This document shows, piece after piece, positions 1 to 64,000 of a DNA stretch of 64,000 bases (its first letter is position 1; every line of letters begins with the position of its first letter). The notes under the pieces were generated by a model. It did not search any database and was not told the DNA's origin. It saw nothing but the letters and a program-made list of their open reading frames with translations. Position numbers and translations under genes: made by a program. The stretch is from Rhizodiscina lignyota (Eukaryota > Ascomycota > Dothideomycetes > Aulographales > Rhizodiscinaceae): assembly GCA_010015805.1 (NCBI GenBank), contig ML978123.1, positions 2,294,001 through 2,358,000 on the forward strand. The letters run 5' to 3'.

Positions 1-1567
1 TGCCGAGGCAGGCGGCCGTCTTCTCCGCGACATAGGCCCAGCTGATGCGCTCCTGGCGCGGGTACTCCAGCTCGTAGACCAACGTGGGCAGACAGACCCA
101 GTCAGCCCAGTTGGCAACAGTCAGATTAGACGGATACGTGTTGCGCGTATCAGTGCACTTCCCATCAAGCTCCTCGGAGAGGCGCTGGCGCTCATTTTGC
201 AGAACTCGTTCAAATGCCTCCATCTGGGATTGATCAAGTGACGAGCCGGCCTCGATGGCGGATGCAATGGATGACACTTCAGACTTCTCCTTGGCGAGGT
301 TCGTGGATGCCGCGGAGGGATTGGACTGGCCGCGACGACGGGTAGTTTGTGTCGGTGTGGCCTCGGAGTTGGGAGAAGCGGCGTCGTCTAGGGCGCTCGA
401 GAAAGAAAATGGAGGCTTGGTCTGTGTGGTTGGGCTGGCGACGGGGGACATCTGGCCTAGTTGGCGGAGTTTGTGTTCTACTATTCGCTTACGTCGGTAG
501 ACTTGTGATACTGAAGGATTTGTTAGCCAAGGAAATAGAGGAGTAAATGAGCAATTCTCACGGTAGCCGTTGTAAAAGGCATAACTGTGCTGTTTCATGA
601 GAAAAACGAGACCATGGAGGACGGTGAAAATCGTATGAGTCCACGGCCATTCTCGATAGTATGTCCACCATATCACTGCTCCGAGGTAGAAAGACTGCCA
701 TAGGTTCTGGATGATCCATCCGCTGCTATTCCAGCTGAGATAGCCTTTTGCTATTATCTTTTGCAGTAGCACCCCTACCATTGTGCTAGCACACATGACG
801 CCGTCTGTAACTCCCAGCATAAGCAACTCTCGGTCCGTCATCATGTGCAGAATCTCAGCTCGTCCGAGAATGCTCCCATAGTCTCTCCAATTGTGTGTCG
901 CGATTCTGAGTAAGAGCATGAACATGCACAGCCAGAAGAGCGTGAAGAAGCCATAAAATGGCGACTCGCTACTGAGCGGGTTCTGACGGTCAAAGGTGGT
1001 GAATTGTCTTGTAAACACAAGGTCCCGAAACCTCTTGCGCTTCTTCGGATCGATCGACTCTTGCTCGATGGTGTGCCGCAGTATATCTCGAATCTCCGGA
1101 TCCTCCGCCGTCAAGACATAACGTCCTTTCTTATCTGTCTTCTCTAACACGACATGTATGCTTTTCCGCCGCTTGAGCTGTGGCTTGCCATTTGCCTCGT
1201 CCGAACGTGAGGAGCGTCGAATCTCGATAGCGCTTCTGATCTCGCCCGGCCCCGGGCTAGATGCCCTTGATCCATCCAGCGTATCAATTTTCAATTCTGC
1301 CTGATGTTCTACACCGGCCCCTCTGCTGCCAGACACGACAGCGCTGGCGTCTAGCTTCATGGTGTCATAGTCCTCTTCGTCAGAAGTACTCGAGGGCTCG
1401 CCGCTCCACTCCCCAGCGCTGTGCTCCAAGGAAGAAGGGTCGTGTTCGTCAAGCAATGAATCGAATGCGGCGCTGGAGCCATTTAATTGCGTATGGCCGT
1501 TAATATGGGGCGAGGTGGACATTGATGTCAGCTGCTCCTGAGTGTCTTTCCGCACGTCTCCAGCCAT
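1..1567 (-). CDS. are2: Sterol O-acyltransferase (ACAT/ARE2-like), partial at window edge
   Basis: Esterifies sterols with fatty acyl-CoA in the ER membrane for storage in lipid droplets (MBOAT family). Exons read on the minus strand are 562..1567 and 1..510, with a 51-nt intron 511..561 (GTGAG donor, GCTAAC branch, TTCAG acceptor). The start at 1567 has a strong CCGCCATGG context. The first ~170 residues are acidic, Ser-rich and low in complexity, as in fungal ARE proteins. Hydrophobic segments follow (for example around FYGFFTLFWLCMFMLLL). Family-typical stretches then appear: MKQHSYAFYNGY, LPTLVYELEYPR and WAYVAEK. About 505 residues lie in the window. The C-terminal part, including the catalytic MBOAT histidine, falls beyond base 1. 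Family assignment is firm; choosing ARE2 over ARE1 is inference. Confidence 0.88.
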   Translation of the reverse strand, partial: MAGDVRKDTQEQLTSMSTSPHINGHTQLNGSSAAFDSLLDEHDPSSLEHSAGEWSGEPSSTSDEEDYDTMKLDASAVVSGSRGAGVEHQAELKIDTLDGSRASSPGPGEIRSAIEIRRSSRSDEANGKPQLKRRKSIHVVLEKTDKKGRYVLTAEDPEIRDILRHTIEQESIDPKKRKRFRDLVFTRQFTTFDRQNPLSSESPFYGFFTLFWLCMFMLLLRIATHNWRDYGSILGRAEILHMMTDRELLMLGVTDGVMCASTMVGVLLQKIIAKGYLSWNSSGWIIQNLWQSFYLGAVIWWTYYREWPWTHTIFTVLHGLVFLMKQHSYAFYNGYRENCSFTPLFPWLTNPSVSQVYRRKRIVEHKLRQLGQMSPVASPTTQTKPPFSFSSALDDAASPNSEATPTQTTRRRGQSNPSAASTNLAKEKSEVSSIASAIEAGSSLDQSQMEAFERVLQNERQRLSEELDGKCTDTRNTYPSNLTVANWADWVCLPTLVYELEYPRQERISWAYVAEKTAACLG

Positions 1568-2234
1568 GGCGGCGTGTTTGTGTTGTTCCACTTCTGTGAT
1601 TTTAAGGTCTGACGCAAAACTTGCAAGTGGCCCCCGGCGCAAGGATGAATCCCGGCGGCCGCCTGCGTTACTTCAAAGGTGTTGCGTGGATGTGGAGCTC
1701 GCGTGCTCTGCGGAGGAAAGTATTAGGCGCATTACTCGAGCTTAAGCTCAGGTCTTACGACATGATCGGAAGAGCGCGGAGGTGAGAAGGATTCAGGGCG
1801 GAGGCCCGAGTGCGCCGAGGCGCAATTGACATACGTAGAGCAATCATGATGAAGGCAGCTATGCCATGAATTTTGGAGCACATCTATACTACGCGCGGCG
1901 TGGGTTGCGACCGCTGATTGAGTCGGTGATGCATTAGCCGGTCCAACAATGACGCTACCCCTGCCTGCCTGCACTTTAGGCTCTTGGGCTGCACCTGCAT
2001 TTCCTTTTCGGGACCGGAGATTTTGCAGTGTGAAAATGCCACATGTCTCAGCCAAAGCCGATAGATTCTACCGCTGTCTACTTTGAAGCGAAAGCAGATG
2101 TTCACGAAACTTGGAGGTCGTCTCTGCGGAGCGCTATATACAGTACAAGAAGCCGTAGAGTGACCATCCAGTCGCGGCTACCCTTCATAGCGTGAGCTCG
2201 CCCAGTGTCCAAAATGAAGAAATTCGTAAACGCC
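1568..2234. other. Intergenic, ARE2 promoter / hexokinase 3' flank
   Basis: This 667-nt stretch lies between the ARE2 start and the hexokinase stop, both on the minus strand. It should hold the ARE2 promoter and the hexokinase 3' UTR. Short open frames occur on both strands but none has family-like sequence. I see no RNA gene or repeat. Confidence 0.6.
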
Positions 2235-4003
2235 TTAATTAGGCATAGGCTTGTGACAATTCAACAATGCATCGACATCGCGTATGCCAGCAAGGTTGCC
2301 TTCCTTCGCCCTCTTCAGCGTCAGTGCCGCAATCAATGCAGCGCCTACACCAGAACCGTCCTCGGCGGCCATTATCACGATCGGGTCTTTCTTCACCTCT
2401 TTGCCCCATCCGAAGATATCCCTCAGAGCTTGTGCGCCTCGTGCCTTGAAATGTGGATACTTGTTGAATACTGAACCGTCTGCACCTACGTGGCACGCAG
2501 TGTAGCCCTTCTTCTTGCAGATGGCAGCAATACCGCACGCGGAGAGACGTGCTGCGCGTGTGCCAATAAGTTCGGCGAGACGCCGACAGAGTTCGAGTTC
2601 GGGCTTTGTACATGACAAGTTGAGCTTGTGGTGGAAGAGGTCAGACGTTTCCGACAAGTTTTCGAACGGGTCTCTGTTCAGCGGTTCAGCAAAGCAATTC
2701 ATCCTCGTAATGTGCTGTGCCAGTGCTTACTCTTCGATGGCAGAGAGGAATGACGCATCAAGGCAATACGGTCTCTGAAGCTTTGACATGTCCTGGCCCT
2801 GGAATATTTCAACATCGGGATTTTGATGTAGGTCCAGCAGAACCAGGCGGAACAGCTCTCCCAAGTACAGCCCAGCAATCATCTTCTCAAACGCCTGTTG
2901 GCCAGGCCGCGGCGACTCCTTGTCAATGATCACGTCGTATGGGGTTCGGGGGAGAATGACATGTTCATTGTCGAATGCACCGTACTCGCAGTTGATGGCC
3001 ATAGGGTGGTCAGGGTTGAGGTTCATGTGCGCCAGCTTGGGTATGCTGCCGCAGTTCTCCATATACGCAGCGTTGCAGCCAGTACCAAAGATGGCACCGA
3101 TCTTCATTTCGGTATCCGTGTATGCAGAGGCGATGAGGGTTCCAGTGGTATCGTTAATCAGCGCTGTAAGTTTGATAGGTAGACCCTACCTCCTGATCAG
3201 CAAACCGAAGGATCTGCGCCAGCGACATAACTTCAAGAATGGAAACATACCCTTTCCGCCAACGCAGCTTCGAAGGGAGGGACAACATCCTGTCCTTCTA
3301 CACCAGCAATGTCAAACCCCTTCGTCCACCTTTGCAGAATGCCATGGTTAATGTATTCCTGTGTCGCTGGATAGGAGAAGGTAAAGCCCAGTGGTAATTG
3401 GGGCAAGTCCTCGCCTTCGTGGTGATACTCGATGAACTGTTGGAGACAATCCGCAATGTACCCCCAGAGCTCCTCTGCTGTGCCAGTCTTCAACTCCTCC
3501 GGCATCTTGTACTTTGATTGTATGATGTCGAATTCGCCCTTCTCTTCTGTCAGGGTGATCTCGCACACTCGCAAATTTGTGCCTCCCATATCTAGCGCGA
3601 GGAAGGTTCCCTCTTCGTGGCCATCGGGGAATGCCATACACCAGGTAGGGTTCATTGGCTGGATGGTGTCAACGATGGACAGAACGACTGTGGTGAAGCT
3701 TGGAGACTCACGATACTTCCTCCTTCTTTAGAGAGACCTTAAAAATCTGGTTAGTAATGGCGCAAGTGCAATGGCTAGAAGTAGCATACCTTTCTCGAGC
3801 TCCTTGACGAAGTGATCGGAGATTGCGATGAGCTTCTCCTTCGAAACGCTAAACAATTCCTCCAGTCGCTCGATCTGCGCGAGGAGGTCCTTTGGCACAT
3901 CGGCCATAGACCCTGAGACCCATCAATTCCTCTATTTCGTATCGCAATTCGCATCGCGGGGATGGTGGGGCTTACCCTTGCGGGATGGCGGTTTCCTGAC
4001 CAT
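2235..4003 (-). CDS. hxkA: Hexokinase (HxkA type)
   Basis: Phosphorylates glucose and other hexoses with ATP at the entry to glycolysis, in the cytosol; hexokinases of this family may also act in glucose signalling. Six exons (minus): 3976..4003, 3790..3912, 3712..3737, 3251..3658, 2731..3185, 2235..2673, giving 492 aa, the usual length. The 28-nt first exon gives MVRKPPSRKG and joins to SMADVP, matching fungal HxkA N-termini, so this start is preferred over the internal Met at 3907. Key motifs: the phosphate-1 loop LALDMGGTNLRV, the sugar-binding LGFTFSYPATQ, the turn INDTTGTLIASAYTD, the conserved INCEYGAFDN, and the C-terminal adenosine loop AEDGSGVGAALIAAL. All junctions keep frame with GT..AG borders. 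A glucokinase paralogue is less likely because of the N-terminus. Confidence 0.95.
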
Positions 4004-5456
4004 GGTCGCGGATGTCTAAGAGATTTGGAGGGATCGGAAGCTGGAGAGTGAGAGGAAAGTCAAGTGGAACTGACGACAAGAAGTCGGAAGCGGTTTTGTT
4101 TGGCCTGCTGAACCACTAAATTCCGCAGGGGTCAGAGCTATGCTATGGTGGGATGTTGAGCACGGAGCCGATGACGGGAACTTGAGGTATTGTATATATG
4201 GGTCCCACAATTTCAGCGGCGGAATTCTTGCAATCCTTGCGTCACGGAACGGAGGCGTGGAAAGTTCTAATTGCTACTTTTCGAGCGAGCGGAGTCGATA
4301 TATACGAATTTTCGCATCAGATGCGCGTCTAACAAACAAATTCGGGCTAGGTAATGACAAAGGGCAGCTTCGTCCAACGAGCGGGATTACGGAGAGAGCT
4401 GGACTGCTTAGTGAGCTAATTTCTTGCACCAGACGCCGAGCGCATCGTGACGCCCACCACCAAGCATTCATTTTCGTGACTAGCTTGTTATGACTCTGGG
4501 CCGCCTTTGTAAGTCTCTCAAATATGTTTCGTCAAAGAATGGCCTTCCAAAACGACCGTGACGATACGCTCACAAGCCGAGTCCAGCAACTGCTTTGGTC
4601 AGTCGCAGTGCAATCATCGGTAGCCTAGAGCAAGGAGCCGAAAGAGTTCCGGGCAGACGTAAACATTCGATTGGAGCTTCACCTGAAACCGTTTCCTTTT
4701 TGGCATTTCGTCTCGAAATTTAGCGAACTGTTTCGGGCGCGCTCTCATGTCGTCGAGAGTTCCAGATTTCCTTCATCGCTTTGTGCCTGTGTTTGAGACA
4801 TCCACACCCAAGAGAGACTCATCCGTCATACCAGTTCCTTCTATGAGATTGTAGTCCACGAAATGATATCCCTGAAGGTGAATTGGGATGTAGAGGAGAC
4901 CAAGGCGCCTTGAACACGTGGCCATTCTTGTTTCAGGGCAAGCGACAAGCCTCGAAACAGTACGAAGCGCGGTCGGAAATAGAAAGATAAATGTGACTAT
5001 GACATGCCAATCCTAATGATATCAAGAGAATAGAGCTATTCTCACTGGCTGCGACCAGAAACGAAAGGAGCTGGAAACTGATAGCATTTGGCATTAATAG
5101 CGACGGCAGCAGTTCGCTCAGCTCCCCAAGGAGATGGCTTAGAGTCTTTTGACGTTGCCGAAGAGCGAGTATCGAGTCCATCCGCACCTATTCGTAGAGA
5201 GCACGTGCGTCGAAAAGCCACAAATATGCCGGAGAGACAGACTGGTCTCTCTCGCGCACTATGTTCGACCGTATGCCGTAAATGCGATTGGGATTGAGCG
5301 TCGAGCGCCGTTGGGCTGCCACCCAATGCTTCACCATGCCCGCAATAGGCTTCCTTGCTGTCTCTTGATGGGTGCCGCTGCCCAATTCGGCGACCAAATC
5401 TCCAGCATCATGGCGAGGCGCAAACTGGTAGACAAGCTTCCAGCCATGACAACCTC
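4004..5456. other. Intergenic, hexokinase promoter region
   Basis: About 1.45 kb between the hexokinase start and the stop of Mis14, both minus strand. The part near 4004 should be the hexokinase promoter and 5' leader. Short frames at 4140..4493 and 5042..5326 show no domain or consistent splice pattern, and the frames running past 5200 on the plus strand are antisense shadows of Mis14. No repeat or RNA gene was recognised. Confidence 0.55.
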
Positions 5457-6185
5457 TCAACCTCTCCCCTCCACATACCCGACCACACTCCCAACCCTCT
5501 CCACCTTCGCCCTCGTCTCCCCCAAGCTCCCCTTCAGCGCCACCAGCCCCTCCGCGCCCCTCTCCCACGTCCTCTTGACGTCGTCCCAGCGCTCCAGCGC
5601 GGCCACATCGAGCTCAATCCTGCTCTCCACGGCCTGCTTCACAGCCTCCTCTTCCGCATCTCGCGCCTCCTTATCCAGCATCTCCGATTCGTGCAGAAAC
5701 TGTGCCTCAAAGGTCGTCGCCGCAGCAGCCGGCGCGGTGCGTCTCAAGTCGGCGACGCGCTCCGTCAGCGCCTCTTTCTGCGCTTCCAGCGCGCGAATGC
5801 GGTCCGCGAGTCTGTGGTCGAACGGCTCGAGATCTGCGCCTTGCAATCAGCCACCCACTCCACACATCAGCATGAGAAGGCAACCAAACTCACCGTCCTC
5901 AACCCCACCCATCCGCACATCCCCCTCGCTCCCCTCCGCGGCATCAATCCCGTTGACCCGCACATTCATCCGCACGCCCTCCCACAGACTCTTCACGTAT
6001 CCATCAACAAGCTCCTCCACCCGTCTGCGCAGCTTGTCTTCTTCGCCAGCGGGCGCTGCGGCGGGCGGCAGCGCGCGGTCGATCTTGTCGCGTGCGCTGC
6101 GCGACATGTGCGAGTGGATGTAGGCGAGGTCGGCGGGCGACTGGAGGTCGATTTTGCGGTGCTCGGAGCGCGCGGCGGTTGCCAT
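5457..6185 (-). CDS. mis14: Kinetochore protein Mis14/Nsl1 (Mis12 complex)
   Basis: Likely a subunit of the Mis12/MIND complex that bridges centromeric chromatin to the Ndc80 complex at the kinetochore. Two exons (minus): 5894..6185 and 5457..5839, separated by a 54-nt intron (GTGAG..CAAG); 224 aa. The N-terminus has the family signature HRKIDLQSPADLAYI followed by ARDKIDRALPP. The second half is strongly helical and charged (for example ALEAQKEALTERVADLRR), as expected for a coiled-coil rod subunit. Length is typical. The assignment rests on the N-terminal signature and helical architecture. A long plus-strand frame over the same bases (5149..6123) is an antisense artefact of high GC. Confidence 0.8.
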
Positions 6186-6810
6186 GCTTGCTGTTTCTCA
6201 GAATACCGCCGATTCGCTTGTGTGGATGATGTATAGACGATTAGGATGGTGCAGAGAGACGCGCGAAGGTGTGAATGTAAACTAAGTTCGCAATGTTTTG
6301 ACTTATCCAAAATAGGGTAAGCGCCGTATTCTTAGCTGGTCGCGGGGTAGGGGTTACGCTTCGTGGCGAATAGCGGGGCAGGAGTGATGCTGCGATAAGA
6401 AGCTGCGTCTCCACGGAAGTGAACGGTATTTGTAGGGCATGAAATGATTGAGTCATTGAATATATCTATAAAGCTGTATTCTTTGGTATCCGCGCAATAA
6501 ATTCGTAATGAGTAGGGAGAGTTTCCATGTTCCGAGATGCCCGATACGCCTTGGCCCCGTTCTGCTTCGAGGTGCAGTAAAACAAAACCTCCCTGACCGA
6601 GAGTGATAGTAAGATAGATACCATGAGAGCAAGTCGCTGAGATTCGTCAAACCCAGCCTGTGCGATGCATATGCTCCATGCGAAAAACATCCAGGGAATG
6701 ATCCGAAAAAATGAAAGGATGTCGTAACCGCTGTTGCCTCATAGGCATCAAGCCGTCTCTAGAGCCGCCTTGTAGCAACAGCTATGATGAAAGTATCGAT
6801 AATGAAATGG
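6186..6810. other. Intergenic, Mis14 promoter / 3' flank of next gene
   Basis: About 620 nt between two minus-strand genes. It contains the Mis14 promoter and the 3' flank of the small gene at 6811..7431. Only short frames without recognisable similarity are present; nothing else seen. Confidence 0.5.
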
Positions 6811-7431
6811 CTACGAGGGTAGCAAGCTTGCGGCCTCCTCGTCTGTCAGGACAATGTCCTCAATCGGATCCGGCTTGTGCTCGAGATCGGTTGCGGACCC
6901 ATAGTCGTTCGCGTACGAGGGGAGGAAGATGTCTTGGTTCCAGTCGAAACCTTGCGATGAGCGGACACAGGTAATCTAGTGTGTGCACGAAACATCAGCG
7001 TCCTTGTAATTGAGTAGAATGAGTAGTTCGTCGCCGGAGTAGAAGGAGATGTAAGGCTAGCAAAGGTGCTAAGAGAGTACATACCAATCTCGGCGCATCC
7101 GCATTCCCGATATTGATGACTGTGTGCTCTGATTGCCGTATAGAAGAGCCTGCCAACGTTCAAATTAACCACCACATCTCATATATCTTCTACTGGGGCG
7201 ATGCATACTCAGCAAGCTCGGCCGCCGCAGGTGAGAGCTGCTCCAGCCTGACTCCTTCGAGCTCGAGCTCTGTGACGGGCTCGAGGACGATGCCGCGGCC
7301 GCAGCTGCACTCGACTCCGCGGGGCTCGAAAACGACGAGGAGCTCGATGCAGAGCTCTCCGGCGTCGCGGCGTCGTCGAAGGCCATGAGAAGGCGCTTCC
7401 GGCGCTTGGGGATGGCGATGGAGGAGCTCAT
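6811..7431 (-). CDS. Small acidic-tailed protein of unknown function
   Basis: I do not recognise this protein. Three exons (minus) join in one frame: 7209..7431, 7085..7149, 6811..6975, for 150 aa. Both introns have good donors (A|GTATGC and TTG|GTATGT) and acceptors (GGCAG, ACTAG). The N-terminal half has a basic patch (PKRRKRLL) and a Ser/Ala tract of over 40 residues. The C-terminal half looks constrained: SSIRQSEHTVINIG, then FDWNQDIFLPSY, then an acidic end PIEDIVLTDEEA. The basic patch could be a nuclear signal, which is speculation. The C-terminal half resembles short conserved fungal proteins, but I cannot name a family. The Ser-rich first exon is open in several frames because of GAGCTC-like periodicity, so the start is the least certain part. 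Confidence 0.6.
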
Positions 7432-8560
7432 GGTCAATGGTTGTGTGACGCGGGCGGGAGGGTGAATGGAGAGGGGAATTGCTCCACTGCTGTATGCTTG
7501 GAGATGATTTTGCAGTGGTGGGCTCGCAGGACAGAAGCAGGTGTCAGAGTGAGCTGTGCCCTTGTGAGGTGTTGCTTGAAGATAGGCGGCGTGGCTAAAT
7601 GCCTCGGCCGGCTGATTGGCTTGATGAGTCAAGGTGCAGATGACGTCCCGGACCCTGCCCTGCAAACTCCAAAAGCGTGTTCGTGCAGTGAGGGATAACG
7701 GTGAAGGATGAGCATGCAGCTGTCAGGAACACGAAACACTGCCACAATCACCAGTCAGACGCTAATGGCTCACTTGTCTGGCTCAATTTCGACAAAACAG
7801 TCCATTGATGTACTTGGCGACCTTTTCCATTCGTCACAAAGGCCCTCCGCGGGGTCTTGTTTGACATTCCTAGATATCTGTCCGCTGAAAAAGTCATATT
7901 CCTATTCTTACAAAGACAAAAAAGGGAGTTGGCTTCCCATGCCTCTCCAGTTCCTTGTTGCAGATAAACCCAAAACCTTGGGACAAAGCCACGTTGACGT
8001 CGAATGCCTCCCCCACGCAGCACCACGCCGCCAAAACCGAACAAGAACACCAAATCCCCGGTCCAGCGGGTCCTCCAATGGGTCGCCGAACGAAGTTGCA
8101 AGAGAGCAAGAGACCGCTAGTCGAGACCAAAGCCATACGCCAGACAATAACAAACTAGTGGCGAGAATGATCGTCCGCAAAATGTAACACAGAGGAGAAA
8201 GGGGTATTAAAGAATCTAATGAGAGTGGTGTGAAAAGCATGATGTTTACCCATAAGTCCTTCCAAATCCTCTTCAGCCATAACGGACGTTTTGAACGTCT
8301 CCGCTCTGTGCCTGCCCCATGCCCCACGTGTTCCCACAGCAGAAATGAAACTCCAAGGGGTATACCCAAGTCCGTCGCAAGATCCAAGCGCCATTCCCGC
8401 TTCCAACTCCAAAGTTTCCTGTTGCCGACTGACGATGCCGATGCAATTGTAATTCTTGCGCCACATTCGTGTCCAATATCAATACGCTTGCCGCCACCGA
8501 TAAACCCATGTAGGTGTCGCCTGATATTCTGAATAAGCCGCCGGGCTGGTGTCGTCGACT
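7432..8560. other. Intergenic, about 1.1 kb
   Basis: Lies between the small unknown gene and the stop of the RasGAP, both minus strand. Overlapping frames of 60-160 codons exist on both strands (for example 7708..8187 plus and 7908..8387 minus) but show no motif, splice pattern or codon consistency. It probably holds the promoter and leader of the small gene and the RasGAP 3' UTR. Confidence 0.5.
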
Positions 8561-11151
8561 TTACCAGGCTTTCTTTCGCGCGAATCGCTTGTTGAGTAAC
8601 GTGAGGACCTTGGAAACATTGAACTGAACATATTCGAGATCGAGATCCTCTTGGTTGTCCTTCTGCATCTCGAGTAGATCATCCAGCTTCAGGTCGAGCT
8701 CGAGCAATCCACGGTTTCGTCCTAATCTCCATTAGCGCCGGTGTCAAGCATGCTCAGTTTTGCAACTTACCCTTGTAGTGTAACGAAATGACAAAAGTGC
8801 CAGGCAATGGACTCGTGAAGTTGAAAAAGATGTTCGCTCTCCGGTTTTCTGGCACATTGCTTGTCTGAATGACACCAAGCCTCTCCAGTTCCTGATGCGT
8901 GAACTTGTACGGTCCGAGCACTTGATGTTTCTGTTGTTTGCGCGTCTTGCCTTCGCTTTGACTCCTGACATTGTGCAGATAGCTCTTGTACGTCTCCAGC
9001 TGGCTGATGAGATATGCATTGTGATCGCGGATGGTGCGGTAGACTTCCTCCAATTTTCGGGTCTCATCAACGACCTTCTCTCTCAAAGAGCCGAGGTGTA
9101 CGAGTTCCTGCTCAATTTCGTCGCGGAGAAGAGCAAAGCCATCGTCTTTGTCAATAACGCGCATCTCCTGCAGCGTGGTGAGAAGCTCCATACAGCGGAT
9201 GCCCTTTTTCACCATGACTGAATCGTTTTTCGTCGTCGCAGCGGCCTCTGCAATCCTTTCAAGCCTAAGAGGCCGTCGCGTGAGGCTGGTATTGCTCGGG
9301 AGTGTCCTCATGATCGTAACAAAAGTAGACTTTGCCTCCATGAAGAAAACTTCTTCTTGCGTAATGTCAAGGGCCGCAGTGAGATCGTCCAGGGGCGTTT
9401 CCCATTTTGAATACAAGGGAAGTGTGATCGCTCGATTCTCCTTCCGCGGCAGCTGAGAAGGAGCAGCACCAAGTTCACTGAGAAGGACGCTCAAATGCGA
9501 TGATTCGTCTTTGGCCTGGTCTAATATTAGCAAAACTCAACGAACATGTTATCGAATGAAAGACTCACCAAAGCCTCGCCATGCTTCTCAAGCAGCTGAT
9601 GGGTTGCGTAGACTTCATTTAGAGTGATTGAAAGCTCGAGATCCCGCTTCGACAAGGCAACGTAATTGTCCATCTCCAAGCTCTCGTAAAAGTCTTGCAC
9701 CTCACACAAATCCAGCAAGAACTTGTTGATACGCTCCTTGTTCTGGTGGATGAATGGCTGCAGCTTGACCATGTATGGCTCTTTCGCATAGCTCGGCTTG
9801 TTGGCCAGATTCTGCAGCATCTTCGCAACATACGTCAACGTCCGCCTAGGGTTCTCGCCAGGTGTGTTGTCGATCAACATGTACGACCTTGGCGTGACTA
9901 TCGCGGGATTGACAAAGCGAAGGAAAAAGAAGCCGCCAATGAGCGTGCAGATGGTGTGATCTTGAGCATCTGGATATTTCCGTTTTGACAAGCTTCTGAT
10001 TTGTTTGCATATCCACCGAATGCCGTATGGTGTCTCGTCAAGGTTGTCAATGATCGTGGAGAGGAAGGAGTTGCCAATCTCCATCAGCATCGTCAACCGG
10101 GGAGCGATGATTTGCTGGACTGTCTCATTCTCTGCCGCTTGCTCAGCTGTTACGCCCCTTGGCAGGTTCGGGGGTAAGGCTCCCTCTGTGGCTTCGATTT
10201 CTGTCACCATCTTCTCGTACACCTTCAATGGATTGATTTCGAGGTCAAGGTCTTTCAGCTCGATGAGCGAGTTGATGCGGTCAGCGAGAGTGACCTTGAG
10301 GTAGCTCTGACCGGGGCCTCGGCGCGTATACGTAGTCATCATTCGTGACACTGGTGTGTTTGCGCGGAGGAGGGAGGAGTAGTCTGGGGTGTTGTCGAAT
10401 TGATAGGTGAGAACAGACTGGATATCATTAGCAAGAGTCTTAGTTGTAGTAAATGGACATACTTGAAACATGGTCAGGAGCAAGTGCTCTTCGCGACTTT
10501 CGTACTGATTGCCATAGATGGTGAACATGACCGTCTGCAGCAGTGCATCGATTTCTGCCATGCTGACCAATCGGCAAAGGTGTGCAATATATCGCGGCTC
10601 GGATTGCAGGAGGAAAAGCAGGTTGCCGTATTTCTGAGTCTTCTCGTCGTTGGGGAAGAACCCTTCTTGAACTTCAGCATTTTGCTCAAGATGATCCGCT
10701 ACTTCTTCTCTCTGTCGGACTGTTAGCATAGCTCCACATGCTGGTTGATAAGTTCGCACCTCTTCCAAAGCCATGCGATTTTGAATCAAGAGCGCTATCC
10801 GTGAATCGAGGTATCGAACATCCTTCTCGAGGACAAAGTTCTTCTTTGATTGTGACGAAATCCGCGCCTTCAGTTCACGCAGTATCTTTTGGGCTGCAAA
10901 TGGATTAGCACGCTGTTATAAGGCTGGAACTTGTTGCCGTGCGTACCTCTTGCAAGATCGTCTTCAATCTCCAGGTCCTTCTCCTTCGCTGACATTGACA
11001 GATACAGTGCTGTAACAGAGTATCTTTTCGATTGTCGCATTGACCGCGATCCGTCGTGTGAAGACATTGTGTTCTGACGCGAAACTGGAATGAAGGATGA
11101 GGACGAGGAGGTGGATGCCCTGGAAGGGGCACTGAGCATGGCGACCGACAT
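8561..11151 (-). CDS. gap1: Ras GTPase-activating protein (Gap1/GapA type)
   Basis: Stimulates GTP hydrolysis by Ras, so it should limit Ras signalling in polarity, development and cAMP control. Six exons (minus): 10947..11151, 10760..10893, 10463..10711, 9569..10417, 8771..9515, 8561..8721; 780 aa, close to the fission yeast Gap1 size. The N-terminus is Ser-rich, followed by a helical stretch. The RasGAP domain spans roughly residues 150-430. It holds the arginine-finger region LLRANTPVSRMM and the FLR motif FFFLRFVNPAIVTPRSY. The C-terminal RasGAP_C (IQGAP-type) region runs from about 560 to the end, with HQVLGPYKFTHQELERLGVI and LEYVQFNVSKVLTLLN. For the exon at 9515 I chose the CAG|GCC acceptor over an upstream TAG because only that keeps frame. 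Confidence 0.92.
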
Positions 11152-14100
11152 GTCGTTGACTCTGTCGAAGTAGAGGAAGAATTGGCAGTATTAAGAAATA
11201 CTAGTCGAGAGCTCTTGGCCGAGCTTGTGCAGTGGCGCAACGAAGGGTCGAAAGGTCGTTCGTCGGTTTGTCAAATTAAAGTTCGGGTCGTTGCGGCGCG
11301 TGGAGGACAAAGAACTAGGTCAGGCACGGAAGTACAACGTGAGCTCAGGTACCGATATGCCACCAAGCAAATTAGCAGATTTAGCTTGTCCAACAGTCGA
11401 CAAGCGAGCTGGCGTGATGAACCGCGGACTTTTGCGCACGACGGGATTCGATGCTTTGTGGGGGGTTTGCCGGCAAATAGTCAATGTTGCAGGAGGCAAC
11501 AGAGGGGGTGGGTGACGGTGGATTGATGGCGAACGCGACGTTGCGCAATCAACCCAAATCCTTGCGCTCCAGCGGGCCGGATGAAACAGATATGACAAGA
11601 TTAGTAGATGCGCTCGTCGAGCAAAGGAACAGTCGCAATGGTGATAGGCCGCGGGCCTAACCCCGATGGAATGTGTTATTGTACAACACGGCGAGCCTTA
11701 GGGTTTTGCAGTTGGCGGCGAAGCGGGGTGCGTGTGCGAAACAACAGCTGAACTCGGGGGATTGTTCGATGAGGAATTCGGAGGGCATTCCAAAAGGTGT
11801 GCAAGTCGTAGAAGTGTGCGACTGAGTGGGCGGGTTTTACGTTCAGACAGCAACGGCGCAGGCGGGAGGGAGCAGTCGCAGGCGAGAAGCTTGTCTTCAG
11901 GTCGGCAGCCAGGAGTTTTGTTTGAGACGGGTTTCACTTTTTCAGGAGACAAGCGCGGCCAGGGATTGCGAGAGAGGTGTGTGTTACCACCCAGGTCGAC
12001 AATTAAGGCACAGTCAGAGTCGAGTATTCGTATGCGTGCGACCGGAGGCGACTCTGGGGTAAAAAGAAAGTTTAGGTTTGGCACACGCGAAAGGGGAGTT
12101 GGTGGTTGTGCAGCAATAAGAGGCTTGCCAACGCCAGCTCGCGGCAAACCCCTGGCTGAGCTGGCTGTTCCCCAGGAATAGCGAAACCCAGTCACCAATA
12201 CACGCCGAGCTGGCCAAAGCTACCTAAGCCAAAGAACATCGATGCCCGATGCAGCGGTAGTGTCAATTCAAACCAGCGTCGGTTCTCTAACCTTCCGGAT
12301 AGCACTCTCTGCCCATCAGATGACCTCGTCGCGAGTAATTGTGCCTGGCGAAGAAATAAAAGCCCCCAAGAATGTTGTTAGACGGTAGACCAAGGTTCCT
12401 GGCTCCCGCAGCGCTGGTTAAAGATGTGGTGGTGCTCTGCCTTCTGCCGGCCTTCTACACAAGATAAATGGGGCGAAGTGTATCAGGCACACGCTCCCTG
12501 CTGCTCCGAAAGGCCTGGCGCCTCACCTCGATAAGCTTCGATAAGACTCCCCTCCTCCAAAATGCTCCTTACGGCCAGGCACACGAGCGAGATCTTCCTA
12601 CGCACGTCAAGTGCGCTTCCAAAACAGAAGCCGAATCGGCCGTATCCATCGCCCTCTCTCCTGTGTAAGCAAGCCACACCGCTGCCCCCTGGTTCTCCAA
12701 GCCGCTGCCATGCCCTGCTCAGACCACCTGTTTGCCCAATTCAGTCATGCGAGTCAACCCTGTTCTTCTTAACGATGTGGGTCTTTGCAGCAGGTTTAAT
12801 CGTCGTGTTGAAGGTATTCTAATCGTAAGTGTTAGTAATAAAGGCTTGGCAGGCTCCCGCCCTGGCTTTGGGCTAGCCTAGGGGGGTTAACCTAGGCTCA
12901 AAGCCCCCTAGAATAATCGACTCAGCCAATCAGAGCCTAAAGATTGATATTACTATAACGATACATCCGATCCGCCGAGTCAATATTGGACAGTCAGGGA
13001 TGTATTCTTATCCCTCACTTAAATTTATAGTTTACAGCGCCCTGTATCGTTGACCGGAAGGCGTTCTTACGACTAAATAATGTTAAGACCAGGGTTGAAT
13101 GTAATTTCCGCCGCTTTCCTGTTCCTGATCTCCAAATCTCAATGTTAATGTTCCTTCGCACGCCGCACTGCACTCCTTCGTTCCTCTCGCACTTGCTGCT
13201 ACTGCCCGATGGCCGGGTTGCAAACCTGCTGGACATTAAAATCAAGATTCCTGCAATTCAGGAGTCTGAGATAACGTTTATATCTGAAAGGGGCTCTCCG
13301 GTCGCCATTCCACGCGCTTTGACAGTATCCGCATCATGGATGACGACAGCATATTCGGCGACCGGCCTAAAGGATCTCAACTACCGTTTTCGCACTCTAC
13401 GGACGACGGACACTACTGCCTGTACCCACTGACGATTGCGCTATAACTGCATTCTGAGTCAGGGCAGGCACGCGCATGAACCGTATGGCGGAAGCAACCT
13501 CGGAGTCGCATTCTCGATTTGATGCTTACAGCGTGCTAAAGCACCGTCGCATGTCGTAAGGCTGATATGTTTCAGAACGATTCTGGATGCGTTCGTCCGC
13601 TGTTACATGCATGCTGCCCGCTGCCGAATGCAAGCCTGGTATTATGTCCAGGGGTATGCATTATCTGGATGTGCGCGCCTCCATCGCCTCCATCGCGAAG
13701 AGGAACGTGAACTCGGAAGAAAGGAACAGATCTTCTTGCGCAAGCGAGACTTCACCGCGCCTTGCGCCCTCCAAAAAGCCCCTTGAGTCGCATCACGGAG
13801 AGACGGTCCGCTCTCCAATTCAGCCTACAACGGAACGCTTACTCACCGCTGATGTTCGAGAAGTCGAGGAACGGTCAGATTGTCCCGCACCTGATAGATG
13901 CAGGTCCCACGATGTCGATTGAAAATGTCAGTGCAGTCACACAGTCACAGACATGACGTGTGGGCGCAGGGCTGTGTGGTTTCAGTTCATGGCTACATGC
14001 ATTCGAGCGCGACGAGGAATCCCGCTTCATGGGTGATGGAGAATCTCAATGTGTACTCACAGTCATTCTCACTCGCATATGAACCTGACCAGAAGAGAAG

Positions 14101-14385
14101 AACACAGTACGCATTAGCATAATCCGGCGTAGCTTGGGGTTCACTTTGGCAAGACTTCCGCACCGCTTGAACGCAAAGCCGGAGAGTGGTTCGAGACGAC
14201 ATGGCTGATCGTCAAACTTTCCGAGGCCAAGCAAATACCAGCTCAAGCGAGAGTGACTCGGCGACTTTGCTAAGATACCGCGGCGACGATAATGGTGTAT
14301 CATATAGCGCTGTTTGGCTAATCAGTCCTCGTTCAAATTGCGCTCAAGACTTAGATATACAGGAAAAGTAAAACATCTATGGATT
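11152..14385. other. 3.2 kb stretch without a convincing gene
   Basis: The longest gene-free interval in the window, between the RasGAP start (minus) and the stop of Scj1 (minus). The first kilobase probably includes the RasGAP promoter and a long leader. Open frames such as 11698..12198 minus (166 codons), 13142..13432 plus and 13587..13922 plus show no family motif. A GC-rich hairpin lies at 12864..12906, and the following ~200 bases are AT-rich. Decayed genes or an unrecognised non-coding transcript are possible. Confidence 0.5.
12864..12906. repeat. Imperfect inverted repeat (hairpin)
   Basis: Two arms, reading GGCTTT..GCCTAGG and CCTAGGC..AAAGCC, flank an 8-base loop GGGGTTAA. The left arm has a few extra unpaired bases. 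It sits in otherwise featureless DNA next to an AT-rich patch. It could be a relic of an element end or chance; no flanking duplication was found. Confidence 0.4.
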
Positions 14386-15782
14386 CTATAACTCATCATG
14401 ACTCTTTGGCGCCGGTCTCCCACTGTCTTTGTGCAGATCAACACCATGCTTTTTCCTCCACTTTTCCCACGTTGACCAAAACTCCTTTTCCATGCCCGTC
14501 TCCATTTGATCAGGTAGGACCACTACGTATTCCACGTGCAATGCACCAAACTCATCCTCATCGCCCTCTTGCTCTTCTCGATCCCATATCGGCATACCCT
14601 CTCCCTTCACAATCTCCACCATACCCGGCTGCACCACGTCTCCCCGATCCCTCCCTAATCTTACAACATGCCCGTCGAGATGCGTGACATTTCTCTCCCA
14701 ATCACCCATCCACGCCTCCCTCAAACTGAGCACCTCCCTCCAGAACAAGTCTCTGCCCCTCCTCCTGAAGAAGTTGCCATCCAACTTCAGCGCATCACCA
14801 CTCTCCATCTTCGGCTCCAGCTCCTGCAGCTGAACGATCAGATCCCCCGCAACCCAATCGGGGCTTTCGTCCGCCTCGTTCTCATATGTGATCCTCACGC
14901 CTTTCGGCATGCCCCTCTCAACGTGAAGCTGATGCGTCTCGGGCTCTCGAACCACCCTCGCCCCGCCACACACCGGACACGGGTGCTTGATCGTCTTGCC
15001 TTTGCCGCCGCACGCGTCGCACATGCTCTGCACCTGCTGGAAGATGCCCGGCGCAAGCATGTGTTTCTGCACCCTCATCCCCCGCCCACCGCACACATTA
15101 CACGTCTCCACGGCGCCATCCTTGCTGCCACTCCCCTCGCACGCAGAGCAGATCGCCTGCTTCTCAATCGTGAACTCGGTCTCGGCGCCGTTGTAGAAGT
15201 CTCTGAGCGGTATGCTGATCCGCACTTCCATGTTGTGTCCTCTCCTCTCACCGCCGCCGTGCCCAAAGTGTCCGCTGCCGCCGAAGAAGCGGCTGAACAG
15301 GTCGAACGGGTCGTGGTGCTGCCCGCCGCGCCCGCCGCCCTGCTGGTGCTGCTTCAGTCCATCGTGCCCGTATTGGTCGTAGATGCGGCGCGTCTCGGGG
15401 TCGATGAGAGCATCGTACGCTTCGGCGATTGAGACGAACTTTGCGTGCGCGGATTCGTCGTTCCTGTAGAGTGATAGCTGTCAGACTAATGGTACTGCTT
15501 CTTCCGATGAAGCTGTGTAATGAGCAATAATAGAAGCGTCAGGTTCGAACATACGGATTCTTATCGGGGTGGAATTTCTTGCTGAGGGTGCGGTATGCGC
15601 GCTTGATTTCGCGGTCTGAGGCGTCCTTCTCGATTCCGAGAAGCTGCAAGTCGAGCCCGCATTAGCTTTTTTCCCTTTCAACCTGGGTAGCGGGGGGATC
15701 CACGTGCCTTGTAGAAATCGTCGGCGCACAATGCGATCCATGGCAAGATGCCTAGGAGGAAGAGTGTGGGAAAGAGTAGCAT
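14386..15782 (-). CDS. scj1: ER-luminal DnaJ (Hsp40) co-chaperone Scj1
   Basis: A type I J-protein that stimulates the ER Hsp70 BiP/Kar2 in folding and in disposal of misfolded proteins. Three exons (minus): 15708..15782, 15555..15643, 14386..15463; 413 aa. Residues 1-20 are a signal peptide ([20 protein letters not shown]). The J domain follows, with the HPD triad in [10 protein letters not shown] Gly/Phe-rich linker ([12 protein letters not shown]) leads to four zinc-binding CxxC repeats ([30 protein letters not shown]) and the C-terminal substrate domain. The protein ends SHDEL, so it carries an HDEL ER-retention signal. The first intron (15644..15707) must start with GC, not GT, for the J domain to read through as [14 protein letters not shown]. 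The second intron (15464..15554) is ordinary. Confidence 0.95.
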
Positions 15783-16763
15783 CGTGTGCGCCGCCCCTTT
15801 CGCAAGAGGATTTCGAAAGCCCAGGTGAAAGAAAATATGCGAGTTGAAGCTTTCCAAGATGACGCTACATGGGTGAAATAGTGTTCCACGTCGACGTTCG
15901 GTAGGTGACGCAGCCGCGGATGGGTTGAGTGTGCGGTTGAAATAATTTTGAGATTCCGAGCCAGACTTGACAAGTGTACGTAAATGTGTCCAGAGCTCCC
16001 CCTAGCTCGCGCCTGGGGTATTTGGAACCGATAGGGCTGAGCGGCGCCACATACCGAGCCTCATGAGCACTCCAGCGCCACAACACTTCTTCAACCCCGC
16101 AAACACCGCATGCATTTCAGCAGGTTTGACATCAAACTGGGCTTCCTCGTCGGATCCTTGCTGCATATGTACACTTCCACAACATGTCCGATTGTCCGTA
16201 GAGTTTTATGCACTCCCTTCGAAACTGCCGGCACTATTCGTCCGTAGACGTCAATTGTGCCCTCGGAAATGCCTTGACTTCTGCATGAGCGCAATGATAG
16301 ACTCCGGCCGATTTAGCCATGAGTTGAGTCCGCTCAGAGTCCTCCCGCTTGAGACTTGTCACGACACCTGGACTGGCTTCATGTCTACTCAGAGCATCCG
16401 TACCATTAACCCTTCACGGCTTCTGAACGGAGTGCTGGTGCCTGTCCTAGCGGCAGTCTAATGCCTTGCAAAATTGTTCAAGTGTGGAAGGCTGTCCTTT
16501 ACTGTTTCTATAAGTGGGCCAAGCTGCTGGTATGGTTTGTTGTACCTTATCAATAGAACAGATTTGGTACTACCGTCAGCTCTGAGCGAGACCCCCCACC
16601 CGCCATAACGGTAAATACATATCTTTTTTTTATGGAGCTTTGTAACCTGGAATATGCAATCTACTTTATCCTCATCCTTATGGAGCATAGATCTACCAAT
16701 TATCACCCTGAGATCGACGACGAGACGGAACCTTCACTGCCATCATTCCTAATCATTTGGAAT
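15783..16763. other. Intergenic, Scj1 promoter / P450 3' flank
   Basis: About 980 nt between two minus-strand genes. The part near 15783 should be the scj1 promoter; the part near 16763 is the P450 3' flank. A plus-strand frame at 16063..16461 has no recognisable motif. No unfolded-protein-response-like element stood out by eye. Confidence 0.5.
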
Positions 16764-18438
16764 TCACCGGACCACAGGCTTCAAGTTCATCATCAACGGT
16801 GGCTTCTTCCACAGTGTGAAGACCCGCTGCTTGATCCAATTGTCTGACTCGGGCAAAAGCTCCCAGTCAAAGCTCCAAATGACCTTTGCGAGAATAAGAC
16901 GCATCTCCGCGTATGCGAGGCTGGGCATGGTCAGCTGGGTCATGTGCTGGGCAAAAAGACATGGCAGCTTACTTTTTGCCAATGCAATTTCTAGGCCCGT
17001 ACGAAAATGGCTGGGTTGCAACTCTGTTATCCGACGCGAATTCCTTGTTGCCCTCGAGCCAGCGCTCGGGAATCCACTCATCCGGCTGCTTGAAGTTGCG
17101 GACCGAGTGGTTGGTTGCGTATTGTGAGACATAGACTGATGTCTGCAATTGTGTCAGCTGCAATTCCTATTTTTCTCATAGGGGATACTGTGCAGTAGCT
17201 CAACACACATCTTCGGGAACCTCATAGCCTGAAATCCTATCACCACCGGCAGGCACCTTGCGTGGGAATCCGGTTGGTACAGGTGGGTAGAAGCGCAGTC
17301 CTTCTTGGAGCACTGCGATAAGATAAGGCATACTGTTCACTGCCTCTATCGTTATCTCGTCGAGAGAGTTGAACCTTGATCGAATCTCTCCTTGTAACCG
17401 CTTGAGTTTTTCTGGGTGCTTCAATAAGAAATATGTCGCGCCAGACAAGGTGGTCGCAGTCGTCTCGCTTCCAGCGTTGATAAGGATAAACATATCCGAA
17501 TGGAGTTCTGGTTGAGTGAGGCCAATGTCTTCGTTGCCTTGATGCTTTGTCGCATAGAACATAAAATCCGGCCTCGTTGTCTCCAGAGACATACGATCGT
17601 CGACTTTGTTCGAAGCAAACTGAAGCAATTCCCTCCGCTTTGCCTCCGGTACACCTAGTCCTAACAAGGTACTGACTCTCTTCAGTAACGGATAGATCCT
17701 CATGATGATGTTGTACCCGATCGACTGGACAGCTCCTTGGAATATCATGGCGATGAAGGGATGGTAGTCTCGGTTGTCCAGGCTGTGAAATGACTCTCCG
17801 AAAGCCAGGTCTCCCATAATGTCGAAGGTGATGAAATTATACCATTTCACCATATCGAGCGTCGCCTTTTTCTTGCCCTCACACTGCTCGTTGAGACGGA
17901 TGATCAATAGATTGACGTACTGCTGCAGAATCCCCTCTTGCTCTCGTAGAGCCTTGTCGGAGAAGGCATGCGCGAGAGTGCGTCGATGTTTGGCATGTCC
18001 ACGCACCGTAGGTTGCCCAATAATAGATGCTACGCCGTTCGGGGCGGGCTGGTAGAACAGTTTCGTATCTTTCAACCATTGGCCCTTGCTTGTCTTCGAA
18101 GGGTGGAGCCCGTAGATGTCCTCCCATGCTGTCTCGCCGCTAGTGAATGATAACTCGTTGGGTGCGACCCGAACGACTTCGCCGTATTTCTTGTGGGCTT
18201 CGTGGACCGTGGCATTGAGTGTTCCGTGATAGAGATGCCAGGCATATGGAATACGGGAAGCTGCCATAAACTTCGGACCTGGAAACTTGCTCAGAGGATG
18301 GAGATAGACATTGTAAAATGCTCTGCCAACATTATAGATGATGGGCTACTGCTCATTAGCTATGAAGGGAAGTTGATTTTGGAGGCTGATCCATACCAGT
18401 AAAATAGAAGCAATCCCAAGTACGATAAGACTATTCAT
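16764..18438 (-). CDS. Cytochrome P450 monooxygenase
   Basis: A heme-thiolate monooxygenase, probably ER-anchored and taking electrons from P450 reductase; the substrate cannot be read from sequence. Four exons (minus): 18397..18438, 17209..18345, 16973..17142, 16764..16920; 501 aa, full length. The first exon encodes a hydrophobic anchor (NSLIVLGIASILLPII), followed by the proline hinge LHPLSKFPGPK. The I-helix oxygen-binding motif is INAGSETTATTL. The ExxR motif is in LQEGLRFYPPVP. The heme loop is FSYGPRNCIGKN, split by an intron after CIGK. Overall wording (EVVRVAPNELSF, GPRNCIG, MRLILAKVIW) resembles fungal P450s of the isotrichodermin-hydroxylase/CYP65-like group, which is inference. 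No secondary-metabolite backbone gene lies nearby in the window. All catalytic motifs are intact. Confidence 0.93.
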
Positions 18439-19739
18439 CGTTTCAATGAGGAAGAAATACGGAGAAGCGAACTGAACTCGAAGGAAGCGGGGAAAGCTGG
18501 ATTTCCGATCTTGAAGTATTCTGCAAGACTAGGACTTCCTACTTTCACACATCGCTTTCAAGCCAATCAGAAATGTAGAGAGAGAGCGATCTGAATTAAA
18601 GGAAAGCGGAGAAGAGCCTTCCGGCCTTGAAGTAGATCGTGCTCCGCAAGACATAACTCCGCAGGACAGGGCTTCCTAATTTAACGCGAACCACGATGGG
18701 TTCGTGCTACACATGATAGTTAGGGATCTACCTTCAAGCAGGCTTAGACGCTTTGGCCTCGTCAAACTCGTCAGGTTCGGCCTAAAGACATCTCCCAGCT
18801 ACGATACCCAGAGGATTGATGTAGATGTTCCCGTGTCAGCGTCTTGGTAAGTCATGGGCGTTTGCGGGTATTTGCCTGCGTGAAGGGCACCATCCTGTCG
18901 CATTGGATGGAGATGATTGGTACAGTACGAGGGATTCACCGCTCCTCGTAGTCTTTGCAGTTTCTGTCGACAACTGCGGTACAACTGGGAGAGTGGAATC
19001 CGTCAAGTTCGAATAAGACGGCGGAAGTTCGAGGACATGCTGTGTGGCTGCTTAGGGCGAGCTGGGGTGGGGATCGTTAGTCAGAGTTGACGAAGCGTCC
19101 CACACACGAGGGCGTAGGTAAGGCGAATGGCAAGTTGCTATTGCCAGGGAGTCTCAACGCTGAATTTAATTGGTGAGTTCGCTATACATGTTTTCTCAAA
19201 AGGGAAAATTCATCAACCGCACCACATGCACGTATCACCAAGACTGCCCGACCTCCGTTTCTCTTTATAAAGCGTTATCTCCGCTCAAATCTCCGTTCGA
19301 TTTAGCGTTTAACGATACAATTCGTCCATAAAAGAGGCTGATAAGTTAAGCTGGGGTATGCGAAAAGGCTGACGGAGTTAATATGGTAGTGGAGCTCGAG
19401 GCACGCTATGTGCCAACATCTCCACTTGCATTGCATTGATACGAATCCATGTTATACGAATTTCGTTGTTACATACGTATCCATCAACGCCGCGATATCC
19501 TTTGAAAAAGGTGTGAACGGATCGATGAAGTCAGGAAGACACCTAACGCCCGTGGCATGAACTCGGAGCCCATACATTGTCATCCCAAATCGCATCCCTA
19601 CGATGGCACCTCGAAAGTTTCATAAAACTCTTTCCCCTAAAGCACAACCCGCAAGGCTATGCCATAGACTCTCCGAGCACCCAAGGGGACCCGCTGCAGC
19701 AATCATTTGGCCTTGTTGACCGATTTAGAGGATGATCTA
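18439..19739. other. Intergenic, P450 promoter region
   Basis: About 1.3 kb between the P450 start and the stop of the small membrane protein gene, both minus strand. The first 250 bases contain two diverged copies of a ~90-105-nt sequence (18461..18685). The rest shows only short frames such as 18825..19016 and no recognisable gene. Confidence 0.5.
18461..18685. repeat. Diverged tandem duplication upstream of the P450
   Basis: Copy 1 is about 18461..18548 and copy 2 about 18580..18685. They share blocks in the same order: a GAAGCGG/AAAGCGG block, CTTGAAGTA, GCAAGAC and GGACTTCCTA/GGGCTTCCTA. The copies differ by substitutions and a short insertion, so the duplication is not recent. The first copy ends about 20 nt upstream of the P450 start codon, within its likely leader. 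Confidence 0.5.
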
Positions 19740-20259
19740 TCAGAATGTAAGGATATGCATCTTAGGGGTGTTCCAGCTTGAAACGTACGAGGAACGCGAA
19801 TAAGATGGTCTCTGAGGTGGAGGCTGTGCTGAAGAGTTCCACACGCTCTGATAGTTTGGAAACGAGGAGAGGTTCCACGCTTTGACAAACACGCTAATCA
19901 ATAGCTCGTTAGCTTCATTAGTTCCAGAGACTGAGGGCGGTGTCGTCTCCCAACACCGGTGGAGCTCAGCGCAGTGCGCACCTTTGTGTCTTGTCTTCAT
20001 AGTGCTCAGAGCCTTTATCCTTCACGCCGACTCGCATGCCGTCCTTCGTGAATGCGATGTTCTTCTTCTCCATATGCTTTTTTCCGCGGTGCGCAAGGTC
20101 GTGGCTGAAGACGTACATCTGTGGAGCACATACGTCAGTGACATGATGGAGAGGCTCTCAGAAGCCGTGCAACTCTACCTGATACCCAACCCAAGCGAAG
20201 AGGCCGACAAATGCGAAGAGCAAGATGAGGGGCAGAAGCTTGCCCAGTGCGCCGGCCAT
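19740..20259 (-). CDS. Small single-pass membrane protein, unknown function
   Basis: Three exons (minus): 20179..20259, 19982..20118, 19740..19893; 123 aa. The N-terminus MAGALGKLLPLILLFAFVGLFAWVGY is one hydrophobic segment, either an uncleaved anchor or a signal sequence. It is followed by a basic, soluble stretch with KKHMEKKNIAFTKDGMRVGVK, then VKAWNLSSFPNY, and a Pro/Ser-rich tail. The pattern (N-terminal anchor, FTKDGMxVGVK, then VKAWNLS) resembles a short conserved fungal membrane protein I remember without a function. Splice sites are GTAGAG..CACAG and GTGCGC..ATTAG, and all junctions keep frame. No catalytic motif is visible. Confidence 0.72.
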
Positions 20260-21412
20260 TGCGAGAGAGGTGTGATCGCGTGTATGGGAACTTTGAGAAG
20301 ATTTTGAAGCGTCTGATGGCTTCGACGAGTCAAGTCTGAGGTCGCGTGTATCTTGGGGATGCGCGTAGATATGCCGCCGAAAATGTGGAAGATGTGCCGT
20401 TCAAACGTGAAGCTGAACGTGGCAACGCGCTAGCGTCAGATTTGGGACAAAGGGGAAGGGGGGAGGGTGATCTACAAGCGAGGACTGGGTGCGCCGCATA
20501 GTGATCAGCACGCGCCAAGGTTGTGCGTTTTCACATGCACGCATTTCACATATGTTTGCTCACCTGAAAATGCCAAACATGGCCGCAATTTTGCAGGAAA
20601 TCGATTATCGCGAGTGTTTGTGCGGTTGCCCGCCTTCGATGACGTAGAACGAGGCACCCAAATGCCTCGTTAAATGACACTGTACCTATAACCACGGCAG
20701 AGCTCTGGTGTTCTGACTACAACCTCTGAAACATTGGTTTGACACTAAACGAAGCCGTGTGTAAGTCTCATTGCCCTGCTAGAGACCGTTCGCTTATTCG
20801 CGTGAAGACACATGGCTTGCGTCGAGACCGAGTCTCGATGGCAGGCCCGTTCTCAGCGACGCCCAGCATGGGCTCCGTTCTCCACATCTTAGGTCCCCTA
20901 TGGCCTGTGATTTGATCGAGGTTTGATACACTTGCGCTGCCCCTGCAGAGACCATGATATTCCCAGGTATCGGGGGGTATAATTCTGCTCAGGGCAGGAT
21001 GACAATTGCTTTTCCTATCACTATCCAGATCCAGGCAATTTGTGGCGAGACTGCATAGTATGACCACAAGGCGAAGAACGCTGATTGATAGATCCAATTA
21101 TAGCGCATTTAAGCAGCTGCCACGTTCTCATTTGCGTCGTGAAACGTCCAGGCACGGTTCACCGTTTCTACTGTTCAAACTTCACAAGGCTCTGCGGGAA
21201 GGGCCGGCGCGCTAAACACATTTGGAACACCAGCACCGCTCTTGGCATTGCATTACTCTATTGCTTGAACTTGCCGCCTAATTGTTGACTGTACTTTCAC
21301 CACCACAAACCACCTCACGTCACACCTTCGGAGCTTCTTGCAGGAAGTTGAGGGTTCGCCGTGCATACAACAGTCTATATCCTCTCGTGCTCTCTGACTG
21401 TGAAGCGACAAG
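20260..21412. other. Divergent intergenic region, 1.15 kb
   Basis: Lies between the small membrane protein gene (minus) and NEDD8 (plus), so it should hold both promoters. Short frames (20467..20673 plus, 20768..21097 minus) show no motif. No TATA box, RNA gene or repeat could be assigned with confidence. Confidence 0.5.
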
Positions 21413-21897
21413 ATGCTAATCAAGTAATTCACCCCACTATCACCCCGCCATCAAGTATATCCACTGACAGCTACGCAGAGTTCGCACGCTCACCGGCAAG
21501 GAGATTGAGCTCGATATTGAGCCTGACTACAAGGTCAGTACCGCCGAACCTTTCGATGCCCCTCACGGTGCTGCCCGAAGCTTGTCGAATCTCCCCTCGC
21601 AGCCTTCTCGAAGTCCAGCTTAAGCACCCGCTCACACGATCGCAGGTCTCTCGCATAAAGGAGCGCGTGGAGGAGAAGGAAGGCATCCCGCCTGTCCAGC
21701 AGCGGCTTATCTTTGGTGGCAAGCAAATGTGCGTATGGAGAATGCAAAGCAAGCTACGTGCATGCCAGTCACAAACCTGGGCTTGCTGACACAGAGATTT
21801 TGCATTCAGGAATGACGAGAAAACCGCCGAGGAGTACGGACTTGAGGGTGGCAACACCCTTCACTTGGTTTTGGCGCTCCGTGGCGGTTCGGCATGA
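21413..21897 (+). CDS. rub1: NEDD8/Rub1 ubiquitin-like modifier
   Basis: A ubiquitin-like protein conjugated mainly to cullins to switch on cullin-RING ubiquitin ligases. Four exons: 21413..21423, 21479..21533, 21646..21728, 21810..21897; 78 aa, the family length. The product starts [18 protein letters not shown], has [13 protein letters not shown] and [20 protein letters not shown], and ends [10 protein letters not shown]. The C-terminal Gly-Gly is followed by a two-residue tail (SA) that must be removed before activation. Ala just before the RGG end (ALRGG) is the NEDD8 signature that separates it from ubiquitin (RLRGG). The first exon is only 11 nt. All three introns are GT..AG and in frame. 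Confidence 0.95.
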
Positions 21898-22803
21898 AGT
21901 GTCTTCGATGGCCATATTCTAGGATGATGGAGCGCCAGAGCAATGGCAGCTTGAATCGTCAGAAGCGTACTTAAGGGAGAAATCGGCGCCTTGGGCCTGA
22001 AGGTACGGCTATTGAGAACACGATGCATACAGCGGCGTTGATGGGTCATGGGAGCGATGTCCGCAACGACATGATGATTTCTGAGGCAGTTGATCATTTC
22101 CTCAATCAGATCAAAGTAGCTCTTGGCACGCACTGCTCTGTTTCAACCTCCAACTCTCATCTTCCTTCTTCCAAATTTCATTCTACATCTACAAATCCTA
22201 CTTTACTTGATGTAGAGTGTCATCGTCTTGAGGAGTCATCGACAATGCTAGTAGAACGTTTTGGTTAGCCTGGCATTATGTTCAATCCTCGCCGAACGCG
22301 AAAAGGGTTAGGTTCAGTCGTTTGCAGCTCAGATCTTAATTTCCCTTTACATCTTACATTTTTGTGTCGCCTTTCTGACAATCCTTGAATGATTCTATGC
22401 AGCGGATCGGACATCGCCGATGAGGGCTCCGCTGCTAATGATGAACTTTATTCTACGATTAATAAAACGTACTCGTCATGTTCGTTTCAAATTTAAAGTG
22501 CTGTATCTACTTGGTCTTGTTAACTCCCTATCTAGTTGATGCGCAATTGCATAGTGGCAGACAACTAGTTAGGGACGTCGTAGGTGAAGGCCCCTTTGCG
22601 AAGTCACTCATCAAGGCGATGCGGCGACCATGCCTCAAATTATAGCGGTCTGATCAGGTTCATTTCAGGCTTTTGAAACCTTGCGTTTACTTTTTTTTAC
22701 GTCCTCCGTTCCAGGCGGGGTCGCAACCACACTTGGCAGCTGACCAGTTAACGTGTCGTTGGTGCTGACTCCATTGCGAATTACGCCTTTGATTCTGCGA
22801 TTG

Positions 22804-23104
22804 TACAGCGCGTGTCAACTCCGGCTTCCGCGCGTTTTTCGTTTTTCGTTTTTCGAATCTCGATCTCAATATCTGCTCCGGTTTTTGAGGGGGACAGAGT
22901 TAGATACACAGGAGGTTTACTGAAACAGGCCTAGCTGCGTAAATCTGCCAGTGAGCCTTCGAGGTTATCCAATCAGGTGGGTTTAAAGCGAAGCTCTAAC
23001 GTAGATATAATAATCCAGTTTTCGGTTTAAAGAAGGGCCAGACGCTGAGATTCGAGAATCGAAAATTCAAAAATTCGCGGAAGCCGGAGTTGACACGCGG
23101 TGTA
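22804..23104. mobile_element. MITE-like element with terminal inverted repeats and TA flanks
   Basis: The left end reads TACAGCGCGTGTCAACTCC and the right end, reversed, TACACCGCGTGTCAACTCC. The inverted repeat continues inward through CGGCTTCCGCG and, less exactly, through a TTTTCG-rich stretch to about 60 nt. The element body is 22806..23102 (297 nt) flanked by TA on both sides, the target duplication typical of Tc1/mariner-like elements. The interior has no coding potential, so it is a non-autonomous element. TIR identity is high over the outer ~31 nt with one mismatch near the tip, suggesting moderate age. The superfamily is inferred from the TA flank alone. Confidence 0.75.
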
Positions 23105-23394
23105 CCTGAAGCAGTCTCATCTGTGATTTCAGTCTTCGATACAGTAAGGGTCTCCATAGTGGGCAATACTGGCGACTGATAATTCGTAGCGGCTTGTTCG
23201 AGATTCTCTGACAAGCTAGCCACGCGCCCATCGGAGGAAACTCCTCCAGCGTATTATTGAGAGGTCGCTGCGGCGGTCCGCAGCAGTTTCTTGCCGCATC
23301 CAATGTCCTTGCGTAGCCAGCCCATGTCGCAAGTTCGATCGTCGATGAAGGAGACCCTTTCCTTCTCACCCAAAAGTCACCCCATATTGCAAGG

Positions 23395-23640
23395 TCACAG
23401 GTCATATGGCGCTTGCGGCTCACCGGCAGTTCTGTTCACAAAAAAGACCGTGCTGAGAATGGCCCAACGAATGAGCAGATCAGTCTGCGCATTCAGCAGA
23501 ACCCTTTTTGACTGTTTGCGTTTAGATTGTTTAATCGTGTGGAAAACAATCTCGATGAGCATGTCGAGTAGGCTCCTTGGGCGGAGGATTACGAGGGCGA
23601 GAAATGGCTGAATCCAGGGTCGGTAGAGGGAGTGTAACAT
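23395..23640 (-). CDS. Possible small hydrophobic ORF, unknown
   Basis: An 81-codon frame divergent from frq. It starts MLHSLYRPWIQPFLALVILRP in a good context (CCAAC before ATG) and has two hydrophobic stretches around residues 8-20 and 55-70, with a Lys-rich segment between. No family is recognised and no splice pattern supports an extension. It may be a chance frame or an upstream transcript of the clock locus. Confidence 0.25.
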   Translation of the reverse strand: MLHSLYRPWIQPFLALVILRPRSLLDMLIEIVFHTIKQSKRKQSKRVLLNAQTDLLIRWAILSTVFFVNRTAGEPQAPYDL

Positions 23641-23875
23641 GTTGGCGGCGGCGATCGCAGGTTGGTGTCAGAATCTGGCGATTTTGCTCGATGAGGTTTG
23701 TTCTGGGCGCGTCTCTGCCAGGGATCTCGACCCTCCAGACCGCTGTAATATACCGGGTGCGGCCGGGCCTTTAGCCAAAGGAGGCTATCGCATACGGAGC
23801 AGGGCTGAGTTCCTGGATGGAAGGGGCGTAGCGCGGTATTGTATTCGACCCTGCATTTCAATGCACCTCTTTGGC

Positions 23876-24113
23876 TGATCGTTGGAATCCTTGCAGGGCC
23901 TCACGATCGCAGCACCTCGATGGCATCGCGACGCCAGCGAGCGTTCCCCGCGAGGAGAAGGGAATCAAATTCAGCCATGGCCCCATTACCGAATCACACC
24001 ACCCCGACACAACCACTTCTATCGAACAAACGCGCTTTCCACCCTCAAAACCATCCGAGAAAACGCAGAAAGCCTCGAAAGCCTCATCGATCGTCATCGA
24101 GCGCCCCGATCCT
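23876..24113 (+). promoter_or_regulatory. Candidate light/clock-responsive GATC motifs upstream of frq
   Basis: Two pairs of GATC-containing motifs lie in the frq upstream region: CTGATCGTTGG with CACGATCGCAG (about 23877..23911), and ATCGATCGTC with CCCCGATCC (about 24086..24112). In Neurospora the White Collar complex binds paired GATC-type elements in the frq promoter. The match here is by motif only; four-base cores occur often by chance. Confidence 0.3.
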
Positions 24114-24304
24114 CAGCACCCACGGCACAGTCTTTGCTCGCTCCGGACCAAGTTTTGCGCCTGCGGAGCACACTGCAAATACCTCCACGTTAACTGCGTC
24201 ACCCGAACAGCTGACAACTGCGCACAACTCCCACACTTACAACGACAACGCTATACATGGCACTGGCAGACGCTACATCTTTATAAACCTCGAAATACAC
24301 AACC

Positions 24305-27300
24305 ATGGCGGACCCCTCGGGGCCCAGGCCGGTCCACCCACGCAGACCGCCAGCCCACAAGTCCGTATCTCTCAGGCACTCCATTTCACCGGGACCGCAA
24401 GCGCCGCCTACTGCGTCACGCCCTCAACACCGCGGCAGGATCCCGAGCAGCGACCTGGCAAATCCGTCTTCTAGTGACGATTCGAAGCAGCCCTCGAGCG
24501 CCGACTCGAAACCCGAACACAGGAAAGAGAGTTCGGGGGAGAGCAGCAACGCAGACAAATGGTTCGAGCGTTCCAACAATCAAGTAAAAGCGAACGCTAG
24601 CAACCTGGCCGACAGTATGTTTTCGAGCGCTGTATATTGCCGTTTACTCTAACGAGGAACAGATGACCCGCCGTTCTTCCTTCGACATTCCTCATCCTCC
24701 GAAACACCCCCCGATATCGTAGAGAGTCGGATCCCGCAGTTCCATTCGCAACCATCTATGCTTCCCTACCGAAACAGTCTCCTGCAGATGGAACCACCGG
24801 AGAGCAGCTCCGAAGAGTTTCGAAGCGTCATCGATGACCTTACGGTTCAGAACAAGAAGCTGAAAAGGAAACTGCGAAAGTACGAAAAGCTCTACGACAC
24901 GCACCTGCAGCATGAAAAGCTCTTCGAAATTAGAGTCCATGGACTCCACGGCGCCAAGAAGAGGGAGTTGGAAGAGACGCTCCGGAAATTTGCAATGTCG
25001 CTTGATGAGAGTTCTAAGGCGAGCATACCAACAATTCCGATGGCCACCAGTAATTATACAATGTCAACGCCAGCGCTCGAACCACAGATCGCTTCGTCTT
25101 CGGGGCGCAACTCCGCGAGGTTTGCGGACTCTGCATATGTATCGAACTCTGCATCTGGCCAGCACTCGTTGGCATCGGCAACCCAAGATCGTACAGGTCG
25201 CAAGGAATCCAAAGACGTGCCCAGGGACATGTCCAAGGCTACATTGTCTTCTCGTAACCAAGATATCCAATCATACTTGCATGATATTCCTGCTGGGCTG
25301 CTTCCGAGACAGCCGGTGGCGATGTCAGAGAAGTCAAAGCGTAAGCTTGTCGTCCGAAGACTGGAGCGGATTTTTGCTGGCGGGGGCGCAGCAATTGGCG
25401 GCCATCAGCAACCTGAGCAGCAGCAAGAAGTATCGCAATCAGCCGCACATGCCGACAGGGTAGCAAGAGAAGCTTCGGGCCAGCACGCGAGAGCAGAGGG
25501 TCTGCGAGAAGCCCGCATAATGATGAAGGGTGATCCAGCAGATAATCCGGTGGTGGGGCGTATGGAGAACGCCCAAGATCTGCGCCCTAGCATAATCGCT
25601 GATCTGCGTCACCCTACCGGAAAAGATTCTCCCGAGCAGCGTCCAACTCGGCCATTGGATCTTGATTTACACAGGGCTCAGGTACCAAGCGACAATATTG
25701 AGTACATCAGACATCTTGGTTTCTCTCCGGCAGATATTGATGCGCCGGACGAGCGGGATGAGGGCCATGGGTGGATCTATCTCAATGTCCTCACGAACAT
25801 GGCCCAGCTTCACACTCTGAATGTTACGGCCGATTTCGTAAAGAAATCAGTCAATGACTACAGTCATAAACTTCAGATCTCTCGAGACGGCCGGAAAGTT
25901 CGTTGGAAAGGCGGTCATGGAGTCACCCGCTCCAGCAGTGATAGCTCGCCGGATACTGGGACACAATCACCCAGCAGCAAGGGCAAGGATAAATCTTCAA
26001 GCAAGAAGAAGCCGAAGCTTGAGCGGATGTCCAGTGATGGCTCCAGTGACTCCCTAGTTAACGGATCGCAGGCAGGATCAAGTAGGCTTGCGTATGTTCC
26101 GCTCTTCTTCCACAAGCAAGACTCCGAGGGATACGAAGAGACTTCAGACGAGCATGCCACATCATGGGACTCGCGACAGCAAGAACAGGCGGTCGGAAAC
26201 TCTTCTGGCTTCACCAGTTCCGGTATGCGTACAAATTCTTCGAAGAGGAAACGCGGTGATGATGGACCAATCATATTCTACAACAACGCCAAATTCTGCA
26301 CTGATCTTAGTGGGGACCCGAACGAGAGCCAGTCTTCAGTAAAATATGACACTTTGAGTACGAATCCAGTTGGAATGGATGCTGTTCAGGAATTAAGCAG
26401 TCACGACGAGGCGAACAAGCGCCGAAGACCTCTCACGACCACAGCGCCCGAGGACCCCATGAGCGTGGACGACGAGGGCAGCGGATCCCAGTCAGAAAGT
26501 GAAGATGATATCAAATTTTCTCCTAAGTCGGCCTCTTCTAATAACTTGCAGCCATCAAGCCTTGCAGACATCAATTTCGAGGTTTCTGGGCTTGGAGGCG
26601 TGCAACCCATGGATAATTTCAAGATAGAAGTCCAATCCCGGCGGACGTCTACCCCTGGACAAGCTCCGCCGAATGCGTCTCATTTCCCGCGCCACAAGCC
26701 GTATCCGCGCAAGATCATGGAGATTCTTAGAGAAGGCAGATCAGAGTCCCAGCCCAATGAGGCGTCCTCAATGGGGGCACCGCCTGTGGAACAACACGTC
26801 GTATCTACGCGACAAGAAGATCTGCCGGCCTCTGTTCTTCCCCCTCCAGCTCTTCTCTTTGATGTGGACTCTCCTGAGGATGATTCTGACAATGACACCG
26901 ACTCGGGTGCGGAAAGTGACGTATCTTCTCTCGAACATGATGACGGACCGCCACCCTCAACCGTGCCTCAGATGTTGCACTTCTCCTCAAATTCTTCCGA
27001 CGGTGAAGAGGAAGATGAGGACGACGAAATGTCGGACGGATCTTTGGATCTCCTTGCGACTGCTAGAGAACTCGATCCAACGGCTGTGCACGAGAAGGCA
27101 CGAGATTACAATGCAACTCTAGCTGATCAACTCGCGGATGAAATTCCAGCTGGCAGCTCAGCTGCCACTGCTGGCGGCGGGAGCGGGTATAATAGTCCAG
27201 CTGCAGCGTCGACAGGCATGGGCTCCGATTCAAAGTCTGAGCAGAAAGGAAGTTACGGTGGGACGGTACCAAGCCTGAAGCGGGCCAGAGCAAGTAACGA

Positions 27301-27334
27301 TAGCACCGATCGGGCGAGTGAGCAAGAACCATGA
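24305..27334 (+). CDS. frq: FREQUENCY circadian clock protein
   Basis: The negative element of the fungal circadian clock. With FRH and casein kinase 1 it inhibits the White Collar complex and is progressively phosphorylated. Two exons, 24305..24614 and 24663..27334, intron GTATGT..ACAG; 993 aa, near the 989 aa of Neurospora FRQ. Matching blocks include SSGESSNADKWFERSN, NDPPFFLR, the coiled coil FRSVIDDLTVQNKKLKRKL (about 155-180), KLFEIRVHGL, and the nuclear-signal-like KSKRKLVVRRLERIF. The CK1-binding region follows, with IEYIRHLGFSP, GWIYLNVLTNMAQLHTLNV and RDGRKVRWKGG. Two acidic PEST-like stretches lie in the C-terminal third (SPEDDSDNDTDSGAESD and DGEEEDEDDEMSDGS). The protein is Ser-rich throughout, consistent with heavy phosphorylation. 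No antisense gene is evident, but a qrf-like antisense transcript is known in Neurospora. Confidence 0.97.
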
Positions 27335-28530
27335 ATTGGACGATGGATCAGATGAACGATCTGACTGATTATTACGGATGGAATGCTTGTTTTGCTGCAG
27401 CTTTGTGCTGGCTTGAGCGCAAGCGGGAGTTAACATGTCTGCATAGAAGTCATGATTGCATGTTTCTGTACATTAAGATTGAACGCGTGATACCCGACCA
27501 ATAGCTTAATGAACGGACCAGTTCCATGAGCAACTTGTCTCGAGAGTGACAAAGTAGTGGGCCTGCAATACCTATAGACGAGCAGCTTTTGCACTTGAAG
27601 GTACGTGGGACTATCTTTGAAAGCTTGGTTCTACGTTCTTTGGAGTGCGTGTAACGACTTATACCCTATTGCAGTACTTATACGATGTAAGTCATAGGGG
27701 CTATGCATCATCGCTACTCGCTATCTTGAAAGCTGCAACCAACATTTCTGTCTCAATCGTGCTTGTCTTCCATTGAGCCGCTGCAAAGCGAGGTGACTAT
27801 GCTGGTGCGTGAAACGCTCGTTTACACGTGTCGACGTGTCTGCGCGTCTTCTCGTGCATGCGCCTGGCTCGACTCCCATTCGTCGGCCGCTTGACCTCAC
27901 ACAGCGCACCACGCTGCTTTTCTCGCCCAAACTGTCGATCTGCGGCTCACTTGCCTTCACCCTGTTCTCGCCTGCTTTTGCTACCGTGCCAATTGCATTT
28001 CTCGTTCATGCACTGGACGCTTCGGTCCCCGAAATCTGCCCATCCCGCGATGCCGCGTGTGAAGGCTTACCTTACTTCCAGCTGCAGTGGCCAGGGAAGG
28101 GCCTGTAGCACACACGCTGAGACATTCTGCCCCATCCCTTGCGGAGTGTCACTCGGAATCGGAGCCTTTCTGCACTGAACCAAGCCAAGGATAGTTTGTT
28201 TGTGCCATCGTTCCGTCTCGCCTCCTTCTGATCGACCCCGCTATCCATGGGTTTCGTACGCCGTCCCCCTAGACTCGATCGCAGCCAAAACACCGGGGCG
28301 GACGCGATTACATAGCTGCGGTTCTGCATACCCTGGGGTCCAAAGCGTTCACTTTGAAATCTGCAGCATCCTTTGCGGCTAGGTGCAGGAAGAGGCGGAA
28401 GGGTGTCACGGAAGGCCGGGCCCTTGGCAATATCAGATTCACATTGAGGAAGTGACAGCAAAGCAAGCCTAAATTTGCCGCTCGCCTTACTTTTCGGCCC
28501 ATCCTATCAGTCATCTCGACGTTGGAAGAT
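27335..28530. other. Intergenic, frq 3' flank and next promoter
   Basis: About 1.2 kb between two plus-strand genes. Short frames on both strands (27809..28108 plus, 28072..28461 minus) show no recognisable motif. In Neurospora the frq antisense promoter lies in the 3' flank; no element could be identified here. Confidence 0.5.
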
Positions 28531-30974
28531 ATGGTATGTATTCCCTGCCCTCGACGCGTTGTCCTGAGTGTAATTGAACCTCGATTTCCCGCTTTTGATT
28601 CAGGCGGCAGGGGACACGGAGCTGATATATCATATTCCTGCAGGCCGACAGTGGTGCCACAGTGTTGGCAGAGAAGTTATCTGTCTCCACAGTCGGAGAC
28701 TCTGAAACGTCATCCAGCGCTACGCCCATCTCTCCTGGGATCCAAAGGGAATTGTCGTCGGGTTCTCGGAATCCCACGTCTCGCAGGAGTTCTGCATCGT
28801 CTTTATCAAACAGCAGCCGCCACTCTCAATGGACCTCGGCCGATAGTGAGAAAGTAGAACCTCGTCGTCATTCTGAAAGCTCGGCATCAGCAACATCGAA
28901 TCGGCATCGGCCTTCTGCCTTACCCTCCAGCTCGAAAAGGACGTCTGCTCCTCGTACGAGCTCTCTCGATAGGGACCAAGGCAGCTTCCACCCCAAACTT
29001 GACCGCATACGGGAAGACCGAGAAAGAGAGAGCGATCAGGAAACGCAACGCGGCACCTCCTCGAAAGACCGTGAGCGTGATCGAGAAAAGCCGCGCAACA
29101 AGACTCGAACATCCCGTCGAATCGTTCCTGCCGAAGACCTAGGTATTGGGAATGGGCATGTCTATCGCCGCAACGTACGACATCGACCCAGCAACGGCAC
29201 TTCGCTACAGCGTCAGTTCAATAGCATCGCGAATGCAAGCCTAGTGTCCGTCCTCACAAGTTTAACTAGCACATCTGGAGCTAGCAGTGGCAGTAATAAG
29301 ACAGTCACGCAAGATTCGTACGACAGAGGCCACAGTCATCGAAAGAAGAGGAGCAAAACACGACGACGAGAAGAAAAGGACCCAGCCTCAACGGCATCTC
29401 ACCATTCTTCCTCCAGAGGGCAAGGACCTAGCGTATTTGACTACATGGAGGACGACATGCCGTCAGAATATGAGGCGGCTTACATGAATGGCACTTCAGA
29501 GGCATCATGGCATCAAAGGCCTGCATCGTCGTCTGGGTATGAAGCCTCAGAGGGCAGCCCAGAGATTGAACCCAGATCCATCGTTGTACGTAGGGTCTCC
29601 GCAACACGCATGGATAGGATGAACTCGGACTCGGGTATATCCATGAGAGAAGGGACCCCGGAGCCTGGCGACAAGCCTTCACCGGTCGCTCGCCATGACT
29701 CCGCTGTTGAGCATAATGGTGTTGATGATGACGAGAGCAACAGCGACAGTGACAGCGACGAGGACGGTGACGAGACACAGCTCACGGACGTATCACAGTT
29801 TCAGGTCAGCCAACATGATGAGGACCTGCACCTCAGAGAGCAACTTCAAGAAAAGGAAGAGCAGATAAAGGAACATATCTTGCAGTCGCCTCAACCTCGG
29901 CGGTATCATAGCTTTACCCGCCCACGGTATGATGTACAACCAGGTCTTCCAAATATGACCCAATATCCGGATCATTCGTATAGTCTACAACATAGCTATA
30001 CATACCCACAACCGATACCTCGGCCATCTCTTAATGGCTCTACGAGTTACCCGCCATACTCTCAAGCATATCCTTATTCCGGGTACCCTACCCGGCGGGC
30101 CAGTATGGTAGATGATCATAGAGGCGATACAACTGCAAAGACAACGCTCGCAGGGTATGAGCTCCTAGCGTTGAAGTTGTCCGAGCAGACAGGGTCGAAG
30201 CACATGGGGGTTAACAAAGGCGAAGAGGAGGTCACACCCTTATATCGACGTTTCGAGTTCTTAAATCATCGGATCCTCCTCCACCTCCAAGACGAGATTG
30301 CTGAGCTGGAAGAAGAACTGCGACGGATTGACGAGGCCATTGCACAACGACAGCAGCATGTACAAAACAGCATGAACGCGGAGACGGCTAAATCATCAGA
30401 TGAATCAACACCCCGAATCGCTGCGAGCAGACGAGACGATGCCAGAGCTGGTGGAGAGCTCTGCGAGCGACGAACCATGCTACTTGGGAGGATCTACAAC
30501 AAGCTCGCGCAATACAACAAGGCTATGGCGGCGTATACTACCGCAAAGACGAATTTGAATTCCGCCACACAGGAGGAACTACAATCGTACCGGACCTGGA
30601 TGGAGGCGAACGTGCCAATCGACAAAGTGGAGACCAGATTTCTGGACTTTGACGCAGACCTCGTTTCCATCGGCAACTCTCACCGACGGGATCCGCCGGT
30701 TGCTCCGGTAGAAACTGCTCAACAATCCGCAGACCTCACGGCGCCCGCTCAATCCTCCACGGACGACAAATGGTTGACCCCATCAGACATGATGCTGATC
30801 TTTTCCATACTTATTGCCTTCTGTTCATGTATTTTCCTGACAGCTTCGATGTTCGATTCACAGTGGGCATGGGCGCTTGCCTTCATGTCCTCGGCGTGGG
30901 CTTTCATATTCGCTTGGGCTTACAGCAATAAAGTCCTGCACGAGAGAACAAAGTCAAATTTGAAAGGAAAGTAA
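28531..30974 (+). CDS. DUF6594-like membrane protein with long disordered N-terminus
   Basis: Function unknown. Preferred model: a first coding exon holding only the ATG (28531..28533), intron 28534..28643 (GTATGT..TGCAG), then 28644..30974, giving 778 aa beginning MADSGATVLAEKLS. Starting at the internal Met at 28662 would give 770 aa. Residues 1-500 are Ser/Arg/Lys-rich and disordered, with an acidic run (DESNSDSDSDEDGDE) and a Tyr/Pro-rich part. The C-terminal ~250 residues fit the fungal DUF6594 layout. That layout has a globular GYELLALKLSEQ start, YRRFEFLNHRILLHLQDEIAEL leading into a coiled coil, and two C-terminal membrane segments (MLIFSILIAFCSCIFL and WALAFMSSAWAFIFAW). The family name is from memory of the domain pattern. 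Confidence 0.8.
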
Positions 30975-31258
30975 AATCATCTCCGAAACCCGCAGTCCAA
31001 GGCAACATCACATTTATTATCTTACCTAGCTACGATATTGTTCGAATCTCTTTCTTTCTTTAATGAAGCGATGACATCCCCGACTTTGTTGCGAATATTT
31101 GAAGCATAATTATGATGCTATGATGTATATATTACTGTATATCTAGCAAGACCGTTATCTGGTATCTCATCTGCATACATATTCCTGACTTTTCAAGCCA
31201 GTTCTCATAAATACATAGCCTTCTCTGCCATTTTCAAGGTCATTTACGATCTTGACTT

Positions 31259-32737
31259 TTACTTATCTAATCCAGCAAGGTAACTCTTCGCCTCCTCGGT
31301 GACGTCGGTCGCATACAACCATTGCAAGTACGGCGCACTGGGAAACCTTGCCTTCATGTCCTTATTGGCCGGCTTTTCTTGCATCCTTTCTTCCTCGCTA
31401 AGATTAAGTTCGGCCTCCAAGGCCTTCGTCTGCTGGGCTAACCCAGCGTCGCGAATTGGCCGGAGGTCTCCGCCAGCACCCAGAAATCCGTAACCCTCAT
31501 GTGAGGCAGTTTGCATGCGCTGGACGCGGGGTTTGCGAAGGACTTCATACGCTTCAGTAGCTCGCGAGAGTGGCTGTCCATTGTCGCTGGCCCAAGAGAT
31601 GCATTCCGCCAGTACAGCGGCGTCTTCGATCGCAGAATTACCACCGCTAGCGGAATGTGGAATCATCGCGTGACAAGCGTCACCCATCAGGACCACTCGC
31701 CCATCTTCGCTCCTGAACGTATCAATCGGTGGAAGCTCTGCTTGAGTCCACTCAACGCATGCGTCCACCCGGTCCAGCAGATCCCTTACTTCCGGGCAAA
31801 GATCCTGGAAGTTCTTCTTCATTTTAACTGGATCTGCCTTGGTCCCCCACACTCCTGGAGGGACAGTGCTTTCACGCACGACGACACAGACGACGTCATA
31901 GAATCTATTCGGTGGCATTGGCCAGGTGAGGATATATTTACCCTCGGTGGTCCAGCACATCGAGTCATGGTTCTTTAGCAGCCAATCCAGCGTCGGTACG
32001 CCGACCATACGGTCTTTGGGCACCGTACAGCGCCAAGTTTGCTCGAAAAGAGGCTTTGGCTCGACACTCGCGAGGACCGGGATCGAGTGCCGTACGGGTG
32101 AGCGCATGCCGTCGGCTCCAACAATCAGATCTGCTGCAATCTCTCTGCCATCTTCGAGGATCACAGCGAGTCGTTCAAGGTCCACACGGATGCACTTCGC
32201 GTCGAACAGAATCGTTGCACCCATTTCTATGGCGCCCATGGCAAGGGTCTGCTGGTAGTCTGCACGGTGGATGTTCCAGGCCCTATCAGAAGCAATTGTG
32301 AGCAATTCATGTCACTCGAAGCACCACCAACACTACGTTTGCTCGAGTTTGCTCTCGAAACAAAAGAGTAGTTGGAAGAGACCGGTGTGCCTGTCACAAA
32401 CAGGACAAGAGGGAGACAGGGGAGTAACTCACTCTGATCCATATTTGATAGTTCCGTACTTTTTGTGATTAATCGCCAGCCTCCCAAGCCTCTCGTTATT
32501 GGCAGCGTCTCTGATATCTGTAAATCCGTTCTTGGTGACAACAGATTCGAACTTCTTTTCTAGACCCCACTTCACCAAACAGCGCACTCCATTCGGATTG
32601 ATGCCAATACTGGCACCGAACTCGTTGAGCGCGGGCTTCGACTCGAGGACAGTGACCTTGTTGCCCTTTCGTGCAAGCGCGTTCGCAGCTGCGAGACCGG
32701 CAATGCCGGCGCCAACGACGATTATATGGTAACCCAT
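31259..32737 (-). CDS. FAD-dependent monooxygenase (salicylate hydroxylase-like)
   Basis: A flavin aromatic hydroxylase of the UbiH/PHBH group; the substrate is unknown. Two exons (minus): 32433..32737 and 31259..32282; 442 aa. The intron (32283..32432) is 150 nt, longer than most here. Motifs: the N-terminal Rossmann loop VVGAGIAGLAAANAL with the acidic end VTVLES, the DG motif LIVGADGMRSPVR, and the second FAD motif GDACHAMIPHSASGGNSAIEDA. The enzyme has no transmembrane or signal sequence and ends in a Lys/Glu-rich tail. It stands alone without pathway neighbours, so a catabolic role (for example salicylate to catechol) is only a family-level suggestion. Confidence 0.9.
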
Positions 32738-33481
32738 TATGCAAGTTGACGTGGAATATGGAGCCCACTAGAAGTCCAATGGCGAGAGATCAATTCACCA
32801 CATTGCATTGAGGAGAGATTCACCAGATTTATGAGCATTCCCTATTGTCAGACGGTCAGCAAGGGACTTGCCTGTTTGGCTACTTGCATCGCTCTACGTT
32901 AGGCAAGTCGGTTGAACGCCGTGGCCCGTCTCACTCTAAGCCAGGATCTGTCATGTGGACCGAGGAGAGATAAAGAGGAGAGGAACTGATAAACTCAGCT
33001 CGAATGATACGAGTTCAATTGGCGTACGGACAAAACAAGTGGCTCGTGTTGACGAATGAATGCATGTGAGCAATTGAAGTTAGGTTAGGGGCTTTCCCAA
33101 ATTAGGCAGCATTATGCTCAGGGCTAATTCTCACACTCACAATTCCTCTTACTGCAGAATGTCACTTGCAAGTTGTAATGATGTAAGCTCGAGCCAAGCT
33201 CAAATTAACGAAGGCAGGCACGGTAAATTGTTGTATATTCCAAATGGTACGATATTAGCGTTGGTCGAGTTGGTAGAGTGCACATTCAACTTGGTAAACG
33301 CTGGGTCCGCTATTCCTTCTTGTGTCGACTTGAGCAGGATCAAAGGTTTATAGGATTATCATTCTTTTGGTAGAAGAGCAGATACGCGGAGAAGGTATTC
33401 AAGGTGATTCAGAGTCTCTTTCTCTATTCAAACCCAAACAGACACTAGACACCAGACACCGGTCCTATGCTATGCTACATC
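32738..33481. other. Intergenic, monooxygenase promoter / Sec18 3' flank
   Basis: About 740 nt between two minus-strand genes. A tRNA-like D-arm string near 33255 was examined and rejected (see rejected list). No other feature seen. Confidence 0.5.
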
Positions 33482-36066
33482 TTAAATCACCTTTGAGGAT
33501 GCAATTGCATCCGAGATGAACCAAGCAAATTGGTCAGCGACATCCTCGTGTTGTTTGGCAGTGCCAATACCCATTAGGATGTCCTTGATTCCCAAGCCTA
33601 TTTCTTTGCTGCCTGTCTGACTCTCGATCTCGGCAATTGCCCGTCCCTGGTCCCTGTCAGAGAAAGAGCCGGTGTGCCGCAGTATATGGGCAAGTTCCTG
33701 CTGCGTCTGAACGTTGGGCACTGGAATTGAGGCGTTAAACCGGCGTAGCAGATCTAGTTGAGAGAGTACCGAGCGCTCTGTTGTGGTGGCAAATATGAGA
33801 AGCCGTCGGTCCTTCGGGGGTTGTTTGCTGAGCAGAGCCTTTAATGCAACGAGTACACTGTTGCTAAAGCGAGGCCCTACTGGAACCCAATCGAAAAGCA
33901 ACTCGATCGAATCGATCACTATGATGCTCATCGGACTCTTGTACGCGTCTCTGAACACTTTGTCCAGCTGTTGCACTTTCTGCATTTCACTGTACCCAAT
34001 CATGTCGTCCGGGCTCACCAGCTTGATATATGGAAATTCTGAGTCGAGGGCCATCTTTGCTGCAAGTGCGGTTTTACCAGAGCCACTGGGGCCGTGCAAG
34101 AGTACGCTAACCAAGGGCGTAGCTGCATGTGTACGGACCTGATTGACATACGTTCGGCCTTGGTCGAGGATGCTGTCGATGTTGGGTGAATAATGGATAA
34201 TGCCGCCTCTGAGTCGTGACTCTAACTCTTCCTCTGCAACGCCGAAAAGTGGCTTCACCTCCTCGAGAGCGCTCATGAAGTCTTCTCGTTTGACCTTCAT
34301 ATTCACCACATCATCGTTTATGCTTGCCATCGTGCCAACCTTGACATGCCTGCTGAATGCAAATGATGAAGCGGCCTTGACTAATCCATTGATTTCAGCA
34401 CCAGAGAAATTCTTGGTCAAGCGCGCGAGCTCGAGCAAGTCAACATCAGTGGCCATGATGTTGTTGTCTCGCATCTTCGCGGTGTGAATCTTCAATATCT
34501 GCGCTCTTCCGTGTTCATCGGGCAAGGAGATTTCCATGTGGACCTCCAGACGACCCGCACGAAGAAGCGCGTCATCAATCATGTCCATACGGTTCGTCAT
34601 CCCAATAAGGAGAATGTTGTTTAGTTGATCAACACCGTCCAGCTTCGCCAGCAGCTGGTTGACCACACTGTCGCCGACGCCTGTCCCACCACCGGCACCA
34701 CTCCCTCTTTGCTTGCACACAGCATCCAATTCGTCGAAGATGATAATGTGCAAGCCGCTCTCATCCCCTCTCTCCTTGTACTCTTTCTCGGCATCCGCAA
34801 AGAGCTTTCGGATGTTTTCTTCTGACTGACCAACATATTTATTCAGCACCTCGGGACCGTTGACGACTTTCGGCTCTCGGGCATTGAGCATTTTGCCTAT
34901 TTGACGAGCAATGAGAGTCTTGCCAGTTCCTGGAGGACCGTACAAGAGTATGCCACGCACGTGCTGAATGCCGAGTTTGTCGACAAGTCCTGGAGGGAAA
35001 ATGCGTGATGCGAACGCGCGACGGAAGATAGCGCTGAATTCCGTGTCCAACCCACCAATTCCCATGTCTTCGAATTTGAAATTGGGCTGTACGATGGAAT
35101 TTGCTGCAGGTCTTCGGTTTGAGCCTTTCAATTTGATGTCGCTGCGCGCGTCCTTAAAGAAGTTCATGATACTCTGCCGGGTGACAATGCCTCGCGCATT
35201 GGGGTCGGAGAGAGTTGGAGTATCGCCGCCACTCTTCTCCAGTGAAAGATCGACGAGCTGGATCGTGCGGATCGTGAATCGTAGGGGAATATTGCGATGA
35301 TCCATCAGAAGCATCTGGCCAGGCGCGAGTATTTGGTTCTCAAAGTTCTGTTCGGGTGTTAGTTCCAATACGAGAGGTACCACACTAGAAGACCGCAAAT
35401 GCTAAGTGGATTCAACCGCCTGATAATGGCAGAACCGCCTCAATGAGCTTTACAACTTGAGAAACTCACCTTAGTGAACAGCGCTGCGAGCTCATCTTGA
35501 TCATAAGGAGTCTCGACTGACTTCCTTCCTGCGAAGCCCACCTCCGCATCTATCGTGCCCAGGTATGCCTGACCACCTTGACTGAAAGCATCGTATGTCT
35601 GTACTTCGACGACATCGTTTGGCCCTAGACTGACGCCAGCCCACGTTCGCTGTGCATCTGTCAAGCCGATCTCCCCAGGTCGACAGCCCTCTGTTGGCCT
35701 CGCAGAGAGAACAAACATGCGGTTTAAGAGGAGATAGATGTCTGATCCGTCGTGTGTGGGCGGGAAATCGAGTGGTGACACAGCTACGAGATTGCCAAAG
35801 GCATAGGCGTTGCCTCCAGGGCTTTTAACAGGCCTTAGCTGCATGGCTCTCCCACCCCCGTGCGAGCTGTGCTGCTGTCGGCCAGCGGGTGCACGCTGCA
35901 TTCCACCTCCGCCGTAGCCTGAAGGTGGTGTCTCATAACCTCCACTCATTCGTGTATCGTAGTTTTCTCGAGGCTGTCTTGGTGGGGGCGGGGCTTGTTG
36001 ATTGCCACTATTCGGACGACCTCCGAAGGACGGAAGATTGTTTCGATTGAACATTGTCGGTGGCAA
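33482..36066 (-). CDS. sec18: NSF/Sec18 vesicular fusion ATPase
   Basis: An AAA+ hexamer that, with alpha-SNAP, takes apart SNARE complexes after membrane fusion along the secretory and endocytic routes. Two exons (minus): 35470..36066 and 33482..35347, intron 122 nt (GTGAG..AACAG); 820 aa from the Met at 36066, or 816 from the Met at 36054. The N-terminus has a Gly/Pro/Gln-rich lead of ~70 residues, then the SNAP-binding N domain (YAFGNLVAVSP onward). D1 carries Walker A GPPGTGKT (about 335), Walker B IIIFDELD and the sensor region GMTNRMDMIDDALLR. D2 carries Walker A GPSGSGKT (about 620) and a Walker B of IIVIDSIE type, the degenerate form usual for the structural D2 ring. All expected elements are present. 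Confidence 0.96.
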
Positions 36067-37209
36067 ATATAGGTAAGAGAGGATATACGAAAAACGAAAT
36101 TTAAAGGTAGGTAGAAGTGCGACGTGGCTTCAAAGAGCGTTTTCGCTGTAGGCAACGATCGAGGAAGTAAAGGCGCACGAGATGAGATGATGCGGTCGGA
36201 GGGCGAACGCTTTGTGTGAAAGTGCAAAGAGAGGAAGCTAATAGCGCCCTTGTTCTGCCAAGGTGTGCGATCAGAGAGTGCGATGTTGAGGTTGGAGGTG
36301 ATGGCGGAAGTGCAACATGGCAAGATGAAGAGTGGAATTATGGTACAGCTCTGGTCTCAGGCAGCACATCCCTGTCGCCGCGTACCTTGAAGATGACACT
36401 GACAACTATGATGAAAGTCTTGGCACCTACTAGTGAAGTCGACGCATCTTTGTCAGCGCAATCACGTGACCGTTCGGTTGCGATCTGCCTACTTCTTCCA
36501 ACTGCCGCTGACTCTCCTCCTTTCCTCCTTCACTCCCCTTCTCCGCTCGCCACTTACACCCAACTTCATCTCCAGCACGCTTCAACCGTCGAGAAACCAT
36601 CAAGTGAACAGTCTCCGGCAACCACGACGTCACTTTGACTCCACTGAGCGACTTTTGTCAAGAGGTTGGGACTCCCAGCCACCCTTTTCCAGTTTCCCAT
36701 TGTCAGTGCGCGGAGGTGAGACACGTAGGCTTCAATAGGAGGGAACAATAGGACATTTGCACAATAGGAAGTGTTGCAGGAAAAAAAAATTCATCAGGCT
36801 ATTGAGAGACATCAGTGGTGCTTCGGTCATTGAGCTGGGCTCTTACTGTGCTGCACTTTCTTCTTGTATACAACTTCGCGCCTTCTCCTGCGCTAGCTGC
36901 GAACAACTTCAAGTGTTGATCACTTTCAATTCAAAAAGAACAGTTATCCCTCTCGTGCTTCGGACGACGTTCAGGATCCGCGGAAATTCACTGTCATCGC
37001 CATAATTCTGACAGACTGAATCTTGACGTCTGCGTTGCATCATCTTCACTGACCTAGAATACGACTTTGCGGACTCTTCATCGACCATCGTGCTTTGGAT
37101 TCGTCATCCCCAAGAACATCGACCAGGACTCAAACGGTCCTCCAGTGTGCGCTGAGACGGGTCATCCTTCTGTTCGACCATCCCGGATCCCTTGACCTAG
37201 GTAGTCAGC
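36067..37209. other. Divergent promoter region Sec18 / Mpe1
   Basis: About 1.1 kb between sec18 (minus) and mpe1 (plus), so it should contain both promoters and leaders. A pyrimidine-rich stretch near 36480-36560 and short frames such as 36216..36638 are present without recognisable motif. Confidence 0.5.
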
Positions 37210-39171
37210 ATGTCTTCCTCCGTCTTCTTCAAGTTCAAGTCCTCGAAAGAGGTCAGGAAGATCACATTCGATGGCACGGGCATATCCGTCTTTGAGTTGA
37301 AAAGGGAAATTATCAGTCTTTCTCAAATGGGCAATGGCTCAGACTTCGATCTTGCCATCTACTCTGACGATAGCAATGAAGGTATGACTAGTGCATATTC
37401 CGCTCAATCTCGTCACACGCCGATACTAATGGCCCTTGTAGAGTATGACGATGACACAACAATCATTCCACGCTCAACAACTGTTATTGCTCGACGCTCT
37501 CCCGCCACCAAATCTGGCCATGGCAAAGCCGCTCGTTACGTATCTGGCCAGGCCCCTATCATGGCGAAGAATGCCTATCGCACAGAAGCATCACAGAAAC
37601 AAGGAGGAGCGAATGCATCTGCGGGGAACAATGGATTCGCAGAGATGAACAATGCAATGACTGAGGAGGATAAGATTGCGGCAATGTTCAAAGCAGACGC
37701 AACACAGTGGGAGCAACAGAAACAGCACATGGCCAATGCGAAACCTGTATATCATGGCAAATTCAAAGGAAGACAAGCCAATGTTCCAGATCATGATCCG
37801 CCACCAGGATATATCTGCTATCGCTGTCACGAAAAGGGTCACTGGATACAGGCTTGCCCAACGAACGATGACCCAACCTTCGAGGCGAAACCGAAGATCA
37901 AACGTACCACCGGTATTCCAAATTCTTTTCTCAAGACCGTGGAGAAGCCCGTTGCGGTTGCCAACGATGGTTTTACCGACGACAGGCAGCCGACCGGTGT
38001 CATGATCAATGCCAAGGGCGAGTATGTTGTTGCTGAGCCGGACAAGGCATCGTGGGAGCAGTTTCAAGCCAAGGCAAAAGCATCGAAGGAAGAGCAATCA
38101 TTAGCCGACAACGGTAACAAGGAGCTGCAAGATCGTGGATTAGAATGTCCTATTGACAAACGTCTATTTGTGGATCCCATGAAGACCCCGTGTTGTGGCA
38201 AGACATATTGCAATGAATGTATTGAAAATGCACTCGTTGACAGTGACCTGACTTGTCCAAATTGCGGGACAACTGGTGTGCTCATAGATAACCTCGCTAC
38301 TGATGAAGAGATGAAAGCGAAGATCAAAGCTTATGAGGAAGAGAGGGCCGCTGAGCAAAAGGCCAAGCAGAGTCCGAAGAGTCCAAAACCTGCTTCACCA
38401 GTTGAACCTTCTATGGACGCCAAAACTGACACCAAGCCTGATCAACAAAGGTCAGCAACTCCATCAAAATCCGCCAGCAACTCACCAGTTGCGGCACCCG
38501 TCCAACCGACCGGCCCAGCAAGCCCAAAGAAGAGGCCAGCCGAGGAAGAGCTGAAAAACGATCGGATACCGACAGGACCGGCCGCCATGCGCAAGACAAA
38601 CTCTCAGCAATCGCAAAAGGCGCCAAACGGCATTGATGACGAGTTCTTCAAGACCATGAACAATCTTACCGGAATCACCATGCCGCCAAATGGACAATTT
38701 CCACCGGCTTTCAGCGGCTTCCCCAACATGAACGGCAACATGAACGGCATGCAATTCCCCAATACCATGATGGGAATGCCCCCGATGATGCCTGGCATGA
38801 TGAACCAGATGAACCAGATGATGCCGAACGGAAACTGGGGTGGCAACATGAACATGGGGTTCCCACAGCAGAATGGCATGTACGGCAACAACTTCAACCA
38901 GGGCATGTACAACCAACAGGGCAATTGGCAGCAGCAGCAGCAGCAGAACTGGCAGGGAAACCAAGGATGGGGAATGAACGGTATGGCTGGCAACCAACAG
39001 ATGCAGAACGGCATGGGACGAGGAGGCGGTTTTGCGAATCAGCAGAAGACCGTCTTCAGCGAGCCGTTCCCGAACGAGGAGGACAATGCATACATGAGGA
39101 GACCGGTGAATCCTCATAGGCATCAGAATCGCCAGAGACGTGTGAGGCCGAGTGATTACACGGAGCTATGA
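37210..39171 (+). CDS. mpe1: Mpe1/RBBP6-type cleavage and polyadenylation factor
   Basis: A subunit of the cleavage and polyadenylation factor, with a ubiquitin-like DWNN domain, zinc knuckle and RING-like domain, acting in mRNA 3'-end formation. Exons 37210..37381 and 37442..39171; 633 aa. The DWNN domain (residues 1-80) starts VFFKFKSSKEVRKITFDGTGISVFELKREI. The CCHC zinc knuckle is ICYRCHEKGHWIQACP (about 180). The RING/U-box-like region begins CPIDKRLFVDP and contains CCGKTYCNECIENAL and CPNCG (about 293-335). The C-terminal ~150 residues are rich in Met, Asn, Gln and Gly. The 60-nt intron (GTATGA..TTGTAG, branch TACTAAT) has no stop in frame. I treat it as an intron because it splits the DWNN domain. 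Confidence 0.92.
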   Translation: MSSSVFFKFKSSKEVRKITFDGTGISVFELKREIISLSQMGNGSDFDLAIYSDDSNEGMTSAYSAQSRHTPILMALVEYDDDTTIIPRSTTVIARRSPATKSGHGKAARYVSGQAPIMAKNAYRTEASQKQGGANASAGNNGFAEMNNAMTEEDKIAAMFKADATQWEQQKQHMANAKPVYHGKFKGRQANVPDHDPPPGYICYRCHEKGHWIQACPTNDDPTFEAKPKIKRTTGIPNSFLKTVEKPVAVANDGFTDDRQPTGVMINAKGEYVVAEPDKASWEQFQAKAKASKEEQSLADNGNKELQDRGLECPIDKRLFVDPMKTPCCGKTYCNECIENALVDSDLTCPNCGTTGVLIDNLATDEEMKAKIKAYEEERAAEQKAKQSPKSPKPASPVEPSMDAKTDTKPDQQRSATPSKSASNSPVAAPVQPTGPASPKKRPAEEELKNDRIPTGPAAMRKTNSQQSQKAPNGIDDEFFKTMNNLTGITMPPNGQFPPAFSGFPNMNGNMNGMQFPNTMMGMPPMMPGMMNQMNQMMPNGNWGGNMNMGFPQQNGMYGNNFNQGMYNQQGNWQQQQQQNWQGNQGWGMNGMAGNQQMQNGMGRGGGFANQQKTVFSEPFPNEEDNAYMRRPVNPHRHQNRQRRVRPSDYTEL

Positions 39172-40250
39172 AGCATTTCACGGACTGTATTTGAAGGTTC
39201 TGCGCTCGGCGTTCATGGATGGCAAAGGCATATGGGAGCTTCGATTGCATTTGCGGCAGTTGGGTATTGTATTTTGGCTATGAGCGTCATACTTTCACGT
39301 GCTCGGCATGGCTCTGGACTGAAGACTGAAGTCAATATGACCAGTTTTTCTGGAGGCGATTGATTACAACATGCTTTTCTTGTATATAGTCTGAAGACTA
39401 CTTGAGGTGATCGCAGCTCCCCTGCTGTGCGTAGCGGAACACCTATCAATCAAACATCTCCGATCATACACCTCCCCTGCGCTTTCATCTTGTGCTTTAA
39501 CATATTTAAGTTTGTCTGTATCATCGGTGACGCATGTGCCTGACTCAGGACGACTATACTGATGCACATGGACAAACGCCGTCGGCCAATTGTCTGTCAA
39601 GTGGAGCTGGCTCCTCCCGATCTGGGCGGCATACACAAGAACTGCATTTATTAACTAGAAACAGGCCAGGAATAAGGAAGACTAAACATCAACTCGACGC
39701 TTGGATGTCTACTATATGACCCCGCCCAACGCAGACCCGGCTTGGCGAGGTGAAAGTGTGTATGTAGTAGTCATACTCGTGACGACCCATCTTGACGTGA
39801 TAACTACTGCAAGCGGCGTGGGGTTGGATTTCCGTGTGGAGTCGCGATCTACAACAAGGTAAAGCCAGGGTTTGTCCGGGATAGAATGACAGTTTCGAGA
39901 AGTAGCACGACATTATTCAACAGGTTTTTCGGCGTAACACGAGGCATTGAAGGTTTTGGAAGAGGCGGTGTTTCGCAGCGTGGCCGTGGGGCGATTGTGA
40001 TTGGAGTGGCGACCGAAAGTGCGGTACAGAACGCACGCAGGGCGAAGGGGCCTGTGCAGCTGATCACTCTCCAGCCCAACCTCCGCACGCAACCCTTCTA
40101 CATCTTCTAAGGAATTCCATTGCCGACAACCTCACGTCAACGACAACGCCCACCACGCTCCAATCCATTCCAATCCATACACTTTCAACAACGACCTCTT
40201 CGACCCTACCGGATCAACCGCTCCAGCAGCAACCGTGGCAAACACACGCA
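39172..40250. other. Intergenic, Mpe1 3' flank and antizyme promoter/leader
   Basis: About 1.1 kb between two plus-strand genes. It includes a 74-codon frame (39886..40110) that would lie upstream of the antizyme start if transcription begins early; it has no recognised similarity. The last 140 nt before the antizyme ATG are rich in C and A with almost no G, as in many fungal leaders. Confidence 0.5.
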
Positions 40251-41284
40251 ATGGCGTTAATCACCAATTCCAGTAATAAAAGTAAAAGTAGTAATTCCTA
40301 CGACGCTCCTCCCATGAAGCGCAGCTCGTCCCCGCAGACGCTCGCGAGTTGCTACACCGTCGACGCCTCCTCCATGGCGCTCCAGGGCTTCCATTACTCC
40401 ACTACCGGGGCTGGCGGGGCTGATTGGCGTTCCTGAGGTCGGCTCGGTATGTGTTTTCCACTCCAATGTTGTTTCATCATCGAAATTCCAGTGCTCTTCT
40501 GTCCGACTCGGGATTGTTGTAGAGCAAAGCCGCTGACGTCTCATTTCAGGGAATGCCATCACCACCGCAGAGTCCCCCCCTCGCCGCGTACACTAGCGCG
40601 ACCGAAAACCCATCGCGGCGGCGAAGGGGGGCTGCACATACCGTTGCGGAAGAGTGTGAGAGGCTCTTCTGCGAGACACTGACTGCTGTTTTCCTAGGTG
40701 AGGGGGACTTGGCCGTTCAGGACTCGCTTGTGACGGGTGGGCAAACACAGGACGAAATCGACGTTAAAGGGGATAAGGGCGTACAACGTCCCGGACACAA
40801 AGTTGGGCTGGGAGGGCTGATCACGCCTACAGCATCCCCGGAGGCGTTGATGAAGCCGGAATTGATGAACACTGCGGATATACTAGTGCGCCAGTGGGTC
40901 GAAATGTTCGACTATGCCGGAGGCGCGAGGTTCCGTGGCTTCGTTGCCTCTGACGGAATGGAGAAGACACTTTTCATATTCTTCGACGAAGGTGTAAATG
41001 GAAATGATCTGAAGCCTGGGTAAGTCGAACACATTTTTTAAAACGGACTATGAGACGCTAACTTCCTCTACAGACTGATGGCTTTGCTTGAGCTGTGCGA
41101 GCTACCAGCCTTCGACTGTTCCAAACTGGTTACCTGCCTCGACAGACACACCGAGCCTGAAGAACTGGCAACTTTGACGAGGGACCTGGGATGGGTTGGG
41201 TTCGAGCCGTACACCCTCGTCGATTGGACTCAGAGCGATCAAATAATCTCCGACTCATGGATTTTTCTCAGCATGGACGTCTAA
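40251..41284 (+). CDS. oaz1: Ornithine decarboxylase antizyme (needs +1 frameshift)
   Basis: Binds ornithine decarboxylase and targets it for ubiquitin-independent proteasome degradation, closing a feedback loop on polyamines. ORF1 is 40251..40436 (61 codons and a TGA stop). ORF2 continues in the +1 frame: 40435..40446, intron 40447..40549 (GTATGT..TTTCAG), 40550..41019, intron 41020..41073, 41074..41284. A ribosome slipping +1 at TCC-TGA would make a 291-aa protein joining WRS to EVGSGMPSPP. The C-terminal domain carries the antizyme fold pattern: KTLFIFFDEG, LMALLELCE, FDCSKLVTCLDR and LGWVGFEPYTLVDW. The TCC TGA context matches the UCC-UGA shift site known for antizymes from yeast to mammals. 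Without a shift, only a 61-aa peptide with no domain results. Assignment is strong from the combination of fold, ORF layout and shift site. Confidence 0.9.
40431..40436 (+). promoter_or_regulatory. Programmed +1 ribosomal frameshift site (TCC TGA)
   Basis: TCC codon 61 followed by the in-frame TGA stop of antizyme ORF1. Reading resumes at GAG (40435) in the +1 frame. In known antizymes high polyamine raises shifting at this site. The donor of the first intron lies only 10 nt downstream of the TGA, so any 3' RNA stimulator would have to be formed across the exon junction. Confidence 0.85.
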
Positions 41285-41558
41285 GGCGCTTAGGAGGCAC
41301 AGTGATTTTTTGCGTTCGTTTTCACTGATTAAATTGCTTGGCGCTGGTAGAGGGCTACCTTCACGGGACCGACCTTAAAATGCACTAGTCGTCTTCTTTC
41401 TCTCTTGCGCAAAAATCCGATAACGGAGGAGTCTCAGGTGTCATAGTAATAACGATGAATCAAATTAAATTCTCCGCCAAGACCATGGGTATCTCCATAA
41501 TGCCGTACATGCGTGCACCAGGCCGTGACTATTTTCCATTCGTCATCTCATCAGCTGC

Positions 41559-44500
41559 TCACACATCAACTTCGCCCAAGCCCCTTGCCCTGACCGCGTC
41601 TTTCACGCTCGTCCTGACTCTCCCAAGCGCGTTGATCCACTTGTCATTATTGCTTGCAGTTGTGCTCTCACCCACAAGCACATCACCCAGCCCTTCCTCG
41701 ACCACCCAACCCATCCATCTTGCCATGCCAACTGCCTTGCTCATGTCGCCTTCCTCCTTCACGACCTTGTCCAGATATATGACCAGAGCGTCGATATCCT
41801 CGTCATACGGCCCTTCAGACCTGAACTCGCTCCACCACGCCGAGATCGCGTCACGTAAGTCTGGCAAGCTGGACAGCTTCCTCTTGGTGAAAGTTGGTTT
41901 GGCAGGGCGTGGTGGCAGATGTAGGAAGCGTTCTATTGGCCCTTCTTCCTTTTCTTCTACTTCTTCTCCCTCCTCTTCATCGTCCGCTGCTATTGTTGAA
42001 CCCTTATCCGGCTGAGGAGCTGGCTCTTTCTTTCGAAACGCTTGGAGATCGAGGCCAGACGTCTTCTTGAGCCTTGCGCGGCGCTGCTCTTCAAGGATTT
42101 CGCGTCTGATATCCTCTGGGAGGGCCTCTAAAATTTCTGGTGGGACTTGTGCAATTTCGTCGTGCCCGTCTTTGCTTTCGGGACGAGGCTCGTCCGCATC
42201 ACTTTCGGTGCCTGTGGTCGCGTCGTCCTGACTTGCTGGTTGTGTGAAGTGAGCCGTGATGAAATTGGACTGGGTGAGCGTCGAGTTGCTCGCGGCAGCC
42301 CTGAGGGTATCAGCTTTCGAAGGACGTCCTCGCTTGCGAAGTGGCGCTGGGGCCGGAATAGGCTTCTTCGAGATTGCAGTGGTTCGGATCTTGCGCGTCG
42401 ACTGGGGAAGTAAAGTTTGGTCCTGCCGACGCCGCGTGCTTGGGGAGACGCTTGGTTGGTTGTAGAAGGCCAAAATTTCCTCTCGGACGTCTGCAGGTAG
42501 AGCATTGAGGGTTTCCAAGTCGATTTGGGATTGATTTGGGAAGGCGAGGATAGGCGTGTGACCTGTTTGCTTGCCACGCTGGGAAGAACCCTGAGCTTTC
42601 GCCGTAGTGGTGAGCTTGGACAGATCCATATGTTGGGCAAGCTTTGCACGAATGTCCTCGGGGAGCTCTTCAAGAACCTTAGGGTCGATTTGCGTGGGGA
42701 TCACAAACTGTGTTCCAGCTGTGTTAAGGGGCTTGCGACTTGGAGTGCTAATGTTCAACTGTTGGGCTCCAAATCCAATAGCGTCGTCATCGGGGTGTCG
42801 GATTGGCTTCTTGGGCGTGACTATGTCGTCCTGGATAGGGTCCTCCTGCTCCTTTCTGTCTGCCTTTGGCGCATCCCCGACTTTGAACTGCAGCTTTCTC
42901 TGACTGCTTTGAAGCTGTCCATCGTTGTCGGCCTTCATTGGTTCCAATTTCGTCATCTGTACGCCGAGGCCACGAAGCTCTCCAGGCGGGAACCCATAAC
43001 TTTTGAGCAGAGACAGCGCTTCCTTTGCCAAAATCTCTTTGGCATTCGTAGCAACGCCGAGAACCACACTTTTGTTGTAGGTATCGCACTTCCCGTGCCC
43101 AAGATGTTTCGGTGGATCAAGAGGAGCGTCGGCGGAGCGCCTCATTATCTTCATGGTCAAGTGACGGCCTTTGACACGTTCTTTTAGGAGACGCTTCATC
43201 AGTTCACCGCAGAGACTCTCGATGAACTCGTCCACTTGCTCTTGGTTTTCGAACCGGACTCCCCAGTTGACTTCAGCAGAGACAGACTTGCGGACGACAA
43301 CATCGCCAACCTCTGCTCGATCAATGCCTCGAGCATACTCCCAAATCTTTTCGCCAGTTTTAGGTCCGAGGGCGGTGGTGAGTTTCTCACGTGAGACCTC
43401 ACGGATGTCTTGGACGAATTTGATGCCAATCTCCTCGAGCTTTCCACCGATGCTGTACGCCACACCCGGAAGGTCTTGGACCTCGAGCTTGCCGACGAAT
43501 TCAAGGACTTTATCTGGTTCGATTTGATACTGACCGGCTGGCTTTGCCTTTCGGAGCGCAACCTTGGCAAGTAGTATATTGCCTCCAATTCCAACAGAGA
43601 CGTTGCAATCAGTTTTCCGCTTGACTTCATCTCGCAGGCTCTGAGCAATTTCATCAGCTTTAGATTGTTCCCGATCAACGGTGCCTTCTCCCCTCCTTTT
43701 GCCATCCGACCCTGCTGCTGCTAGGCATATCTCTGTAATATCCACTAGCGCCTCGTCAATGCTCACGCTTTGCACTACCCCTCCTGTTGCAATGATTGCT
43801 TCGTAAAATGCACGACTTGCCTCCTCATAAGCAGGGAAGTCGTACGGAAGAATCTTGAGCTCCGGACAAAGGTCGAATGCTCGCTTCATCCACATCCCGT
43901 TCTTTATCCCGAACTTACGGGCAGGGTAGTTGCAGCTTGCAATCTCAGATCCACTGCCGGTGCCATGAGCTACCACTGCTGGCTTGTCTTTGAACTGTGG
44001 ATTCTTCTTGAGCGACACGGCCGCAAAGAAGCTGTCAAAGTCAACGTGCAGGATATATCGACGGGAGCCAGCTGCGCGTTTCTTGCGCTGTTTCTGCGAC
44101 GTAGACTTTTCAGCAGCCAAAGCTTGCATCTGTGCCTTTAGGTCTGCTTTCCATGTCGAGAGATGATGCAGGCGCGACTCGCGGTAGTACTGCTCGAGAA
44201 AGCCGGGGTCAACCACGGTCGACTTACGGATTTTTGGGTCAGCTAGCAGTATCGCATTGTGCTCTTCTGCAGTGAGTTTGGTTCGCTTAGCGACAAGATG
44301 TTGTTCGTCGCTGTTCGGCCTTTTAACGCCTTTTGACCCACCCGTCTCGTCTACCCCGTCGAAAGCTCCGATATCTTCCAAGTCTCCCGCCTGACGAGCA
44401 TCGTATTCCTCTGGTGCCGCCTGCTCATCATCAACAACTTCGCCCAAGTGGAATGATGTATCGGCAATATCTGCAAATTCGTGGTCCATATCGGCATTGT

Positions 44501-45311
44501 CATCATCTTCGACCAAGTTGTACCCAAATTCCCCGTCAATCGGCATATCCGGCGGATTGGTTTGTAAAGGAGAACTGGCCGGGCTGGCCAGTAAGTCATG
44601 ATCAGACTTTCCTTCAGGAGCAATCGCAGTAGGCTTGCTAGGTGTAGTAGGATCATCGTCAATCTCGTCCTCTATCTCTGGAGTTGGAGGCTTTTGTGAC
44701 AGATATCGAGAAGCTGAGGATGATTGAGGTTCCTCTGCCTTCAGCTGCGAGGTGTACCAACTGGTTTCCGTCTGATCTCGATATCCCCGTGATTTGACGT
44801 CTGCTTGGCTAACCACTTTCCCATTTTGAAATCCGAGCACCCGTTGACCAGCTCCCTCTGCTAAGACACGGAACGAGTCCCATGGTAGCAGTCGTCCGGC
44901 TTTGACGCTTTCCACAACCCATGCTGGCTTCACTATCCGATACCTCTTGAACTCGACGGCTTTCTTCGGCGTCAAATTGCTGCAAATGATATGCGTGACC
45001 GTTGTCTTCCCATCAAGGTATTGCATAAAGCCTCCCCCATGTGTGACGATAAGTTTGTGGATGTCATTCAAGGACGGTTGAGTATAGCCATTGACGTGCG
45101 CGACGATGCCTCGGAAGATATTAGGCTTGTCGTCGCTTTTTGACCGTAGTTCTACATCGAGGTTTTGCAGTTTGATCTTCTTGCGCCTGAAGTAATCGGA
45201 GAAGCCGCCAAATTTAGAGCCTTCGTATTCCTCGCCCCCTTCATCCTCAAATGTGTGGTTCTCAATCCTCTTACGAACAGCATTCGAATTGCTTTCCAGT
45301 CGCGACCCCAT
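41559..45311 (-). CDS. rev1: DNA repair protein REV1 (Y-family dCMP transferase)
   Basis: Inserts dCMP opposite lesions and abasic sites and recruits other translesion polymerases. A single 1250-aa exon. The N-terminal BRCT domain spans about 60-150 (FRGIVAHVNGYTQPSLNDIH, THIICSNLTPKKA). The catalytic Y-family core begins about 420, with LHVDFDSFFAAVSL (catalytic Asp), the SIDEALVDI motif near 518 (catalytic Asp-Glu), and YSIGGKLEEIGI helix-hairpin-type region. The C-terminal third holds three ubiquitin-binding LP motifs: VLEELPEDIRAKL, TLNALPADVREEI and ILEALPEDIRREI. A C-terminal Rev1 interaction domain likely fills the last ~120 residues. An acidic stretch (DDEEEGEEVEEKEEG) precedes it. 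The gene has no introns, unusual beside its neighbours. Confidence 0.97.
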   Translation of the reverse strand: MGSRLESNSNAVRKRIENHTFEDEGGEEYEGSKFGGFSDYFRRKKIKLQNLDVELRSKSDDKPNIFRGIVAHVNGYTQPSLNDIHKLIVTHGGGFMQYLDGKTTVTHIICSNLTPKKAVEFKRYRIVKPAWVVESVKAGRLLPWDSFRVLAEGAGQRVLGFQNGKVVSQADVKSRGYRDQTETSWYTSQLKAEEPQSSSASRYLSQKPPTPEIEDEIDDDPTTPSKPTAIAPEGKSDHDLLASPASSPLQTNPPDMPIDGEFGYNLVEDDDNADMDHEFADIADTSFHLGEVVDDEQAAPEEYDARQAGDLEDIGAFDGVDETGGSKGVKRPNSDEQHLVAKRTKLTAEEHNAILLADPKIRKSTVVDPGFLEQYYRESRLHHLSTWKADLKAQMQALAAEKSTSQKQRKKRAAGSRRYILHVDFDSFFAAVSLKKNPQFKDKPAVVAHGTGSGSEIASCNYPARKFGIKNGMWMKRAFDLCPELKILPYDFPAYEEASRAFYEAIIATGGVVQSVSIDEALVDITEICLAAAGSDGKRRGEGTVDREQSKADEIAQSLRDEVKRKTDCNVSVGIGGNILLAKVALRKAKPAGQYQIEPDKVLEFVGKLEVQDLPGVAYSIGGKLEEIGIKFVQDIREVSREKLTTALGPKTGEKIWEYARGIDRAEVGDVVVRKSVSAEVNWGVRFENQEQVDEFIESLCGELMKRLLKERVKGRHLTMKIMRRSADAPLDPPKHLGHGKCDTYNKSVVLGVATNAKEILAKEALSLLKSYGFPPGELRGLGVQMTKLEPMKADNDGQLQSSQRKLQFKVGDAPKADRKEQEDPIQDDIVTPKKPIRHPDDDAIGFGAQQLNISTPSRKPLNTAGTQFVIPTQIDPKVLEELPEDIRAKLAQHMDLSKLTTTAKAQGSSQRGKQTGHTPILAFPNQSQIDLETLNALPADVREEILAFYNQPSVSPSTRRRQDQTLLPQSTRKIRTTAISKKPIPAPAPLRKRGRPSKADTLRAAASNSTLTQSNFITAHFTQPASQDDATTGTESDADEPRPESKDGHDEIAQVPPEILEALPEDIRREILEEQRRARLKKTSGLDLQAFRKKEPAPQPDKGSTIAADDEEEGEEVEEKEEGPIERFLHLPPRPAKPTFTKRKLSSLPDLRDAISAWWSEFRSEGPYDEDIDALVIYLDKVVKEEGDMSKAVGMARWMGWVVEEGLGDVLVGESTTASNNDKWINALGRVRTSVKDAVRARGLGEVDV

Positions 45312-45802
45312 TGTGGCTTTACGAAGCTTGTGATGATATTACTACTTGCGTAGGGAGTCTTGATGGTGATCGGCTCATCACGGCGATAAAACGCGCGATG
45401 GTGGAACGCGTCGTCGAAAGAACGTGGTGTCAAAGTGGCGATTTTGAAGAATTGTATTCTTTTGCGAAGAGGTTAGACGGAACTTCATATAATGCGCCCT
45501 TGCGTTGAGGGATTAACAGTCATAAAGCAATTTGCCATCGAAAGGCACCAGTGCAGGCCATTCAATCCGCTCGGCATGCTTTGGAAGTCGCGACTTATGA
45601 CGCGCGACCGCGGCTTACCCTCTCGGGCTTAGCGGCGTAAACGGAACTTCCCACAGCTCGAAGTCTTGGCACCCGAACTTTTTGCTGCAGAAGTTTACGG
45701 TCGAGTAGCGTCTGGTTTTTTTCTCCTCGCATGCGCAGCATCGCGGTCTGTCAATTCCACCTCTTCCGCTCTGAAGACCAGCTTGCATAAGCCTTAGCCA
45801 TT
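45312..45802. other. Divergent promoter region REV1 / FKBP
   Basis: About 490 nt between rev1 (minus) and the FKBP gene (plus), so probably a shared promoter. No motif was assigned. Confidence 0.5.
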
Positions 45803-47622
45803 ATGGCGGACATTTCTCAACTTACCTCCTACCTGCCCATGGAGGTTTTCACTCTCGAAGTGAAGCCTGGAGAGATAGTTCCATGCATTGAGGCGCCCTC
45901 CGCTGTAAGTCGTCCCATGCACGCCGTGTCAATCGCGAAATGCATAACACGCTCCTGGCAATTGTCTATTGGGCATCTTTACTAATTGTTCTATTAGTTT
46001 CGGGTAACAATGGCAGCAATCGATCCTACAGCGCCGCCCCAGCCATTCCCAGAAAATCCAGACGCCCCGCCTCGAGCTACGCTGAGAATCATTCGCCATA
46101 CCTATCCTTTGGATCTCGATGGGGATGATGACGATGACTCGGATATTGTGGCTATCGAGCGTCGCCTTGGTCTCAAGGCTGCTGAAGAGGACGAGGATGA
46201 CGACGAGGACGAATCTGATGAGGAAGACGAGGCCGGTCCAAGCGATCCGGAAAAGGTCAACAAGGCACGCCTGGAGGCTGCTGCAAAGGAGCTCATCAAT
46301 GGTGCTGACGCTGAGGAAGACGACGAGGATGTTGATATGGCTGAAAATATCAATGGTACCAAGATCAATAAAGGCAAGAAGAAGGTAACTGATGTGGATG
46401 AGGATGATGAGGATGAGGATGAGGAAGAGAGCGATGAAGATGATGACGAATATGAGGATGAGGACTTCGTGATCTGTACTTTGGACATTGCACAAGTATG
46501 TTCATTTTCTTCTGTCTTTGATCTCGCACTCTCAGAAACGTGACCATTTCGACGACCTCTGCGTGTTTATTGTTCACCAATGTAGCTTACAACTCTCTAC
46601 AGCATTATCAGCAGCCTCTGGATTTGACTATCCCTGACCCGGCCAATGTCTCTTTCATGGTCACCGGAACGCACAGCATTTATTTGACTGGCAACTATTT
46701 CGACGGCCCCAACGACGACGACGATGAGGACGACGAAGATGACGATGACTACGACGAGGAGGAGCTCAACGGACTCCTTGCGCCGTTCGAGGGAGATGAA
46801 CCTATGTCTGACGACGAATCCGATGACTTGGATGCTTTAGAAGACCCTAGGATCCTTGAGCTTGAATCTGAAGAGGACGAAGAGCCACCAAAGCTTGTCA
46901 AGGTATCTAAGGCGCAGCAAGGCAAGGGCAAGAACAAGCGACTTGCTGAGTCTGATGAAGAGGAGGGTGACACCCTGGACAACCTCATTAGCAAAGTCGT
47001 GAAACCCGCCGAAGATGCACCAAAGACCAACGGCGAGCAGAAGCTTAGCAAGAAGCAATTAAAGAAGCTCAAGAAGAATGATGGCCAAGCGGCCCCTGGT
47101 GCTGAGCCGCCTGTTCCTCAAAAGAAGGAAGAAGCAAAATCCAAGACCGAGGAAGACAAGAAGTCCGCCATCAAGGATAGCCCTGGAAGCGGAAAGAAAG
47201 TCCAGTTCGCCAAGAATCTTGAACAAGGCCCAACAGGATCACCGAAGGTAGACGGCAAGCAAGATGACAAGTCAAAGAACCTAGGCAAGGTCAGCAGCAA
47301 TAAGGGTGTCGGAATCGATGACCGCAAAGTTGGTTCCGGGCCTGCTGCGAAGAAAGGTGATCGCCTCGGAATGAGATACATTGGCAAGCTGGTGAAGGAC
47401 GGGAAGCAATTCGATGCCAACAAGAAAGGCATGCCCTTCAAGTTCAAGCTCGGTGCCGGCGAAGTCATTAAAGGTTGGGACATAGGCGTCGAGGGCATGA
47501 AGGTTGGCGGCGAGCGGCGCCTCACAGTTCCTGCACGTCTCGCATACGGCAGCCAGGGCATGGCCGGCATCCCAGCAAACTCCGATCTCCAGTTTGATGT
47601 GAAGCTTCTGAGCATCAACTAA
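45803..47622 (+). CDS. fpr4: Nucleolar FKBP-type peptidyl-prolyl isomerase (Fpr3/Fpr4-like)
   Basis: A prolyl cis-trans isomerase of the nuclear/nucleolar class that acts on histones and ribosome biogenesis in yeasts. Exons 45803..45904, 45998..46495, 46603..47622; 539 aa. The N-terminal nucleoplasmin-like domain is split by intron 1 ([14 protein letters not shown], then [12 protein letters not shown]). Three acidic Asp/Glu tracts (such as [16 protein letters not shown]) follow, and a Lys-rich middle with KKQLKKLKK. The FKBP domain is C-terminal (about 430-539): [39 protein letters not shown] and [17 protein letters not shown]. Its catalytic pocket residues look intact. The antisense poly-Ser frames over the acidic tracts are artefacts. 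Confidence 0.95.
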
Positions 47623-48294
47623 ATGACAACTTCTGACGGCCGAACCCCTCACTTCCACTGCAGGAAGTACTGCACAGTACAAAAATGATTTCTTTCTCAC
47701 TCCTCTGCTGTACACCATTTCAACTCCCCTCTAGTACATGTTAGGGTATGTCTCCGGACGTGCCCTATGTGCTCGTGGTTCTCCTAATCACTCCTTTCCT
47801 TCTCTGCATGTTACGGGTTTTTCATGGATAATGTTTTGCATGCTGAGCTATCCGACTTGCATGTATAGCCTGCGGTTGCATTGAATAGAGATTTTGCTTT
47901 GCTATTGCGCAGGCGAGGATTGCTTGCAAGGAAGACGATACCCCTCAGTAATGTTTACTGCTGTCTTTGCTTTGCTTCGGAGTTTCAGTATCAGGTCAAG
48001 AAAAGTTTTCAGGCTACTGTGGTCATGTAGCTTGCCAATACAAAGACATACTTTCAGTTGTTCATCTTTCAATATGACCATCTCAAAGGATGGCTGAGAT
48101 GCATTGCATGCTCTAGCTGATGACATTAATCTGCTATTACCAGGATGCGAAAAGGCCCCATACGCCCGTCATTCTCTCATGAAGTGGGGTATCAGAAATA
48201 TGACCAGCCAAACGCCTTATGAAATCGTAGATGATGAAAAAGGCATGGAACTCCACATCTCACCATCTCATTACTGGTTCCTCCAAGTTTCCGG
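47623..48294. other. Convergent intergenic region
   Basis: About 670 nt between the FKBP stop (plus) and the Yippee gene stop (minus): the 3' flanks of both. Frames such as 47894..48097 are short and without motif. Confidence 0.5.
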
Positions 48295-49059
48295 CTACAC
48301 CATGTCAAGATCAGCATCTTGTCTCCAGATCTGCTTCCTCTCCCTCCTCTTCTTTGCTAGCCCAGGACTCCAAACGCCCGCAAACAAGTCCTCGCACTCG
48401 TCTTCGTCCTGGCTGTCAAACTCGATCTCGTCCTCAGCTCCCTGCCCCTCTCGTGATTTACCTCTTGAATCACCTACTCCGCCAGCCTGTTCGACTTCAT
48501 CGAGTGCAGTATAGCCAGAGTCTGAGAGTCCCGACTCCCAGCACGCGGCGCGACAAACCCTCTTCGTCTCAAGGATGAATTTGCCAACTTTATAGCGTTG
48601 ACTCTCGTCCTCGGCAGCGACGTACTTCCATCCGAGCACCGAATCGCATATCTTGCACCTTATGTCGGCTACGGTGTGCGCGCCAGTGACCAGCTGTCGC
48701 GGTACGGCCTTGTCGAGCGTGGTGTTGGGCAGGTTGCCCACATCCCGCGAATGCCGGATCCACAACCGCTCGGAGGTGCTCGGAGGTGCAACTAAGTAGG
48801 CGCGCCCGTGGCGGCCGGTGAAGCCCTTGCTAATGATGCTGGAGGTTGGGCAGAGATCGGCGAGACAGTGCGCGCATTGGAGATGGGATGACGCGCCGTG
48901 GAGAAATGAGGGGCCGGTGGGAGATGCGGAAGTGGTGGAGGTGACGGTTCCCGTCGAGTCGGCGGAGGACTTACGCCTGCGGAAGGGGACGGAGGGGAGG
49001 AGGTAGGTTGGAAAGAGCAAAGAAGGCGGAGAAGATGAGAGAGGGTTCGTGAAGTGCAT
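48295..49059 (-). CDS. Yippee-type zinc-binding protein
   Basis: Function unknown; Yippee/Mis18-type domains are zinc-binding beta folds found in substrate receptors and centromere proteins. A single exon of 254 aa. The domain (about residues 60-165) has the two CxxC pairs, LQCAHCLADLC and DIRCKICDSVLGWKY. It also has the family words ISKGFTGRHGRAYLV, LVTGAHTVADI and YKVGKFILE. The N-terminal 60 residues are Ser/Pro-rich and the C-terminal 80 are acidic with a Lys/Arg-rich end. An insertion between the two CxxC pairs separates the conserved blocks. The assignment to Yippee is firm from the block order; the specific orthologue is not known. Confidence 0.88.
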   Translation of the reverse strand: MHFTNPLSSSPPSLLFPTYLLPSVPFRRRKSSADSTGTVTSTTSASPTGPSFLHGASSHLQCAHCLADLCPTSSIISKGFTGRHGRAYLVAPPSTSERLWIRHSRDVGNLPNTTLDKAVPRQLVTGAHTVADIRCKICDSVLGWKYVAAEDESQRYKVGKFILETKRVCRAACWESGLSDSGYTALDEVEQAGGVGDSRGKSREGQGAEDEIEFDSQDEDECEDLFAGVWSPGLAKKRRERKQIWRQDADLDMV

Positions 49060-50055
49060 TGGAGCTCCGATGTGGAAGTCGGACGCCCGGAAATGAGACG
49101 AGGGGTGAGGCTATATGCTAGGATGACGGATTGTGGCTTCAACAGGTCAGCTCTGAGAACCAGAGGATGATTGCGGAGTAGAATCTAACATCGTTCGGAC
49201 TTCGATTGCCACCACTTGCGTTCAACTACAGGTACCTGCTCTCGCGTGCCTTGAAGCGCCTCACGATATAACGCGCCTGCCCCGCGTCAGGTCATATGCT
49301 ATCGATAAGGCAGGGGCGGGCTCCACAGAACGCCAAGCGTGCTAATGTCTGTGCTCGCGTGGAGAAGGCGAAGTAAATGTTGGCCGAAAGGAATGGGAAC
49401 CGCAGAAAGAAATGAAGCCCAGGAAATTGACGGAGAGAAGTAACAGTGGAGTGAGGAGGGGCAGTTAATAATACATCATTGCGGGCATGAATGTGAGGTG
49501 GCCGGGGGCAGCTTGAGCACGCGGATCTTCTCGGTTGCCCATCAGTCACAGGGACAGGCCACTCGCTCACCGCTAACCGACTTCGGTCGTCATCCCTACC
49601 TTCAACCCACCACATCACCACTCATCCATCTCCAATTGGACTTGTGACGGCGTGACGGTCTGACAGCGCATTCCTACAGGGTATAACCTTTGAAACTCAT
49701 CGCCGTATTCGGACCGATCTGTCTCCCATTGAGGTTGACATTGGACAAGGCATGAAGCTCCATCGTAACCGCACGACAATGGAGCTCCCATACTCTAGAA
49801 AGAGTCTCTGGGGTTCAAGTAGATGTTTCAAAGGGAAGCCACAGCTTTTTGACTTGGTTCCTGGGCAATGACATTGCTTTGCTGGCCATCGCCACCAGCA
49901 ATGGAAGGCGCCGTCGGTTTCAAGGTAGGGAAGGACAGTCCAGCGTGCTTCTTCCAGCATATCTCATATCCTATTCGTAATTCTAATTTTCTCTCCTTTA
50001 CATGTTCCTCGTCTCTTTCTGTCCTCATTGTTAATTGGCATTCCATCCATTGACA
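49060..50055. other. Divergent promoter region Yippee / NDR-like kinase
   Basis: About 1 kb between a minus and a plus gene; should hold both promoters. Frames at 49292..49621 and 49828..50112 lack motif or splice support. Confidence 0.5.
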
Positions 50056-53014
50056 ATGCCTTTTGCTGGCAATCGAAAGAGGAAAGGGACTCAGATTCTT
50101 CCCCAGGCTCAAGACAAGATCCGCGCGGTTGAAAGCCCCGTGACCGAACCAGAAACATCAATGCCAGAAGCATTCTATGCACCGAGCTGCGCCGTCACTC
50201 CAGTTCCATTCTACCGCCGAAAGAGTCTTCGTCTACTAAATGCCTTTGGGCTGGGCAGAGGTAAGTTCGTATCCAATATACTGAACAAGATATTGACTTC
50301 TGTTAGCTTACCCTCACGTTCCTGATACTCCTCCCTCTTCTCCACCACTAGGAGAGCAGCCCACGGCCCTATATCAAGTGCAGAGTGCGACCGGAACCGC
50401 TCGAGATGTCACCTCACAAGCTACTATCAGCCTCGTTCCGGCGTCGAGCCCTGATATACAAATCATCACACCACCACGATCTCCGTCTCCAGAGAGAGCT
50501 GTCATGCTAGATGGACAAGCTCGAACTCTTCCTTTGCTCGGCGAGAAGTCTGGAAAATCCGAAATCACGAGGAGTGCTTCATCTTCCAATCTCCTGATTA
50601 CTCGTAACATCAGTTGGCCGTTTGACAATCAAGCTACTATTGTGCATAGGCCAAGTACGAGAGCGGCGGTAATGCCCGGAACTGAGGCATACGTCGGACT
50701 ATATGGCTTACCATCATCAACGCAATCCAGCAGCAAGGCCGCGTCAAGCTCTATACGAAGTCTCCCATCGACTGCAAAGACGACTCCTTTCTCATCTTCT
50801 CTTGACGCCCAGCGTCGACAATCCTTTCCCGTTTCTCCATCTGCAAGTGGGTCAACTAACGGCGAGAGCATCCTATTACCGGCGATTGAAGAAACCTCTG
50901 GAGGTTACGGCTCATGGCCTACTCAGGATGTGCCGCATGATGACATGAGCCCCTCCATCGTTACTGTAGAGACTACTGCAGCCGCACAATCATTCATCGA
51001 GAATCACTTCGATTCTGTTCTGGCGCAGCCATTTACTGCAGAGCGCGCCCAGAGGCGGTACAACTTGGAGAGTCGGCTACGAAAACTCTCGATGGCTAGT
51101 ATAGACCGACACAGACACATGCTGAAATGGCAACAAGCGGAGAGTGATCATCTCCGAGAGGTCAGAGTTGCCAAGTCCAAGTCTCTGAAAAACAAAAGAG
51201 ACCCAAAAATCTCCATTTCCGGATATGAAGTCATCCGTGTCCTTGGTAAAGGAAGCTTCGGGGTGGTGAGACTAGTGCGCGAGAAACACAATACAGGCCA
51301 AGACCATGAGTCTTCCCGGAGCCGGAATCAAAGCCAATCAGTGCTTGATACTCCCGATAATCAAGTCACAAATAATGCCATGGAGGACTACATGGCCTCG
51401 AGGACTAATTTGAGAAGGCAGAAAAGGGCGCTCTACGCCATGAAAGTCATCCGCAAGTCGGAAATGCTGCGAAATAGTCAGGAAGGCCACCTTCGTGCTG
51501 AACGGGACTTCCTTGTCGCCTCCGCATCCTCAGAATGGGTTGTACCTCTCGTGTCCAGCTTCCAAGACCATGCCAACCTGTACCTGGTGATGGAATACAT
51601 GGTCGGCGGTGATTTCCTTGGCCTCTTACTTCGCGAAGATATTCTCGACGAATGTGTCACCGCTTTCTACATCGCAGAGATGGTCCTTTGCATCGAGGAA
51701 ACCCATCGCATGGGATGGATACATCGAGACGTAAAACCGGACAACTTCTTGATCGATGCTGATGGACACTTGAAGATATCCGATTTTGGGCTTAGTTTCG
51801 ATGGCCACTGGAAGCACAATCAAAATTACTTCAGCAGCAAAAGATACGAATTGGCTTCGAGACTGCAAATCGATGTCAAGGGTGATGCATTCGACATTGC
51901 AGAAGAGGCTGCGGAGGACAGCGGAGCTGGCTTTACGGGTGCAATCCAAAGATTCATAGACAAATACGGTTTCGGTAGTCCTTACACCCAGGATGTGCCG
52001 ATTTTGGACCGATTGAACTGGAAGGAAAAGCGGAAATACGCCAAGAGCGTGGTCGGAACCAGCCAATATATGGCTCCAGAGATCATCCGTGGCGACCAAT
52101 ACGACGGGCGTTGCGACTGGTGGAGCATTGGCATCATTCTGTATGAATGCTTGTATGGCAGAACACCCTTCTTCTGTGAGAACCGTGCGGCTACGAAGGA
52201 GAAGATTCTGCAGCACCGAGACGAACTCTACTTTCCGAACCGAGCCCGCTTTGCACGGCCTTGGAGCGATAATATTCTTCTGGGAGAGGTGACTAACCAC
52301 GCGATCGACCTGATCACAGGCCTTCTGCAAGAGAAAGAACATCGAGTCTCCTCGCCAGTCTACATGAACAATGACCTGAATCGTGCGGCCCGACGTTCTC
52401 ACACTCTTCAAGTGCCAACTCGCCGAACCTCAGGGTTGCGCGTCGGGGTTGCTGCCACGAAGTCACCTCCCCAATCACAAGGCTCTGCGCAGACAAAGCA
52501 TGGCCAGTCACAGCTCTCTGAGAACGGGCATTTCGTGTACAAGGACGATGCCGGCGACATCAAGGCGCATCCCTTCTTCCGCATGCACAACATCGACTTC
52601 GCTACCATTCACCGCAAGCGGCCGCACTTCGTACCAATGGTGAAGAGCAACCAGCCCATCACCAAGTACTTTGATGACGAGAAAGACATTTTGAGCGAAG
52701 ACGACAGGTGCATCGAGAGCCTATCGGAGAGCACCAACTCTACCTCTGAGAATGAGGGCAAGGGCAAGGAGATGGAGGCCGGGGTGGCAAAGGAGAAGAA
52801 GGAGAAGAAGAGGCCACGGGACAAGATCCTTCGCGATGATGCGCTGGGTAAGAAGGCGATGGAACTGCGGAAGCAGAAGGCTTTCTTGGGCTATACGTAT
52901 CGGAAGCCGCCTGTTTGTACACACCGCCGTGGCGACGAAGACGCGGTGGAGGATTTCAGAGTAGGGAAGCGGCGGAATCGGCCTATTCTTGAGGCTACGC
53001 CACGCGAGGGGTAG
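50056..53014 (+). CDS. NDR/LATS-like AGC protein kinase
   Basis: A Ser/Thr kinase of the AGC class with NDR-type layout; these act in polarity, septation and cell-cycle exit. Exons 50056..50260 and 50307..53014, intron GTAAGT..GTTAG; 970 aa. Residues 1-310 are Ser/Pro-rich and disordered. A helical lead (about 325-365, ENHFDSVLAQPF to the Lys/Arg-rich KSKSLKNKRD) may be an Mob-binding region. The kinase domain starts near 374: GKGSFGVVRL loop, YAMKVIRKSEML (catalytic Lys), HRDVKPDNFL, DFGLSFDG near 562. It has a long insert before the activation segment, GTSQYMAPEI near 650. A C-terminal hydrophobic motif FLGYTYRKP is near 928. Two extra disordered inserts split the C-lobe. It is more divergent than orthodox Cbk1/Orb6 or Sid2, so I give no symbol. 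Confidence 0.85.
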
Positions 53015-53454
53015 AGTGTTCTGTCGTTTAGACGTGCTGTGGCATTGGCATGAGGAGTCGTTGATGGCACGGATGCATCAGTTTGAGACGAGGCAGCAGT
53101 ATTCATAAAATTGTGGGGAGCAAACGAATTCAAGATTGTTTGAAAGGGAAACTTTTATAGTACACGCAACTGAGCATTTTCCACCTTTGAAAGAGATTGC
53201 CTCCAATTGAAGATTCGAGTGAGCAGTGAATCCGAGGAAAGGAAAATGCACGATGGCCGCCGCCAGTACGCCATACCCCATACTGCGGTCATGCTCAGTC
53301 CTTGCACGATGTCCTGAGTGCAGAAGGTGGATGCGGTTCGGTTGCAGGAAGCAAAAGGTATGACCAGAAAGTGAAAAGCCAAGCCGAAGGGCAAGTCGAA
53401 AGAAGAGAATGCGACGAGCAAAGCGCCGTAATGCAGCGATGACCACAATCCGGT

Positions 53455-56400
53455 TCAGTAAGGGCGCCATCCACGGTTGCCACCTCGTCCACCGCCGCGA
53501 TAGTTCGCTCCAGGGCGACCAGCGTTCTTCGGACCTGTTGGGGCATTCGCAGGAGCGTTGCTTGGTTGCGGACTCTGACTATGTCCACCACTGCCAGCAC
53601 TACCACCACCCCTCTGCCTGTTCTGCCACTTGCCGCCACCACCATGTCCACCATGTCCGCCGTGATAACCACCTCGTCCACCACCACCGGCACCACCTCC
53701 AGGGCCTTGAGGCGCCATGTTAGGCGCCATGTTAGGCGCCGGGACGTCATCGTACATGCCCTCCCACGCAGAAACACCACCGCCGCCGTAGTTCTGGGCG
53801 TACTGCTGGTTCTGCTGTATACGCTGGGCCTGCTGGCGCTCGTACTTCTGCTGCTCGAATGCAAGTTGCTCGTTAGCCGTGAAGCCCGCACGATTCACCG
53901 CAGCGGCACCAGGACCACCTGGTGGCGAGAATTGGTTGCCGTTAGGGGGACTCGGGCCACTCTGGTAGTCTTGCTGGTAGTCTTGCTGAAAGTCTTGCTG
54001 GTTGCCAGGCTGCTGCATCTGCATCTGCATCTGCTGCGCTTGCGCTTGCGCCATCTGCTGCATCATCGCCGGATTCATGCCCTGGTTGTTCGGGCCAGGA
54101 GACTGAGGATTGGGTGTGCCGGTTGGTGATATGCCTTGGTTGCCACGTTGCTGCATGGCCATCATCTGCTGCATCATTGCCGGGTTCATCTGCCCGCCCA
54201 TTGCTGCCATTGGGTTCATCTGCTGTGGGCCCTGGTTCATGGTGGCCATCGACTGCTGCATCATCGCGAAGTACTGCTGCATGCGCTGCCAGTATTGAGC
54301 CATCATCGCGGGACTCATGCCAGCTTGCATCCCGTTCTGGCCTTGACTCTGCTGATTCTCGAAGCCCTGATTGCCTTGCTGGTTGTTGTCTTGGCCGGCA
54401 CGACCGAACTTGTCACCTCGACGGCCGAACTTGTTGCCACGATCGTCGTCATGCATGTTTCCACGTGGCTGAGCACGCTTGACTTCAATGGGTTTGCCAT
54501 GAATCTCAAGAGGGCCAGCAAGGGTACGGTCTACAGCCTCATCGCCATCAAATGTCACAAATCCAAATCCGCGGGGCCGACCGGTATCCTTGTCCATCAT
54601 TAACGTTGCATCAATGACACGGCCAAACTGCATAAAAAATTCTTTGAAATCTTTCTCGGTCGCTTCTTGACTTACACCACCTACAAAGATCTTGCTGGTA
54701 CGTTCTTGCTCTTCGCGAGGGATAGCACGCTTTGGATCGATCTATGGACCCAATTAGCACGGAACTAATGTCTCATGGCCATGAAATGGAGCATTGACGC
54801 ACGATTTTTCCATCGAGATAATGTTCCTTGACCATAACAGTGTTGACGGTCTTTGGATCCTTGAAGGTGAGAAAGCCGAAGCCTCTGGAGCGACCTGTAG
54901 CACCATCGCGCATCACCGTGCATTCAAGCACCTCGCCGAATTCCGAGAAGTAATCCTTAAGCGATTCTGCAGCTGTAAGTCATTTTATATGGGAAAAGTC
55001 TTGTACGTGAAACTTACGGTCCGTCGTCTCCCAGTTGAGACCGCCAATGAACATTTTCCTGGAACATTTTTAATGTTAGTAAGAGCACAGGAGATGGAGC
55101 AAATCCTCAAAGGAAAAAAAGGACGAGTGAGAAGAGCAGAGCAGCGCAGTCGTGTACGGGATCCGAAGAGCATTGGCAAGCATGTCGTCCGATATTAAGA
55201 TTGGTGGTATCCAGCAATGGGCGACATGCCAAGACTTTCCTCCAGGAACCTCCGGAAATCTCCAGCAAATGGATTTGGCGAGAAGTATGGGAGCGGCGCG
55301 TGCATGTCTCTTTGCACTGACAGCATCAAGCCACCTGACGAGTCCATTATGCCAGAGACACGATCAGCTCTACCAGCAATGTGTACCGCTCAAGACGTAG
55401 TGGGCATGCACTCGGATCACTTCAGTCTCCGATGGAGTCTGCAGTGGATTCTGAGCCACACGCATAGCCGCACAGTCGTCCTTCAACAGACGGACAAATG
55501 TCATCCTCCTCAGTAACACATGAATCGGTGGTCGAAGGTTTCGTGTGATTTTTGCTATGAAGTCGAATGCTAGGTACTGCCGCGAATTGCCCAAGCCCTG
55601 CAAAAAAAGCAGACACTTTCTCATGGAGCAATCGCTTTCCCCGACAGGACTAGTTCCCTGGTGCTGTTCTATGAAGATTATCTCGATATGTAGCTATCAG
55701 CTATCGGTAGTAGTACTGAGCGTGTTGTGTTCCTTGGTGTTGATTGGAGTTGAAGATACCGTCGCTGCACATTCTTCTTCCTTCTTCTATGACTCCCATC
55801 GGTTGCTCGAGCTTCCTTTGATATCAGGATCTAACTCGGCTTCCCAGAGCTGTGGCTTCTGCTCCTTCGCCATCAACGTAGAGCTCACGCTTCCCAATGC
55901 ATTTCGATGGCGCCTGAACTCCAGGTTCCAGACCAGCAAGTCCAAACCTCGCGCGCTGACTTCCACATTTCTCTTGACTTGACATGTTGAACTCGCCTTA
56001 AGGGTGGGAGAGTAGCGAGCTTATGGCCAGTCGCTGAGACTGTAGCATAATCTGGAGTCGAACAGTCTTCATGAAAGAAGGCCAATGTTCACAGCGGTAC
56101 ACGCCTAGGCCCACAGTACGGGCACCACCCCAGCCTATCAACCATTTCGCGGGAAGTCGTAGCGTCCGCGAGGAAAGGTAATCCAATTCGATCAGGTGAT
56201 GAAACGTCCATGTTGGCGACTGACAGTGCTCTTCTCAAAGCTCGTAACCCATGGGCAGTTACGTGTGAACGTAACTGGGAATATACAAGTAACAAAGAAC
56301 AATGCATGCTGTACTTACCCATCCTCCTTGATGCCTATCGGGCCATAGTTGTCTTCGGGTTCCTCATATCCTCCCTCATTCTCGTTGCCGCCAAATGACT

Positions 56401-56720
56401 GGTTACCATTTGCTGACGCGTCTGCTTGTCCGTTCGCCATATGCATGTCACTACTAGCAGCGATCACCGGAGCACTCGGCTCATTCTGTAGAGCAGTCTG
56501 AGGCGCTGCCACCGGTTCGGGTGCTGCCACTGGCTCTGGAATAATCACAGGCACGGCATTTGAAGGTGCTGGCTGGGCTGAGCCCTCATCGCCATCGTAC
56601 CTGTTGCGTAAAATACGGTCAGATTCATTGATTCACTTAACGCGTCTCTTCACGCGTTGGGGAAGAAAGGTTGTCTTACAGATCAGCGAAAAGATCTTCA
56701 TCAAGAGTGTCGTCCGCCAT
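53455..56720 (-). CDS. hrp1: Hrp1/Nab4-type two-RRM RNA-binding protein
   Basis: An hnRNP that in yeast marks polyadenylation sites (CF IB), shuttles mRNA and takes part in decay. Five exons (minus): 56680..56720, 56319..56600, 55018..55058, 54803..54966, 53455..54741; 604 aa. The N-terminus is acidic (DDTLDEDLFADLYDGDEG), then Ala/Pro/Glu-rich. RRM1: KMFIGGLNWETTDQSLKDYF with RSRGFGFLTF. RRM2: SKIFVGGVSQEATEKDFKEFF with RPRGFGFVTF. The C-terminal ~320 residues are Gln/Met/Asn-rich, then Gly-rich with RGG-like repeats, ending GGNRGWRPY. Intron 2 (55059..56318) is 1260 nt, far longer than any other here, but its GTAAGT and TTCCAG borders keep RRM1 in frame (EDG|KMFIGG). Exon 4 has two in-frame acceptors 6 nt apart. 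Confidence 0.94.
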
Positions 56721-57117
56721 TGTGGATGGTAGTTGGAAGAAAGAAGATTGGTGAATGAAAGAGGATGTTGAATGTGGTGCGGAGAGATATCAGCTGGTGT
56801 GACCAGTCAAGCCCAAGCGGGCTCTCCACTCGCGGAAGCGTGCCTGACCACGAAGATGATGGCAGCTAAGCGGATAGCACGTTGACCGTCGAGTGAAATG
56901 CGGAACCCGTGGAGCGAGCAATACGCGTTGGTGTTGAACAGGGTGCAGAGGTGGAGTGAGGAGAAGCTGGCTTTGACGCGACAGCTTGGAAGAAACAGAA
57001 GCGGGCTTGGCACGCTAATGTTCGGCACTTCCCGCAGTGCTGCATTGAGGAGCTTTGGATATGGACATGGCATTTGTCGAAGAAAAGAGGCCGTGCAACG
57101 GTCCTTGAGCCTTCAAA
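56721..57117. other. Divergent promoter region hrp1 / gyp1
   Basis: About 400 nt between hrp1 (minus) and the uncertain 5' end of gyp1 (plus). No feature beyond short frames was seen. Confidence 0.45.
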
Positions 57118-59232
57118 ATGAATTCTAAAAAGCAACAGCAGGTATGCATCTCTACGGACTGCTAGTACTTCTGAACGCTAACAGCATGCAGCAGGAAATG
57201 GTCCAGGTCGGTTCGTAGGGCTTATTGTCACCACCAGCACACTGTATACTGCATGCTAACTGGCGCTCGTTGGTGCTCGTTAGATCGTTCAGGGTTCGTG
57301 CCAGATAGCCATTAAATTTACAATCTACTGATTGCTTTTGCTCAGATCAGGCTCGCCGTTTTGGCGCTCGAACTCCTCCAATTCCTCGAAGACGCCGGAG
57401 CCAAAGAAGGTTGTTGGCGCATCTTACTCTCATACCGATATATTAAAGTTTGATTCGCTGTGAGAATAGCGCTGAGTGTATGAAATATACCTTCGCTGAC
57501 CTATGGGCAGATCTCTTTCTGGGAGCTCCCGCCCCCATACACCACCGTCGTCATCCCACCGCGAGTCGAATACCCCTCCAGCCTCTATTCGCACCAATGT
57601 CTCTCCACCCCCTCCAAGGCGAACATATACTGGCTTCATGCGCGATACAAATCCACAGTGGAGTGCAGGAACCATAAATGATGACGAGGAGGATGAAGAG
57701 GAGCTTACCTTTGATGATGATGAGGACGAGTTTGGCCTCCCCAGTATAGCCAGCATGAGACGAAAGGGCAAAAGACAGCCCGACCGAAAAGGCAAAGATC
57801 CTGGAGGCACAGGCCCGGGGTCACGCAATGGAGCATCTGGTATTCCTGCGCAGGCGATATGGAAAGTAGATACCGGCGATATCTCCGAAGAGCGAGGAAT
57901 ACCCACGTACCCTCAACCTAAGAAGATGGAGGGGAAGATTCTACGACCGCAATACAAAGAGATTCTACGGGACCCAGCAAACTCGATACACCTTATCGCC
58001 TATCCTGTAGCGCCTTCCAGCGCTCCACCTAAGGAGATGGAGGCGCACTCGACACGAGTGTCTCGTATCAACAAGTTCAAGCGCATCCTACAGAACAACA
58101 ATGTCTCGCTGGCCGAGCTTCGCGACTCAGCATGGTCTGGTATCCCGGAAGAAGTTCGTGCTGTGTCCTGGCAGATACTGCTTGGCTACCTGCCCACTAG
58201 TGCCGAGCGTCGTGTAGCCACGCTTGAGCGAAAGAGAAAGGAATATCTAGAAGGTGTGCGGCAGGCGTTCGAGCGCGGTACTGCAGGTAACGAGACACAA
58301 GTTGTGACAGGAGTTGGTGGTACGTCCACACCACCCACTACAAAGACAGGGCGCGGCAGAGGCCTGGATGAGGCAATATGGCACCAGATAAGCATCGACG
58401 TCCCCAGGACCAACCCTCATCTCGAACTCTATAGCTACGAAGCTACGCAGCGCAGTTTAGAACGGATACTGTACGTGTGGGCCATCCGACATCCTGCAAG
58501 CGGCTATGTGCAAGGCATCAATGACTTGGTTACCCCGTTTTGGCAAGTCTTCCTCTCCTCGTACATCTCTTCCTCGGATATAGAGTCCGGAATGGACCCG
58601 GGACAGCTTCCACGCCCTGTTCTGGATGCTGTTGAGGCGGACAGTTTTTGGTGCCTGACAAAACTACTTGATGGCATCCAAGACAATTACATTTTCGCAC
58701 AGCCGGGCATTCAACGCCAAGTTGCAGGACTGAGAGACCTCGTTACTCGAATAGACAAGAATTTGGCAAGTCACTTGGAGAAGGAAGGGGTCGAATTCAT
58801 TCAATTTAGCTTCCGATGGATGAACTGCCTCCTCATGCGAGAAATAAGCGTCAAGAACACAATTAGAATGTGGGACACATATCTCGTGAGTGGACCTTGT
58901 CTCGTTACATCCTCTTCATGTCTGCTAAGTGATAAAATACTAATCCTTCATCACAGGCCGAAGATAGAGGGTTCTCCTCATTCCACCTCTACGTCTGCGC
59001 TGCATTCCTCGTCAAGTGGTCGGACAAGCTGCTGCAAATGGACTTTCAAGAGATAATGATGTTTCTTCAGGCGCTTCCCACCCGTGACTGGACAGAAAAA
59101 GATATTGAGCTGCTGCTCAGTGAAGCCTTTATCTGGCAAAGCCTTTTCGGCGGTAGTAGTGCACATCTGAAGGGTCAAGGCCAGAGCGGCCAAGGTCCCG
59201 GAGGTGGCTCACTCACACTGGGATATGGATGA
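57118..59232 (+). CDS. gyp1: TBC-domain Rab GTPase-activating protein (Gyp1-like)
   Basis: A GAP for Golgi/secretory Rab GTPases (Ypt1-type). The confident exons are 57346..57459, 57511..58885 and 58957..59232. Reading from 57346 across the 51-nt intron gives SGSPFWRSNSSNSSKTPEPKK then FDSLSLSGSSRP, in frame. The 5' end is less sure: an ATG at 57118 (24-nt exon to 57141) or at 57186 could lead in. The protein has an acidic stretch (DDEEDEEELTFDDDEDEF) and a TBC domain from about 58130, WSGIPEEVRAVSWQILLGYLP. The arginine finger is in ISIDVPRTNPH and the glutamine finger in GYVQGINDLV. It ends with FLQALPTRDWTEKDIELLLSEAF and LTLGYG. All catalytic residues are present. A short form starting at the ATG 57503 would drop the N-terminal exon. 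Confidence 0.88.
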
Positions 59233-59381
59233 TATGAGTAAAGCTTTTACAGAACCATTAGATGCAATACCAATGCTGCAGTTGCTGGGTATCTCTGCGT
59301 ACCTGGCCCGGGCTGCGTCTGCACTAAGTCTCCGGCTCAAGGTACCACTAAACATGTCAAGATGCTTCATCTTCCATTAGC

Positions 59382-60751
59382 TCACGCCAAGCTCGGTTCA
59401 TTCAAAGCCCTCGCTGTGTCAAACGTCAAATCTACTAAGCCCTCTCGTGGCTAAAATATATCAGAAAGTGAGCAATGCAGCATAAGCGGATTGTTTACGT
59501 ACTGGAGAGTATTGTCTTAGTTTAACATTCGCCTCTCTGAGAATAGCCGCAGTCTGCCAAATGTCAGCGCTGCAGACCTTGAAACGCCGATACCAGAAAG
59601 CCAAACTTGCCGTTGTGTCAACATTGTATCCTGTGGCATAGACGACTTCGCTTATGCCAACTTGAGCGATCTTGACGCTGCACGTCAAGCACGGACAGCT
59701 AAATTTGATCAGCAGAGAAGTGGAAGGTATGAGAGAGCCTCACGTGTTGCAGTAAAGGATAGAGCCATCTCGAATACGCTCTCTTCCTGCTTCGAGTAGC
59801 GCATTCTCTTCAGCATGAAGGCAAAGACAAGTGTCTAAACTTGTACCCGCATGTTCGCCTGCATTACATCGAGGACCTTTCCTTCATCAGCGTCATATGC
59901 GGCAAATTTGAAGAAAGAAGATCGTACATCCGCCACTATTGCAATTTACCACGCCACGAGGCGTACCATTGTACCCGGTACTAATGACTCGCTTCTCGCG
60001 TACCAGCACACATCCAACTCTTCTCTTCATGCAATTACTCCTTTGGGCAGCAAGAGAAGCGAGCTGCATGAAATACTGGTCCCAGCTGGGGCGGAGCCTC
60101 TCTTCGTTGGTGAGGTCCAATGATCTGAGTGACGCTCGCATGGCTGCTAGAGAATTCGAAGAGTTAAGTAATCGAAGCTGGGCACGATGAAGAAGTGGTG
60201 CCAGTCCAGTAATTGGCAAGTAGAGATGCTCGTCGTTCCGCAAGACGAAGTCGCTCAATTCAGGGGGTGTGAGAGCGTTTTTCGCACACCTAATGTTCAT
60301 TAGTTCCCTTAGACACAGCGTAGCCCCAGTCACATCTTGTTACCTTGCTTTGAAGCGTTCCCATCTGACCGTGACCGGTGCATCGACACTCACTAGAATG
60401 AAAAACGGTCTTCGAAGCAGGACCTCTAGCACGCTCTCATCCCGAATGTCTGTCGTTACCCAGCGCTCCCTCCAGCGTTTGGTGACAAAATCTAAAAGAG
60501 TCTCTACGTCCTCGAAATGGACACCATCCTCAATGGAAGGTTCTTCGTCGTCAGGTACGTGAATTTCAGATGCGGACTTCTCAACTGATGGCGTCGGTAT
60601 CGTTCGCGCCAGCACGACGCGTTTGAAGCCATGCTCCTCGATGAGGTACGAGGCCACGGACGACTTTCCCGCGCAAATTCCTAGTTTATGTTAGCAGAAA
60701 TCACATATGCTTGTTCAAAGAATTCTAACCACCGCATATGCCAATGAGCAT
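59382..60751 (-). CDS. dcd1: Deoxycytidylate (dCMP) deaminase with N-terminal P-loop region
   Basis: Deaminates dCMP to dUMP, feeding dTMP synthesis. Six exons (minus): 60733..60751, 60344..60680, 59928..60289, 59744..59876, 59503..59698, 59382..59450; 371 aa. The N-terminus has a nucleotide-binding P-loop (MLIGICGICAGKSSVASYLIE) and a kinase-like region typical of fungal DCD1. The deaminase domain (from about 200) includes WDQYFMQLASLAA, TGYNGTPRGV, NCNSGGCPRCNAGEH, the zinc/catalytic HAEENALLEAG and the zinc pair PCLTC. The last exon (LRQYSPPREGLVDL) restores the usual end. Compared with the family, exon 5 has about 20 extra residues (59554..59622), perhaps an unspliced in-frame intron. Donors are T|GTACGA, AC|GTGAGG and CCA|GTACGT. 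Confidence 0.9.
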
Positions 60752-61083
60752 TTTGTCGTCCCTTCAATGAATCATCCTCAGGCGCATATAGAAGAAAACT
60801 TGACGCGTGATGAGCAGGGCCGGACACGAGATGCACACGCCCCTGTGCCCCCAATCAAGTAGCCGTTTTGGGAGCGGCTTAGGTGCAGAACCCCACCAGA
60901 GCTTCGGTACCTTACTTGAAAGTGCGTCATCTGCAACTTGGGAGCTCCCTTGACTGACCGGACGTGATCCTGTATCTGTGAGCTACCTATATCTGGTGAC
61001 AAGGCGCTCGCCTTGTTCTTTGCTCTCTCTTCTGCCGTTCACACCAACTCTCTCCGATAGCATTCCTCACCGTAAGGCCCATC
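60752..61083. other. Divergent promoter region dcd1 / atg7
   Basis: 332 nt between dcd1 (minus) and atg7 (plus), so a compact shared promoter. No motif was assigned. Confidence 0.5.
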
Positions 61084-63388
61084 ATGTCGAGCGTACAGTA
61101 TGCGCCTTGGACTTCCGACGTCGAGCTAGCATTCTATGCGTCGCTCGCGAATCTCAAAATCAACCATGACATGCTCGACGACTCGGCGCGCAAAGTTCGC
61201 GGGCTGTATGAAGTGCGGCCAAGCGACAAACCGGAGCGCTCGTCGCGCATGCAGATTCACGGAAACGCCTTAACAACGGACGAGTTGAGTATTCTCTTAG
61301 AAGAACTATGAGACGATAGAAGCGGAATGGCTGACTACATGGTCCCGTACAGAGTACCAGCTACTTTCTATCGTGCGGAGGGTATCTTCAAGAACGTCAA
61401 TACTCTCGAAGAATACAAGAACATAGACCGATCAGCTGTTATCGAGCAAGCTGGACGAACGGTAGGTCGTATTGTTCAGTCTAAAATGGTGCAACGCTAA
61501 TAGGTTCAGATATGGGATGCTATTAAAGATGGCACCATATACTCGTGCCCTTCCCTTCTCTCCTCCTTCTCCGCCATCTCGTTCGCCGATCTGAAGAAAT
61601 ATAAGTTTACATATCACTTTGCATACCCTGCAATACACTCCGATCCGCCTTGGAAGAGCGCAACAGATGAACACGGAAAGCTCACATCAAAGGAAACAAC
61701 CGCATTGGTGGATGCTGTACAAACCTGGAGGTATGGAGTTGACACGAGGCAGCATGGTTTCTTCCTTGCCAAAAAGGTTAGGAAAGGGGCTCTTGGTGGA
61801 CCTGCAACTGGTGAAGGCTCGTCTTCACAAGATGCCGAACCACAGAGACCAAAGACACCCCAAACACCATCAATTGAGGAACTTGGGTTTCAGTGGAAAA
61901 TAGCATCGCTCTCGAGCTTTGAAGAAGGCTTTTTCAACGATGTTGAACCTGAAGACCGATTCATCAGCTTTGCCGATCCATCAAACTTTCCGCAAAACCC
62001 TGGGTGGATGCTCCGTAATTTATTAGTCTTAATACGTCAGCGATGGGAATTGGACGACATCCAGGTGCTCTGTTACAGAGACACCCACCTCAAACGGGAC
62101 CAAGCCAATAGCATCATCCTCCATTTGCAGTCAGCAGAAGCTGCACCTACGGAAGAGATGCCCAAGATCACAGGCTGGGAAAGGAATGAGAGCGGAAAGC
62201 TGACCAGTCGGATGGTGGACCTGTCAGAGTATATGGATCCTATGCGCCTCGCAGATCAAGCCGTCGACCTCAATCTTAAGCTCATCAAATGGCGAATAGC
62301 CCCGAGCATCGATCTAGAAGTTATCAAAGACACCAAATGTCTCCTCCTCGGCGCAGGGACTCTCGGAAGTTATGTATCCAGGAATCTCATGGGGTGGGGC
62401 GTGAGAAAGATAACCTTCGTTGACAACGCAAGGGTATCCTTTTCAAATCCTGTTCGTCAGCCGCTATTCGATTTCAAGGATTGCCTCGAGGGCGGTGCCA
62501 AAAAGGCGCAAAGAGCGGCCGATATGCTTGCTGAGATATACCCTGGCGTCGAGGCAGAAGGACATGTCATGTCGGTTCCAATGGCTGGCCATCCGATCAC
62601 GGACGAGGAGAGAGTGAAAAGCGAGTTTGAGCTGCTAAAGAAGTTAATTGATGAACATGATACTATCTTCTTGCTCATGGACACAAGAGAGAGCCGATGG
62701 CTCCCCACCGTCATGGGTAAAGCGGCAGGCAAGATTGTTCTAAATGCAGCATTGGGATTTGATACATTCGTTGTCATGAGACATGGCCTGAAGTCAAGAG
62801 GGCCCGAGGAAGAAGAGATGGGCTGCTATTTCTGCAATGACGTTGTTGCGCCAGCCGATGTAAGTCAATGCTCTTGTAACCAGTGAACCAACGCTGATAC
62901 GTGTGCAGTCACTCAAAGATGCAACACTCGATCAACAATGTACAGTAACACGGCCAGGAATCGCACCCATAGCTTCTGCTCTGCTTGTCGAAATGCTTGT
63001 CAGCATCCTACAGCATCCCCTCCGCGCACATGCACCAGCAACTTCTGGCTCTAATGAGTCGGCAGCATTTGCAATGTCTGACCCGGAGTCTAGTGAATTC
63101 AAGCATCCACTGGGAGCAGTGCCTCATCAAATACGGGGATTCTTGTCATCGTTCTCAAACTTGTCAATAAACGGCAAACCGTACGACTGTTGCAGTGCCT
63201 GCAGTGAGACAATCATTCGAAGATATAATGAGGATGGTTGGGACTTTGTTAAGAGAGCGCTGAACGAGAGAGGATGGGTTGAAGAAATCTCAGGGCTTGC
63301 AGAAGTACAACGAAAAGCTGAAGAAGCAAACGACGACTTGGACTGGGATGAGGAGGAGGCAGAAGAAGGCGAAGGAGAGCTGATATGA
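61084..63388 (+). CDS. atg7: Autophagy E1-like activating enzyme Atg7
   Basis: Activates Atg12 and Atg8 for conjugation in autophagosome formation; cytosolic homodimer. Exons 61084..61283, 61353..61461, 61504..62859, 62909..63388; 714 aa. The N-terminal domain ([43 protein letters not shown]) is typical. The E1-like fold has the nucleotide loop [20 protein letters not shown] (about 387), [12 protein letters not shown], and the catalytic cysteine in QQCTVTRPG (about residue 566). [10 protein letters not shown] and CCSACSE supply the zinc-binding cysteines. The acidic C-terminus ([14 protein letters not shown]) is the usual Atg8/Atg3-docking tail. The first donor (GA|GTTGAG) is weak. An alternative pair, TTGA|GTATTC with TACCAG|CT, also keeps frame but drops the VPA motif. 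Confidence 0.96.
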
Positions 63389-64000
63389 GAAGTATTTGTT
63401 AAACGATAGTCGATGTATTTTGGGCTGTCTGTCCTTATGGTATGTTAGGGAATCGAGTAACGTAAGGGAACTTGATGTGGCTTCGGTAGGGCAGAAAGTG
63501 GCATGCAAGTTATCACCTATTATGGATATTTTGGTGTAAATATGGGGGAAAGGGCATCGATATGAGCATTCGTAGAAACAATACCATACCCCTGAACTCT
63601 GCATACGTGCGGGACGGTCCGTGGACTGACTGGGATGATTTACGAGTTGCTCTCTCGAGATTTCCATGCAGGGAAGCCATACTTAAGATCGGGCATTAAG
63701 GAGATCTTCGATGCAGACACCTCCGGGTATAGAGGTGGTGTGGGTCAGGTTTGTCTGACAAAGTGGCAGTGTGCTCGATGCTGCGTCCTGCAGACGGGTC
63801 ATCCGTGAGTGAGAGGGTCATGCATATGCCCGCTGATGGAGATTCCTGCATTTCTGACATGCATTTAAATCAAAATCTCCGAGGTGTGTAGAGGCAAGTG
63901 CCATGTACCGATGGGTGAAGAGGTTGTGATATTTCGATGTTGCGGAGATGCTTCCTGATCCCCTGCAAGGGGCTCCACTCCACCTCAGCCTTACCAACGT
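63389..64000. other. atg7 3' flank to window end
   Basis: About 610 nt to the window edge. The minus-strand frame 63290..63667 overlaps the atg7 end and has no motif. No gene start is recognised. Confidence 0.5.

Follow-up and report, generated by a model that had tools for sequence, protein, structure and literature searches.

An antizyme gene lies on the forward strand of the window, the whole stretch of 64,000 nucleotides that was analysed, and occupies positions 40251-41284 with three exons and two introns (Table 1). It is adjoined by a REV1-like gene on the opposite strand (41562-45338). The window also contains the clock gene FRQ at 24653-27331 (+), a long ORF matching PF09421 with an E-value of 4.1e-126. 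The presence of FRQ and REV1-like genes in the window fits a filamentous ascomycete, no class being proven by them. The ORF of 782 residues at 28626-30971 (+) has DUF6594 (PF20237) as its sole Pfam match at E-values up to 1e-5.

Antizyme acts as a brake on polyamine synthesis, and its full reading needs the ribosome to skip one base at a stop codon. The frameshifting itself, its control by polyamines and the binding of ornithine decarboxylase (ODC) are all established antizyme knowledge. In the present gene, ORF1 begins with the ATG at 40251, is 61 codons long and ends in TGG-CGT-TCC-TGA. Its protein is MALITNSSNKSKSSNSYDAPPMKRSSSPQTLASCYTVDASSMALQGFHYSTTGAGGADWRS (MALITN...ADWRS), followed by the TGA. 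A +1 shift at this stop leads into a frame which stays open until the TAA ending at 41284 and yields a protein of 291 aa. With the T of the TGA skipped, the codons are GAG GTC GGC TCG / GGA ATG (slash, splice junction), giving WRS/EVGSG and continuing as EVGSGMPSPP....

Splice signals are canonical at both introns. The donor of intron 1, located 10 nt 3' of the ORF1 TGA, matches the consensus at 6 of 6 positions, and a branch-like CTGAC is present just upstream of its acceptor CAG. With intron 1 left in the mRNA, the shifted frame closes after 33 codons, and the antizyme therefore needs the splicing of intron 1. Retention of intron 2 brings a TAA in frame. A sequence-only reading of this DNA had placed the gene at 40251-41284 with the junction 40446/40550, a 103-nt intron and a donor 10 nt past the stop, all of which are correct. 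Its ORF1 stop at TCC-TGA and its shift product WRS/EVGSG are likewise borne out by the frames. The second intron (41020-41073) was absent from that description. Upstream of the gene, a 74-codon ORF at 39886-40110 (+), with its own ATG and in another frame, ends 140 nt 5' of the antizyme ATG and is a candidate upstream ORF.

Table 1. Features of the antizyme gene and of its predicted RNA structures, in positions of the window.
Feature	Position	Strand	Remarks
Exon 1	40251-40446	+	ORF1 to TGA 40434-40436, plus 4 ORF2 codons in the +1 frame (EVGS)
5' arm of shift-site hairpin (predicted)	40421-40437	+	TGATTGGCGTTCCTGAG, includes TCC-TGA
TGG, second codon 5' of shift codon	40425-40427	+	strong antizyme conservation per excerpts of PMC5009743
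+1 shift site TCC-TGA	40431-40436	+	TCC 40431-40433, TGA 40434-40436; majority antizyme shift site per excerpts of PMC5009743
3' arm, exon 1 part (predicted)	40443-40446	+	CTCG, paired to 40434-40437
Intron 1	40447-40549	+	103 nt, GTATGT...CTGAC...CAG
Exon 2 of ORF2 (+1 frame)	40550-41019	+	
3' arm, exon 2 part (predicted)	40550-40561	+	GGAATGCCATCA, paired to 40421-40424 and 40426-40433
Hairpin wholly in exon 2 (predicted)	40567-40635	+	69 nt, -36.6 kcal/mol, starts 27 nt after TGA in spliced RNA
Further hairpin in exon 2 (predicted)	40644-40674	+	12 pairs
ODC_AZ-coding stretch (PF02100)	40886-41281	+	split by intron 2; coordinates derived from residue numbers
Intron 2	41020-41073	+	54 nt, GTAAGT...CTAAC...CAG, within antizyme domain
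Exon 3 of ORF2	41074-41284	+	TAA at end

When the protein is read through the shift, the Pfam family PF02100 (ODC_AZ) matches residues 178-291 over the full length of the profile (1-114 of 114; E 8e-41, 139 bits, cut-off 24.2), which covers the last 114 residues. ORF1 alone matched no Pfam family at E up to 1. A PDB sequence search at E up to 10 gave just two matches (E 0.55 and 1.6), both unrelated. At the level of the sequence, the antizyme domain is complete. Three features of ornithine decarboxylase antizymes are present: the ODC_AZ domain, a short ORF1 with a longer ORF2 that overlaps it in +1 phase, and a UCC-UGA shift site with UGG two codons upstream. We are highly confident that this fungal gene encodes an ornithine decarboxylase antizyme, that its sequence is intact and that it is read with a +1 shift; the full-length PF02100 match through the shift agrees with the sequence-only reading, which had described a complete antizyme with an intact +1 signal and its domain in the +1 frame. 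The kind of gene is already known, and this one is an ordinary but complete fungal antizyme. An Rfam search at E up to 5 returned four matches, all below the gathering score and none of them an antizyme frameshift element. Excerpts of PMC2375905 state that no stimulatory feature is universally conserved in antizymes, and the Rfam result therefore does not exclude antizyme membership.

TCC-TGA and the upstream TGG are the usual antizyme signals in the excerpts of PMC5009743. By itself the hexamer TCCTGA is unremarkable, with 37 occurrences in the window against 43.85 expected, and TGGNNNTCCTGA is also at chance level (2 in the window against 0.71 expected, a count attained in 13 of 100 shuffles). 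The chance that a stop chosen beforehand is a TGA preceded by TCC, with TGG at -2, is about 4e-5 under the codon usage of the window; in this product, codon frequencies come from 14 long ORFs of the window and TGA is assumed to make up one third of stops. Codon bias was scanned as log-odds in 27 windows of 90 nt, with 15 long ORFs of the window as training set. Frame 0 was best in all 4 windows ending before the site and the +1 frame in all 23 reaching or following it. What speaks for the shift is the position of TCC-TGA, which ends an ATG-started ORF where the codon usage switches frame, and not the hexamer itself.

Folding of the spliced mRNA predicts a hairpin of 38 nt at the shift site (16 pairs, -24.0 kcal/mol), with TCC-TGA inside its 5' arm. 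Its order is TGATTGGCGTTCCTGAG-GTCGG-CTCG/GGAATGCCATCA, where the slash marks the splice junction; 12 of the pairs connect the two exons and the other 4 are internal to exon 1. The contiguous 38-mer of the unspliced sequence reaches only -7.9 kcal/mol. The hairpin is more stable than all 24,871 coding control 38-mers (minimum -21.2), all 42,642 genomic 38-mers taken from both strands at step 3 (minimum -23.2) and all 10,472 coding 38-mers with similar or higher G+C. The best 38-mer across 24 control pieces of 877 nt has -21.2. Equal stability was reached by no dinucleotide shuffle out of 5000 (z -5.6) and by 5 of 5000 synonymous recodings in which TGG and TCC were held (z -3.7). Recoding of one side only gave 61 of 5000 for the exon 2 side and 190 of 5000 for the ORF1 side. 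The real exon 2 codons GGA ATG CCA TCA rank first among 96 synonymous forms, with the next forms within 0.1 kcal/mol. Joining of 56 intron-like donor/acceptor pairs in the window, a set which includes intron 1 itself and consists mostly of pairs not known to be real introns, gave a runner-up 38-mer of -14.8.

The strong folding of this mRNA extends beyond the hairpin. In a fold scan with 100-nt windows (78 in the antizyme mRNA and 1206 in 14 control ORFs), a z of -3 or lower was found for 7 of the 78 antizyme windows versus 0.66% of control windows (control minimum -4.08). The lowest energy of all windows belongs to mRNA 150-250 of the antizyme (-54.0 kcal/mol; control minimum -43.6), and the lowest z of all (-4.47) to mRNA 400-500 (40754-40853, +). 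The latter folds strongly yet is located far from the shift site, and the folding excess is therefore not confined to the shift site. In synonymous tests, the exon 2 hairpin at 40567-40635 was reached by 0 of 300 recodings (usage) and 2 of 300 (permutation). Stretches meant as controls were also low at mRNA 60-160 (2 and 0 of 300) and 400-500 (1 and 2 of 300), and not low at mRNA 300-400 (131 and 147 of 300) and 600-700 (248 and 253 of 300). The fold models thus have the antizyme mRNA folding more than expected in several places.

These results bear on whether the shift-site hairpin is accidental, in which case the shift would depend on nothing more than TCC-TGA with its TGG context, and perhaps on the hairpin in exon 2. 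We regard this as a serious possibility, somewhat short of an even chance. The hairpin is known from a single sequence and was picked after looking. It exceeds the coding and composition nulls in stability, and other parts of the same mRNA exceed nulls too. A candidate pseudoknot, GGTCG:CGACC, between 40437-40441 and the loop of the exon 2 hairpin is at chance level (257 of 2000 shuffles reach it). However, an accident has to be reconciled with a stability greater than that of every control window and of the other 55 pseudo-junctions, and with the rarity of equally stable synonymous recodings noted above. On these predictions, we regard it as evenly poised whether the junction hairpin contributes to frameshifting.

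The arms of this hairpin may instead serve splicing, their complementarity forming in the pre-mRNA and looping out intron 1, with no relation to frameshifting. It is true that the 12 inter-exon pairs form nearly as well before splicing as after it (mean pairing probability 0.93 in the 1284-nt unspliced RNA and 0.95 in the 1127-nt spliced RNA), that the closing pair of the helix, 40433:40550, falls right at the 3' splice site and that the minimum-energy fold of 40421-40570 also pairs these arms. However, the four further pairs, 40434-40437 with 40443-40446, prolong the helix unbroken only after splicing (mean probability 0.999 in the spliced and 0.0 in the unspliced RNA), which leans towards the mature mRNA, and the shift codon itself is located in an arm of the hairpin. 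We judge a purely splicing-related function to be a fair rival, though an improbable one.

A frameshift would not be needed if an alternative splice took out the TGA and joined ORF1 to ORF2 in frame, the very result which the sequence-only reading had named as refuting it. We paired upstream GT/GC donors (40260-40433) with AG acceptors 40-300 nt downstream that would join the two ORFs in frame, which gave 82 theoretical pairs. The top alternative donors score 5 of 6: the GC donor GCGAGT (40344), which pairs with three acceptors, the real one among them, and GTAATT (40291), which has an AAG acceptor and for which a branch site was sought and none found. However, the full GT donor consensus occurs in none of the 82 pairs, whereas the real donor has 6 of 6 and a CTGAC branch site near the acceptor, and the best-scoring alternative splices would also take out TGG and TCC, two codons characteristic of antizymes. 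As far as the genomic letters can tell, the refuting splice has no strong candidate, and we hold it to be very unlikely. Even less credible is independent translation of ORF2 from an in-frame ATG in exon 2 (40553-40555), whether ribosomes re-initiate after ORF1 or the transcript is a shorter one: this ATG is 13 nt past the ORF1 stop in the spliced RNA and its product would keep the whole antizyme domain, but the 61 codons of ORF1 are long and the gap is short for re-initiation as generally known, and antizymes use frameshifting from yeast to mammals (excerpts of PMC5009743).

Under the +1 frameshift reading, both introns would have to be removed first, else the shift could not yield antizyme. 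Ribosomes would start at 40251, read ORF1 and arrive at TCC-TGA, where many would terminate. A polyamine-dependent fraction would move one base forward and continue with GAG GTC GGC into ORF2. The product would be the 291-aa antizyme, which would bind ODC and lower polyamines. Stimulation is likely to come from the TGG..TCC context and from RNA structure: the shift-site hairpin, completed by the joining of exon 1 to exon 2, would be unwound by the arriving ribosome, with the strong exon 2 hairpin ahead. That the predicted hairpins stimulate the shift is what we infer from these models.

Placement of TCC-TGA in the P and A sites requires the hairpin to be melted, which differs from a classical 3' stimulator. 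Because the 5' arm is then inside the ribosome, the helix could act only earlier. It may slow the ribosome over the last ORF1 codons or set up the 3' arm. The pseudoknot of mammalian antizyme 1, located 3 nt from the site, raises a similar puzzle in the excerpts of PMC5009743.

The sequence-only reading had claimed that every stimulatory structure has to span the spliced junction. This is too strong, since the hairpin at 40567-40635 is all exon 2 and needs no junction, and signals 5' of the shift site sit in exon 1. The junction idea holds for the strong predicted hairpin at the shift site, which spans both exons, and fails as a rule for every structure. A tentative extension of it, to which we would assign roughly the same modest weight as to an accidental hairpin, is that splicing assembles a frameshift cassette: the intron cuts the 3' arm of the hairpin, and the unbroken helix of 16 pairs would be present only in correctly spliced mRNA. 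If true, such a cassette would link recoding with splicing and make the helix a place of polyamine action, perhaps in splicing and translation both. A stimulator formed by two exons would also explain why an intron sits next to the shift site, could be missed by scans of genomic DNA for frameshift signals, and would lend itself to a simple mutant test in filamentous fungi.

Antizyme frameshifting is textbook knowledge; a two-exon stimulator would be new. No junction-spanning antizyme hairpin was found in titles and abstract starts among the matches listed in our literature searches, a check which had the main antizyme surveys outside it and does not show absence from the literature. Searches of genome contigs and viral contigs with ORF2 gave no relatives; in the viral contigs, the match to L006 (query, the C-terminal 69 aa) has 10 identical residues and was dismissed as chance. 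The DNA pattern of the shift site was found in 0 stretches of the viral contigs and in 5 stretches of the prokaryotic genome contigs, about the number that we estimated by chance. A tblastn search of these five loci with the antizyme gave nothing better than E 1.1, and they were rejected as antizymes.

As in S. pombe SPA and other fungal antizymes, antizyme would be made here via a +1 shift. The S. pombe entry in Table 2 of PMC5009743, a source used in excerpts, is glycine-rich 5' of the site with P A G G A around -8 to -5. The present gene has GAGGADWRS, and its codons -8 to -5 (G-A-G-G) are near that entry. Antizymes of Botryotinia and Emericella are named in PMC3432380, whose excerpts give them, as of 2012, as lacking experimental study, and the matches listed in our literature searches contain no such study. 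Mammalian OAZ1 has the same UCC-UGA site, TGG as second codon upstream and two ORFs in +1 phase. However, it is stimulated on the 3' side by a pseudoknot that begins 3 nt downstream of its site (excerpts of PMC5009743), whereas here the candidate pseudoknot is at chance level and no Rfam antizyme element was matched.

Agaricomycete antizymes (Coprinopsis cinerea, excerpts of PMC4505036) share with this gene a predicted RNA structure downstream, which is 19 nt from the shift site there, while the exon 2 hairpin here begins 27 nt after the TGA. Their site is UUU-UGA with a nascent-peptide stimulator, in contrast to TCC-TGA here. Their conserved 5' stem loop is located 106 nt upstream, whereas our predicted hairpin surrounds the site. 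Saccharomyces cerevisiae OAZ1 shares the +1 shift before UGA and the polyamine control, and differs in its GCG-UGA-C site and inhibitory nascent peptides (excerpts of PMC5009743).

A minor alternative pairing is also predicted. The G-rich stretch of ORF1 at 40400-40420 (+) can pair with the C tract at 40573-40578 in the exon 2 hairpin, at a mean probability of 0.077. It is possible that this modelled pairing acts as a switch when the ribosome clears ORF1.
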